A model generated the notes under the pieces. It made no database searches and was not told where the DNA came from. It saw only the letters and a list, made by a program, of their open reading frames with translations. DNA of 40,405 bases from a virus: positions 1-40,405 of the IMG/VR virus record IMGVR_UViG_3300032331_001930, one strand, 5' to 3'. A program made the translations under genes and the position numbers. Each line of letters opens with the position of its first letter. Positions within the stretch are counted from its first letter, which is position 1. Below are positions 1-40,405 of this stretch, piece by piece.

Positions 1-30
1 TCCAGTAACGGTGGTGACGGCATAATATGA
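1..30 (+). CDS. C-terminal end of tail fibre gene (continues from window end)
   Basis: Frame 1 is open from the first base and reads SSNGGDGII before a TGA at 28-30. The long fibre frame starting at 38429 ends on a complete codon at 40405, so joining the window ends keeps the frame (ITWS followed by SSNGGDGII). Its stop overlaps the ATG of the next gene (ATGA). I infer that this is the last nine codons of the fibre gene in a circular or circularly permuted genome. The alternative is an unrelated frame, for which an in-frame match has a one in three chance. Confidence 0.6.
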   Translation, partial: SSNGGDGII

Positions 31-218
31 GATACCGATACGAAATTGATGAGAACAACGTCCTGCGAATGTGGGACGACGTAAACACCAACGAACTCGG
101 TGCGCCCTTCCGACTCCAGCCAATCCACCCAGATGGTCGAGCGTGGGAAAGCAGGGAAGAGGCGGAGCAGTACGCCTTGTCCGTCATTAATGAGATTACC
201 GAGGAACCTACTGAGTGA
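27..218 (+). CDS. Small acidic hypothetical protein
   Basis: A 63-residue protein of unknown function. The ATG at 27 overlaps the preceding stop (ATGA), and its own stop overlaps the GTG start of the lysin (GTGA), so it is translationally coupled on both sides and sits between the fibre gene and the lysis genes. The N-terminus (MRYRYEIDENNVLRMWDD) looks like a short beta-hairpin module, and residues 36-55 contain a probable helix (ESREEAEQYALSVINEI). There is no signal peptide or membrane segment. The position suggests a small tail accessory protein or a lysis-associated protein, but nothing in the sequence decides this. Confidence 0.7.
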   Translation: MRYRYEIDENNVLRMWDDVNTNELGAPFRLQPIHPDGRAWESREEAEQYALSVINEITEEPTE

Positions 219-781
219 ATTTAAAGATCCGCTCGCAACTTGACCATGTAGAGGCTGGCGGCGTGCTTGATGACTGTGGACCGTCCAGCGCCGCGTGCGC
301 TTCCTCCTGGGTCCTCGGCAAGGAGATCACCGCTGGCGAGGGTATCGCAGCAAAAGAGAAGGCTACTGGATTCAAGGAGAAGCAGGGTGTCAGCGACAAC
401 GGTTCAAGTCTATGGGATCTAATCAAGACCTGCAAGGTACTTGGCGCCAACGCCAGGTATCCAAGGGACTGGGACGACTGCGTTGCGAGTATCAAGAAAG
501 GTGCAGCACTCATCATCAACGTGGACGCAGCAAAGAACTACCCGCCACAGGCGCTCAGCGCGTGGCACAAGAGGTACATCGGTAGGCACGCTGGCGCGAC
601 ATACGGTCATATGACTGCCGCAGCCTGGTGTGAAGACCACGGGTTCCAGTTCGCGGACCCAACATTTACTGGTAAGGGTAAGGAAAAGTTTGCCGTCACG
701 GTGACGGACAAGGAACTGAAGGCAATTGCCTCCAGCAAGGGTGATGCACCGTTTAAGCGTTGTATCATCGTAAAGAAGTAG
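215..781 (+). CDS. C39-like cysteine peptidase, probable endolysin
   Basis: A 188-residue soluble protein starting at GTG 215, which overlaps the previous stop. The segment DDCGPSSAA puts a candidate nucleophile at Cys21 in a CGP context. YGHMTAAAW gives His132 and FADPT gives Asp148, the Cys-His-Asp order of papain-like C39-type peptidases. Such domains occur in endolysins of actinobacteriophages, where they cut peptidoglycan cross-bridges. There is no signal peptide, consistent with release through the holin-like protein that follows directly. No cell-wall-binding domain is visible, and the lysine-rich C-terminus may serve that role. The lysin role is inferred from the fold motif plus the adjacent holin; a virion-processing peptidase is the main alternative. 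Confidence 0.72.
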   Translation: MNLKIRSQLDHVEAGGVLDDCGPSSAACASSWVLGKEITAGEGIAAKEKATGFKEKQGVSDNGSSLWDLIKTCKVLGANARYPRDWDDCVASIKKGAALIINVDAAKNYPPQALSAWHKRYIGRHAGATYGHMTAAAWCEDHGFQFADPTFTGKGKEKFAVTVTDKELKAIASSKGDAPFKRCIIVKK

Positions 782-789
782 GAGATACT

Positions 790-1002
790 ATGAATAAGGA
801 ACAGAAGGCACTTTTCGCATCTTGGGGTCGATCATTTGCTGCTGCTTGCGTAGCGCAGTTCCTCGCACTTGGAGGGTCAGCATTTGACCTCAATGGTGAC
901 GCGGTAAAGAGCGTCCTCTCCGCTGGAATTGCAGCAATCCTCCCAGTTATTCTTCGTTGGCTCAACCCTAACGACGTAGCGTTTGGTTACAAGGGAGACT
1001 GA
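790..1002 (+). CDS. Putative holin
   Basis: A 70-residue protein with two probable membrane segments (about residues 12-30 and 41-57) separated by a short polar loop and followed by a charged tail (YKGD). I chose the ATG at 790 because AGGAGATA at 780-787 forms a ribosome-binding site; an upstream TTG would add ten polar residues without a good site. The size, two-segment topology and place directly behind a probable endolysin fit a class II type holin that permeabilises the inner membrane. The stop overlaps the next start (TGATG). No sequence family is recognised with certainty. Confidence 0.68.
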   Translation: MNKEQKALFASWGRSFAAACVAQFLALGGSAFDLNGDAVKSVLSAGIAAILPVILRWLNPNDVAFGYKGD

Positions 1003-1487
1003 TGCAGGTCTCAGACCTTGCTCCAGTACTGACTGGATGCCATGTCTGTCGGAGTCCACTGGTTGAGTTAATCAACAAGAGGATGAAAGACGGAATGCCA
1101 GACATGAAGATTGCTGATTGGCTAAAGACCGAAGGGTACTACATCAGTCGCAATACTCTGGGTAAGCACAAGCGAGATCATCTGACAACTCCTCATGAAT
1201 CCGCAAGGATTGAGGCAGTAAAGAAGATGGAACAGGCACAAAAGACAATCAAGGCTGGTCACAGGGACCTGGCGACACTTGTTCGGGACTACGTATTTTC
1301 TTCAGTTGAGTCTGGGGAAATGACACCAACACTTTCCGAGGGTTTGCGAGCACAAGAAATGGTCGATAAGCGGAACGATAAGACCGCCGACAGAGACCTG
1401 ATGGTCTCACTAGCGCAGATCCTCGGGGGTGCAACAACTACATACGAGGTCATCGAGGCAAAGCAGGTACACGAGGTCGAGGGGTGA
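1002..1487 (+). CDS. Putative terminase small subunit or DNA-binding protein
   Basis: A 161-residue protein. Residues 13-50 have the pattern CHVCRSP...INKRMKDGMPDMKIADWLKTEG...ISRNTLGKHKRDHL, a Cys pair followed by a helix-turn-helix-like stretch and an H-K-R-D-H segment. I know this arrangement from small phage DNA-binding proteins encoded near terminases. The rest is largely helical and charged, as in TerS oligomerisation regions. It lies in the packaging block, four genes before TerL, and is coupled to the holin (TGATG). A role in recognising phage DNA for packaging is inferred; a transcriptional regulator is the alternative. Confidence 0.5.
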   Translation: MQVSDLAPVLTGCHVCRSPLVELINKRMKDGMPDMKIADWLKTEGYYISRNTLGKHKRDHLTTPHESARIEAVKKMEQAQKTIKAGHRDLATLVRDYVFSSVESGEMTPTLSEGLRAQEMVDKRNDKTADRDLMVSLAQILGGATTTYEVIEAKQVHEVEG

Positions 1488-1951
1488 CAAGGGACTGGGT
1501 GTATGTCGGTGGAACGTTTGACATGTTCCACTATGGACATATGAGTTTTCTGAAGGAGTGTCAGAAATACGGACCAGTCATCGTCTCACTTAACACTGAC
1601 GATTTTGCTGGGAGATACAAGCGTAAGCCAATCATGACAATTGGCGAGCGAATGGAGGCTCTTAATGGATGCAAGTATGTCGACGATGTATGCGTCAATA
1701 TTGGTGATGAAAATAGCGGGAAAACAATCGACTTGATTTCCGACCGACAGATTGCCTACATTGCACACGGAGACGACTGGTTCGGTTCGGATCTTCTAGA
1801 TCAACTTGGCGTTGATGATGAGTGGTTGTCAAACAGGGCAATCAAGATGCTGTACGTTCCGTACACGAAGGGTATTTCTACAAGCGACATTATTGGGAGA
1901 ATCAATGGCGACACTGACAGCAATCGTGACTGCTCATGCGGACAAGGATAA
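1484..1951 (+). CDS. Cytidylyltransferase-like nucleotidyltransferase
   Basis: A 155-residue protein of the HxGH nucleotidyltransferase superfamily. GGTFDMFHYGHMSFL at residues 9-23 is the N-terminal nucleotide-binding motif (HYGH at 16-19), and GISTSDIIGRI near the C-terminus is the ISTS/T-type signature that contacts the triphosphate. The closest group by motif is glycerol-3-phosphate or related CTP:alcohol-phosphate cytidylyltransferases, which activate a small sugar or polyol phosphate as a CDP derivative. The start is GTG 1484, overlapping the previous stop. The 3' end overlaps the downstream glycosyltransferase by 47 bases, so the pair is probably co-translated and acts in one glycan pathway. 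The substrate cannot be read from the sequence. Confidence 0.85.
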   Translation: MTRDWVYVGGTFDMFHYGHMSFLKECQKYGPVIVSLNTDDFAGRYKRKPIMTIGERMEALNGCKYVDDVCVNIGDENSGKTIDLISDRQIAYIAHGDDWFGSDLLDQLGVDDEWLSNRAIKMLYVPYTKGISTSDIIGRINGDTDSNRDCSCGQG

Positions 1952-2447
1952 TCTTCGACGCATACTGAAAGACCTCTATGAGTGGCAGGTCAGGAAGCCA
2001 GATGAGATTATCGCTCTGGCTTCGGACATTGATACTATCACGCTCAAGGAAGAGTTTCCACAGGTTCGCTTCTACGAGGAGCCTAACCTAGGCGACTGGG
2101 GGCATGCAAAGCGGGCAAAGGGTCTCGACCTTGCAACCTCAGATTATGCTGGATGGTTTAACCATGATGACTCCTACCACCCAGACTATGTTTTGGACAT
2201 GATGACACTTGCAGAGTCTGGTAATGATGTGGTATACTGTGGATGGTCTAAAAATGCTCATCCACAGTTTAGGCTTGGAAGTTCTACTTCTGGTAATTAC
2301 ATTGTTAAAATTGATAAGGGCAGGGCTGCTGGGTACGCTGATCGCCACTACGAGGCTGACGGTACCTTCATCAATAGGATTGTTGAGAAGGCAAAATCTA
2401 TTGCCTTTTGCAATCGAGTTCTATATTACCACAACGAGGTGCGATAA
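1905..2447 (+). CDS. Glycosyltransferase family 2-like (GT-A) protein
   Basis: A 180-residue protein starting at ATG 1905, inside the end of the cytidylyltransferase gene. The N-terminus TAIVTAHADKDNLRRIL is the first strand and helix of GT-A enzymes. AKRAKGLDLATSDYAGW leads into NHDDSYHPDYV (residues 86-96), where D88-D89 are the likely metal and nucleotide-sugar ligands. It is shorter than typical GT2 enzymes, so it may be a minimal catalytic domain. A frame running upstream from 1806 is an artefact of the overlap. Together with the adjacent cytidylyltransferase it probably adds an activated glycan unit to a virion or host component. Confidence 0.8.
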   Translation: MATLTAIVTAHADKDNLRRILKDLYEWQVRKPDEIIALASDIDTITLKEEFPQVRFYEEPNLGDWGHAKRAKGLDLATSDYAGWFNHDDSYHPDYVLDMMTLAESGNDVVYCGWSKNAHPQFRLGSSTSGNYIVKIDKGRAAGYADRHYEADGTFINRIVEKAKSIAFCNRVLYYHNEVR

Positions 2448-2758
2448 TGGCACGAAGTGCGGCATGGCAGCGTAGCGAGGGAAAGAACCCTGCTGGCGGG
2501 CTCAATGCCAAGGGTCGAGCGTCATACAAAGCCCAGACTGGCGGTACGCTCAAGTCTCCAGTAAAACGAGGGGACAACCCCCGCCGAGCATCATTCCTTG
2601 CACGAATGGGCGGTATGCCAGGACCAGAGCGCGACGCAAAGGGTCGACCAACTCGTTTACTTCTAAGCCTTCAGGCATGGGGAGCAAGCAGCAAGGCTGA
2701 CGCGAAGTCAAAGGCTAAATCAATCAGCACACGAAACAAGGGGACTCGTGCTCGATAA
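2447..2758 (+). CDS. DUF6321-like small basic phage protein
   Basis: A 103-residue basic protein. The motifs EGKNPAGGLNAKGRASY, then NPRRASFLARMGGMPGP and KGRPTRLLLSLQAWG match a small phage family I know as DUF6321, widespread in marine and freshwater phages and often found near terminase genes. Its function is unknown; the many Arg/Lys residues suggest nucleic-acid contact. ATG 2447 overlaps the previous stop (TAATG), and the C-terminus overlaps the GTG start of TerL by 11 bases, which points to a role in packaging. The C-terminal end ...TRAR resembles the basic ends of the late basic proteins at 35-38 kb. Confidence 0.75.
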   Translation: MARSAAWQRSEGKNPAGGLNAKGRASYKAQTGGTLKSPVKRGDNPRRASFLARMGGMPGPERDAKGRPTRLLLSLQAWGASSKADAKSKAKSISTRNKGTRAR

Positions 2759-4244
2759 TGAAATTGCACGAGATCTGGCTCTCGGTCGCACTGACATCGA
2801 GTTCTTTGCTCGGCGCTGGCTCAATATCAATGGGCACCGAGGACAGATTGATTGGTGGAAAGCCTGCGCAGAGCGCGATGAATCGGGGTACCGACCAAGA
2901 TACCTCACGACAGTTGTATCCGCGGGAAATCGTGCGGGGAAAACGATGGCGATGGCGATCCTCTGCCTTCACCACGCCATGTACAAAATGGGCATTCAGC
3001 AGCCAAAACATGACGATCCCACGGACGCTCGAAGATGGTCGAACGTCCCATATGAATGGTACCACATAGGAATTCAACAGGAGACCGCTGAACTCGTACA
3101 TCGAGAGATCAGCATGATCCTTAGTGGAAATCATCAGGCGCAAAAAGGCGCTGGTTGCCCACTGACTAATGAACTCGGGAATATTGCTACGGTAGATAAG
3201 AAGTACCGAGGCGAATATCTGTGGATTAAATTTCATCCAGTTGTTGGTGGTGCAAGCATTCACTTCCGAACAACGCAGGAGAAAGCAAAGGCGCTTCTCG
3301 GGAAGGACATGAATGGGATCTCGTTCGACGAGGCGGCATTCGAACCCCACCTGGTGGAGATCTACCAAGAGGTACTCAACCTCCGCCGACTCTCGACGGG
3401 CGGTCCGCTCCACTTCATCGGTACGCCGACGGAAGGCATCGGAGACTACTCAGACCTCTGGGAAATGGGAAATACCGAAAACCCAGGACGGGATGCACAG
3501 TTTATCTCCTTTCGGCTTTCAACCCGCGAAAATGTTGGATACGGACTCACCAAAGAAAACTTCGACTCCATCGTCCGCCAACAGGCAGAATACCTCGTCC
3601 CACAAAACGTTGATGGATACTTCATCGAGGCAAGAGACGCATACTTCGCATCTCAGTCAGTCGATGGAGCCTTTGATCCTGACGCTCCTTCAGAATGTTC
3701 GCCACAGAGGGGACATAGGTACATCCAAGGATGTGACCCAGGTATTTCTTCTGACTCAACATGGGCGGTCGTTCTCGATTACACAGACCGATCCAGAATC
3801 ACAGCAGTGCGAGCACGACGACGTGTGGGGAAGCAAACCATTCCGTCCGTGGTGAACATGGTTCGTGAGAATGCCCTTCTGTACCAACAGGACGGAGCCT
3901 TCTGCACAACGATTGTTGATGAAACTGGTCTTGGTGGACGACTATTCCGACAGGAGTTCAACGTCATCAAGCCACTTCGTGGATACGACTTCGGTGGAAC
4001 TAAGTCTAAGAAGTTGGCATTGCTTGCAATGCTTAAAGCCATGATGGACAAGAAGCAGTTAGTAATTCCTCGTGGTCAACCATGGGATGACCTTCGAAGG
4101 CAGTTGCTTTCGTACAAATTGAACGATAAGAAATTGGAAACAGACGCAGTAATGGCTCTTGCGCTTGCCGCATGGTATGCATCAAGAAACCCAGAAAATC
4201 CAGTAAAAGACCCAGCATTTTCGTATTATGGAGGAAGTGATTAA
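2748..4244 (+). CDS. terL: Terminase large subunit (ATPase-nuclease)
   Basis: A 498-residue packaging motor. The Walker A motif is SAGNRAGKT (58-66), Walker B is ISFDEAAFE (191-199) and the coupling motif is GTPTEG (225-230). The C-terminal RNase H-like nuclease has D330 (CDPG), D391 (IVDETG) and D466 (LETDAVMALALA). Full length and all catalytic positions are present. The start is GTG 2748 with GGGG just upstream; it overlaps the DUF6321-like gene. The stop overlaps the portal ATG (TAATG). It translocates DNA into the prohead through the portal encoded next. The window gives no cos or pac site, so headful packaging fits the circular permutation only as an inference. Confidence 0.97.
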   Translation: MLDNEIARDLALGRTDIEFFARRWLNINGHRGQIDWWKACAERDESGYRPRYLTTVVSAGNRAGKTMAMAILCLHHAMYKMGIQQPKHDDPTDARRWSNVPYEWYHIGIQQETAELVHREISMILSGNHQAQKGAGCPLTNELGNIATVDKKYRGEYLWIKFHPVVGGASIHFRTTQEKAKALLGKDMNGISFDEAAFEPHLVEIYQEVLNLRRLSTGGPLHFIGTPTEGIGDYSDLWEMGNTENPGRDAQFISFRLSTRENVGYGLTKENFDSIVRQQAEYLVPQNVDGYFIEARDAYFASQSVDGAFDPDAPSECSPQRGHRYIQGCDPGISSDSTWAVVLDYTDRSRITAVRARRRVGKQTIPSVVNMVRENALLYQQDGAFCTTIVDETGLGGRLFRQEFNVIKPLRGYDFGGTKSKKLALLAMLKAMMDKKQLVIPRGQPWDDLRRQLLSYKLNDKKLETDAVMALALAAWYASRNPENPVKDPAFSYYGGSD

Positions 4245-6478
4245 TGGCTAAGGTTCGAGGGATCCCAAAGGCGTTCCAGGGTACGCGAGCAATTCCAGGG
4301 CAGTATACTACTGACCCTGATATCGCCACGCCAGCACAGATTCGTTCCATTGGGACGTCTCTTGATAAAGCAAAGCGTATCGGTAAGGGCGAGCGTATTG
4401 TTGAACTTGCTCCGCAGGGGAAGCCAGTCGTATCCTCCCTCAAGGCTCCAGCAATTACTCAGTCGGCAAAGTCCCCTACGATTCCTCTTGCAAAGGATGG
4501 CATTGCCCCAGACATTGTTACGTCACCAACAATTGTAAACTACTCTACTGGAGCAAAGGGAACGCCAATTAAGAAGAACTTTGCCAAGTTGGACGTTGGT
4601 CGATTGACCGATGTGCAGGCTGCATCTGTTAAGATGCTCAAGGCAAGTCTTGAAGTTCAAGACATCAACCCAGAGCAGAGTTTTGACTACCAACTCTTTG
4701 GCGAGGTCCTGATGCGAAAGCAGACTGGCGAGCCAGAACAGAACCGCCTTCGTGCGCTATTCCGACGATTTGATAATCTCTACCATCCAAATATCATTAC
4801 CCTTGGTGGCGCAGACCACTGGGCAGATGACGCCACTGCGCGCACTGCTGGTCGAGCACACGTCTCGGTTAACGTTCATGCTGCGTACGTAAACATCCCA
4901 GCATCGCTCCAGGCTGTAATGCCAGTGATTAATTACATCCCTGCTGGCGAGGACAAGGACTCCCGCATGCTCGCAACAAATGCAGAGCGCCTGTTCTTCC
5001 GCTGGGCTGAAGAGAACCAGTTTGAACTGCTCCTCGAGGATGCATGTTTCATCAAGTCACTTTACGGATACACCGCTGGTAAGATCTACTGGGACGCAGA
5101 GAATAAACTACCACGCCTTCGCATCGTCGAGATGCCAGAGAACCTGTATCTAGGATTCGGCATGTCGGACTTTAGCCGACTTGACTGGGCGATCTACACC
5201 TACGGCATGAGCCCGCAGGCTGTTGAGGAAGACTATGGCATCACCGTTGTTGCAACCCAGCAGGGCGGCAAGTGGTACAACTACACCGCGTCAACTCACG
5301 ATGACCCAATTGCAAACGTCTACCAGAATCAGTTTGAGCGCAACCCGCTCCGACGTGAGACTCCGTACGAGATGCAGCAGGTTGAGGTCTACGACTACTG
5401 GTACAAGGTCCCAGGCGCTCCTGGTAAGGCTCCAATGGTATACAACGCAATCTTTGTCGGCAACACGCTGGTAAAGAATAGCAAGCACCCAGAGTACCGC
5501 GGAGAGATCCCGTACATCCTCCTATCGAACGCTAAGGTTCCTGGAAGCCCATACGGTAAGCCAGAACTCTACGACGTTGAGCAGTTGCTCCGAGAGAAGG
5601 ATGAGCGAATCACAAATCAGGCTCAGATGATTCATTCGGTCATCGGCGGTCAGATGTTCCAGTTAGTTGGACCAGAGGCTCCAGACGAGATCCCAGCCAA
5701 CGCAATTCCAAAGCCAGGAAAGATGGCAGCGCCTGGACCTGGCAACGAGATTCGGTCCATCTCTCCATTCATTCCTCAGTTCCAGATTGAAGATTATAAC
5801 CGACGAGTCGACAGGGAGATCGCGGTGGTAACGGGGCTTAATGACCTCCTCCTCGGGCTCGCACCTTCGGGTGTGCTCGGGTCATCCCGCGCCATCGCGT
5901 CTCTCGTCGCCAACTATGAGGCACGTATTGCCCCTAAGCGCAAGTTGCTCTACTCCTGGATTAAGCAGGTGTGGAAGATGTGCGCACAGATGTGGGAGAC
6001 GAAGAACCCAGAGATTGGTCTTGTTCTTGGCGGAAACTACCGCCTAGACATCACACCTCCTGAGTTGACGCCACGAGACACGCTCGAACTTGCCCAAACC
6101 GCTATTAACCTAGTACAGAACCGCATCTGGAGCGCAGAGCGAGCAATGGATCGCGTGGGCGTAGAGGACCCAGATGGCGAGATGATTGTGATCCGCGAAG
6201 AGCAGACAGACGCAACCATCAATCCATCGGCAGTCATGGCAATGGCAAATCTCATGCAGATGTTCCAGCAGATGGGTCTCCAACAGCAACAGGCTGCTGC
6301 GGATCAGTTTGCGCAACAGCAGGCAAGCGTGGCAAACGCTTCCCGTACGCTCCAGGCTCCAGCGGCTGGTACGCAGTCGCTTAACCAACCAGAAAATCAG
6401 GCACAGCCTCCAGCAGAGGCTACGCCAGCAAACGCGCTCGCTGAAAATGCAGCGCCCGAAGGTGAGGTAGTGGCATAA
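4244..6478 (+). CDS. Portal protein
   Basis: A 744-residue protein directly behind TerL with a TAATG overlap. Residues about 180-330 contain the portal-like pattern WADDATARTAGRAHVSVN, then AERLFFRWAEENQFELLLEDACFIKSLYGYTAGKIYWD, as in DUF/phage_prot_Gp6-type portals. The middle part (YRGEIPYILLSNAKVPGSPYGKPELYDVEQLLREKDERITNQ) and the ALPHA-rich stem and crown follow. The C-terminal 80 residues are Gln/Ala-rich (QMFQQMGLQQQQAAADQFAQQQ), probably a barrel or disordered tail. The first 100 residues are low-complexity and Ala/Pro/Lys-rich, longer than usual. It forms the dodecameric DNA gate of the head. Confidence 0.9.
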   Translation: MAKVRGIPKAFQGTRAIPGQYTTDPDIATPAQIRSIGTSLDKAKRIGKGERIVELAPQGKPVVSSLKAPAITQSAKSPTIPLAKDGIAPDIVTSPTIVNYSTGAKGTPIKKNFAKLDVGRLTDVQAASVKMLKASLEVQDINPEQSFDYQLFGEVLMRKQTGEPEQNRLRALFRRFDNLYHPNIITLGGADHWADDATARTAGRAHVSVNVHAAYVNIPASLQAVMPVINYIPAGEDKDSRMLATNAERLFFRWAEENQFELLLEDACFIKSLYGYTAGKIYWDAENKLPRLRIVEMPENLYLGFGMSDFSRLDWAIYTYGMSPQAVEEDYGITVVATQQGGKWYNYTASTHDDPIANVYQNQFERNPLRRETPYEMQQVEVYDYWYKVPGAPGKAPMVYNAIFVGNTLVKNSKHPEYRGEIPYILLSNAKVPGSPYGKPELYDVEQLLREKDERITNQAQMIHSVIGGQMFQLVGPEAPDEIPANAIPKPGKMAAPGPGNEIRSISPFIPQFQIEDYNRRVDREIAVVTGLNDLLLGLAPSGVLGSSRAIASLVANYEARIAPKRKLLYSWIKQVWKMCAQMWETKNPEIGLVLGGNYRLDITPPELTPRDTLELAQTAINLVQNRIWSAERAMDRVGVEDPDGEMIVIREEQTDATINPSAVMAMANLMQMFQQMGLQQQQAAADQFAQQQASVANASRTLQAPAAGTQSLNQPENQAQPPAEATPANALAENAAPEGEVVA

Positions 6479-9400
6479 TGGCACGAACAGGACGTTTCGG
6501 TCGAGCCAGCAGTGGTTCAGCAAATCTAAGTTCGTTTATCAGCAGCCTCGTCCAGCAGAGCGAGTCAATGAACGAGCGCGCATTACTTAATGCGTTCCAG
6601 GATCAGACGGTGTACGGTGGAAGTGTTCCAGATGCCACGGATATTGCCGATTACGTTGCAAGTAAGACTGCTGGCATGGACCAGAACTCCGCAGAGTATT
6701 CCTACTACATGAACATGCTGGAAACCGCAAACCGAGCAGGTCGAGCCCGTGACGTTCAGGCTGTCACGACCTCGTTTAACTCAAGCATGGGTGATAACTT
6801 TGGTGCGTTCTACGACGAGATCTCCACGCTACTTAACGACGGTGATCTTAGTGACGCAGAACGCCAGGAATACAGTGCGCTTCTTGCAAGCAAGACTGGT
6901 GAGTACGTCGAAATTGTTGCTGGTCAGTACAAGAACGGGTCAGTAACGTACGAGGAACTTCTTAGCAAGACAGACGCCGCTATTGGTCTTATGGAAGGAA
7001 CTTCCCAGGAGAACGCAATTGTCCTCCGTGCTGGTGCGATTATGGATCGTGAGCAGGCGTCCCTTAATAACGGAAGCCTGACCATGGACGGCTACAGGGC
7101 AAGGGTCCAGTCGGCATTTGCTGGTATCGACCCAGAGTCCCCAACTGCATTTGACCTAAAGAACGCGTTATTTACAACGATTTGGAACCGAGAAGTTGAC
7201 GCACAGTATACCAAGGTTAATAACTCTACGGACAAGTCAACTGGTACACAGATCAAGAGGACACAGGGATACATTGACTGGGCAAAGTCCAAATTGACTG
7301 ATATGGCTGCTGCTGGTATTACTGGTGGCGAGTTGTATGACCAGATCAAGAATAGTATTGGTTCATATAATAATAACCTATCTGAACTTAGGGTTCGTGC
7401 TGGAAATGAACTATATACCTCACGAAAGGCTAATACCGAGGCGTCTAGAAGCATCCTTGATCTATACGCTGCGCAGGCTGCAGTTTACGTCACTGGCGCA
7501 GCGGCATCGTCATTGCGAAGTCAGACTGGCGGCGTCACGCTTAATAGCCTTTTGGCTGCAGATCCGTTTGCAATGGTTCGATACTTTGATCTTAACCCAT
7601 CGGCTCAAGCGGATTTTGATGCAGCGCTAACAAACTACCGAGACAACGCCAAGGAACTTGTCGCTACGGCAAAGTCTATCGGCGCTGGAACGGGGGAGGC
7701 TGCTGGTCTCCGAAAAGATGCAGTAGAGATTGCACGATACACTGGTCAGGATACAACGCTTGAGGACTACGAGGACGCCTTTGACGTAAAGATGGGTCTT
7801 ATCGGCAAGGCACAAGGCGACGACTCGGTCATTGAGAAGATTAATGCAGACTGGCTAAAGTTCCTTAACGGAACATCTACGCCTGCATTTGGCAAGGGAA
7901 TTGCCTCAACGTCTAGCCCTCTTTGGGCTGGTCTTATTGGTAACGAGCGTGCTGTATACGAAGTTGGCAGCGCTGGTGGATCAATAGGTGCGATTGGATC
8001 GACACTTCTAGATTACATCCTACCGTCGCAGTCTACTGCCGATGGAGACACGCGAACAAACAGTCAGATTGAATCTGAAAATGTTGCAAAGACCACCCAG
8101 ATGTCATCTTTGCTTCAGCAAGGTAAGGCTGTTCGCTTTATAGATGCAAATGGTATTGGGTCAACTATTGGTCTACGACAGGCTGACCAAGGCGTAGGTG
8201 AATTTACATTTGCGGAGCGCAACGCTAATGGTACTGTTCGTGCAACGATCCGACAGGGAGTTCCAGTTATAGGGACTAGTCGAGGCGCACCGTTAAAGGG
8301 CGGAACATGGGGATTCTACTACCCAGATACTAAGGTGTGGGTAGAGGCTGCAACTGGAAAGACATACCTCAAGCCACCAATTGCTATGCGAAACGGGGGA
8401 GCCCCAGAGTTTGACGAGAACGGAAACCCAACAAGGGTAACGTTCGAAGTTGACCCAAGGGCAATTGGAAAAGATCAAGTTTCTATTGACCCAGCATATG
8501 CTGGCATTGCACTTAATAATTCAGCACTATATAAGCCTAAGCCACAAGACATTGTTCCAGTATCTGCTGGAGTTGCAATTGTTGGTGCTCAGTCCTGGCG
8601 CAATGCAGACCCTGGGTCAGTTATTAACAAGGCAACGCTTGATGCTATTGCATATTCCTATGAGGGCGATGCAAAGGCTGACGTTGAGAACCAGATTGCT
8701 ATCTACAATGAGCGCGCTGGAAGGTTTGACGTAGGGTATGGCGAAAGTAGGCTTACTCCCGAAACAACTTCTGGCAGCGTTATTATTAGCCCAGATAAGG
8801 CTGCATCAACATTTGACAAGTTCCTTGGGAGCGGCGGACTTATGCCAAGCGGTGCCCCAAAGACAGGCTCCTTTGCGGTAAAGGGACCAGATGGGAAAAT
8901 TGTTTGGAGTAAAATTAACTACTCTGACGCATATACGCAGACGTCCCCTGGGGTGTTTGTCCGCAAGGAATCCGCAACAGCATATGCAATCAATGGGACT
9001 GGATTGCCAGCAGATGAGGAAAATCAATTCTTTCCAAAGATTATTGACGTTTCCCAGGCTACAAACTCACCATCAATTAAGCCGTATGTTGACTCTGGGT
9101 TTATCAAGACGCCATCGGTTGATGGGGCAAACCCTTCAGCCGCTGCCCAGAATTACTTTTTCAGGAACTCAGTTGTTAACAAGGACATCACTGCTGCAAG
9201 GACTGCAACATTGACGCCAATTGCCCCAAAGATCAATTCGGCTACCACTCAAGCAGCAATTGATTTCAGGGCTGGCGAACGATCTTTGTCAACCCCTATC
9301 CCAATTAAGTCTGCTCCAGGGGTGACACTCGGGTCATCGATGCTGTTTTCTGGCGCCGCACCGTCGCTTGCTCCAGCACTTACACCAGGAGTAAGCCTTG

Positions 9401-9486
9401 GTTCTCCAACGCTTCTTTCTGGAATTAAGCCAATCACAGCAAGCGTTCCAATGCTTACCGCTGGTAAGGGCGGGGGTGGTGTCTAA
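6478..9486 (+). CDS. Large virion protein of unknown function (1002 aa)
   Basis: I do not recognise this protein. It starts at ATG 6478, coupled to the portal stop (TAATG), and ends coupled to the next giant gene. The N-terminal 430 residues are helical and rich in Ala, Ser and Asp with regular hydrophobic spacing. The middle section has no transmembrane stretch. The last 130 residues carry two similar Pro-containing repeats, PGVTLGSSMLFSGAAP and PGVSLGSPTLLSGIKP, separated by about 25 residues. The position between portal and scaffold fits an internal virion or ejection protein rather than a tape measure. Silent positions look more A/T-rich than in the capsid genes, as they do in the following gene. 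Confidence 0.85.
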   Translation: MARTGRFGRASSGSANLSSFISSLVQQSESMNERALLNAFQDQTVYGGSVPDATDIADYVASKTAGMDQNSAEYSYYMNMLETANRAGRARDVQAVTTSFNSSMGDNFGAFYDEISTLLNDGDLSDAERQEYSALLASKTGEYVEIVAGQYKNGSVTYEELLSKTDAAIGLMEGTSQENAIVLRAGAIMDREQASLNNGSLTMDGYRARVQSAFAGIDPESPTAFDLKNALFTTIWNREVDAQYTKVNNSTDKSTGTQIKRTQGYIDWAKSKLTDMAAAGITGGELYDQIKNSIGSYNNNLSELRVRAGNELYTSRKANTEASRSILDLYAAQAAVYVTGAAASSLRSQTGGVTLNSLLAADPFAMVRYFDLNPSAQADFDAALTNYRDNAKELVATAKSIGAGTGEAAGLRKDAVEIARYTGQDTTLEDYEDAFDVKMGLIGKAQGDDSVIEKINADWLKFLNGTSTPAFGKGIASTSSPLWAGLIGNERAVYEVGSAGGSIGAIGSTLLDYILPSQSTADGDTRTNSQIESENVAKTTQMSSLLQQGKAVRFIDANGIGSTIGLRQADQGVGEFTFAERNANGTVRATIRQGVPVIGTSRGAPLKGGTWGFYYPDTKVWVEAATGKTYLKPPIAMRNGGAPEFDENGNPTRVTFEVDPRAIGKDQVSIDPAYAGIALNNSALYKPKPQDIVPVSAGVAIVGAQSWRNADPGSVINKATLDAIAYSYEGDAKADVENQIAIYNERAGRFDVGYGESRLTPETTSGSVIISPDKAASTFDKFLGSGGLMPSGAPKTGSFAVKGPDGKIVWSKINYSDAYTQTSPGVFVRKESATAYAINGTGLPADEENQFFPKIIDVSQATNSPSIKPYVDSGFIKTPSVDGANPSAAAQNYFFRNSVVNKDITAARTATLTPIAPKINSATTQAAIDFRAGERSLSTPIPIKSAPGVTLGSSMLFSGAAPSLAPALTPGVSLGSPTLLSGIKPITASVPMLTAGKGGGGV

Positions 9487-12400
9487 TGCCATCAATTGTT
9501 GATCCTAATCGTGGGGCACGAAGTTCTACGATATCAGTAAACATTCCACGTGTTGCAGTGGCGGCAAATACTCCAAAGCCAATTTCTACCCCAGGAAAGT
9601 TTGATGTTTCATTTGGTGGAAAGCCAGAGGATGTAACATCTGCTGCTGGTCAGATTGCGGATGCAGTTGCTGGTCTGGGCGGCGGGCTTGTCCGCGCTGT
9701 TCCATTTATTGGTAATCCAATTGCTGACTTTGTCGGAAACGCAACTAAGGCTATTTCGGATATCGGAGTTCCTGGTGGGGGTCCGAGGATTAGCGACATT
9801 GCAAGCATTCCAGTTCGTGCCGCCGAAGGCGCTGGAAATCTTGGAATTTACGCCCTTGGATTCCTTGGCAACACTGTTGAGCGAGGGGTAGCGGAAGTTG
9901 CGGTCAGAGGTCGCGCCCCAGGAACTGAGCCATTCTATGCCCTTCCAAAGGACGTCCAGGCGTTGATTACAGCAGGAAAGCATAGCGAGGCTGCCATAAA
10001 GTTGCAGGAAAGCGGGACAACGTACGGTACTGGGTTTAGCGCCCTTGCACTATCACTATTTCTTGATCCACTGAACTTTATCCCAGCGACATGGGTTACT
10101 AAGCCGTTTACTGCTGCCATAAAGGGTGTCCGAGCAATTGGAAAGGTTGCAACTAGCGCCGAGGCAACAATGAAGATTATCGCCCACAGTCGAGCGCAGA
10201 CGGTTCTTCGTGCCGCAGTTGACACCAAGATGTGGGATGAACTCTCAATCGTTGCTGGCGGAGTAAAGAAGGTTGTCAACGGGAAGACGATCAACCTTTT
10301 TGAAGAGGCAAGCAATAACATCTCATCTGTTCTTGCTGGATTGGAAAAGTCAGCAGCACGAAATGGGTTTGTTGCCGACTCCATGCTTACCGCCGAACAG
10401 AGCGCGGAAGACGTATTTAATACAATTATCACCGCAGTACACCCAAAACTTGCCGCTCAGGGCGAAAAGTCTGTATCCCTAAAGAAGGCTCGTGAAGTAT
10501 GGGACGCAGTGTTTCCAGATAACCCTGCTGGATTTGATGAAATTGTTACAAAGGTGCGTAGCGGAATTACTGATGATGAGGCATTCGACGCAATCACTCT
10601 TTTGCAGCGCAGGATCCAGGCGCGAACAGTTACTGCTGAGGTGGCAGACCGAACTGCAGTAGAGGTTCTTAAGGCTCGCGCCAAGCACTTTGTTGACGAT
10701 ATTGACGCTGAGGCTGCACGAACGATTCGAGAAAACCTTCTTGAACTTAACCCACTTGTAAATGATGCTGCCGCCGCGCAGTCGCAGGTAGCGGAGTGGA
10801 TTAAATATGGATTCGGGCTTTCTGATGAAGCCGCCGCACCAATTGTTCGATCTGTTATGTCAAAGGTCACTGGTGCCGCCGCTGCTGGGGAGAAGGGTCG
10901 TACCGCTGCCCTGCACGCACTAGAGTGGAGCAGGCAGCAGGCATTCGGTAAGATTCGACGAGAGATTGGCGATATTCGAGCCGCTGGAATTGCAAAGTCA
11001 CCAAAGACCGTTGAGCAGATTGGTCTCATTGAGCGACTTACCCTCGCTGGAACTCGATCGCTTACTGAGGTTGAGGCAGTTGCGCTCATTAAGAAAATTG
11101 CTGGTGCCAGCGAAAGCGAACTACAGGGCATCCTCAAGGCGGCAATTAACAAGTACGATGAACTATACGCTCGATTTGGGAATACTCCTCTTGGAGAAAT
11201 TGACGCAAAGCGCATTATTAGGTTCCTAGAGGACGATGCAATTAGGGTTACAGCAATTGATAATGCTACCCTAAGAAAACTTCCACGGTCAGTACAGGAA
11301 TTGCAGCGCAGGGCTGCAAAAATTGGGTACCGATTGGCTCTTGCGCCAGAGGGTGGTCTCAAGGAAAGCATTGACATTATCGAGACGGCATCTGGTCGTG
11401 AAATTGTTTCAAAGGTTGTTGCTCCGTTTGCTGACATGGCTGACGACGCATTTAAGCCTGGTCTTGCGCTAGATGCTTCGACTGGTCTTGCCGATAAGCG
11501 CAATGCATTCCAAAAGATTGTCCAAACAGCATTCGGTGAAACCAGAAGTGCTGGGATTCGCCAGCGTGCATATGAAAGATTCCTTCTTACATCGTCAAAT
11601 GTTGGTCTTTCAAAGTACGAGGCAAGAGACCTATGGGTTGCACTCCACAGGAAGGCAACAGAAAAGAACCTTTCGATTAAGGGTCTCGCTGGTATCTCTA
11701 CAATAACAAAGGAAATAGATACCATTGCTAAGGAAGTCCTTGGATCAAATGGGTACGCTCGTCTAACTTCAGGCGTTGGCACGCAGAGGGCTCCAGCGCT
11801 TCGTGCAGTAATGCGAGCATATGGTGGAGATCTTTCACAGGTTGGTATTATACCACGTTTGACGGCTGGAATCAAGACACAGATCCCAGAAATCATGTTG
11901 ATGACGGACTTCCTATACCCGACAATGAGGTTTACTGCCTTCAATCCATTCTTTAAATTTGTTCAGGAAAACATTGAGCCTAAGTTCTTCCAGAACCTTC
12001 GCGGTATTTACGGCGACACCAGGGATGCAATCCTTGGTGAAAATAAGTCTCGTATTATTTCTCGGGCTTTTGCTGGTAAGAGGTCAATTATTCGAGAGTT
12101 TGGAGACATGCAGGCATCAATCATGCGAGCATCAATGCATGCTACTACTGATGTCGCAAAAAGAAATCCAGAGTTCATGACCGCTCTTGAAAAACTTACC
12201 AACAATGAAGTGATGAAATCCATCCTTGATGTCGGTGGAAGAAAGCGTGGGGCATTTGAAAAGATTGCCTCACGAGAGGCTGCAGAACGATTCATTAAGG
12301 ACCTAGAGATTAGGTCCCCAAAGACCATAGAGAATCTTGCAAAGTTTTACGGAACAGATGATCCTTATGAAATTGCGTACAATCTATCTGTAGACTACGC

Positions 12401-13112
12401 GATTAGGAATAACCCAGTTGCTGCCTCAAAGTATATCGATGAACTTGCTGGAAAGCATATTGCTGAGAGAATGGCAAATGCTTCCGCTGGAGAGATCCAG
12501 ACGTATTACGAGGCTGTGGATGCGTTTAGGTACGCATTTGACCAGGGGGCAAAGGTTGCCAACAGGTCGATCTACTACGCACAGGAAATTCCGTACGTTG
12601 TCCGATCATTTAACCATCCATTCCTTGGGGTGTACCCTTTGTCGTACATGACGACAAAGATTATCCCAGAGTTCTCTCGTGCCCTATTTACAAGGATTCC
12701 ATTTGTTCCCGCTAAGACGCCCCTTATCGGCGGAGAGCGGATAGGCGCTGGCTTCAATGCCTACCGCGAGATCTCCGAGTCGGTACAGACTGAGTTGGAA
12801 TACGGAGATGGCAGCATCATTGATTTCATCAATAGCCAGCCAGATCTTCTCTATTTCATCAACATGTTGTTCCCAGCAATCCCATCACAGATCGGATTTA
12901 GCGTTCCAGCATGGATTCGCAAGTCCGCATCTGAGCCAGGGGCTGAAGGAAAGGGAGTTCAATGGGAAGATGCTCTTGGAAGGATTACCGATCAAATTGG
13001 ACGCGGATCAGTTATCGGATCTAGCGAGGTTGTCCTTCGAGCATTTAACGATGTGTTTGGTGACAATATTCAAGATCCAAACAGCCCGAAGTATAACCGC
13101 TTCGGTCAATAA
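9486..13112 (+). CDS. Very large virion protein, candidate ejection/inner core protein (1208 aa)
   Basis: No confident family. The N-terminal 200 residues hold several Gly/Ala-rich hydrophobic stretches (for example VAGLGGGLVRAVPFIGNPIA and LGIYALGFLGN) and then LFLDPLNFIPATWV, a DPLN-type segment I know from large phage injection or polyvalent proteins. Residues 230-1000 are predicted helical and charged. The C-terminal 150 residues contain FNHPFLGVYPLSYMTTKIIPEF, with hydrophobic and aromatic residues. Membrane-interacting termini around a helical core suggest a protein that enters the host envelope with the DNA. A minor capsid or tape-measure function is the alternative, but the place ahead of the scaffold argues against it. 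Confidence 0.85.
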   Translation: MPSIVDPNRGARSSTISVNIPRVAVAANTPKPISTPGKFDVSFGGKPEDVTSAAGQIADAVAGLGGGLVRAVPFIGNPIADFVGNATKAISDIGVPGGGPRISDIASIPVRAAEGAGNLGIYALGFLGNTVERGVAEVAVRGRAPGTEPFYALPKDVQALITAGKHSEAAIKLQESGTTYGTGFSALALSLFLDPLNFIPATWVTKPFTAAIKGVRAIGKVATSAEATMKIIAHSRAQTVLRAAVDTKMWDELSIVAGGVKKVVNGKTINLFEEASNNISSVLAGLEKSAARNGFVADSMLTAEQSAEDVFNTIITAVHPKLAAQGEKSVSLKKAREVWDAVFPDNPAGFDEIVTKVRSGITDDEAFDAITLLQRRIQARTVTAEVADRTAVEVLKARAKHFVDDIDAEAARTIRENLLELNPLVNDAAAAQSQVAEWIKYGFGLSDEAAAPIVRSVMSKVTGAAAAGEKGRTAALHALEWSRQQAFGKIRREIGDIRAAGIAKSPKTVEQIGLIERLTLAGTRSLTEVEAVALIKKIAGASESELQGILKAAINKYDELYARFGNTPLGEIDAKRIIRFLEDDAIRVTAIDNATLRKLPRSVQELQRRAAKIGYRLALAPEGGLKESIDIIETASGREIVSKVVAPFADMADDAFKPGLALDASTGLADKRNAFQKIVQTAFGETRSAGIRQRAYERFLLTSSNVGLSKYEARDLWVALHRKATEKNLSIKGLAGISTITKEIDTIAKEVLGSNGYARLTSGVGTQRAPALRAVMRAYGGDLSQVGIIPRLTAGIKTQIPEIMLMTDFLYPTMRFTAFNPFFKFVQENIEPKFFQNLRGIYGDTRDAILGENKSRIISRAFAGKRSIIREFGDMQASIMRASMHATTDVAKRNPEFMTALEKLTNNEVMKSILDVGGRKRGAFEKIASREAAERFIKDLEIRSPKTIENLAKFYGTDDPYEIAYNLSVDYAIRNNPVAASKYIDELAGKHIAERMANASAGEIQTYYEAVDAFRYAFDQGAKVANRSIYYAQEIPYVVRSFNHPFLGVYPLSYMTTKIIPEFSRALFTRIPFVPAKTPLIGGERIGAGFNAYREISESVQTELEYGDGSIIDFINSQPDLLYFINMLFPAIPSQIGFSVPAWIRKSASEPGAEGKGVQWEDALGRITDQIGRGSVIGSSEVVLRAFNDVFGDNIQDPNSPKYNRFGQ

Positions 13113-13120
13113 TGAATAGT

Positions 13121-13135
13121 CCCAGAAAATCTGGG
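13121..13135 (+). other. Small hairpin before the scaffold gene
   Basis: CCCAGA-AAA-TCTGGG forms a 6-bp perfect stem with a 3-base loop in the 43-base gap between the giant virion gene and the scaffold gene. No T-tract follows, so it is not a classical terminator. It is followed 8 bases later by the AGGAGA ribosome-binding site. It could limit mRNA decay or mark an RNA-processing point at the entry to the highly expressed scaffold/capsid pair. Confidence 0.4.
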
Positions 13136-13155
13136 TAGAAAGTAGGAGAACAGCA

Positions 13156-13716
13156 ATGCCCGATGAAGTCGTGACTCAGGCTTCAGCAGAGTCGGCTAAT
13201 GCTCCAATCGAGGCTGTTAACGCAGTCGTCGAGGAGACGCCCACTCAGGCTGATGGCGAGGACGTCGCCACTTATAAGAAGCGGCTGGCAGGTAAGGACC
13301 AAGCCCTGACCGCCACCAAGAAGGAACTCGATTCCTTGAAGAAGGAAGCCGATGACCTTAAGAGGTGGAAGGCTGAGATCGAAGAGAAGAACCTCTCAGA
13401 ATACGAGAAGGCTCAACTCAAGATTAAGGCTCTAGAGGAATCACTTGCTCGACAGCAGGATGATGCCCGTCAGGAGCGGCTCGCAAGGCAGCACCCACTT
13501 TACGCGCAGTTCCGCCAGGACACTGCGAACTTCGACGAGGAGGCTCGAGCAGCAGCCTTTGAGAAGTTCCTTGACTCCCGCGTTACTGAGGTCGAGTCGG
13601 CGCCTCGCATTGATCCAAACAATCCACGACGAGAGCCAGTGGTGGAGAAGTCTAATCCAACGAGTGCTGATATCGCAGAGCGATTGAAGGCTCTTGGAAA
13701 TCCATTTAGTAGATAA
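13156..13716 (+). CDS. Capsid scaffolding protein
   Basis: A 186-residue, strongly charged protein with AGGAGA at 13144-13149 before ATG 13156. The first 35 residues are acidic and disordered (Ala, Glu, Val). Residues 42-115 form a continuous coiled coil (ALTATKKELDSLKKEADDLKRWKAEIEEK), followed by a Pro-rich linker and a short basic-hydrophobic C-terminal helix (IAERLKALGNPF), the typical capsid-binding end of scaffolds. Its place directly before the major capsid gene completes the picture. It assembles inside the prohead and leaves before or during packaging. No protease domain is present here. Confidence 0.88.
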   Translation: MPDEVVTQASAESANAPIEAVNAVVEETPTQADGEDVATYKKRLAGKDQALTATKKELDSLKKEADDLKRWKAEIEEKNLSEYEKAQLKIKALEESLARQQDDARQERLARQHPLYAQFRQDTANFDEEARAAAFEKFLDSRVTEVESAPRIDPNNPRREPVVEKSNPTSADIAERLKALGNPFSR

Positions 13717-13732
13717 CCAAAGGAGAATGTAG

Positions 13733-14704
13733 ATGGCTACGACCACTACGGCAACCTCAGGTTTTTCTGATCTCGTACAGGAACTTGTTTCCGCACGAGC
13801 AGCAGAGGAACTTCGAGCACGAGCCGTTCACGCGATGCCAGGGCTTTACGTCCCTGCTCGCTTCATTAAGGGAACGAATACCCTTCGCTACGCACGTTAT
13901 GCTGACCTTGCGGTCAACACCACGGCGCTTACGGAAGGTACCGCTCCAACCGATAACGCTCTGACCATTTCGTCTGAGTACTTCACCGCTGCACAGTTCG
14001 GTGCGACGGTTGCAGTCTCTGACCTTGCTCAGATCGACTCGCCGCATGACCTGATCTCAATCGCTGCAGAGCGCATTGCTTACAATGCGACCCGCTCGAT
14101 GGATGTCCTTGTCCGCGACGTTATTCACGCAAATGCACTTACCAGCGCCATTTACGGTGCTACTGGTGCAACGACGCTTACCGCGAACACCGCTAACTCG
14201 GCTGTTGCCGTTGCTGGTGTGTTGACGGGCGCGTTCGTTAAGAACATGGTTGCTCGCCTTAAGGGTGCAAACGTTCCTCAGTTCGCTGACGGCACGTACC
14301 GCTGCATCATCCACCCTTCCCAGGAGTATGACCTCGTGTCAGACACCTCGGTAAGCGGTTGGATCGAGGCGAACAAGTACGTCAACAACACGCCACTTCT
14401 CACGAATGAGATCGGGCAGTTTGCTGGCGTGCGCTTTATTGTCTCTTCGGACGCCAAGGTTGCTTCGGCTGCTGGCGCTTCGAGCGGCAACGTGTACAAC
14501 GCTCTGTTCCTCGGACCAGACGCTTACACGATTGGCGATAGCCAGACGCTTCAGTCGTACTTCGTGGCTCCAGGCGGCGATCACACGGATCCGCTCGCTC
14601 AGAAGGCACTGGTCGGCTACAAGATGCGCTTCGGCACCCTCCTCCTCGATGAGGCTGGCGCCCGTTATCGCATCCTGAAGACGCAGGCAACCGTCGCTGT
14701 CTAA
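13733..14704 (+). CDS. Major capsid protein (N4-gp56-like, HK97 fold)
   Basis: A 323-residue protein with a strong AAGGAG site just before ATG 13733. The pattern VPARFIKGTNTLRYARYADL, then ALTEGTAPTDNALTISSE and FGATVAVSDLAQ, and the C-terminal ALVGYKMRFGTLLLDEAGARYRIL resemble the N4-gp56 family of HK97-fold capsid proteins. It builds the icosahedral shell. Codon use is more biased and GC-richer at silent sites than in the two giant genes upstream, as expected for the most highly expressed structural gene. Three hairpins follow the stop codon. No internal cleavage site is evident. Confidence 0.9.
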   Translation: MATTTTATSGFSDLVQELVSARAAEELRARAVHAMPGLYVPARFIKGTNTLRYARYADLAVNTTALTEGTAPTDNALTISSEYFTAAQFGATVAVSDLAQIDSPHDLISIAAERIAYNATRSMDVLVRDVIHANALTSAIYGATGATTLTANTANSAVAVAGVLTGAFVKNMVARLKGANVPQFADGTYRCIIHPSQEYDLVSDTSVSGWIEANKYVNNTPLLTNEIGQFAGVRFIVSSDAKVASAAGASSGNVYNALFLGPDAYTIGDSQTLQSYFVAPGGDHTDPLAQKALVGYKMRFGTLLLDEAGARYRILKTQATVAV

Positions 14705-14796
14705 TCGTTTAGACAGGTGAGTACCCCCGATGTCAATTGACATCGGGGGGAAACCCCTCTATGATACCTCTGGGTGATTATGCCCAAATCCAGAGG
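14697..14796 (+). promoter_or_regulatory. Three consecutive hairpins between capsid and glycosyltransferase genes
   Basis: The first hairpin spans the capsid stop codon: CTGTCTAA (14697-14704), loop TCGT, TTAGACAG (14709-14716). The second is a perfect 26-base palindrome, CCCCCGATGTCAA/TTGACATCGGGGG (14724-14749), without a following T-tract. The third pairs CCTCTGG (14767-14773) with CCAGAGG (14790-14796) and so buries part of the AGAGGAGA ribosome-binding site of the glycosyltransferase (ATG 14803). Together they look like a device that stabilises or terminates the capsid message and lowers translation of the next gene. The pairing is seen in sequence; the function is inferred. Confidence 0.75.
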
Positions 14797-14802
14797 AGAA
14801 GC

Positions 14803-16074
14803 ATGAATATATTAGTTTGGGGTACTGCAGAGCAGGGACCTTGCGCCTACTTCCGAGGACATATGTATGACGAAGAATGGAAGAAGGCTGGCGTCAATGT
14901 TCGGCACATTGACAAAGTTAACTTTATTGCCAAACCAGAAGCCCAGGGCATGTCTCAGTCGGAGGCAATGGCAAAAGGTCTGCTAAAAGTTGATACAAGT
15001 GACATCGACTGGGCAGACGTCATCATGTTCAGGCGCTACTACAACTGCTCGGCTAAGTGCGACACCTGTGGTGCTGCATCAAAAATTCCAGACGTTATTA
15101 AAACGCATCCGCACCAAATGGCTATTAGGGATTCTATTACCGAGTGGATGTACCCAGCCTTTGAAAGCGAAAAATTCAATAAGGCTATAGTTTACGAGAC
15201 CGACGACAACCACTTTCAAATCCGAAAGTGGAATGGTTACTACCCAGATGTCCTGGCGGAGCGACCGCTCATTGAGCGGATGGCACGGAGGGCTGACCTC
15301 GTTACCGTCAGCACGGGTCCAATTAAGACCGCGTATAGCCACCTCAACAATAACATTAGGGTAATTAGAAATGCAATCGATCCTTCAATCTATACTACTA
15401 GCGCTCCTCGCCCCGAGCATGGTGGCGAAAAGCCTCGCGTGGTCTATTACGGTAGCACCGCACGAATGCGAGATTACGCTGGGTATCCCAACGACCGAGG
15501 GAAGTGGGAGGGCGGATACGCGGGCAAGGCAATTGAAGATTTGCGAAAAGAACTGTGGAACGTCTTCATTGGCGTAAACCCAGGGACTGAGCCTGTAATT
15601 GCTCCGTTCTTTGACGAAGCGTTTCCATACGTAGAAAATATTAAACAGTTTACTGAGACACTTGCAAAAAGTTATCCAGACATTGGTCTTGCTCCGCTTG
15701 GCGGAGATGATTTTGACAAGTGCAAATCAGAACTTCACTGGCTAGAGTACGCAATGGTCGGAGCAGCATTCATTGGAGAAAGATTTAAGTACGGAGACGC
15801 TCCGTATTCCATGGTTCGCCATGGTGTTGATGGGCTCCTCGCCAAGGGTCGACAAGAATGGTTCGACTCAGTTAAGCAGTTGGTACGAAGTAAAGACTTA
15901 CGTGAACAATTGGCTGGGGCAGCCAGAGAACGTGTGCTAAAAGAATACGACTATAAAGATCGAGCAAAGGAATGGGTAGACGCCTTTAAGTGGGCAGTAG
16001 AGAATAAGGGGATTTGGAAGTATGGCAGAGACACTAAGCAGCATTCGGACAATGGTCCGTCGGGACCTTCGTGA
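14803..16074 (+). CDS. GT-B glycosyltransferase (group 1/GT4-like)
   Basis: A 423-residue protein. I use ATG 14803 because GAGGAGA lies 5-11 bases upstream and MNILVWGT is a typical Rossmann start; the frame extends upstream only through the hairpins. The N-terminal domain (1-200) includes an unusual CSAKCDTCG cluster (residues 82-90). The C-terminal domain has NNNIRVIRNAIDPSIY, PRVVYYGSTAR and, late, ELHWLEYAMVGAAFIGERF with HGVDGLLAKGRQEWFDSV, the nucleotide-sugar site region of GT4 enzymes. Its place between the capsid and the head-tail adaptor suggests that its acceptor is the virion itself. The last 53 bases overlap the adaptor gene. Confidence 0.88.
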   Translation: MNILVWGTAEQGPCAYFRGHMYDEEWKKAGVNVRHIDKVNFIAKPEAQGMSQSEAMAKGLLKVDTSDIDWADVIMFRRYYNCSAKCDTCGAASKIPDVIKTHPHQMAIRDSITEWMYPAFESEKFNKAIVYETDDNHFQIRKWNGYYPDVLAERPLIERMARRADLVTVSTGPIKTAYSHLNNNIRVIRNAIDPSIYTTSAPRPEHGGEKPRVVYYGSTARMRDYAGYPNDRGKWEGGYAGKAIEDLRKELWNVFIGVNPGTEPVIAPFFDEAFPYVENIKQFTETLAKSYPDIGLAPLGGDDFDKCKSELHWLEYAMVGAAFIGERFKYGDAPYSMVRHGVDGLLAKGRQEWFDSVKQLVRSKDLREQLAGAARERVLKEYDYKDRAKEWVDAFKWAVENKGIWKYGRDTKQHSDNGPSGPS

Positions 16075-16657
16075 TCCTAACGGCGCCACCTGGAGTGATA
16101 GTGAGGTAACCGACCTTATCAACTCTGGCATTGACTGGCTCAATGGGTTCTATCCAAAGGAAGCAATTCAGACCGTATCGTTTACTCAGCCAGTATCTGG
16201 CTCTGTTTTCTCAGTCGCGCTATCCGACGTTAGTTGGGTATTCCGCGTTGACTCGTACGATGCGGGCGGAAAGTTCAAGGAGACGGTTCTCCCGACGACT
16301 TCCGACGGTCCTAACTCTGGCTGGGAGACGCACAATGGAATTATCTTCTTCCCTCCACACTATACGCTTTCGTCCCCTGGGACGTTGCGCATCTTTGGTT
16401 ACTCAACGTTTATCCAGTTGTCCGCAGATTCTACCACAACTGACCTAGATGCGTCAGGGATCAACGCTGTCCGCGTGTGGGCTCAGGCAGAGGCGTTTAG
16501 CCGACTGCTGTCCGATCGCGTATCCTTCCAGCAGTGGCAGGTCCAGTCAGGGAACTCGGACGTCTCCGCCCTGTCGATGAACCAGATTGCCCTGTCTAAC
16601 CAACAGCGTGTACGGCGAGAAGAGACACGCCTCCGCAAGATGCGGAGGATTGGTTAA
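16022..16657 (+). CDS. Head-tail adaptor protein
   Basis: A 211-residue protein. The N-terminal pattern IRTMVRRDLRDPNGATWSDSEVTDLINSGIDWLNGFYP is the helical opening of phage adaptor/connector proteins that bind beneath the portal. A beta-rich middle (residues 50-130) and a C-terminal helix bundle ending in basic RRIG follow. The ATG at 16022 lies inside the glycosyltransferase gene, giving a 53-base overlap, and its stop overlaps the next ATG (TAATG). The order capsid, adaptor, tail proteins supports the role. Exact family membership (gp6-like or P22 gp4-like) cannot be settled by eye. Confidence 0.7.
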   Translation: MAETLSSIRTMVRRDLRDPNGATWSDSEVTDLINSGIDWLNGFYPKEAIQTVSFTQPVSGSVFSVALSDVSWVFRVDSYDAGGKFKETVLPTTSDGPNSGWETHNGIIFFPPHYTLSSPGTLRIFGYSTFIQLSADSTTTDLDASGINAVRVWAQAEAFSRLLSDRVSFQQWQVQSGNSDVSALSMNQIALSNQQRVRREETRLRKMRRIG

Positions 16658-17625
16658 TGGATTTTAATCGACCGATTACATACCAACTTGGCGACGGCAC
16701 AACGATAGATTTCAACTCCATTGCCGCGTCTGACGTAACCACCCCTGCTCCGCGTGGTGGGTACAAGGTTATGTCTGCACGCTTTAACGAGGTCCCAATG
16801 GTTGGGTACATCGATAAGCGTGCCCTTCAAGATGGGGTTGACGTCGGTGATTCATTTCTTGCCATGCGCTCGATGTCTATCGTGTGCGGCGTTTTCGGAA
16901 CGTCCACTGGGGACTTGCACGACAAGGTAACAGAACTACTAGGATCACTCCGACCAATCCCCAGAAGGTATGAGGACGAATACGGATTTAGGGAACTGGC
17001 GTTTTCCCAGGCTACCATTGACACCTCGACGTACACGTCTGGGTTTATTGACATGGTAATGCTTGTGCGCCCGTCAAGTGTCCCCGAGGTAACGTATACC
17101 TCCTCTCAGTCAATCGGCGTGAGCGCCAAGGGATTTGCGGTTATGGTTGGGTTTTCGCTTATTGCCCAAACCCCGTACCGATTTAAGGCGTCATCCCGAT
17201 CAATTTCTATTACCTCCTCGTCAGCCACAACGTCCCTTCCAAACGTTGGAAGCGCCCCTGCGTACCCAGAGTTTGAACTTATCTACTCTTCGGCTGTGTC
17301 GTACGCTGCCGCTACAGTGGCGTCTGTGACGTTTACTATGGACGGTCAAGCGCTAAAACTTAACTCATTAATCTTCCCAGCAAAGGACACCAGCAACGAG
17401 GTCAGATGGTACGTCAACTTTAAGGATCAGGCTGTGTACAGGGGGGTTCGCAGCACGGCTGGTGGCGACTTTGTTAAAACACTTCGGCAAGATGTCATTG
17501 ATACCTCGACGTATTTATTTGGCTCAATTCCCCCTACTGACGACGCAACTACAACCGTGAAAACCACGTACACGGGCAGCGCCCTGGGCGCAATTAATGT
17601 TACATACCGTGAGGCGTGGTACTAG
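16657..17625 (+). CDS. Distal-tail-like (Dit) minor tail protein
   Basis: A 322-residue beta-rich protein. The N-terminal 110 residues (SARFNEVPMVGYIDKRALQDG, then SIVCGVFGTSTGDLHDKVTELLGSLRP) have the strand-helix pattern of siphophage Dit/T4 gp-ring proteins, and the C-terminal half (FELIYSSAVSYAAATVASVTFTMDGQALKLN) resembles a galectin-like Dit domain. It would form the ring connecting tail and receptor-binding parts. It is coupled to neighbours on both sides (TAATG before, TAGTG after). No tape measure or tube gene precedes it, so it may serve as a short-tail ring. The assignment is by pattern, not by a diagnostic motif. Confidence 0.6.
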   Translation: MDFNRPITYQLGDGTTIDFNSIAASDVTTPAPRGGYKVMSARFNEVPMVGYIDKRALQDGVDVGDSFLAMRSMSIVCGVFGTSTGDLHDKVTELLGSLRPIPRRYEDEYGFRELAFSQATIDTSTYTSGFIDMVMLVRPSSVPEVTYTSSQSIGVSAKGFAVMVGFSLIAQTPYRFKASSRSISITSSSATTSLPNVGSAPAYPEFELIYSSAVSYAAATVASVTFTMDGQALKLNSLIFPAKDTSNEVRWYVNFKDQAVYRGVRSTAGGDFVKTLRQDVIDTSTYLFGSIPPTDDATTTVKTTYTGSALGAINVTYREAWY

Positions 17626-19073
17626 TGGCGAATGTACAGCCGTTCCGAATTACGCTCTGGGACACCAGCGGAACTGGCAGGGGTCGCGGGTCTGTTAAGG
17701 CTGTCATTTCACATGCAAAATACATTGGCGTCTCGTCGTACCTCAATGAGGGCGGCGAGATGTTTTTTACCCTTCCATATAATCACCCACAGATTGCCGA
17801 GTGCGTCCCCCTAGAGCGACACTACAGGGTAGAGCGCTGGGACCATGTAGACGAAATCTATCGCACCGTTGGCACTGGGCTCCTCCACGATTATCAGGCG
17901 ACAGATAACGAAACAGTGTTTTATGGGATTGACTATATGTCCGTCCTCAACCAGACCATTACCGACGTCGCTGGGATCATCTCCAATCCCTCCACAACTG
18001 TAACATATGACAACCAGACGGCATCTGCCATTTGGCAGGCTGAAATGAGCGCAACTAAGAACGCGGCAAACTCGCGCCTTGGATTTGTTACCATGGAAGC
18101 GACCATTAGCGCCGACACAAAAACCTACGACATCTTCACTGCTGGGGAGCAACGTGGCTCGTTCCTCTTTAACATCATGGCAATTGCCCAAGAGGGGACG
18201 ACGAACAAAGTCGTCTTTGGCAACAGGATTGAAAGCAACACTCAATCATACAACTCTTTCTTCCTGGACATGAATTACTCTTCTGCTGCCAACAATAAAG
18301 TTCGGCTAGTCTATGGGGCAAATGTTAAGCGGTTCTCTTATAGTCCAAACTTTAGATCCCTGAGAACTAGGGCGGTCCTCATTGCCACAAGCATCTTCGG
18401 CTCTACCTCGTCTAAGATCTGGTCTAACTTTGCCACCTCTGCGCTTTCTTCTACGTACGGTACAATAGACCGCGTAGATGTGCAAGAGGACCTTATCTCC
18501 CAGGATGCCGTGTCCGCGAGGGCAGCATATAACCTAAACGAATCCAGCCCAGAGAAGATCAAGGTCATTAGCCTTGCAATCACCGACGGCTCGATTGTGC
18601 CATACAAGGACTACCAGTTGGGCGATGACGTCCGTGTAGTGATTAAGCGCGGTCCAGTTAATGTCGACTCTACGTTTACGATTCGTGGTCAGCAGTGGAT
18701 TGGACGCGAGGACGGCTCAGAAGAGATTGCATTCGATTTCTACAATCGCTCAGTGAAGCAGTTCGAGTTGTCTCCGTACCGAGATGCAAGCCCCGTAACG
18801 TCTATCCCAACAGAAACATCCACTTTCCTACCAACCACGGAAACTGGTGCAGAGCACCTATCTGGCGTCCCAGCGGGGATTGAGGATCAGGAAGATATTA
18901 TTGCTCCAAAGGACGAAGGCGACATGCAGGAGCAAGACCCAACGACTCCTCCAGATAAGCCAGCAGGCGGATCTTCAAAGAAAGACAAGGATAAGGCAAA
19001 GAAGATCCAGGACAAGAAGAAGGCTGAGAAGAAGGCGGAAAAGAAGGCGGAAAAGAAAAAGAAGAAGAAGTAG
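17625..19073 (+). CDS. Tail hub (Tal-like) protein with lysine-rich tail
   Basis: A 482-residue protein. I choose GTG 17625, which overlaps the previous stop (TAGTG) and follows GAGGCG; an in-frame GTG nine bases upstream is also possible. Residues 1-370 are beta-rich and resemble the gp27/Tal-type hub: an early YIGVSSYLNEGGEMFFTLP strand pair, then GLLHDYQATDNETVFYGIDYMSVL, and VPYKDYQLGDDVRVVI...STFTIRGQQWIG near the end, a pattern typical of prophage tail endopeptidase/hub proteins. The final 60 residues are acidic, then a run of about 30 residues nearly all Lys, Ala, Glu, Asp. That tail is unusual for a hub and may bind DNA or the membrane. Confidence 0.68.
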   Translation: MANVQPFRITLWDTSGTGRGRGSVKAVISHAKYIGVSSYLNEGGEMFFTLPYNHPQIAECVPLERHYRVERWDHVDEIYRTVGTGLLHDYQATDNETVFYGIDYMSVLNQTITDVAGIISNPSTTVTYDNQTASAIWQAEMSATKNAANSRLGFVTMEATISADTKTYDIFTAGEQRGSFLFNIMAIAQEGTTNKVVFGNRIESNTQSYNSFFLDMNYSSAANNKVRLVYGANVKRFSYSPNFRSLRTRAVLIATSIFGSTSSKIWSNFATSALSSTYGTIDRVDVQEDLISQDAVSARAAYNLNESSPEKIKVISLAITDGSIVPYKDYQLGDDVRVVIKRGPVNVDSTFTIRGQQWIGREDGSEEIAFDFYNRSVKQFELSPYRDASPVTSIPTETSTFLPTTETGAEHLSGVPAGIEDQEDIIAPKDEGDMQEQDPTTPPDKPAGGSSKKDKDKAKKIQDKKKAEKKAEKKAEKKKKKK

Positions 19074-19079
19074 ACAATC

Positions 19080-19325
19080 ATGACTTCTTCCCATTTTCAC
19101 TCTCTACTCAATGCGATCAACGAGGTTAGGTCAGACCTTTCTGGCAGGCTTGACCGAATAGAAGAACGCCTTCGGGAGGTCGAGGCATTCCAACACCGTC
19201 TAGAGGCTATAGATGACACTAGACAGGACGCCTCTCTTTCGTTACGATGGAGAGTAGGGATCGCTGTAAGCGCAATCGGTACAATTGTTACTGTAGCCTT
19301 GCGGTTCCTGGGGGTTGGTAATTAG
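19080..19325 (+). CDS. Coiled-coil membrane protein, XhlA-like
   Basis: An 81-residue protein. Residues 5-48 form an amphipathic coiled coil (LLNAINEVRSDLSGRLDRIEERLREVEAFQHRLEAI). A single C-terminal membrane segment (VGIAVSAIGTIVTVALRFLGV) ends near the C-terminus. This is the architecture of XhlA/hemolysin-type lysis accessory proteins. It follows the tail hub by six bases, away from the main lysis genes at 0.2-1.0 kb. It could be a second lysis component or a virion-linked membrane anchor; the sequence does not decide. Confidence 0.65.
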   Translation: MTSSHFHSLLNAINEVRSDLSGRLDRIEERLREVEAFQHRLEAIDDTRQDASLSLRWRVGIAVSAIGTIVTVALRFLGVGN

Positions 19326-19333
19326 GGGGTACA

Positions 19334-20470
19334 ATGTCTTTAGACAGCCAAATCGCTCAGTTGCGAGTGAAGGGTTTTTCCTTCTCAGAGATTGGTGAAG
19401 CACTTAACATTACCAAGGACAAGGCTCAGAAGCGATACATGAGACTTGACGCAGACAAAATTAATCTTTACACTCAAGGAATTCGTTCCGAAGAAAGAAT
19501 TCTTTCTAAGGAAGTAGATAATTCTAATATTATAAATACTAATACTTCCTATGGAAGTAGTGTTCCACACTTTGTAAAACCAGCAGATCCCGTGGTTATT
19601 GATTACATCCCTCGGGTAGGAGACAGCCCTTCCTCCTCCCGAGGGAACTTAGTTGTCTGCGCTGGAGACTTCCAGTTTCCGTTCGAGGATGCTGACGTCT
19701 TTGCATCGTTCCTGACGTTTCTTGCGGCAGAGCGACCAGAGCGCATTGTCCTCACGGGCGACATCCTAGACCTTACGTCGGTGTCGTCATACGACAAGGA
19801 CCCGCGTCTCGGGCTTCCAGTTCAAGATGAGATTGCGTACGCGCATCGACGTCTTGCTGAAATCCGAGCAGCATCTGGTCCAGATACCAAGATCTATTTC
19901 CTCTACGGCAACCATGAGGCACGGTTCTCAAAGTGGCTTGCTAAGAAGGCTCCAGAACTTGTCGGACTCACCGATGCCGATGGCAGGGAAATGCTTTCCC
20001 TTGCTACGCTGTTGAGGTTTGACTACCTTGACATCATTCCATGCATCGACGAGAAGACAATCTACACTGGACCAGAAAGCCTTCGCTCGTACTACAAGAT
20101 CACGGAAGATCTTATCGCAACGCACGGCACGTACTCCCGCTCGACAGGTGGTGGCTCATCGATTGCCCCCATTGCTGACGCTGCGGGAGTTTCTGTTGTT
20201 GGCGGTCATGACCACTCACAGGGCATTGCGTTCAGGACCATTGGTGGCTTTGCTGAACTCCAGGAGAAGCGCATTGCTGCTATCTCTACGGGCATGATGT
20301 GCCTACGTACGGATCTGGGCTATCTTGCCCAGCACCAGGTCAGCCGCTGGTCGGCTGGCTTTGCAGTCATTGAACTGTGGGGAGACAAGGCTGGCGAATG
20401 GCAGCCAGACTTTGCCTCCTGGACTGGTTCAGAGATTGCGTGGAGAGGGAAGCGATACTCGTCAAAGTGA
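19334..20470 (+). CDS. Metallophosphoesterase with N-terminal helix-turn-helix
   Basis: A 378-residue protein. Residues 1-36 (IAQLRVKGFSFSEIGEALNITKDKAQKRYMRL) look like a helix-turn-helix. After a Ser/Asn-rich linker the calcineurin-type phosphoesterase motifs appear in order: GDFQ (111-114, where the family usually has GDxH), GDILD (142-146), GNHE (192-195), THG (263-265) and GHDH (291-294). The His to Gln change in the first motif is also found in some family members but could alter metal binding. The target may be nucleic acid or a sugar phosphate. ATG 19334 follows TTAGGGGG. The stop overlaps the next GTG start. Confidence 0.88.
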   Translation: MSLDSQIAQLRVKGFSFSEIGEALNITKDKAQKRYMRLDADKINLYTQGIRSEERILSKEVDNSNIINTNTSYGSSVPHFVKPADPVVIDYIPRVGDSPSSSRGNLVVCAGDFQFPFEDADVFASFLTFLAAERPERIVLTGDILDLTSVSSYDKDPRLGLPVQDEIAYAHRRLAEIRAASGPDTKIYFLYGNHEARFSKWLAKKAPELVGLTDADGREMLSLATLLRFDYLDIIPCIDEKTIYTGPESLRSYYKITEDLIATHGTYSRSTGGGSSIAPIADAAGVSVVGGHDHSQGIAFRTIGGFAELQEKRIAAISTGMMCLRTDLGYLAQHQVSRWSAGFAVIELWGDKAGEWQPDFASWTGSEIAWRGKRYSSK

Positions 20471-20862
20471 GCGAACTCGATTACATTATCTCGAAGCAGA
20501 TTGCGGTTGACTTCGACGATACGCTGGCGATTGAGGTACTAGATGAAATCGTGCCTACAAAAGGCGCGAAGGAGGCGATGTCTCGTCTCTGGCGTCACGG
20601 GTACATCATCGTTGTGCACTCTGCTCGGTCATGGGAGGGATTCCCAGATCGAGGAGAGAAGACTCGGTGGATGGCGGAGTGGCTGCATAAGCACCACATC
20701 CCCTACCACAAGATCCACACTGGGTACGGGAAGCCAGCGGCAATTGCATACGTCGACGATAAGGCAATCAAGTATGATAATAATTGGGAAGAGATCGTGG
20801 ACTGGCTCATTGCCCGTAAAGGCGTAGAGTTTAGCCACGGGAAGACAGGGGTTAAGAAGTGA
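20467..20862 (+). CDS. HAD-like phosphatase
   Basis: A 131-residue protein of the haloacid dehalogenase superfamily. AVDFDDTLA provides the DxDxT motif (D15, D17, T19), VVHSARSWEGF matches motif II, and AYVDDKAIKYDNNWEEIVDWL carries the acidic motif IV residues. I start at GTG 20467, which overlaps the previous stop (GTGA); the frame continues upstream but only inside the phosphoesterase gene. It is a small capless HAD enzyme, similar to phage polynucleotide-phosphatase-like or sugar-phosphatase proteins. The sugar-nucleotide enzymes directly downstream favour a sugar phosphate substrate, but that is inference. Confidence 0.85.
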   Translation: MSELDYIISKQIAVDFDDTLAIEVLDEIVPTKGAKEAMSRLWRHGYIIVVHSARSWEGFPDRGEKTRWMAEWLHKHHIPYHKIHTGYGKPAAIAYVDDKAIKYDNNWEEIVDWLIARKGVEFSHGKTGVKK

Positions 20863-21656
20863 TAGTGATTCTTGGTAACGGACAGGCGTCGCAACACATC
20901 CAGGATGATCTGAATAATCGTCAGGTTAAGTACGTCGTCCTAAGTCGAAGCCACTGGGCTAACTACGAGGAACTGCTTGGGCTCATTAGGGATGCCGACC
21001 CAAAGGTCGTCATCAACTGCGCTGCGCAGCGAGACATTGCCCTGTGCGAAGAGAAGCCAGAGACTTCGATTGAAGCAAATGTAACACTCCCAGAGGTAGT
21101 GTCTGCCGCTGGCTTCAAGCAGATCTACCTTAGCACGGACTACGTCTACGACCTTAACCGTGAGAACCGCGTCCTCCACGAGGACGAGCCCAGCAAGGGC
21201 GCTCTCTCCGTGTACGGGGAATCTAAGTGGCAGGGCGAGCGCAAGGTGCTTGCTAACGGTGGCATCGTTGCGCGGATTAGTAGTCCGTTCGGTCCAAGGA
21301 AGTCGCCGTTCAAGCAGTCGTTTGTTGACTTCGCGGCGTCGTCCTTTAAGAACCTAGAACTCCCCGTTGACCAACACTTCCAGCCAACGTACATGCCAGA
21401 GGCGGCGAGCGCCATCATCACACTTGCGCTTGACGGCGCTCCTAGTGGGGTATACCATACTGTAAACGAGGGCACGACCGACTGGGCGACCCTTGCGAAG
21501 TTTGTTCGTGAGAAGATTGGGAACAAGTACAAGGTTATGCCCGTCACTCGTAAGGACATCACTCGTCCAGAGTGGGGAAATCTTAAGAACACAAAGTTGC
21601 CAAAGTTGAGCCACTGGGCTAACGCAATGATGGAATACCTGGACCTGGGGAGGTAG
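20859..21656 (+). CDS. RmlD-like dTDP-4-dehydrorhamnose reductase family protein
   Basis: A 265-residue short-chain dehydrogenase/reductase of the extended type. MIVILGNGQASQHI is the glycine-rich NAD(P) site (reduced to GNGQAS rather than GxxGxxG), VVINCAAQRDIALCEEKP and YLSTDYVYD (90-98) are typical of RmlD, and YGESK (119-123) provides the catalytic Tyr and Lys. RmlD reduces dTDP-4-keto-L-rhamnose to dTDP-L-rhamnose, though specificity in phage homologues is often different. Start GTG 20859 overlaps the HAD stop. The next gene is another SDR enzyme. The host may supply dTDP-glucose, as no RmlA or RmlB is clearly present. Confidence 0.82.
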   Translation: MIVILGNGQASQHIQDDLNNRQVKYVVLSRSHWANYEELLGLIRDADPKVVINCAAQRDIALCEEKPETSIEANVTLPEVVSAAGFKQIYLSTDYVYDLNRENRVLHEDEPSKGALSVYGESKWQGERKVLANGGIVARISSPFGPRKSPFKQSFVDFAASSFKNLELPVDQHFQPTYMPEAASAIITLALDGAPSGVYHTVNEGTTDWATLAKFVREKIGNKYKVMPVTRKDITRPEWGNLKNTKLPKLSHWANAMMEYLDLGR

Positions 21657-21657
21657 T

Positions 21658-22614
21658 ATGCGCGTTCTTGTCACGGGAAACCTAGGGTACCTTGGTCCTA
21701 TTGTCGTTAGCCGACTAAAGGAACTGGGGCACTACGTCATCGGCATCGACACTGGGTGGTACCTCCCAACAATGGATCTGAAGGATACTCACTATTTACC
21801 TAACGAGCAGATCTTTGCCGACCTGCGCGATGTAGAGAAGCAGTTGCCAAAAGACATCCACGCCGTCGTGCACCTTGCTGGATTGTCGAATGATCCGATG
21901 GCGGAGATCGACGAGACCTTAACACGCAGGATCAACGTGATGTCAACGGTCCAGATCGTGGAGAAGTATGAGCACGCGACACACGTCGTGGCATCGTCTG
22001 CTTCCGTCTATGGCGCATCCCCACGCGATCGGCTCTCCACGGAGAACGACACGGTTGCCCCACTCACAGCGTACGCTAAGGGCAAGGCTGACGTGGACGT
22101 CTGGCTTGGGCGCAACCAATACGTAGAGGAGCACGGTGGGTACTACTCGACGTCGCTGCGTTTCGGCACCCTGTGGGGGTGGAGCCCAAACATGCGCAGG
22201 GATATCGTAGTGAACGCCTTCTGCTGGCAGGCTGCGTTCAGCCACGAGATTGCCCCTAACTCTACGGCTCGTCGTCCGATGCTGCACGTCAACGATGCGG
22301 CGGATGTCATTGCTTACTTTGTCAACAGGAATCTTCCTGGCGTGTACAACGTTGCTGGCGAGAACACTGACGTCTCCGAGATTGCGCTAAAAGTAGCGAC
22401 TGCTACCGAGGCGGCGCTGGTGCCATGCCCAGAGTCACTGGTCGACAGCCGAGACTACTGGCTTGACACTAGCAAATTGTATGGCGTGATGCGACACACG
22501 TTTGTTACACTCGACGACACGTCGGCAATCCGTAAGGTCTATGATGCAGCCAAGGCGCTGGGCAAGGACTACCCGACAAGAATCCAGCGAGCCAAGGAAG
22601 TATTGGCTAAATAG
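21658..22614 (+). CDS. NAD-dependent sugar epimerase/dehydratase (SDR)
   Basis: A 318-residue extended SDR. MRVLVTGNLGYLGPIVVSRL carries the GxxGYLG nucleotide site (residues 7-13), VVHLAGLSNDP and SSASVYG are characteristic strands, and YAKGK (139-143) gives the catalytic Tyr/Lys pair with Ser/Ala upstream. The late segment RRPMLHVNDAADVIAYFV and PGVYNVAGEN is the substrate-domain signature of UDP/dTDP/GDP-sugar epimerases and dehydratases. One base separates it from the RmlD-like gene, and GGGGAGG lies just before its ATG. It probably makes the sugar nucleotide used by the phage glycosyltransferases. Confidence 0.9.
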   Translation: MRVLVTGNLGYLGPIVVSRLKELGHYVIGIDTGWYLPTMDLKDTHYLPNEQIFADLRDVEKQLPKDIHAVVHLAGLSNDPMAEIDETLTRRINVMSTVQIVEKYEHATHVVASSASVYGASPRDRLSTENDTVAPLTAYAKGKADVDVWLGRNQYVEEHGGYYSTSLRFGTLWGWSPNMRRDIVVNAFCWQAAFSHEIAPNSTARRPMLHVNDAADVIAYFVNRNLPGVYNVAGENTDVSEIALKVATATEAALVPCPESLVDSRDYWLDTSKLYGVMRHTFVTLDDTSAIRKVYDAAKALGKDYPTRIQRAKEVLAK

Positions 22615-22621
22615 CAGAGAC

Positions 22622-22656
22622 TTGACGCAGGCAGAGTTTTCTGCTAGTCTCCATCT
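22622..22656 (+). promoter_or_regulatory. Candidate internal promoter with leaderless start
   Basis: TTGACG (22622-22627), a 17-base spacer and TAGTCT (22645-22650) form a good sigma70/sigmaA-type promoter in the 42-base gap before the Cas4-like gene. The ATG at 22657 lies seven bases after the -10, where transcription would start, and no Shine-Dalgarno sequence precedes it. This suggests a leaderless message, which is frequent in actinobacteria. It is the only convincing internal promoter I see in the rightward unit and would give the DNA-metabolism genes their own expression. Confidence 0.6.
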
Positions 22657-23334
22657 ATGGAGAGTGTGAAGAGTTCAATCGCAGAGGTCCTAGCGAAGCG
22701 TGAACCACGTCCTTCCAAGCGGAAGTGGCGTGGTTCTTTGCTTGGCGGGTGCATCCGTGCGCACTGGTACGATTCCAATGGAGTGCCAGAGACGGAACCA
22801 TTTGACGATAAACTCTACGGCGTCTTCAAGGTGGGCAACATGTTTGGCGACGAGATCGTCAAGATGCTGGAGCAATCTGAGGATATCTCATCTTTGGAAT
22901 CTGAGGTTCCAGTAGAGATTGACGAGATGGACTTTGCTGGCAACATCGATGCCCTTGTAACATGGAAGAGCGGTAAGGTCTCGGTCTTGGAATTTAAGAG
23001 CGAGTCAGCGAACGCTCGAAAGTACCGTGGTGGGCAGCCAAAGAAGGAGCACCTTGTGCAGGCAGCCTCGTATGGCACAGCACTGCGCAAGGCGGGAAGG
23101 CATGTAGACGACGTGCGCGTCATCTACTTCGACAAAGACTCGTTTACCCCAGACGAGTACATCGTTCCAGATGAGTGGGGCGAACGAGCCTTGCGTATCT
23201 TGAAGGTGATGAACTATTATGGGGACAGGACGCCTCCTCGAATTCCAGAGGAGACCGTCTCAAATGGCAAGGGCGGGTGGAAGTACCCCTGTTCTTATTG
23301 CCGATGGAAGACAGAGTGTAGAGGTAGCCGATGA
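22657..23334 (+). CDS. Cas4/RecB-like PD-(D/E)XK nuclease with probable Fe-S cluster
   Basis: A 225-residue nuclease. GNIDALV (D98), VLEFKSES (E112, K114) and VQAASYGTAL (Q135) form the PD-(D/E)XK site with RecB-type motif. Cys32 (GGCIRAHWY) with C212, C215 and C221 (PCSYCRWKTEC) reproduces the one-plus-three cysteine layout of Cas4 and AddB [4Fe-4S] clusters. It probably resects DNA ends to give single strands for the ERF annealing protein encoded next (ATGA overlap). No Cas genes or CRISPR array are present, so this is a recombination enzyme rather than an adaptation protein. The start at ATG 22657 may be leaderless. Confidence 0.9.
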   Translation: MESVKSSIAEVLAKREPRPSKRKWRGSLLGGCIRAHWYDSNGVPETEPFDDKLYGVFKVGNMFGDEIVKMLEQSEDISSLESEVPVEIDEMDFAGNIDALVTWKSGKVSVLEFKSESANARKYRGGQPKKEHLVQAASYGTALRKAGRHVDDVRVIYFDKDSFTPDEYIVPDEWGERALRILKVMNYYGDRTPPRIPEETVSNGKGGWKYPCSYCRWKTECRGSR

Positions 23335-23834
23335 AACTCGCAGCAAAACTTTCACAGGTAATGGGCAAGTTGGGATACGTCCAGAAGGGCGGTACCAACT
23401 CGGCACAAGGATACAAGTACGTCTTGGCATCTGACGTTGCGGACAAGGTCCGTGCGGCGCTTGGTGAACTTAACGTCATCATGGTGCCAGCGGCAGTCGA
23501 CGTGATATCAGAGGGCGTTACTCCAAAGGGAACTCAGACGATTGTGACGGCACGGTACACGTGGCGCTTCATCGATGGTGATAGTGGCGAGACGCTGGAC
23601 ATCCAGACGCTCGGCTCTGGCGCCGACAGTGGAGACAAGCATGTGTACAAGTCGTCAACTGGTGCGTTGAAGTACGCGCTGCTGACGACGTTCCTGATCC
23701 CGACTGGCGATGACCCAGAGAACGATAGCGGTGACGCTACGGTGGCGAAGGCTGCCGAGAAGATCTTTGGGGACGGCGTCAAGACGGCATCGAAGCCAGC
23801 ATCAAAGAGCAGCCTTGAGGAGGTAGACTTCTAA
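23331..23834 (+). CDS. ERF-family single-strand annealing protein
   Basis: A 167-residue protein. The segments GYKYVLASDVADKVRAAL (27-44) and GSGADSGDKHVYKSSTGALKYALLTTFLI (95-123) match the ERF superfamily core, which has D-K...K..T.A.KY.L...F. ERF proteins anneal complementary single strands in phage recombination and genome circularisation. The C-terminal 40 residues are Lys/Ser/Ala-rich and end in the acidic EEVDF, a tail that in SSB-like systems recruits partners. It works with the Cas4-like nuclease upstream (overlap of four bases) and the SSB-like protein downstream (TAATG). Confidence 0.88.
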   Translation: MKLAAKLSQVMGKLGYVQKGGTNSAQGYKYVLASDVADKVRAALGELNVIMVPAAVDVISEGVTPKGTQTIVTARYTWRFIDGDSGETLDIQTLGSGADSGDKHVYKSSTGALKYALLTTFLIPTGDDPENDSGDATVAKAAEKIFGDGVKTASKPASKSSLEEVDF

Positions 23835-24220
23835 TGGAAACAATCCTGTTTTGGTTCAGCGACAAGTTTGAGCCAGAGTTTAAGACGCTCCCGTCTGGGG
23901 CGAAGATCATGTCGTTCAAGGGATCGATGAACTCATACGAGTACCAACTGTGGGTCGATGGCGGGAAGAAGACTGAGAAGCCAGCCAACCGCTATTTGTA
24001 CGTCACGTTCACCGTGTTCGATGAGCCGACATGGGAGCACGTCACGAAGATCCGTGAGTGGGCTGTTGCAAAGCCAGACGGTGATCCTCGTGCTGACTCC
24101 GTTGCCATCGGCAAGTGGGGCAAGACCGTTGAGGTCAACGGAAAGAACTATGCTGACTTCACGCTTCGGGAGATCTCCCGATGCGTGTGGGGTCCTCTTA
24201 ACAACAGGGCTGCTAAGTGA
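23834..24220 (+). CDS. Putative single-stranded DNA-binding (OB-fold) protein
   Basis: A 128-residue beta-rich protein with the strand pattern SYEYQLWVDGG...RYLYVTFTVFDEPTWEHV and SVAIGKWGKTVEVNGKNYADFTLREI, reminiscent of an OB-fold SSB with several aromatic residues suited to stack on bases. It lacks the acidic C-terminal tip of bacterial SSB. It lies between the ERF recombinase and small Cys-containing proteins, where phages commonly place an SSB. The role is inferred from pattern and position; an unrelated recombination accessory protein is possible. Confidence 0.5.
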   Translation: METILFWFSDKFEPEFKTLPSGAKIMSFKGSMNSYEYQLWVDGGKKTEKPANRYLYVTFTVFDEPTWEHVTKIREWAVAKPDGDPRADSVAIGKWGKTVEVNGKNYADFTLREISRCVWGPLNNRAAK

Positions 24221-24432
24221 CAATAGAAACCGCAGCCGACGCGATCGAGGCATCGAAGTGTGCGCTCGACCGTATCTCTAAGGATTCAGGAATGAAGTGC
24301 GCACTGGCGGCTGTCGGCTGTCGCTGGTGCGCCACTTCGGTTAAGCCATTGCTGAGGATGATTCGCAATTACCTAGAAGACCCTGCAAACACTGGGTCAA
24401 TCAATAGCCAGCGAAAGGGAATGTTGCTATGA
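24217..24432 (+). CDS. Small Cys-containing hypothetical protein
   Basis: A 71-residue helical protein starting at GTG 24217, which overlaps the previous stop. Four cysteines (C15, C28, C35, C38) include a CRWC pair, possibly a metal site or disulfides. No family is recognised. It is coupled to the next gene by an ATGA overlap and lies in the recombination block, so it may assist SSB or the resolvase. Confidence 0.65.
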   Translation: MTIETAADAIEASKCALDRISKDSGMKCALAAVGCRWCATSVKPLLRMIRNYLEDPANTGSINSQRKGMLL

Positions 24433-24620
24433 GCCCAGCAGTAAAGGCTGGCAAGGGTGACCGCAAGGCTGCTCCGTGGACGGTGCGACCATGCATCAAG
24501 TGCTCGCTTGCCATTGAGAAGCAGTCGGATGCATACCGCGTACAGTCCATAGAGTTCATTGGACCGCGGCGTAGTACTGAGTGGCATTGGGTCCACCGCA
24601 AGTGCATGGGGGAGAAGTAA
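24429..24620 (+). CDS. Small zinc-finger-like protein
   Basis: A 63-residue basic protein. CIKC at residues 22-25 and HRKC near the C-terminus (WHWVHRKCMGEK) provide a plausible Cys3-His zinc site. The start ATG 24429 overlaps the previous stop and the stop overlaps the resolvase start (TAATG). Function unknown; DNA binding or protein contact within the recombination block is likely. Confidence 0.68.
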   Translation: MSPAVKAGKGDRKAAPWTVRPCIKCSLAIEKQSDAYRVQSIEFIGPRRSTEWHWVHRKCMGEK

Positions 24621-24985
24621 TGGGAATCATGAAGGATGCTCAGATTCAAGAAAGGAATGAACAGTGGGAAAAGTCTCGAAGAGGGAAGAACAACAGGAAG
24701 CGCGGAAACTCTATCGAACTATCGATAGCAAAGATTATTACGAATGGAAAGCGCGTTGGGATGTTCGGGGGCAAGGTCGACGTAGAGAACGACCACTTCC
24801 AGTTTCAGGTGAAAAGCGGAAGCGCATTTCCAGAACGTATCTGGTCACTGTTACAATCGATCGAGTATCGGACGGACAGGCTCCGCGGAGTGGTACACGT
24901 GAGCGCGGAGGGGTCTGGTATTAAGCGCAGGAATCTTGTGACGTTTGATTTGGAGGAGTATCTCAATGACGAATCATCTCGCTAA
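24620..24985 (+). CDS. Holliday-junction-resolvase-like nuclease
   Basis: A 121-residue protein starting at ATG 24620. NRKRGNSIELSIAKII (E33), RVGMFGGKVDV (D54) and HFQFQVKSGS (Q63-V64-K65) give the E...D...xxK pattern of archaeal-Hjc/phage resolvase-type PD-(D/E)XK endonucleases, and SAFPERIWSLLQSIEY follows as the usual helix. Basic residues dominate the first 30 positions. It would resolve branched DNA before packaging, fitting the nuclease/ERF/SSB set upstream. Residues after 112 overlap the start of the RmlC-like gene by 20 bases. Confidence 0.75.
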   Translation: MGIMKDAQIQERNEQWEKSRRGKNNRKRGNSIELSIAKIITNGKRVGMFGGKVDVENDHFQFQVKSGSAFPERIWSLLQSIEYRTDRLRGVVHVSAEGSGIKRRNLVTFDLEEYLNDESSR

Positions 24986-25517
24986 CGTATCGCTCGAGCC
25001 ACGAATCATTCAGGGCGGTGTATACCAAGACAACCGTGGCTACTTCTCTGAGGTCATCAAGGACCCGTACCGAGCCATCCCTGGGTTCGAGGTACGACAG
25101 GTCAATGCTTCATGGTCACGCGCTGGCGTGTTCCGTGGGCTCCATGCGCAACTGTTCATGGACAAAGCGATGTACGTATCGTCTGGCAAGGCAGTCATCT
25201 TTGCTGTGAACATTGACCCGCTGTCGAAGTTGTACGGCAAGGTTATCTCTGAGGAGATCGAGGCTGGCGACGGCAAGTTGTTCTACGCCCCGTGGTGGTG
25301 GGCACGTGGCTTCATTGCCATCACTGATGCAACCGTGACGTACTTCTGTTCGGCGCAGTACGACGGCAAGGGCGAGGTTGCAGTAAACTACCAATCATTC
25401 CCAGAGGTTGTGCAGGAAGTCAATCGACAGGATGCCAACATTATCTCTGAGAAGGATACCATCTCTCCGCTTGCGGACAAGGACACACTTGAACTGTGGG
25501 TCAAGGGGGTCAAGTGA
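24966..25517 (+). CDS. RmlC-like dTDP-4-dehydrorhamnose 3,5-epimerase family protein
   Basis: A 183-residue cupin. I use ATG 24966 with GGAGGAG at 24954-24960. QDNRGYFSEVIK (21-32), GVFRGLHAQ with the catalytic His60, and VNIDPLSKLYGKV are clear RmlC motifs. The usual AHGF segment appears here as ARGF (113-116), losing a conserved His, so the enzyme may have altered specificity. It is separated from the other sugar genes by the recombination block. RmlC epimerises C3 and C5 of dTDP-4-keto-6-deoxyglucose. Confidence 0.87.
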   Translation: MTNHLANVSLEPRIIQGGVYQDNRGYFSEVIKDPYRAIPGFEVRQVNASWSRAGVFRGLHAQLFMDKAMYVSSGKAVIFAVNIDPLSKLYGKVISEEIEAGDGKLFYAPWWWARGFIAITDATVTYFCSAQYDGKGEVAVNYQSFPEVVQEVNRQDANIISEKDTISPLADKDTLELWVKGVK

Positions 25518-25720
25518 GCGTACCGTATGCAAAGAGAAAGCCACAAGTTGAAGATGCTCTTCTCGCGTGGGGTCGTGCGTTTGATTACATTTACCTTGCG
25601 ATGGAAGAGAAGGCTGGTGAATTGCCAGAACAATTCGAGGCTGCGGCGAAGTTGACACGGGCTACATGTGCCGCGCAGGAAGCGACCAAACTGGTCGGGG
25701 AGGTATCAATTGGCGACTAA
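25514..25720 (+). CDS. Small helical hypothetical protein
   Basis: A 68-residue protein starting at GTG 25514, overlapping the RmlC-like stop. It is mostly alpha-helical (DALLAWGRAFDYIYLAMEEKAGELPEQFEAAAKLTRATCAA). No family recognised, no membrane segment. Its last codons overlap the next gene, whose ribosome-binding site (GGGGAGG) is inside this frame. Confidence 0.68.
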   Translation: MSVPYAKRKPQVEDALLAWGRAFDYIYLAMEEKAGELPEQFEAAAKLTRATCAAQEATKLVGEVSIGD

Positions 25721-25913
25721 TCCAGAAGATCAGGAAATCAACCCCTCTGCCCTTGAAAAGGTGGTTAGGGCTATCCAGACCCCACTAGCACGTAAGGGCG
25801 CCCGTACGGGCTTCCTACTGGCATTTGCGGGGCTTCTAGCAGCCCTTGCCCCCTTCCCGTGGGGATCATTTGCCTGCGCTGCCCTCATACTTGTGGCACT
25901 GGATCAGGACTAA
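25710..25913 (+). CDS. Small membrane protein
   Basis: A 67-residue protein. I choose the TTG at 25710 because GGGGAGG lies six bases upstream (25697-25703); the frame is open further upstream but without a site. After about 30 polar residues there are two adjacent hydrophobic segments, TGFLLAFAGLLAALAPFPWG and SFACAALILVAL. It could act in superinfection exclusion, lysis control or envelope modification. Nothing more specific can be said. Confidence 0.62.
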   Translation: MATNPEDQEINPSALEKVVRAIQTPLARKGARTGFLLAFAGLLAALAPFPWGSFACAALILVALDQD

Positions 25914-26116
25914 TGCAGACGGGCATTGCGTGCCCTCGGTGCGGATCGTCAGAGATCAAGACGTCAAGGAAGAAGTACAAGATGCTATCGCCAACCTTGT
26001 CGTTAAGGATGTGGCAGTGCACTGAGTGTCCACAGAAGTTTATAATCGCCAGCGTTCTGGTCAAGGACAAGACAGCAATAAAGTTGGAGGATTTGTATGA
26101 GCAGGAAAGTACCTAA
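25913..26116 (+). CDS. Zinc-ribbon protein
   Basis: A 67-residue protein starting at ATG 25913 (TAATG). CPRCG (residues 7-11) and CTEC (about 38-41) form a typical zinc ribbon, with KTSRKKYKMLSP between them. It resembles TFIIS/rubredoxin-like ribbons in small phage proteins. The C-terminal 20 bases overlap the next gene. Possible roles are DNA, RNA or RNA polymerase binding. Confidence 0.75.
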   Translation: MQTGIACPRCGSSEIKTSRKKYKMLSPTLSLRMWQCTECPQKFIIASVLVKDKTAIKLEDLYEQEST

Positions 26117-26459
26117 GCAATTCACCGACTACTTTTACGAATTAAGTGAAGAAGCCTACAACATCCTTATCGAGCGACAAGAGGGATACGGACCGTCAAA
26201 CATCGAAGGGCTTGGACCATACGGCGTGTTCTCTCGCCTTGCGCTAGATAAGTGCGGACGCATTGCCACGTCGCTTAATGGAACAATCAAGTCGGGAGTG
26301 CCAAAGGTTAGTGAGGACTGGTACAACGATGGCGTACGCGACGCGCTCCTTGACATCAGCAACTACGCAATGATCCTTATCGCCCTTGGGGAGAACAAGT
26401 GGTCAGAGGTTGCCCGTGCTGGCGAGACCGACAAGGAAGACTTGGAGGATTGCGAGTGA
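26097..26459 (+). CDS. DUF1599/MazG-like helical protein
   Basis: A 120-residue protein with GGAGG before ATG 26097. The pattern ILIERQEGYGPSNIEGLGPYGVFSRLALDKCGRI, then WYNDGVRDALLDISNYAMILI, resembles the DUF1599 group of all-helical phage proteins, which relate to MazG-like nucleotide pyrophosphohydrolases. D82/D86 in the RDALLDI helix would be metal ligands. Such enzymes hydrolyse or bind modified nucleoside triphosphates. The catalytic EExxE motif of canonical MazG is not obvious, so the enzymatic role is uncertain. Confidence 0.7.
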   Translation: MSRKVPKQFTDYFYELSEEAYNILIERQEGYGPSNIEGLGPYGVFSRLALDKCGRIATSLNGTIKSGVPKVSEDWYNDGVRDALLDISNYAMILIALGENKWSEVARAGETDKEDLEDCE

Positions 26460-26665
26460 ACGAGTTGAAGGTCGCTAGGGCAAAGATCATCTCTATCATC
26501 GGCGGGACAAACCTGCCCTCGTCAGAGGTCAGGGACAACATAATTAAAATGCTTGGCAATCCAGCGCTCATGGAAGAGCGATACATGCAAAACGTAAGGT
26601 ACGGGCTGAGCCTTGCGATCAATGTCTTGGATGACATGATCGAAGGCGTAGATGCTAAAAGATAG
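26456..26665 (+). CDS. Small helical hypothetical protein
   Basis: A 69-residue protein starting at GTG 26456, overlapping the previous stop, with GGAGGA about eight bases upstream. Two or three helices are likely (LKVARAKIISIIGG and YGLSLAINVLDDMIEG). No known motif. The last 14 bases overlap the next small gene. Confidence 0.65.
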   Translation: MNELKVARAKIISIIGGTNLPSSEVRDNIIKMLGNPALMEERYMQNVRYGLSLAINVLDDMIEGVDAKR

Positions 26666-26843
26666 ACCAGAGAACTATTTCAAGGCTGAGGCTAAGCGCC
26701 TCGGCATCAGCATCAGGGAGTATTGCCGAAGGTTTGGAATCGTCTACTCAACGCTCATCGGCAAAGAGGTAAACTTCGGTGAACCCACCGTGCCACTCTC
26801 CTCGCTCGATGAGCGTGAGTTAGACAAGAAGCAGAAGCGCTAG
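26652..26843 (+). CDS. Small helix-turn-helix-like protein, last gene of the rightward unit
   Basis: A 63-residue basic protein. FKAEAKRLGISIREYCRRFGIVYSTLIGKEV has the spacing of a helix-turn-helix (Arg/Gly at the turn, Ser/Thr in the recognition helix). The acidic-basic C-terminus ends in KKQKR. It is the last gene of the long rightward unit and its stop overlaps the stop of the convergent leftward gene. It is one of few candidates for a phage transcription regulator, but direct evidence is lacking. Confidence 0.62.
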   Translation: MLKDRPENYFKAEAKRLGISIREYCRRFGIVYSTLIGKEVNFGEPTVPLSSLDERELDKKQKR

Positions 26844-27013
26844 TCGTCTCCCTGCTGGGTCATCTCATCCATGAGATCATCCTCAAACACCGCCCCTAGA
26901 AGATCCGCCTCGCACGACTTGCAGTAGGCATCCTCCTCATTGTCCACCTCGGCATCGTCTATGTTGCCAAGAGGATACTTGCACAAATAGCACACCACTG
27001 TTTCCAGATCCAT
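26840..27013 (-). CDS. Small zinc-ribbon protein, last gene of the leftward unit
   Basis: A 57-residue protein beginning MDLETVVCYLCKYPLG and containing CYLC and CKSC pairs (C8, C11 and C31, C34) separated by an acidic loop, then a very acidic C-terminus. The start codon complement is 27011-27013, with GGAGGGG just upstream inside the helicase end. It begins one base after the helicase stop and ends overlapping the stop of the rightward gene by four bases. Function unknown. Confidence 0.78.
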   Translation of the reverse strand: MDLETVVCYLCKYPLGNIDDAEVDNEEDAYCKSCEADLLGAVFEDDLMDEMTQQGDD

Positions 27014-27014
27014 T

Positions 27015-28328
27015 TCACCCCTCCTTATCTATGAAGGTCGTTGTCGCCTTCTTGAATAGTAGATCGACCATGCCAGTCGGTCCATTCCTATGCTTTGCCA
27101 CGATTGCCTTGACGTCCTCGTATTCGCTTGCAATGTCTGGGGCATTCTGTCGCCACAGCATGAGCACCACGTCAGCGTCCTGCTCAATCGCACCGCTGTC
27201 CCGAAGATCCGACAGGCGCGGCTGACCGCCCTCTCGGTGCTCCGATGAGCGACTCAACTGAGACAGGGCAATGACTGGCACGTTAAGTTCACGAGCCAGA
27301 CGCTTCAACCCGCGGCTGATGTCTGACGTCTCGGAGACTCGGTTCGCATCCTTCGTCGCCCGATCAGCCGTCATCAACTGCAAGTAGTCCACGACGATGA
27401 GGTCAAGCCCATACTCTGACTCAATGCGCCGCGCTCTGCCACGCAACTCTGACGGAGACGCCACAGGCGTGTCGTCAATGACGATCTTGGCGTCCAGCAA
27501 GGTGCCAGCAGACGCTGCGATACGGGCGAGGTCAATCCCCTCAATGTCCCCGCGTCGGATGCGACTGATGTCAATCCCTGATACGCCAGCCACGAGCCTC
27601 GTGGACAACTGCTCCTTGCTCATCTCCAACGAGAACACGGCGACACTCTTCCCATGGCTTAGGGCTGCGTGTTGCGCCATGTTCAGCGCGAGACTCGTCT
27701 TGCCGACCGATGGTCGTGCAGCGACGATGATAAGGTCAGACTTCTGCCACCCTCCCGTGATCCGATCAATGCTCGGTAGCCCAGACGGGATACCAAGGCG
27801 TTGCCCCTTGTGCTCCAACATGAACTTGATGCGCTCAATCGTCTCTGGGATGAGGCGATCAAGCACGATGGCGCTGTCCGCGTTTCGCTTGCGGTTCAGC
27901 CCGTAGATGATTGACTCAGCCTCGTCAATCGCCTTGTCCACCTCATGTGAGTCCGAATACCCTATCTCCGCAATCTTGTGCGCGCTGGTAATGAGCGCTC
28001 GCATGATTGACTTCCTTTGCACGATGCCCATGTACTCTTCCGCATTGACGGAACTGGGAACCGATCGTGCTAGGTCTGAAAGCGTTGATCCCCAACCAGC
28101 ACTATCATTCGGTGATCCGACAATTGAATCCATGACGGAGACAACGTCTGGCGTCCCGCCACGTCGGATGACGCTGCGGATCGCTGTGAACACCGAACGG
28201 TTGTCGCTGGCGTAGAAGTCATCATCGTTAAGGCGCTCACACGCCATGCTCGCCACGTCTGGATCAATGAGCATGGCACCTAGGATGCTGCGTTCAGCCT
28301 CCCCTGAAACTGGCGTTGTTCTATTCAT
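27015..28328 (-). CDS. DnaB-like replicative helicase
   Basis: A 437-residue protein. I use the ATG at 28328, which overlaps the stop of a small upstream frame (ATGA). Residues 9-145 are the DnaB N-terminal helical domain (EAERSILGAMLIDPDV). The RecA-like domain has Walker A ARPSVGKTS (204-212), FSLEMSKEQL, Walker B LIVVDYLQLM (310-319), SQLSRSSE and the DRDSGAIEQDADVV-type motif as SDLRDSGAIEQDAD. It unwinds DNA at the replication fork. The phage carries no recognisable polymerase or primase, so host enzymes probably follow it. It is the largest gene of the leftward unit. Confidence 0.95.
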   Translation of the reverse strand: MNRTTPVSGEAERSILGAMLIDPDVASMACERLNDDDFYASDNRSVFTAIRSVIRRGGTPDVVSVMDSIVGSPNDSAGWGSTLSDLARSVPSSVNAEEYMGIVQRKSIMRALITSAHKIAEIGYSDSHEVDKAIDEAESIIYGLNRKRNADSAIVLDRLIPETIERIKFMLEHKGQRLGIPSGLPSIDRITGGWQKSDLIIVAARPSVGKTSLALNMAQHAALSHGKSVAVFSLEMSKEQLSTRLVAGVSGIDISRIRRGDIEGIDLARIAASAGTLLDAKIVIDDTPVASPSELRGRARRIESEYGLDLIVVDYLQLMTADRATKDANRVSETSDISRGLKRLARELNVPVIALSQLSRSSEHREGGQPRLSDLRDSGAIEQDADVVLMLWRQNAPDIASEYEDVKAIVAKHRNGPTGMVDLLFKKATTTFIDKEG

Positions 28329-28411
28329 ACGCCCGCCAGCATGAACACCATGTACAGGAACACAAGGATGCCCCCGCAAATAGCCTCACCGTACCGCTCA
28401 GAGAACTCCAT
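28325..28411 (-). CDS. Very small membrane protein (28 aa)
   Basis: MEFSERYGEAICGGILVFLYMVFMLAGV is a 28-residue single-span peptide. Its ATG (28411) follows GAAGGGAAGAG, and its stop overlaps the helicase start (ATGA), a strong coupling signal. The same frame extends upstream to 28561 with a low-complexity Arg/Thr/Ser stretch that lies opposite the zinc-ribbon frame, so the short form is more likely. Function unknown. Confidence 0.42.
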   Translation of the reverse strand: MEFSERYGEAICGGILVFLYMVFMLAGV

Positions 28412-28589
28412 TGAACCACTCTTCCCTTCTATGATGCGCCATTGTCCACCCGCAGCCGCCGTCCTCTGGATTGCAGAAACCGCCGTCCGCTTCTGGGTGC
28501 CCGCACCTCGGGCACGGCTCAACTGAGTAGCGCGGGTGGTGGAGACGCCAGTGCGCGGCATCAGGATTTCCCTCCCTTGACCCGACCAT
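28398..28589 (-). CDS. Zinc-ribbon protein
   Basis: A 63-residue protein in the frame PRYSVEPCPRCGHPEADGGFCNPEDGGCGWTMAHHRREEW, with cysteines C-x2-C, C and C suited to one zinc ion. The start is uncertain: ATG 28589 gives 63 residues and a 29-base overlap with the previous gene. A better-placed site (GGGAGGG) precedes an ATG at 28561, but that ATG is in another frame. I prefer the zinc-ribbon frame because of its cysteine motif. Confidence 0.6.
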   Translation of the reverse strand: MVGSREGNPDAAHWRLHHPRYSVEPCPRCGHPEADGGFCNPEDGGCGWTMAHHRREEWFNGVL

Positions 28590-29004
28590 TAAACGACCAC
28601 TTCGTACCCTTTTTGAAGCGCGTGCCTTGCGCGATAAGTTCATCTTTCCTTACCTCCTTCGGCTCGTACCCCTCGCCAGCGAACATCGCTGGTAGGGAGA
28701 TCTTATCAGAAAACTTCCTGATGCGCAACGCCTCTGCCCCGTGTACTATGCTGGCTGCATAGACACTGCATCTTGTGGTGAGGATCGCCCCAGCAATCTC
28801 GTCTGGCGACTTCGTCCTGTCTGCCAACGGCTGGACGATGACCCTACCCCACAGCCCGCACTCGTTGCATCCGATAGCGCCCTCCGTAGTGTCGTCCTTG
28901 ACCCAGAACGTGTCGTGCCCCATTTCTCGTGCCGCCCGAACCGCCTTCAATGCCTCCTCGTCAAACTTCTTCTCCAATGCGATCTGACCAAAATTCTTAC
29001 TCAT
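28561..29004 (-). CDS. Hypothetical protein with a Cys pair
   Basis: A 147-residue protein. IGCNECGLWGRVIV suggests half of a zinc site, preceded by a helical region (EEALKAVRAAREMGHDTFWV) and followed by a helical region (GAILTTRCSVYAASIVHGAEALRIRKF). The C-terminus is Lys/Gly-rich. ATG 29004 overlaps the stop of the DPBB gene. I do not recognise the family. The order in the operon suggests an early accessory role. Confidence 0.72.
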   Translation of the reverse strand: MSKNFGQIALEKKFDEEALKAVRAAREMGHDTFWVKDDTTEGAIGCNECGLWGRVIVQPLADRTKSPDEIAGAILTTRCSVYAASIVHGAEALRIRKFSDKISLPAMFAGEGYEPKEVRKDELIAQGTRFKKGTKWSFNGRVKGGKS

Positions 29005-29399
29005 CGTGCCCCCTCATACCTCACTGTGATTCTGTCTACGCCCCTGCCCAACTCATGCCCAAGGGAGATGAATACCCACGGACTGACGTCCAATAGCACC
29101 CTGCCCTGTCTGCATGCCCCGCAAAAATCTCGTACGAGAACGCGGATTGACCTGCCCGTCGTCTTACTCGTGATGACGACGCTGACTGGGATCATGCCGT
29201 ACCTGAACCACCCAGCCGCTGCGTACCACTTAGTCTCCCCCCCTCTTCCACCGTCCTTCTTGCTCAAATACGGGGAGCATGTGTCTGTCCTCCCCAGCGA
29301 TACGACACCCTTCGGGCACCGCGCTGCGTACCACGTCATGCGATCTGTTGCTGGTGTCTGACTGACGACCATCGCCACTGCCAGAAGCCCCGCGATCAA
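29001..29399 (-). CDS. Secreted RlpA-like double-psi beta-barrel protein
   Basis: A 132-residue protein. MIAGLLAVAMVVSQTPA looks like a signal peptide or signal anchor with a cleavable A-T junction. The mature part, TWYAARCPKGVVSLGRTDTC...AAAGWFRYGMIPVSVVIT, then VRDFCGACRQGRVLLDVSPWVFISLG and GVDRITVRY, matches the double-psi beta-barrel of RlpA and expansin-like proteins, with LDVS giving the usual Asp. Such barrels bind or cut peptidoglycan. Expression from the leftward unit rather than with the lysis genes suggests wall modification, defence against superinfection or another early role. Confidence 0.78.
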   Translation of the reverse strand: MIAGLLAVAMVVSQTPATDRMTWYAARCPKGVVSLGRTDTCSPYLSKKDGGRGGETKWYAAAGWFRYGMIPVSVVITSKTTGRSIRVLVRDFCGACRQGRVLLDVSPWVFISLGHELGRGVDRITVRYEGAR

Positions 29400-29632
29400 T
29401 CCTTGCCTCGCATCTCTGTACCATCAATGATTACCAGAAGATGATCTTCCTTCCACCCACAAGATCCACAGTAGAACTGGTACGGGGAAGAATCATCCTC
29501 CACGGTGTACGCAATGTTCCCCACGTAATCCCAGCCACCTAGACCATCCGACGCGATCTCGTAGCCATTGAATACCGCCTCCTCGCTGATGATCTCTCCG
29601 CCACAATCCTTGTGCGTAATCGGCTCGCTCAC
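29396..29632 (-). CDS. Zinc-ribbon protein
   Basis: A 78-residue protein. I use the GTG at 29632, which overlaps the previous stop (GTGA) and follows GGGAGGG; an ATG four codons upstream is possible. KDCGG near the N-terminus and FYCGSCGWKEDH late in the protein form a split zinc ribbon around an acidic middle. No specific family. It is coupled to the DPBB gene by an ATGA overlap. Confidence 0.72.
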   Translation of the reverse strand: MSEPITHKDCGGEIISEEAVFNGYEIASDGLGGWDYVGNIAYTVEDDSSPYQFYCGSCGWKEDHLLVIIDGTEMRGKD

Positions 29633-29889
29633 TTGCCCTCCCATCCATCAAATGATACTACAATGTAGTTGCTCAACGCTTCAATCTCATTGACTAAATC
29701 CGATGCCGTAAACGCCTCGTACATCTCGCACGACACCAGCGTCGGGTGGATGAACGGGTAGTACGTCTCGTTAGACGCGAACTTCTTCAACTCCTCAACG
29801 ACTTCCTCTGCCGTAAGATCCCCGTAGAACGACATGTAATGATTCACCGCGATCCTGTTCGCCTTCTCTGATAACTGAATCTCACTCAT
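29629..29889 (-). CDS. Hypothetical acidic protein
   Basis: An 86-residue acidic protein beginning MSEIQLSEKANRIAVNHYMSFYGDLTAEEVVEEL. Helical first half, mixed second half ending VVSFDGWEGK. No cysteine motif or membrane segment. Start overlaps the stop of the gene upstream. Function unknown. Confidence 0.72.
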   Translation of the reverse strand: MSEIQLSEKANRIAVNHYMSFYGDLTAEEVVEELKKFASNETYYPFIHPTLVSCEMYEAFTASDLVNEIEALSNYIVVSFDGWEGK

Positions 29890-30215
29890 GAATAGACCCC
29901 CGTTCCATTACACCCACATGCTCCATCTTGGCACATTACGCCCTCCGAAATAATCAACGCGCACCCATACTTGTCCGACCTGTGCTCTTCGCACTTACCG
30001 CAATACCAGAACTTCTTGCCAGCCTCGTTGTTGTCGGCAACGTACTCGGCATCGTTTCCGCACCTGCATTTGTGGTTATCCCTGACCCACTCTGCAATCA
30101 TGTCGCTCTCCTCTCCGCACGCTATGCACAGGATGCCCTGCTTGCCCACAATAGCATCATCTTCTGGATAATTCAAGACCTTACTGCAACCGATGCACAC
30201 GCCCATCTTAGCCAT
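29886..30215 (-). CDS. Multi-zinc-ribbon protein
   Basis: A 109-residue protein with four Cys pairs: CIGC (7-10), CIAC (30-33), CRCG followed by YCGKC in the middle, and a C-terminal CQDGACGC segment. They would build two or three small zinc ribbons in tandem. Acidic overall. Such proteins may bridge nucleic acid and protein. It overlaps the upstream gene by eight bases. No named family recognised. Confidence 0.75.
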   Translation of the reverse strand: MAKMGVCIGCSKVLNYPEDDAIVGKQGILCIACGEESDMIAEWVRDNHKCRCGNDAEYVADNNEAGKKFWYCGKCEEHRSDKYGCALIISEGVMCQDGACGCNGTGVYS

Positions 30216-30633
30216 AGATGACCTCTCCGAAGATCGCCAACTGCACTATCACATCGGCACCACTAGCGTCCACGTGAAAGTCTACCTGCCCGTTGTCGCC
30301 CTCGTCCACCGTAATAAGTTGCGGGTAGCGCTCAAAGCACAGCCGCACGCCCTTCTCAATAACCTCCCGCGTTAGCGGAATCCACGTGTTGCTAAACCGC
30401 TCGGGATCAACCTGATCCGCATCCTCCCGAATCTGCACGAAGACAAAGTCTTCGGGTAGATCCTTGACGCGCTCAAAACTGTACGTCTCGTTTGACCTAG
30501 CCTCGTCCTTCTCGTACCACGTGCTCCAATTGTATTCTTGCACCTCCGCCCAATAGTTGGTGCCGCCCTCTACCGCTGTGATGACGACATCCGCCGCATC
30601 CTTATTCGTAATCGTCAATGCTGTAATCTTCAT
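30208..30633 (-). CDS. Hypothetical protein
   Basis: A 141-residue acidic protein (MKITALTITNKDAADVVITAVEGGTNYWAEVQEYNW at the start), beta-rich in the first half and with a helix REVIEKGVRLCFERYPQL later. ITAVEGGTNYWAEV with Trp-rich surroundings is a pattern I know from several small phage proteins of unknown role. Start overlaps the upstream stop by four bases. Not recognised further. Confidence 0.72.
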   Translation of the reverse strand: MKITALTITNKDAADVVITAVEGGTNYWAEVQEYNWSTWYEKDEARSNETYSFERVKDLPEDFVFVQIREDADQVDPERFSNTWIPLTREVIEKGVRLCFERYPQLITVDEGDNGQVDFHVDASGADVIVQLAIFGEVIYG

Positions 30634-30860
30634 TCGCCCTCCACTCTATAAAAGTGCTCAACAATCCCCTCGGCAATGGTGTAGTCTCCCGACCTTCCCG
30701 CGATCTGCACCGACCCGCCGATCACCTTGCGCGCATCCTTCTCCGTCTTCGTCTTCTTCAATGTTGTCGCCGCATCATCTCCCGTCCACCAATAGACCTC
30801 CCCTAGCATCTCCAATAGATCCACGTCCTTCTTCAACCTAGACAACAGACTCAACGTCAT
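30630..30860 (-). CDS. Hypothetical protein
   Basis: A 76-residue basic protein: helix LSRLKKDVDLLEMLGEVYWW, then a Lys/Thr-rich stretch and a beta end DYTIAEGIVEHFYRVEGE. ATG 30860 overlaps the stop of the 44-residue zinc ribbon (ATGA). Function unknown. Confidence 0.7.
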   Translation of the reverse strand: MTLSLLSRLKKDVDLLEMLGEVYWWTGDDAATTLKKTKTEKDARKVIGGSVQIAGRSGDYTIAEGIVEHFYRVEGE

Positions 30861-30991
30861 TTCTCTCCTCCTTCATTCCATACATTATAACATTCTTCGC
30901 ACAACGGTTGCCCACTATTCTCCAACGTTTCTGCCCACTCATCCCCGCAATTTGCGCATGGATTGTAATCGTCGTCGTCTGGCATCGCCAT
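30857..30991 (-). CDS. Small zinc-ribbon protein (44 aa)
   Basis: A 44-residue protein, MAMPDDDDYNPCANCGDE at the start and a second pair CEEC (31-34), a compact zinc ribbon. A textbook AGGAGG lies six bases before the ATG (complement of 30998-31003), and both ends are coupled or nearly coupled to the neighbours. A longer frame on the same strand (30838-31023) is an out-of-frame shadow. Function unknown. Confidence 0.8.
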   Translation of the reverse strand: MAMPDDDDYNPCANCGDEWAETLENSGQPLCEECYNVWNEGGEK

Positions 30992-30992
30992 G

Positions 30993-31379
30993 CTAAACCT
31001 CCTCGTTGATAATCTTCTGCCAAGCGTCAATCACATTGATTGAATCGCCATCTTTGAACGAATAGATCTCCTGTTGACCGTTTGCAAGACCAGCGAGAAC
31101 CGCATCCCTGTATCCAACGTAGATCTCCACGGGATCAAGGTGGACGAACCCGTCCTTAACCCATGCACCAACGTGCTCAACGTTGAACTTCTCAACGATC
31201 TCCTCAAACACACTTTGAACGTCAATGTCCCACAGATCAAAACCTGCCGCTGGTGCAATCTCCAACACCTTGTACGAACCGAACTCTATACCGACCGAAT
31301 AGCCGTCCTTCGGCTCAACGGGCTCAAACGTCTTCGCATCAAACGTGCCGCCGCCATTCTTCAAGATGTATTCTAGCAT
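30993..31379 (-). CDS. First gene of the long leftward operon; GAWV-domain protein
   Basis: A 128-residue protein. I choose ATG 31379 with GAGGTGGG upstream; an ATG at 31400 would add seven residues. Two blocks, KNGGGTFDAKTFEPVEPKDG (7-26) and VGAWVKDGFVHLDPVEIYVG (70-89) with later QQEIYSF, match almost end to end the C-terminal half of the late protein at 35697-36332. From memory, similar GGxT...GWVxxGxVxLD domains occur within large phage polyvalent and virion proteins, mainly of actinophages, without known activity. It is transcribed from the fifth repeated promoter. Confidence 0.78.
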   Translation of the reverse strand: MLEYILKNGGGTFDAKTFEPVEPKDGYSVGIEFGSYKVLEIAPAAGFDLWDIDVQSVFEEIVEKFNVEHVGAWVKDGFVHLDPVEIYVGYRDAVLAGLANGQQEIYSFKDGDSINVIDAWQKIINEEV

Positions 31380-31420
31380 ACCCACCTCTTCGCTCATCAT
31401 CGCCGCTACACTTTGTGCAA

Positions 31421-31465
31421 CGATCCCGATAGACCTATTAGAACACAGATCGCGGCAGATTACAA
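31421..31465 (-). promoter_or_regulatory. Repeated leftward promoter, copy E
   Basis: On the minus strand TTGTAA (complement 31460-31465), a 17-base spacer and TCTAAT (complement 31437-31442), with TGT before the -10. GGGATCG (complement 31421-31427) begins nine bases after the -10, as in the other copies. The leader then differs: a short CAC-AAA-GTG pairing replaces the CCTA-loop hairpin, and GCGGCGA is kept. It drives the long operon 31379 to 26840, including the helicase. Confidence 0.7.
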
Positions 31466-31486
31466 TACCTTTTTGGATAAGATTAG

Positions 31487-31548
31487 GTTAAGATTTCTTA
31501 ATTGTTACAACTATCATTTTTTAAGGAACTATCATTTATTTACTATCA
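31487..31548 (-). repeat. Dyad plus TGATAGT array, copy E
   Basis: The dyad GTTAAG-ATTT-CTTAAT (31487-31502, one mismatch) lies 21 bases from the -35 of promoter E. Three ACTATCA repeats (TGATAGT on the minus strand) follow at 31510-31516, 31528-31534 and 31542-31548. The array lies between this dyad and the terminator of the gene at 31617-32084. Same order as in the four other cassettes. Confidence 0.75.
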
Positions 31549-31560
31549 CAAAATTTTTGC

Positions 31561-31600
31561 AAAAGGAAAAGGGGCTGGCAGCCGAAGCCACCAGCCCCTT
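31561..31600 (-). terminator. Intrinsic terminator after the 155-aa gene
   Basis: Minus strand: AAGGGGCTGG and CCAGCCCCTT (complement 31591-31600 and 31569-31578) form a 10-bp stem with a 12-base loop, followed by TTTTCCTTTT (31561-31570). It lies 17 bases after the stop of the 31617-32084 gene. Confidence 0.85.
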
Positions 31601-31616
31601 CCCGTGATCCTCGCCC

Positions 31617-32084
31617 CTAGCGCGAGACCCAGCCCTTGTCCGTCATCTCATGATCCTGATCAAACGTTGCGTTATCCTTTGCCGCTGACTTCAAGAGAGA
31701 CTTTCCGTTTGAACCTAGAATCCTAATCACCTTCTCATGGTATTCTTCTCGTGAGATGTCTCCCGCGTTTGTTTCAAGACCGATGTGCTGGCGAAGAGAA
31801 TTCTCGTCATGGTAGATCGGCTCCCACTTACCGTCAACGCAACGGCTGATTGTTGAACCATGAATTGAATACTCAATTCCAAGACGATACAGCCACTCAT
31901 CAATGTTGTCTTCGGAGATCTCCGTGAGACCAACCGACATTGTGAGCCAGACCAGCGCGTCCGTCGTACCCTTCAAATACGACTCGCCAGCCTTCATGCC
32001 GTAGTCCATGTTGTCCTTGGTTGCTACATAGTAGCAGACGTTGTCGTGATCCTTCACGTTTGCAACGTTCCAATTAAGTGGCAT
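31617..32084 (-). CDS. Hypothetical protein of leftward cassette D
   Basis: A 155-residue acidic protein starting at ATG 32084 with AAGGAGGG just upstream (the frame opens earlier at 32117 but inside the leader). Trp-rich N-terminus MPLNWNVANVKDHDNVCYYV, a middle ALVWLTMSVGLTEISEDNIDEWLYRLGI, then YHEKVIRILGSNGKSLLKSAAKDNATF at the end. Single-gene cassette with its own promoter and terminator. No family recognised. Confidence 0.78.
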   Translation of the reverse strand: MPLNWNVANVKDHDNVCYYVATKDNMDYGMKAGESYLKGTTDALVWLTMSVGLTEISEDNIDEWLYRLGIEYSIHGSTISRCVDGKWEPIYHDENSLRQHIGLETNAGDISREEYHEKVIRILGSNGKSLLKSAAKDNATFDQDHEMTDKGWVSR

Positions 32085-32109
32085 CGTGCCCTCCTTGATC
32101 CGTCTTCGC

Positions 32110-32172
32110 CGTTCCACTAGGGTGGAGCGATCCCGACAACATCACAGTACCACACCGCACCGCCGAATACAA
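32110..32172 (-). promoter_or_regulatory. Repeated leftward promoter and leader hairpin, copy D
   Basis: Minus strand: TTGTAT (complement 32167-32172), 17 bases, extended -10 TGG-TACTGT (complement 32144-32149). GGGATCG (32128-32134) follows after nine bases, then hairpin TCCAC-CCTA-GTGGA (32113-32126) and CGGCGAAGACG before AAGGAGGG. The stem sequence differs from copies A-C but the pairing and the loop are kept. Confidence 0.8.
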
Positions 32173-32193
32173 CCTTTTTTAGAATAAGGTTTG

Positions 32194-32305
32194 GTTAAGA
32201 TTCCTTAACCGACCACATACCACACAACCGAACAAATGTCAAGTTAAGATTCCTTAACAATTGTAACAAAACTATCATAAGGAACTATCACTTTATTAAC
32301 TATCA
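32194..32305 (-). repeat. Two dyads plus TGATAGT array, copy D
   Basis: Two perfect GTTAAG-ATTC-CTTAAC dyads at 32194-32209 and 32243-32258, the first 21 bases from the -35 of promoter D. ACTATCA repeats follow at 32271-32277, 32284-32290 and 32299-32305. This copy is the only one with two full dyads. Confidence 0.8.
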
Positions 32306-32316
32306 TAAATTTTTGC

Positions 32317-32354
32317 AAAAAAGTGGGGAGCGGAGCCCCTAGACTCCGCCCCCC
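32317..32354 (-). terminator. Intrinsic terminator of cassette A
   Basis: Minus strand: GGGGGCGGAG (complement 32344-32354) pairs with CTCCGCTCCCC (complement 32325-32335), followed by ACTTTTTT (T-tract complement 32317-32322). It lies 15 bases after the stop of the gene at 32370-32639. Confidence 0.85.
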
Positions 32355-32369
32355 GTTGCCGTTGCGATC

Positions 32370-32639
32370 CTAGATGATGTCGTCTAGGAACGCCTCCAAC
32401 TTCAACGCGTCAACCAACACGTGCGCTGGAACTATGTCGCCATACACCCTGTGCGATACACCCTCTGGCATGGCAACCTTACCCTCTGGATCCCCTTGGT
32501 TGCAGAATTCAACCGCCGCGATCGCTGCATCCTTGAACCCGATCATCGGCGGGTAGCAATTCTGCACCAGATGCAATCCGATCGCTGCATCCGTCGCCAT
32601 CCCAGCATCAACCAGTCCTCGTGCGTATCCGTACCCCAT
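32370..32639 (-). CDS. Hypothetical protein of leftward cassette A (second gene)
   Basis: An 89-residue protein from ATG 32639 with GGGAGG upstream. Helical, Ala-rich start MGYGYARGLVDAGMATDAAIG, an NCYPPMIGFKDAAIAAVEFC middle and an acidic helical end. No motif recognised. One base separates it from the upstream membrane protein gene, so the two form a bicistronic cassette. Confidence 0.75.
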   Translation of the reverse strand: MGYGYARGLVDAGMATDAAIGLHLVQNCYPPMIGFKDAAIAAVEFCNQGDPEGKVAMPEGVSHRVYGDIVPAHVLVDALKLEAFLDDII

Positions 32640-32640
32640 G

Positions 32641-32841
32641 TTAGCGCCTCCCTTCATGCTTCGCCGCGTAGTGCTTCGCCACGCGAGTCTCAACCGCGTC
32701 GTATAGCACAGCCAGCCATACGATCGCCCCTGATGCGATCAACCATGCCGCCACCCCGTAGGCGAACGATTCAAACTCCCACCCCACTAGGGCGCCCACC
32801 ACGAACGTGCTCGCCATGACCAGATTCTCCCACTTGTCCAT
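32641..32841 (-). CDS. Small membrane protein of cassette A (first gene)
   Basis: A 66-residue protein from ATG 32841 preceded by AGGAGGAACAC. Two probable membrane segments (MASTFVVGALVGWEFE and YGVAAWLIASGAIVWLAVLYDAV), then a basic tail RVAKHYAAKHEGRR. The frame opens upstream at 32892 inside the leader hairpin. Function unknown; an early phage membrane protein could affect host envelope or superinfection. Confidence 0.75.
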   Translation of the reverse strand: MDKWENLVMASTFVVGALVGWEFESFAYGVAAWLIASGAIVWLAVLYDAVETRVAKHYAAKHEGRR

Positions 32842-32861
32842 GTGTTCCTCCTGTATCCTGT

Positions 32862-32928
32862 CTTCGCCGCACCCTAGGGGGTGCGATCCCAACTACTGAA
32901 CAGTACCACAGACAGCGTTAAGGATCAA
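32862..32928 (-). promoter_or_regulatory. Repeated leftward promoter and leader hairpin, copy A
   Basis: Minus strand: TTGATC (complement 32923-32928), 17 bases, TGG-TACTGT (complement 32900-32905), then nine bases and GGGATCG (32884-32890). Hairpin GCACCC-CCTA-GGGTGC (32869-32884) follows, then GGCGAAGACAGGA and AGGAGG before the ATG at 32841. Estimated leader about 50 bases. Confidence 0.82.
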
Positions 32929-32939
32929 CCCCTAAGATG

Positions 32940-33002
32940 GTTAAGATTCCTTAACAATCGGAACTATCATTTTTTAAGGAACTATCACTTTATTAACTAT
33001 CA
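32940..33002 (-). repeat. Dyad plus TGATAGT array, copy A
   Basis: A perfect GTTAAG-ATTC-CTTAAC dyad at 32940-32955, 11 bases from the -35. ACTATCA repeats at 32963-32969, 32981-32987 and 32996-33002. Same order as the other cassettes. Confidence 0.8.
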
Positions 33003-33015
33003 TTTTTTGCCCAAC

Positions 33016-33046
33016 AAAAAAGGGAGCGCCTCGCGGCGCCCCCCTT
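33016..33046 (-). terminator. Intrinsic terminator of cassette B
   Basis: Minus strand: GGGGGGCGCC (complement 33035-33044), loop GCGA, GGCGCTCCC (complement 33022-33030), then TTTTTT (complement 33016-33021). It lies 12 bases after the stop of the gene at 33059-33400. Confidence 0.87.
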
Positions 33047-33058
33047 CTTGCCCCTAAC

Positions 33059-33400
33059 CTAGCGGATGTGGATAACCATCCCCCCATCCTCGCACGACTT
33101 CTGAACCCCTCGTGCTGTAACACTCTGATGCTTGCTCGTCGTTCGGCTGTACTTCTCCGCGGGAATTACCCACGAACCGTCATCAAGCCTCCATGCGATC
33201 GGTGTCGCGTACGACTTCACCACATAGCGGATGCGCTCATCATCCGCCTTGAACCGATCAAGCGCTGAACCGTATGCGATCCCTGCTGGTGTGTTCCCGC
33301 CCCGTGCGATACTATACCCATGAAGTGCCGAAGCGTAGAAGTCTACACCCTTGGCGATCATGTCTACCGCCTGCTTCTGATTAACCCGAACACCGTTCAT
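33059..33400 (-). CDS. Hypothetical protein of leftward cassette B
   Basis: A 113-residue protein from ATG 33400 with AAGGAGGAAAC upstream; an upstream frame to 33499 is within the leader. RYVVKSYATPIAWRLDDGSWVIPAEKYSRTTSKHQSVTA has the SYxTPIAW...YSxTTSxH pattern found in many small phage proteins of unknown function. Single-gene cassette with own promoter and terminator. Confidence 0.78.
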   Translation of the reverse strand: MNGVRVNQKQAVDMIAKGVDFYASALHGYSIARGGNTPAGIAYGSALDRFKADDERIRYVVKSYATPIAWRLDDGSWVIPAEKYSRTTSKHQSVTARGVQKSCEDGGMVIHIR

Positions 33401-33420
33401 GTTTCCTCCTTCGTCCTGTC

Positions 33421-33486
33421 TTCGCCGCACCCTAGGGGGTGTGTTCCTGACTTCTGAACAGTAACACAGCCGCAACCCCATTACAA
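33421..33486 (-). promoter_or_regulatory. Repeated leftward promoter and leader hairpin, copy B
   Basis: Minus strand: TTGTAA (complement 33481-33486), 17 bases, TGT-TACTGT (complement 33458-33463). The hairpin CACCC-CCTA-GGGTG lies at 33428-33441, then GCGGCGAAGACAGGA before AAGGAGG. The GGGATCG block is degenerate here (AGGAACA). Confidence 0.8.
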
Positions 33487-33507
33487 CCAATTTACGCATA
33501 AGGTTTG

Positions 33508-33581
33508 GTTAAGGTTTCTTCACCGTCGTTAACAATGTAACAATCGGACTATCATAAGGAACTATCATTTATTTACTATCA
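33508..33581 (-). repeat. Dyad plus TGATAGT array, copy B
   Basis: A degenerate dyad GTTAAG-GTTT-CTTCAC (33508-33523) 21 bases from the -35, and ACTATCA repeats at 33548-33554, 33561-33567 and 33575-33581. GTAACAATCGG precedes the first repeat, as in copy C. Confidence 0.75.
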
Positions 33582-33582
33582 C

Positions 33583-33617
33583 AAAAAAGAGGAGAGGCGC
33601 CCTAGGCGCCCCTCCCC
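33583..33617 (-). terminator. Intrinsic terminator of cassette C
   Basis: Minus strand: GGGGAGGGGCGCC (complement 33605-33617), loop TAG, GGCGCCTCTCCTC (complement 33589-33601), then TTTTTT (complement 33583-33588). It starts eight bases after the stop of the gene at 33625-33993. Confidence 0.88.
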
Positions 33618-33624
33618 TTGATTG

Positions 33625-33993
33625 TTACAGGTTGCTGATCGCGTCCTGCACCTCTTCTAGGACTTCCTGCCTGACCTCCTCCTTAATCTCGTCCTCCAAT
33701 TCCTCGCGCACCTCGTCGCGGATCTCGTCGGTTAGATTCTCCTTGACTTCCGCCTCTACGCGATCCCAGAGATCGCCACCTAGAAGCGTCCGAATCTCTT
33801 CGGCGCTGATGTCTGTTTCTCCGTCGCTGATGTGTGAGCGCTCGCCGCTCGTCCAATCCTTCGCGTTATCCAGAACCGTGCCAATGAACTTCTGGAACTT
33901 CGGCGCCCGTTCAACGGCTCGCTCCGCTACGGCTGCCGCTGCCGTCGCATGAATCGCGTTCATGACGTTCGCCTGATCCTGATTCTCGTTCAT
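33625..33993 (-). CDS. Coiled-coil acidic protein of leftward cassette C
   Basis: A 122-residue protein, first leftward gene next to the control hub. Ala-rich helix at residues 12-28 (AIHATAAAAVAERAVER), a middle acidic region, then from residue 80 to the end a long Glu-rich helix (EVKENLTDEIRDEVREELED and onward), a likely coiled coil. ATG 33993 follows AAGGGGGAAAC. The acidic helix is reminiscent of DNA-mimic or adaptor proteins, but no family is recognised. Confidence 0.78.
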   Translation of the reverse strand: MNENQDQANVMNAIHATAAAAVAERAVERAPKFQKFIGTVLDNAKDWTSGERSHISDGETDISAEEIRTLLGGDLWDRVEAEVKENLTDEIRDEVREELEDEIKEEVRQEVLEEVQDAISNL

Positions 33994-34009
33994 GTTTCCC
34001 CCTTCGTGC

Positions 34010-34079
34010 TGTCTTCGTCGCCCCCTAGGGGGAGCGATCCCGACGCCCTATTTGTACCATGCCGATGGTTAATTCCCAA
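34010..34079 (-). promoter_or_regulatory. Repeated leftward promoter and leader hairpin, copy C
   Basis: Minus strand: TTGGGA (complement 34074-34079), 17 bases, TGG-TACAAA (complement 34051-34056), nine bases, GGGATCG (34035-34041). The leader hairpin is CTCCC-CCTA-GGGGG (34020-34034 region), then GCGACGAAGACAG before AAGGGGGAAAC. First promoter of the leftward side after the hub. Confidence 0.78.
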
Positions 34080-34090
34080 CCCCTGTTGCG

Positions 34091-34170
34091 TATAAGGTTT
34101 CTTAACAATTGTAACAATCGGACTATCATTTTTTCTACTATCATAAGGAACTATCACTTAATTACTATCA
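34091..34170 (-). repeat. Degenerate dyad plus TGATAGT array (four repeats), copy C
   Basis: TATAAG-GTTT-CTTAAC (34091-34106), a degenerate copy of the dyad, lies 11 bases from the -35. Four ACTATCA repeats follow at 34122-34128, 34137-34143, 34150-34156 and 34164-34170, the longest array. It borders the hub directly; no terminator lies here because no leftward gene is upstream. Confidence 0.75.
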
Positions 34171-34202
34171 TCCCCGCTGCGCGCTGCGAAATAGATCATC
34201 TG

Positions 34203-34268
34203 TTCCCCTGTATGCGCCACGGAGAGGCTCGCAAAACAGGGGGGGTGCCCCTGTACCCCAAACAGGGG
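34203..34268. repeat. ACAGGGG/CCCCTGT alternating hairpin half-sites
   Basis: CCCCTGT at 34204-34210, ACAGGGG at 34236-34242, CCCCTGT at 34248-34254 and ACAGGGG at 34262-34268. The central CCCCTGT can pair with either flanking ACAGGGG (5- or 7-base loops), so two mutually exclusive hairpins are possible. It lies in a region with many runs of C and G and without a convincing gene. Confidence 0.7.
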
Positions 34269-34309
34269 GGCGCTCTCGTCTCCGTCGCTCCTGACCCCAA
34301 GTACGGGCA

Positions 34310-34408
34310 TGGCACAGGTTGTGCCAGTTAGCACTCATGGGGGGTAGGTCTGCTAGTGGCACAGGTTGTGCCAGTTGGCATAGCGGAGGGGTGGCACAGG
34401 TTGTGCCA
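34310..34408. repeat. Three copies of a perfect TGGCACA-N3-TGTGCCA dyad
   Basis: Identical 17-base sequences TGGCACAGGTTGTGCCA at 34310-34326, 34357-34373 and 34392-34408. The first two are followed by GTT and a GCA motif. Spacing is 47 and 35 bases. The dyad symmetry indicates a dimeric DNA-binding protein, so these are operators or replication iterons. No overlapping gene is convincing. Confidence 0.85.
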
Positions 34409-34410
34409 TG

Positions 34411-34538
34411 TGAGGCGTCCTCATGTCTGACCATGCGCGGGGGTATGTGAGGCGTCTTCACAAAGGGGGGTGGGGGGGTAATACACTCTCCCCCCTCATG
34501 AAGCATCCTCACATTGTCTGCCACATGAGGAACCCTCA
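34411..34538. repeat. Four copies of a TGAGG-N3-CCTCA dyad
   Basis: Cores at 34411-34423 (TGAGGCGTCCTCA), 34448-34460 (TGAGGCGTCTTCA), 34499-34511 (TGAAGCATCCTCA) and 34526-34538 (TGAGGAACCCTCA). Consensus TGTGAGG-N3-CCTCACA. The first core begins two bases after the last TGGCACA dyad. A second regulator or initiator site family is likely. Confidence 0.8.
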
Positions 34539-34590
34539 CATTTTTGCTGACCCCCCCTCTCCCCCCAGCATTTGAGCGTGGGGAGGCGTC

Positions 34591-34604
34591 GGTATAGTAA
34601 TACC
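34591..34604. promoter_or_regulatory. GGTAT-AGTA-ATACC dyad with -10-like TATAGT
   Basis: A perfect 5-bp dyad with TATAGT (34593-34598) inside, preceded at 15-16 bases by TTGAG-like sequence. It could be a weak rightward promoter, or an operator. The evidence is limited to the sequence itself. Confidence 0.4.
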
Positions 34605-34678
34605 CCACCCCCAAAAGTTTGCACACCCTGTGACAACCCCCCTACCCCCTCCAAGCACGGAATGCAAGTCTCCATAGC

Positions 34679-34704
34679 CTTTTCATTGACAGGCATATGA
34701 AAAG
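34679..34704. other. CTTTTCAT/ATGAAAAG inverted repeat
   Basis: CTTTTCAT (34679-34686) and ATGAAAAG (34697-34704) form an 8-bp stem around TGACAGGCAT, which includes a TTGACA-like sequence. Neither a matching -10 nor a gene start is present. It may be an operator near the rightward promoter. Confidence 0.4.
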
Positions 34705-34765
34705 AAAGGCTTGCCTAGAAATTTAAAAAATCGTACCTGCGCTCAAATGCAACAAATGACCAATT

Positions 34766-34781
34766 GTTAAGAAAACTTAAC
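34766..34781. promoter_or_regulatory. GTTAAG-AAAA-CTTAAC dyad on the rightward side
   Basis: A perfect dyad of the same half-sites as in the leftward cassettes, preceded by CAATT. It lies about 180 bases upstream of the first rightward gene (ATG 34959). It suggests that one regulator binds both leftward and rightward control regions. Confidence 0.65.
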
Positions 34782-34785
34782 ATGT

Positions 34786-34958
34786 CACTTCTTACAAAAA
34801 GGACCTGTTTTCGTGGTAGTAAGTGGGGGGATAAAGGGGGGCAAACGAAGGCTCCCCCGACAGGCATAGCAGTTACGCTAAACCAACGGGGAGCCGAGAA
34901 GGTCATCCAGATATCCCCTCCGTTTAAGGAGGGGTCTACCCAAATACAGGAGAATACA
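34786..34958 (+). promoter_or_regulatory. Structured 5' leader of the rightward unit
   Basis: Pairs seen: CACTTCTTAC (34786-34795) with GTAGTAAGTG (34816-34825), one mismatch; GGCTCCCC (34850-34857) with GGGGAGCC (34888-34895), with inner TAGC/GCTA; and CCCCTCC (34915-34921) with GGAGGGG (34928-34934). The ribosome-binding site CAGGAGA and ATG 34959 follow. No riboswitch family is recognised. The hairpins may control transcription elongation or translation of the late genes. Confidence 0.55.
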
Positions 34959-35690
34959 ATGGCAGTTGATAAGAGTTACGGTTCAGGAAAGTCCCGCACG
35001 GCAGCAAATTCGAACGCCCGTGCCCGCGTAGCCGCTGGTCGCTTTACCAAGGGGAAGAAGCGTGCAGTTGATAACCTAGTATCCCGAAACAAGGCAGCAT
35101 CTCCAAGCATGGCTAGAGACAAGTTCAACCCTAAAGTGGCTCGGGGGGCTGCAGACGTACTCGAGTTTGCCACTGGCGTTCGCGTCGGTCGCAAGGGCAT
35201 CAAGAGCGTAGATCCGCTGACTCTCGGCATGGCGTTCCTTCCGCTTGGAAAGGCAACGCGAGTTGCCCAGACGCTCCTTAATGCCAACAAGGGTACTAAG
35301 GCGGCTGCGTTAATGGCTAGGTCCGCAACTGCAGAGGCTGGTAGGGCGGCTTCTCGGCAGTGGGCTGCCACACAAGCAATGAAGGGCAGCGGGAAGAAGT
35401 TCCAGGCAAGTGCTGCCAAGGCATGGCATATGCGATTCCTTGGTGAGAACCTGAAGGCTGCTGCTAAGGCTGTGCCAAAGAAGGCAAGCCTTGCTGTTCC
35501 TCCTACAATTGGTAGCAAGTTGTTAAATGCCAATCGCGCTAATACCGCTGTTAAGCGTGCACAAAGCGCGTTTAACGATTCACTTAGGGCGGCAAAGGGA
35601 AAGTCATTTGGCGTACTTGAAGGTCTAGAGACTTCAGCAAGCAAGTTGCAGCGACTTAGGTCTAACGGCGTTCCTAAGCGCGGTCGATAA
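34959..35690 (+). CDS. Basic late protein ending KRGR
   Basis: A 243-residue, highly basic, Ala-rich protein. I start at ATG 34959 with CAGGAGA upstream; the open frame to 34764 is leader. Residues 1-60 are low complexity (SGKSRTAANSNARARVAAG). VLEFATGVRVGRKGIKSVDPLTLGMAFLPLGKATRV is a hydrophobic part reminiscent of DPLT-type virion proteins. Ends GVPKRGR. It is the first gene of the rightward unit, probably a virion or DNA-bound protein. Confidence 0.8.
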   Translation: MAVDKSYGSGKSRTAANSNARARVAAGRFTKGKKRAVDNLVSRNKAASPSMARDKFNPKVARGAADVLEFATGVRVGRKGIKSVDPLTLGMAFLPLGKATRVAQTLLNANKGTKAAALMARSATAEAGRAASRQWAATQAMKGSGKKFQASAAKAWHMRFLGENLKAAAKAVPKKASLAVPPTIGSKLLNANRANTAVKRAQSAFNDSLRAAKGKSFGVLEGLETSASKLQRLRSNGVPKRGR

Positions 35691-35696
35691 ATCTCC

Positions 35697-36332
35697 ATGG
35701 CAAAGCGCGGTCTGACCAAGGGCAAGAAGCGAGAGATTCCACTCAGTCAAATGAGCAAAGCGGAATACAACGCAAGAATTGTCCAGGGTCAGGGCGCAAG
35801 GCGCCGCAGCAACGGGGACTTCTCCTCCAACGCACTGGAAGCCTTTACTGGGTTTAACAGTCGGGACGGTGTAGACCTTGGCGATATCGCTGGTCTTGCA
35901 ATGACCGCTGCCACGCTTGGCACAGGGGCAGTCATTAAAAGCGCTGCTCGTCGAGCCACCGCAGTTGGTCTTCGGGACACAATCATTGCAAAGGGCGGAG
36001 TGACTATTAACTCCAAGGCAATGAAGGTTGTCTCGCCAAAGCGTGGATACGCAGTTGGGATCACCAACAAGACGGCAGTAAAAGTTCCAGTAAAGAAGGC
36101 AAGTGCTGGCAATATCCTTAAGGCATTTGACCAGGTTCAAAATAAGTACACCCCGAAAAACATGGGTGCATGGGTCCAACGTGGACAAATCCATATCGAC
36201 CCAACCCGCATTGTAAAATCATATGGCAAGGCACAAAGGATTGGTAGGAAAATGAATCAAGACAGCGTCTACTCCTTCGGTGCAAACAAGGGAAAAGGGG
36301 CAAGCCTCAAAGTAATTAAGCGCGGACGATGA
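35697..36332 (+). CDS. Basic late protein with C-terminal GAWV domain
   Basis: A 211-residue protein. Residues 1-90 are basic and partly hydrophobic (LGDIAGLAMTAATLGTGAVI). Residues 93-200 align with the whole 128-residue leftward protein at 30993-31379: AKGGVTINSKAMKVVSPKRG with KNGGGTFDAKTFEPVEPKDG, and MGAWVQRGQIHIDPTRIVKS with VGAWVKDGFVHLDPVEIYVG, then VYSF with IYSF. The protein ends KVIKRGR. Start ATG 35697 lies six bases after the previous stop. It may carry the domain into the virion or host. Confidence 0.8.
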   Translation: MAKRGLTKGKKREIPLSQMSKAEYNARIVQGQGARRRSNGDFSSNALEAFTGFNSRDGVDLGDIAGLAMTAATLGTGAVIKSAARRATAVGLRDTIIAKGGVTINSKAMKVVSPKRGYAVGITNKTAVKVPVKKASAGNILKAFDQVQNKYTPKNMGAWVQRGQIHIDPTRIVKSYGKAQRIGRKMNQDSVYSFGANKGKGASLKVIKRGR

Positions 36333-36730
36333 GCACGCGCCTAGAAGAGGCGCAGCGTTACGTAGACAACGCCAAGCGCATCCTGAACCTCACCCAATGG
36401 GAAATCAAGGTCAAGGATTACCCTTCGGCTGAAGATGCCTACGCAGACATCGAGCCACACGATCACCTCTGGCACGCAAAGTTGCGTCTGTCCGAGGACT
36501 TCTTTAAGGAACCCGCTGTTGAGCAGCGCAAGATTATCGCCCATGAGTTGCTTCACCTGCACTATGCAGGGGTGGAGCGGCTGGTAAACAGTGTGCACGA
36601 CACTCTCGGTGTCGCGGCAGCAGACATCTACTCGAAGGTGTGGGAGATCGAGGTTGAGCGGTCAGCGGATGCGCTGTCTGGACCAGTTGGCGGTCTGTTG
36701 CCAATTCCGAAGTTTAAGGGGACAAAGTAA
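36329..36730 (+). CDS. Zincin-like metallopeptidase domain protein
   Basis: A 133-residue protein with HELLH at residues 72-76 (IIAHELLHLHYAG), the zinc-binding HExxH motif of zincins. The later WEIEVERSADALS segment gives a possible third ligand Glu. It is acidic, unlike its basic neighbours. Start ATG 36329 overlaps the previous stop (ATGA). A role in processing late or host proteins is inferred; no recognised family such as prohead protease fits. Confidence 0.78.
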   Translation: MSTRLEEAQRYVDNAKRILNLTQWEIKVKDYPSAEDAYADIEPHDHLWHAKLRLSEDFFKEPAVEQRKIIAHELLHLHYAGVERLVNSVHDTLGVAAADIYSKVWEIEVERSADALSGPVGGLLPIPKFKGTK

Positions 36731-36731
36731 G

Positions 36732-37157
36732 ATGGTATACGGTAAAGGTCGAATTAAGACGGACGAGAACAAGCCAAAGGGCAAAGAAGGCGATGGTCGA
36801 TTCTACGCTGGTGGTCCAGGGTTCGGTGAACTAAATAACCTGACACCAGGAACTCGGCAGCCAAAGCCAAAGCCAAAGCCAGAGCGACCAATTTATCGCA
36901 AGGGAGATCGGGCTCGAAAGCCAATTGAAAAGACTCCAGGTCGTAAGACCATTCAGTCAGTTCCACTAAAAATGAGAAATATTCTAAATCCTATTGGCAA
37001 GAAGCCAGGCAGAACCCTTATTGATGAAATGAGCGACTTCGCTAGGAAGCAGCGCCAACTACCTACTCGGGTAAAGCCAGAAGGTCAGCGCCGAAAGGCT
37101 AGTGATATGGGCAAGACCGCCAATAACGGTCGCTCACGAAGGTCAGGTGGTCGATAA
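36732..37157 (+). CDS. Basic disordered late protein ending SGGR
   Basis: A 141-residue basic protein from ATG 36732. Pro/Lys-rich segment TRQPKPKPKPERPIYRKGDR, then IQSVPLKMRNILNPIGKKPG, similar to the next protein (IPLKTRQIFNTRG). Ends RRSGGR and overlaps the next ATG (TAATG). Probably a structural or DNA-associated small protein. Confidence 0.75.
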   Translation: MVYGKGRIKTDENKPKGKEGDGRFYAGGPGFGELNNLTPGTRQPKPKPKPERPIYRKGDRARKPIEKTPGRKTIQSVPLKMRNILNPIGKKPGRTLIDEMSDFARKQRQLPTRVKPEGQRRKASDMGKTANNGRSRRSGGR

Positions 37158-37351
37158 TGCCAGGTAAGATTGCACCATCAAAGCGACCGATTCCGCTTAA
37201 GACTCGTCAGATTTTTAATACTAGGGGATCAATCCTTAATGCAATGTTCCCAGTAACAGCAACTCAGGCAAAGGCAATTAAACTTCCAAGCCTGGTTCGC
37301 AAGACGGTTACAAAGAAGAAGACTGGCACAGCAAGGCGAGGTAGTCGATAA
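37157..37351 (+). CDS. Small basic late protein ending RGSR
   Basis: A 64-residue basic protein. IPLKTRQIFNTRGSILNAMF is a motif shared with the previous protein (VPLKMRNILNPIG), so the two are probably related by duplication. Ends RRGSR. TAATG overlap with both neighbours. Confidence 0.75.
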   Translation: MPGKIAPSKRPIPLKTRQIFNTRGSILNAMFPVTATQAKAIKLPSLVRKTVTKKKTGTARRGSR

Positions 37352-38052
37352 TGGCACGTCTAGTTAATCCTGACGGTCCAGGGACAACTGGGACTGGTAA
37401 GCCAAAGAAGCCAGTGCGCTTCCCGAAGGCTACCCCAACAAAAGAAGGTTTCCTTCGCCCATACGCCCTTGAGACCTATCGACGAGCCTACAAGCCTACC
37501 CAGAATAAAAATGAGCGTTCTGGTGACAAGCCAGTCGTTAAGGCTGCCAACAAAGAGCGAGAACTTCAGCGTATTGCTGCTCGGCAGAGACTGCAGGGAA
37601 ACCCGTTTGCTACAGTTAATAGCGCAAAAAAGAGTTATGCCAAGCGAGCAGAACGACGAGCAGTTATTGGTCCAAAGACGGACAAGGCTGTTGGCACAAA
37701 GCAGCGTGGTTCATATAACGACACAATGGATACCTCTCTCAATCCGCTTGGCGGCGGTCCACGACCAACTCAAAATCGCTATTTGAATACATGGGAAAGC
37801 CCAGAAGTTTTGACGCCAAAGCGACCAACCCAAATTAGCGTAAAGACCACTGTTTACAGCGGAGGTAAGCACGGGGGAAACGTTAACTCTGGGGTAAATC
37901 GCCCAAACAAGGGCATTAAGCAAGATAAGAGTGGTACCTACGCCGTAAAGAACAAGTATACTCTTTATGGTCCAAATGCGCAGAAGATTAGCCTTCCATT
38001 CAGGGGCAAGAAGGGTGCTGCAAGTAGCGGCACCAGAAAGATTGGTCGATAA
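37351..38052 (+). CDS. Basic disordered late protein ending KIGR
   Basis: A 233-residue basic protein rich in Lys, Arg, Pro, Asn and Gly, with almost no predicted secondary structure except the segment NKERELQRIAARQRLQGNPF. Ends GTRKIGR. Coupled to both neighbours (TAATG). Possibly an internal virion protein that neutralises DNA charge. Confidence 0.77.
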   Translation: MARLVNPDGPGTTGTGKPKKPVRFPKATPTKEGFLRPYALETYRRAYKPTQNKNERSGDKPVVKAANKERELQRIAARQRLQGNPFATVNSAKKSYAKRAERRAVIGPKTDKAVGTKQRGSYNDTMDTSLNPLGGGPRPTQNRYLNTWESPEVLTPKRPTQISVKTTVYSGGKHGGNVNSGVNRPNKGIKQDKSGTYAVKNKYTLYGPNAQKISLPFRGKKGAASSGTRKIGR

Positions 38053-38195
38053 TGCCTGCAAAGAAGAAGATTATCGTTAAGCGTGGAGTTGCTAAGGATC
38101 AGAAGGGTCTGAGCAAGGCTTCACAGAAGAAGCACGAAAAGGGCGAGCCACGCAAGAAGAAGATCGCTGAGACCAAGAAGTACGGCGCATCGTAA
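38052..38195 (+). CDS. Very basic 47-residue protein
   Basis: MPAKKKIIVKRGVAKDQKGL at the start, then a nearly continuous run of Lys-rich sequence (EPRKKKIAETKKYGAS at the end). ATG 38052 overlaps the previous stop (TAATG); the stop is two bases before the next ATG. About 20 basic residues out of 47. Likely nucleic-acid binding. Confidence 0.78.
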   Translation: MPAKKKIIVKRGVAKDQKGLSKASQKKHEKGEPRKKKIAETKKYGAS

Positions 38196-38197
38196 AA

Positions 38198-38419
38198 ATG
38201 GCTCGTAACTACGCTCGGGAGTACGCAACATATCAAGGTACTCCTGAGCAGATCAAGAATCGTGCTTCCAGAAACGCCGCACGGCGCAAGATGGAGAAGG
38301 CGCACGGTAAGTCTGCCATTGCTGGCATGGATATCGACCATAAAGACGGTAATCCTCGGCACAATGGAAAAAAGAACCTTCGCGTTATGACTAAATCAGC
38401 CAATCGAAGCAAGAAGTAA
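38198..38419 (+). CDS. Small HNH-like protein
   Basis: A 73-residue basic protein. MARNYAREYATYQGTPEQIK then DIDHKDGNPRHNGKKNLRVM (residues 45-64) and SANRSK form an HNH-like signature (D-x-D-H...N...N). Similar small proteins, MARNY(K/R)xEYxxYQGTPEQ-type, are frequent in marine phages near the tail or packaging region. Nuclease activity is possible but unproven; it may help packaging or be virion associated. Confidence 0.78.
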   Translation: MARNYAREYATYQGTPEQIKNRASRNAARRKMEKAHGKSAIAGMDIDHKDGNPRHNGKKNLRVMTKSANRSKK

Positions 38420-38428
38420 CGGAGAATA

Positions 38429-40405
38429 ATGGCGACATTTAAGTTTGTCGGTCGAGAGATCGACATTCATTGGAATGGTTACGACATTGTCGGTCCAGCG
38501 GAAACGGTATTCAGCATTCCAGACCAACTCTATGAGGAGTTTGAGTCGGATATCCGTGGCGTTGAGCCGTCTTTGACGTGGATTGACACCAATGAGTTCT
38601 TGACACTGAGCAATACCGTCTCTACAGCAACCCTCTCCGCCTCACTTCCTATTGCACTTACAACGACCACCAGTGGAAAGACCATCTCGTTATCGTCCAC
38701 TACGGCACTAAACGGCTATTTGCTTGCCGCAAATGGCACTGGTGGTACAATTTGGACACCAGCGTCCACATCTAGCCTGACATCGGTCATTGGCGTATCT
38801 CCAATCTCTGCCGTCATCTCTGGCGGTACAGTATCAGTGAGCCTTAGCGCCAATTACCAGACGGCTGGTAGTTACCAGCCTGCTGGGACCTACGTCACTG
38901 GCGTGGTTGGTACGTCGCCAATCTCTGCGACTGGAACGACATCCATCACAGTTTCACTAAATCAGTCTGTTCTCTCCGTTGCTAATGCAACTTCCGCCGA
39001 AAGCATACGAACCTACGTAAAGAATACAAGCGGATCAACGATGACCAAGGGTCAGGCGGTCTACATTAGCGGCGCAGATGGAACTAATGTGACGATTTCT
39101 CTCTCCACTGCGTCAACCGAGGCTGGCTCATCAAAGACACTTGGACTTTTGTACCAAGATCTAGCCAACAATGCGTTCGGTTGGGTCATTGAGAACGGGT
39201 ATCTTGGTACGATTGACACCTCAGCATCAACCGCTGGTCAGACGGTATGGCTCGGCAATACGCCTGGGAGCCTCGTCTATGGTTCACCACCAGCAGAACC
39301 GTCACACTCCGTCTACCTTGGGGTTGTAGCACGATCAAACGCTAACAATGGTGAGATCATCGTCAAGGTGCAAAACGGATACGAGATCGATGAACTGCAC
39401 GACGTCTCTGCTGGATCGCCAACCAATCTAGACATCCTCCAGTACAAGAGCAGCAGTTCCCTCTGGACTAAGTCCTCCATTTCCAATGCTGGGATCGCTG
39501 CATCTGTCCATACGCACGACTACCAGGCATCTGGCACCTACGTCAATGCCGTCATTGGCACCTCCCCAGCCTCCGTCTCTACGGCATCTGGGACATCGAC
39601 GGTCTCCATCGTGGCTGGCAGCATCAACTCCACCCACCTCAGCGCAACCTCCGTTGGCTCCAGTCAACTTATTGCCCAGGCTGTTGGGACCGCTGCGCTT
39701 TCTTCTGGCGCTGCAGCAAATGGCACCATTCTTACGTCTAATGGCTCTGGTGGGGCAACCTTTGCTTCTGCACCTTCAAGTGGTGGGTATTACGTCACTG
39801 GTACAAGCCTTGTTAACGGAGCAAACCTCACCTCAATGGCAACTGGTGGTTACCTTGTGGGAAATCCAGACAGCACATCAATTGAAGTTATTTCATCTGC
39901 TGGTGCAACAAGCACAGTTGCACAATATCAGTATGTGTATTCATCGCAGCGCACATCAACCAGTACAAGGTTTCCAGTAATGTCGTCGTGGGTAAGCGCA
40001 GCACTAACTACATCAACCGCTAGTGCTGGATCAAGATTTGTTAACGGTGAGTTCTGGATCTTTGGAACAGTCTCTACGGCTGCATCTGCTGGACTCCATC
40101 GTTCATCAGATTCAACCTCTTGGACAAGCGTTACCAGTGGACTCGCAGTTGGAGATGTTATTCAAGATATTGCATACAATGGCTCCAACCTATACGTATT
40201 ATGCGGAAGAGATAACGCTGGAAGCGTTGGAAAAGTAAGCACCTCCCCAGGTACAAGTGGATCAACTTGGACCGCAAGAACAATTAACGCCAATATGTTT
40301 AACTGCACTGGAGTGACGAGCAGCGGCTCTAGATGGGTGGTTGTCGGTAGTGGGAATGCAGTAGATGGTCAGGTCCTTACCTCAACAGATGGAATAACTT
40401 GGTCA
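38429..40405 (+). CDS. Tail fibre protein with repeats (runs to window end)
   Basis: At least 659 residues, with CGGAGA before ATG 38429. The N-terminal 60 residues (FVGREIDIHWNGYDIVGPAE) may attach to the tail. Residues 60-400 contain imperfect repeats of the type GTYVTGVVGTSPISATG and GTYVNAVIGTSPASVSTASG. After residue 480 the sequence changes to beta-propeller-like repeats with SxDxxxW motifs (SSDSTSWTSV, STWTARTI, STDGITWS). Thr/Ser/Ala-rich, typical receptor-binding fibre. It ends at 40405 in phase and probably continues into 1-30. Confidence 0.85.
   Translation, partial: MATFKFVGREIDIHWNGYDIVGPAETVFSIPDQLYEEFESDIRGVEPSLTWIDTNEFLTLSNTVSTATLSASLPIALTTTTSGKTISLSSTTALNGYLLAANGTGGTIWTPASTSSLTSVIGVSPISAVISGGTVSVSLSANYQTAGSYQPAGTYVTGVVGTSPISATGTTSITVSLNQSVLSVANATSAESIRTYVKNTSGSTMTKGQAVYISGADGTNVTISLSTASTEAGSSKTLGLLYQDLANNAFGWVIENGYLGTIDTSASTAGQTVWLGNTPGSLVYGSPPAEPSHSVYLGVVARSNANNGEIIVKVQNGYEIDELHDVSAGSPTNLDILQYKSSSSLWTKSSISNAGIAASVHTHDYQASGTYVNAVIGTSPASVSTASGTSTVSIVAGSINSTHLSATSVGSSQLIAQAVGTAALSSGAAANGTILTSNGSGGATFASAPSSGGYYVTGTSLVNGANLTSMATGGYLVGNPDSTSIEVISSAGATSTVAQYQYVYSSQRTSTSTRFPVMSSWVSAALTTSTASAGSRFVNGEFWIFGTVSTAASAGLHRSSDSTSWTSVTSGLAVGDVIQDIAYNGSNLYVLCGRDNAGSVGKVSTSPGTSGSTWTARTINANMFNCTGVTSSGSRWVVVGSGNAVDGQVLTSTDGITWS

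Follow-up and report, generated by a model that had tools for sequence, protein, structure and literature searches.

Relatives among described phage elements

Lambdoid prophages carry morons, small genes with their own promoter and terminator that are gained and lost between relatives and are expressed from the prophage independently of the lytic programme. At the conserved inverted repeats of the early promoters of phiC31 and at the stoperators of L5-type phages, one DNA-binding protein serves many sites dispersed over the early region. In P22, the operators OR1-3 and OL1-3 overlap promoters and serve the C2/Cro switch. In T4-like phages, mobile cassettes composed of a promoter and a terminator are known as promoter early stem-loops (PeSLs; Arbiol 2010, Comeau 2014, cited in PMC4503421). 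Cluster K mycobacteriophages contain start-associated repeats, namely SAS, with the sequence GGGATAGGAGCCC at the start codon, and ESAS, whose repeats were reported not to support RNA pairing (PMC3203893).

Here we describe five composite control units on the minus strand (31396-34170) of the 40,405-nt viral record IMGVR_UViG_3300032331_001930, the whole of which (positions 1-40,405) is called the window below. In each unit the parts follow the same order: a TGATAGT array, a GTTAAG-N4-CTTAAC dyad, a promoter with a 17-bp spacer and a TGN-extended -10, and a small gene. At least five of the phage's small accessory genes are thus each preceded by a control region that is complete in itself and almost the same from gene to gene. 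This confirms an earlier note on the same DNA and enlarges the extent given there (31421-34170), as the control DNA reaches 31396 and the genes span 30993-33993; the tandem promoters of unit D, the covarying leader hairpin at +1 and the helical phasing of the dyads had been absent from that note.

How does this arrangement compare with the described systems? Like PeSLs, the present units combine an intergenic stem-loop terminator with a promoter and crowd into a hypervariable stretch of small orphan genes, with signs of gene shuffling between relatives in both. Units B-E come right after the terminators of A-D, with co-directional genes, and the gene content between cassettes varies among relatives. 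PeSLs, however, belong to T4-like myoviruses with T4 early-type promoters, whereas the present record is 40 kb long, with 17-bp spacers and extended -10 elements, and the phage is not recognisably T4-like; its units also have a heptad array, a phased ladder of dyads and a covarying 5'-terminal RNA. As with SAS and ESAS, some small genes of the non-structural genome half are preceded by inverted repeats and by many copies of an asymmetric motif, but the present leader folds at +1 into an RNA hairpin that covaries, its motif differs, the SAS motif is not found directly before the start codons of the cassettes, and the dyad is located upstream of the -35. The core of this dyad, TTAAG-N4-CTTAA, is common to the P22 operators, although the window proteins scanned against Pfam/PHROG include no recognisable C2/Cro-type repressor. 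As in phiC31 and L5, one DNA-binding protein would serve many sites scattered over a presumably early region; here, in contrast, they stand in a fixed helical register upstream of promoters, and neither a repressor nor an integrase was recognised in the same scan. The label moron-like, given in the earlier note, suits the sequence of promoter, gene and terminator but does not fit the prophages in which morons are defined: lysogeny genes were not recognised among the proteins scanned, and the units share their control parts. A literature search found no paper on the exact composite element and its leader RNA has no Rfam entry, so that the element can be called undescribed in its exact form, but not as a kind, since composite promoter-terminator cassettes are known from PeSLs.

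Composition of the units and their leader RNA

The cassettes encode small proteins: gene A (33625-33993, 122 aa), gene B (33059-33400, 113 aa, resembling PHROG 32689 of unknown function), gene C1 (32641-32841, 66 aa, hydrophobic and probably a small membrane protein), gene C2 (32370-32639, 89 aa), gene D (31617-32084, 155 aa) and gene E (30993-31379, 128 aa, PHROG 17808), all on the minus strand, as are the control elements of the units listed below. A spacer of 17 bases and a TGN before the -10 are found in all five main promoters, as the earlier note had proposed, while its TACTGT -10 is confined to three units. These are B (TTGTAA-17-TACTGT, TGT before the -10, 33458-33486), C (TTGATC-17-TACTGT, TGG, 32900-32928) and D, which has tandem promoters with a dyad for each, P1 (TTGACA-17-TATGTG, TGG, 32214-32242) and P2 (TTGTAT-17-TACTGT, TGG, 32144-32172). 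Unit A has TTGGGA-17-TACAAA with TGG (34051-34079) and unit E has TTGTAA-17-TCTAAT with TGT (31437-31465). The four intrinsic terminators noticed before follow genes A (33587-33619), B (33014-33045), C2 (32325-32354) and D (31565-31602) and are strong, the folded segments reaching -30 to -36 kcal/mol. None was found after gene E, where the operon continues toward dnaB. A generic scanner alone detects two of the four terminators, and its promoter and terminator counts do not exceed those of shuffles; repetition and conservation are therefore what the case depends on.

The composite unit is also present in two other viral contigs, with five copies in one and one copy in the other, which gives a comparison set of 11 units and 14 promoters in three genomes (the window, G001 and G002). 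Order and spacing of the parts recur in all 11 units, and terminators follow A-D in both the window and G002. We consider it moderately likely that these are PeSL-like promoter-terminator cassettes with one helically phased DNA-binding regulator and mRNAs sealed by a 5' hairpin, whose accessory genes are swapped by recombination. Each cassette of this dsDNA phage would be a transcription unit of its own for one or two accessory genes, with an extended -10 promoter presumably used by the host RNA polymerase and, in most units, a strong terminator to close it.

In ten units a stem-loop of 34-36 nt opens the predicted transcript precisely where +1 is expected. It is built from a 3-bp end helix, an internal loop, an 8-9-bp stem and mostly a CCUA loop. 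Its first base is a purine and the seventh after the -10 in 10 of 10 leaders, and the previously noticed start of GGGATCG after nine intervening bases past the -10 is borne out as well. In the window the leaders of units A (34011-34044), B (33418-33451), C (32860-32893) and D (32102-32137) and the variant leader of unit E (31396-31430, with an AUC/GAU end helix and an AAA loop) all begin at the predicted +1. About 16-20 nt separate the leader motif, GTYRGGA...CGAAGAC, from the ATG.

On comparison of the sequences, the changes in the stem are compensatory: 106 of 114 pair cells hold standard pairs, against a mean of 83 and a maximum of 96 in 20,000 shuffles, although these shuffles use related sequences and the covariation is thereby overstated. 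Extra pair types counted alone are not extreme (P 0.056), the leaders folded one by one have ordinary energies (z from -2.1 to +0.6), and the unit D leader, alone among them, has a minimum-energy fold that favours a different structure. A covariance model built on five leader copies and run over 190 kb recovered three held-out leaders with 37-39 bits, that of unit D with 39, and two variant leaders at the expected place with about 15 bits; there was no convincing match elsewhere in the 190 kb. Scanning with the leader pattern gave matches in G002 only, plus one coding match, present in three contigs, that we attribute to chance. Searched against Rfam, the leaders gave no match at the gathering threshold and none up to an E-value of 1; weak matches to CsrC and snR83 lie off the leaders, far below their gathering scores, and were set aside as noise.

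In the favoured reading, the 5' stem-loop would seal the mRNA end against decay while leaving the ribosome site free. It could instead be a recognition site, for protein-bound translational control or as an antitermination RNA of the HK022 put type, a possibility to be taken seriously even if we think it somewhat less than probable. The GGA of the RGGA/CGAA internal loop is invariant and the CCUA loop is kept in 8 of 10 leaders while the stem varies, which would suit such a site, as would terminators that come after the units. However, an unrelated hairpin occupies the leader position in G002 unit F and the E/F type has AAA and GAA loops, both of which suit a generic structural role, and read-through would defeat the layout because the terminators isolate the units.

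Heptad arrays and phased dyads

The heptad ACTATCA, read as TGATAGT along the units, occurs 23 times in the window, compared with a mean of 3.6 and a maximum of 8 in shuffles. Sixteen of the 23 copies fall in five clusters, in a single orientation throughout, and among the 13,320 different 7-mers of the window no other has five such clusters. Counting bears out the copy numbers given before, four in unit A (34122-34170) and three each in B (33548-33581), C (32963-33002), D (32271-32305) and E (31510-31548). The arrays are preserved almost to the letter, at 94-98% identity, although the proteins encoded by the window and its relatives share 36-93%. Arrays inside one genome are 97-98% identical and orthologous ones 94%, a slight difference that led us to reject strong concerted evolution.

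Among the matches listed in a scan for this heptad alone, many apparently unrelated viral contigs have intergenic TGATAGT arrays of 3-8 copies; in the records checked, these mostly occupy one place per genome, often directly after a terminator. The arrays may belong to a wider motif. Many loose matches of the scan are coding-type repeats with periods in multiples of three, and the array-pattern matches L130/L135 and, in an Anaerolineae contig, L131/L136 lie in coding-like sequence lacking the other cassette parts and are taken as chance hits.

In the lineage of the window, G001 and G002 the array could be a further binding site that strengthens the effect of the regulator. That the arrays have no regulatory role and stand before promoters by coincidence, as replication or partition iterons or as mere tracts of homology for recombination, seems rather unlikely to us. 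The one-place arrays of unrelated contigs would fit such a role, and so would the irregular, non-helical spacing of the heptads (13-15 and 18 bp) and the fact that arrays are the most uniform part inside one genome. Here, though, there are five arrays, every one ahead of a promoter and in the same orientation, and unit A has a four-copy array despite having no leftward gene or terminator upstream.

Dyads of the form GTTAAG-N4-CTTAAC with at most two mismatches number eight in the window, where 1.1 are expected. Six of them lie inside the five units, so that the dyad claimed earlier for each unit is indeed present and unit D has two. In unit A, GTTAAGAAACCTTATA (34091-34106, two mismatches) ends 11 bp before the -35, as does the perfect dyad of unit C (32940-32955). 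Those of unit B (GTGAAGAAACCTTAAC, 33508-33523) and unit E (ATTAAGAAATCTTAAC, 31487-31502) lie 21 bp before it. The dyad of B is flanked by an extra half-site on either side, 10 bp upstream and 11 bp downstream, and that of E by one extra half-site 11 bp downstream. Of the two perfect dyads in unit D, the first (32243-32258) abuts the -35 of P1 and the second (32194-32209) stands 21 bp before that of P2. Another perfect copy, GTTAAGAAAACTTAAC (34766-34781, no strand assigned), is found in the divergent region upstream of rightward genes and is conserved in relatives.

Across the 14 promoters the gap between dyad and -35 is 0 bp (three), 11 bp (six) or 21 bp (five) and nothing else, and extra half-sites step by 10-11 bp; the dyad is therefore in helical register. 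All 21-bp promoters have an extra half-site, which brings the end of the ladder again about one turn before the -35. Between orthologues of units B and D the gap differs by exactly 10 bp, shifts that are possibly not independent since recombination may have spread them between units. Distant relatives retain the dyad and lack the array. That the same dyad stands in register at every promoter of the three genomes, and that distant relatives have it too, lends indirect support to the shared regulator proposed in the earlier note.

Such a regulator would be a dimeric protein of helix-turn-helix type that binds the half-site ladder on the helix face reaching the polymerase and switches all units together, probably along with the divergent rightward operon. 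It may act mostly as an activator, because the dyads lie upstream of the promoters and not over them and most -35 boxes are weak. A weak candidate for it is a basic 63-aa protein with an HTH-like stretch (26652-26843, plus strand), retained in the relatives examined. Its family matches are all sub-threshold, its structure model is too poor for use (pLDDT 62) and gave no structural match, and kinship with Cro is unsupported, with a probability of 4% against P22 Cro.

Alternatively, the dyads could be repressor operators spread over the early region, like the P22 operators, the phiC31 inverted repeats or the L5 stoperators, and would then silence all cassettes at once, for immunity or at lytic-cycle shut-off. 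We regard this as unlikely, even though their core is identical to that of the P22 OR and OL operators (TTAAGTCATCTTAAA, TTAAGTGTTCTTTAA) and dyads occur in tandem in unit D and in D of G002. Of the 14 promoters, 11 have a dyad that stops 11 or 21 bp short of the -35 on its upstream side, so that a bound dimer would leave the polymerase site uncovered, and the scan of window proteins, in which no C2/Cro-type repressor or integrase was recognised, also speaks against it. At the three promoters where the dyad adjoins a consensus TTGACA, a repressor would suit equally well.

Gene turnover and its meaning

Neither a DNA nor a TerL search matched a known phage, and the terminase matched PHROG 2/38 weakly. 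The related contigs differ from the window in their cassettes. Only in the window are gene E and a zinc-ribbon gene present between a leader and gene F; both are absent from G001 and G002, and in G002 the order of C1 and C2 is reversed, which bears out in part the expandable array envisaged before. The G001 unit joins a terminator and array like those of window D to a promoter and leader like those of window E, a chimera that could be a mis-join, as it lies at a contig end; gene D seems to be missing from G001. A recent plain duplication of one promoter region, its repeated parts having no selected function, is highly improbable: the units are paralogous in sequence, but array, 17-bp spacer, dyad register, RNA pairing and the position of +1 persist in relatives whose encoded proteins differ by 7-64%, and the compensatory stem changes disfavour it further. 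In the cassette reading favoured above, the repeated DNA would offer homology for recombination, and genes could therefore be inserted, lost and reordered between cassettes.

A bolder proposal, which we hold to be doubtful, is that the 5' stem-loop represents a phage RNA of a new class, read by a specific protein, the RNA polymerase or the ribosome, and forms with array and phased ladder a complete phage-specific regulon code. If true, any gene dropped behind RNA, array and ladder would become a co-regulated accessory gene.

Phages hold large, fast-changing sets of small genes, and it is an open question how a newcomer is properly expressed at once. Units of the present kind would place the genes under common control, and one gene could be gained, lost or exchanged while the rest stay undisturbed. 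The region is a compact natural example: two related phages have five plug-in units with the same control parts, and one can see insertions, changes of order and perhaps a fusion of two units. Mechanism can be tested precisely and cheaply through the helical register of the dyads and through the covarying RNA that begins exactly at the predicted transcript start.

Repeated control parts of the five units

All minus-strand parts that an earlier note had claimed for the window (an IMG/VR virus record, linear, 40,405 bases long) could be found. The heptad TGATAGT (ACTATCA on the plus strand) indeed forms clusters of 3, 3, 3, 3 and 4 copies in units E to A (31396-34170, minus strand), which hold 16 of its 23 copies (3.6 expected in the window) in a single orientation. 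ACTATCA is the sole 7-mer among the 13,320 of the window with five clusters (at least three copies within 60 bp). The dyad GTTAAG-N4-CTTAAC, allowing up to two mismatches, is observed eight times against 1.1 expected. The proposed 17-base spacer and TGN before the -10 box are present in all five main promoters, as are the four terminators, which follow genes A, B, C2 and D and fold at -30 to -36 kcal/mol. A generic promoter and terminator scan of the window gave no excess over shuffles; single sites are thus no proof, and the case rests on repetition and conservation.

The heptad contains two consecutive stop codons (TGA TAG), so that translation is blocked across the arrays (31510-34170, minus strand) in at least one frame. 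Among the matches listed, intergenic arrays of 3-8 TGATAGT heptads, irregularly spaced at 11-18 bp, occur in many apparently unrelated viral contigs (L011, L013, L014, L016, L027, L035, L043, L051, L063, L083, L087, L091, L104, L107, L120 and others), often directly after a terminator. A neighboring non-coding divergent region carries three copies of the palindrome-like site TGGCACAGGTTGTGCCA (34310-34326, 34357-34373 and 34392-34408) as well as several TGAGG-N3-CCTCA-like dyads (34400-34560). G001 and G002, two viral contigs with the same kind of unit, showed no TGGCACAGGTTGTGCCA-type clusters.

Dyad position and a candidate regulator

The gap between dyad and -35 box takes three values only: 0 bp (n=3), 11 bp (n=6) and 21 bp (n=5). 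This count covers 13 promoters of the window, G001 and G002, and the gene B promoter of the distant relative L146; the degenerate dyads of unit E and of unit C in G002 were missed by the script pattern, and their gaps were taken directly from the sequence. Unit A of G002 has a weak -35 box, with a spacer of 16 if its gap is taken as 11. Between the window and G002, the gap of the orthologous units B and D shifts by exactly 10 bp. Extra half-sites lie 10-11 bp from those of the dyad, GTTAA upstream and CTTAT downstream (GTTAA in L146), and since the downstream one is present in every promoter of the 21-bp class, roughly one helical turn separates the end of the ladder from the -35 box. This register favors a protein that would contact the polymerase from one face. 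Steric repression by a dyad-bound protein would be possible at 0 bp, but fits gaps of 11 and 21 bp less naturally.

Another perfect dyad lies at 34766, ahead of the rightward operon. Five relatives (G021, G019, G025, G026 and G022) retain it with at most one change. The dyad core equals that of the P22 operators, as taken from the P22 record; the likeness is one of sites and no proof of a like protein. Pfam and PHROGs searches, covering part of the window ORFs, returned no recognised repressor or integrase. A 63-residue protein (26652-26843) with a helix-turn-helix-like stretch is kept in the relatives examined; its structure model is poor, and structure and family searches gave no supporting match.

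A common leader RNA

RNA folding gives most leaders, the predicted 5' ends of the unit transcripts, a GUC-RGGA-stem-CCUA-stem-CGAA-GAC fold, from which the minimum-energy fold of the unit D leader departs. In ten of ten leaders the first base of the element, always a purine, is the seventh one past the -10 box, the expected +1 position. The folding energies by themselves are nothing unusual. The ten hand-aligned leaders show standard pairs in 106 of 114 pair cells (20,000 shuffles: mean 83, maximum 96). Among the changes, the second stem pair varies between C-G, A-U and G-C, and the end helix shows both G-C and A-U as its first pair; the excess of extra pair types over shuffles is marginal (P 0.056).

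A covariance model built from five copies recovered three held-out copies at 37-39 bits and two variant copies, at the proper place, at about 15 bits. One match away from the leaders (17 bits, E 0.07) was taken as chance. No Rfam family matched the leaders, and unit F of G002 has an unrelated 8-bp hairpin at the leader position.

Relatives, gene turnover and known cassettes

Scanning viral contigs for two spaced heptads plus TTCCTTA yielded two true relatives only: the 34-kb contig G002 with five units, and the 17-kb contig G001, whose single unit lies at the contig end. A further two array-pattern matches, one from a genome-contig scan, were rejected because they have no other cassette part. 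Over the part compared, G021 (38 kb) is almost the same sequence as G001, and this contig too terminates inside that unit. More distant family members were retrieved via a double-psi barrel protein and the 63-residue protein. In G021, G019, G025, G026 and G022, no arrays or leader RNA were found other than in the unit shared by G001 and G021. The terminase large subunit (in G002) and the ERF protein (in several relatives) share about 90% identity with those of the window; leftward-region proteins of relatives show 36-93% identity or are absent.

The unit E leader and gene F of the window are separated by gene E and a 44-residue zinc-ribbon-like gene, whereas in G001 and G002 the unit is directly followed by gene F. 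The order of C1 and C2 is reversed in G002 with respect to the window. In the G001 unit, the terminator and array resemble those of window unit D, while the adjoining promoter and leader resemble those of unit E. Loss of gene D by recombination inside the array would yield such a unit, a reading that is only suggestive because the unit lies at a contig end. The ends of G001, G002 and G021 are all at or adjoining cassette units, an effect that repeated DNA often has.

Gene E (30993-31379) and part of a rightward gene (35697-36332) both match PHROG 17808, which places one domain in both an accessory gene and the rightward operon. Compared with both window ends, positions 1-3150 of a relative, L144, hold a homologue of the gene near the left window end beside other genes absent from that end. 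This hints at the window being a nearly complete genome in circularly permuted form.

The layout works similarly to the promoter early stem-loop (PeSL) cassettes known from T4-like phages (Arbiol 2010 and Comeau 2014, cited in PMC4503421), yet departs from these in defining features. It also recalls the start-associated SAS/ESAS repeats of cluster K mycobacteriophages (PMC3203893), yet again differs in defining features. A literature search found no paper naming the heptad. The system is best called a variant, so far undescribed, of mobile composite promoter-terminator cassettes.
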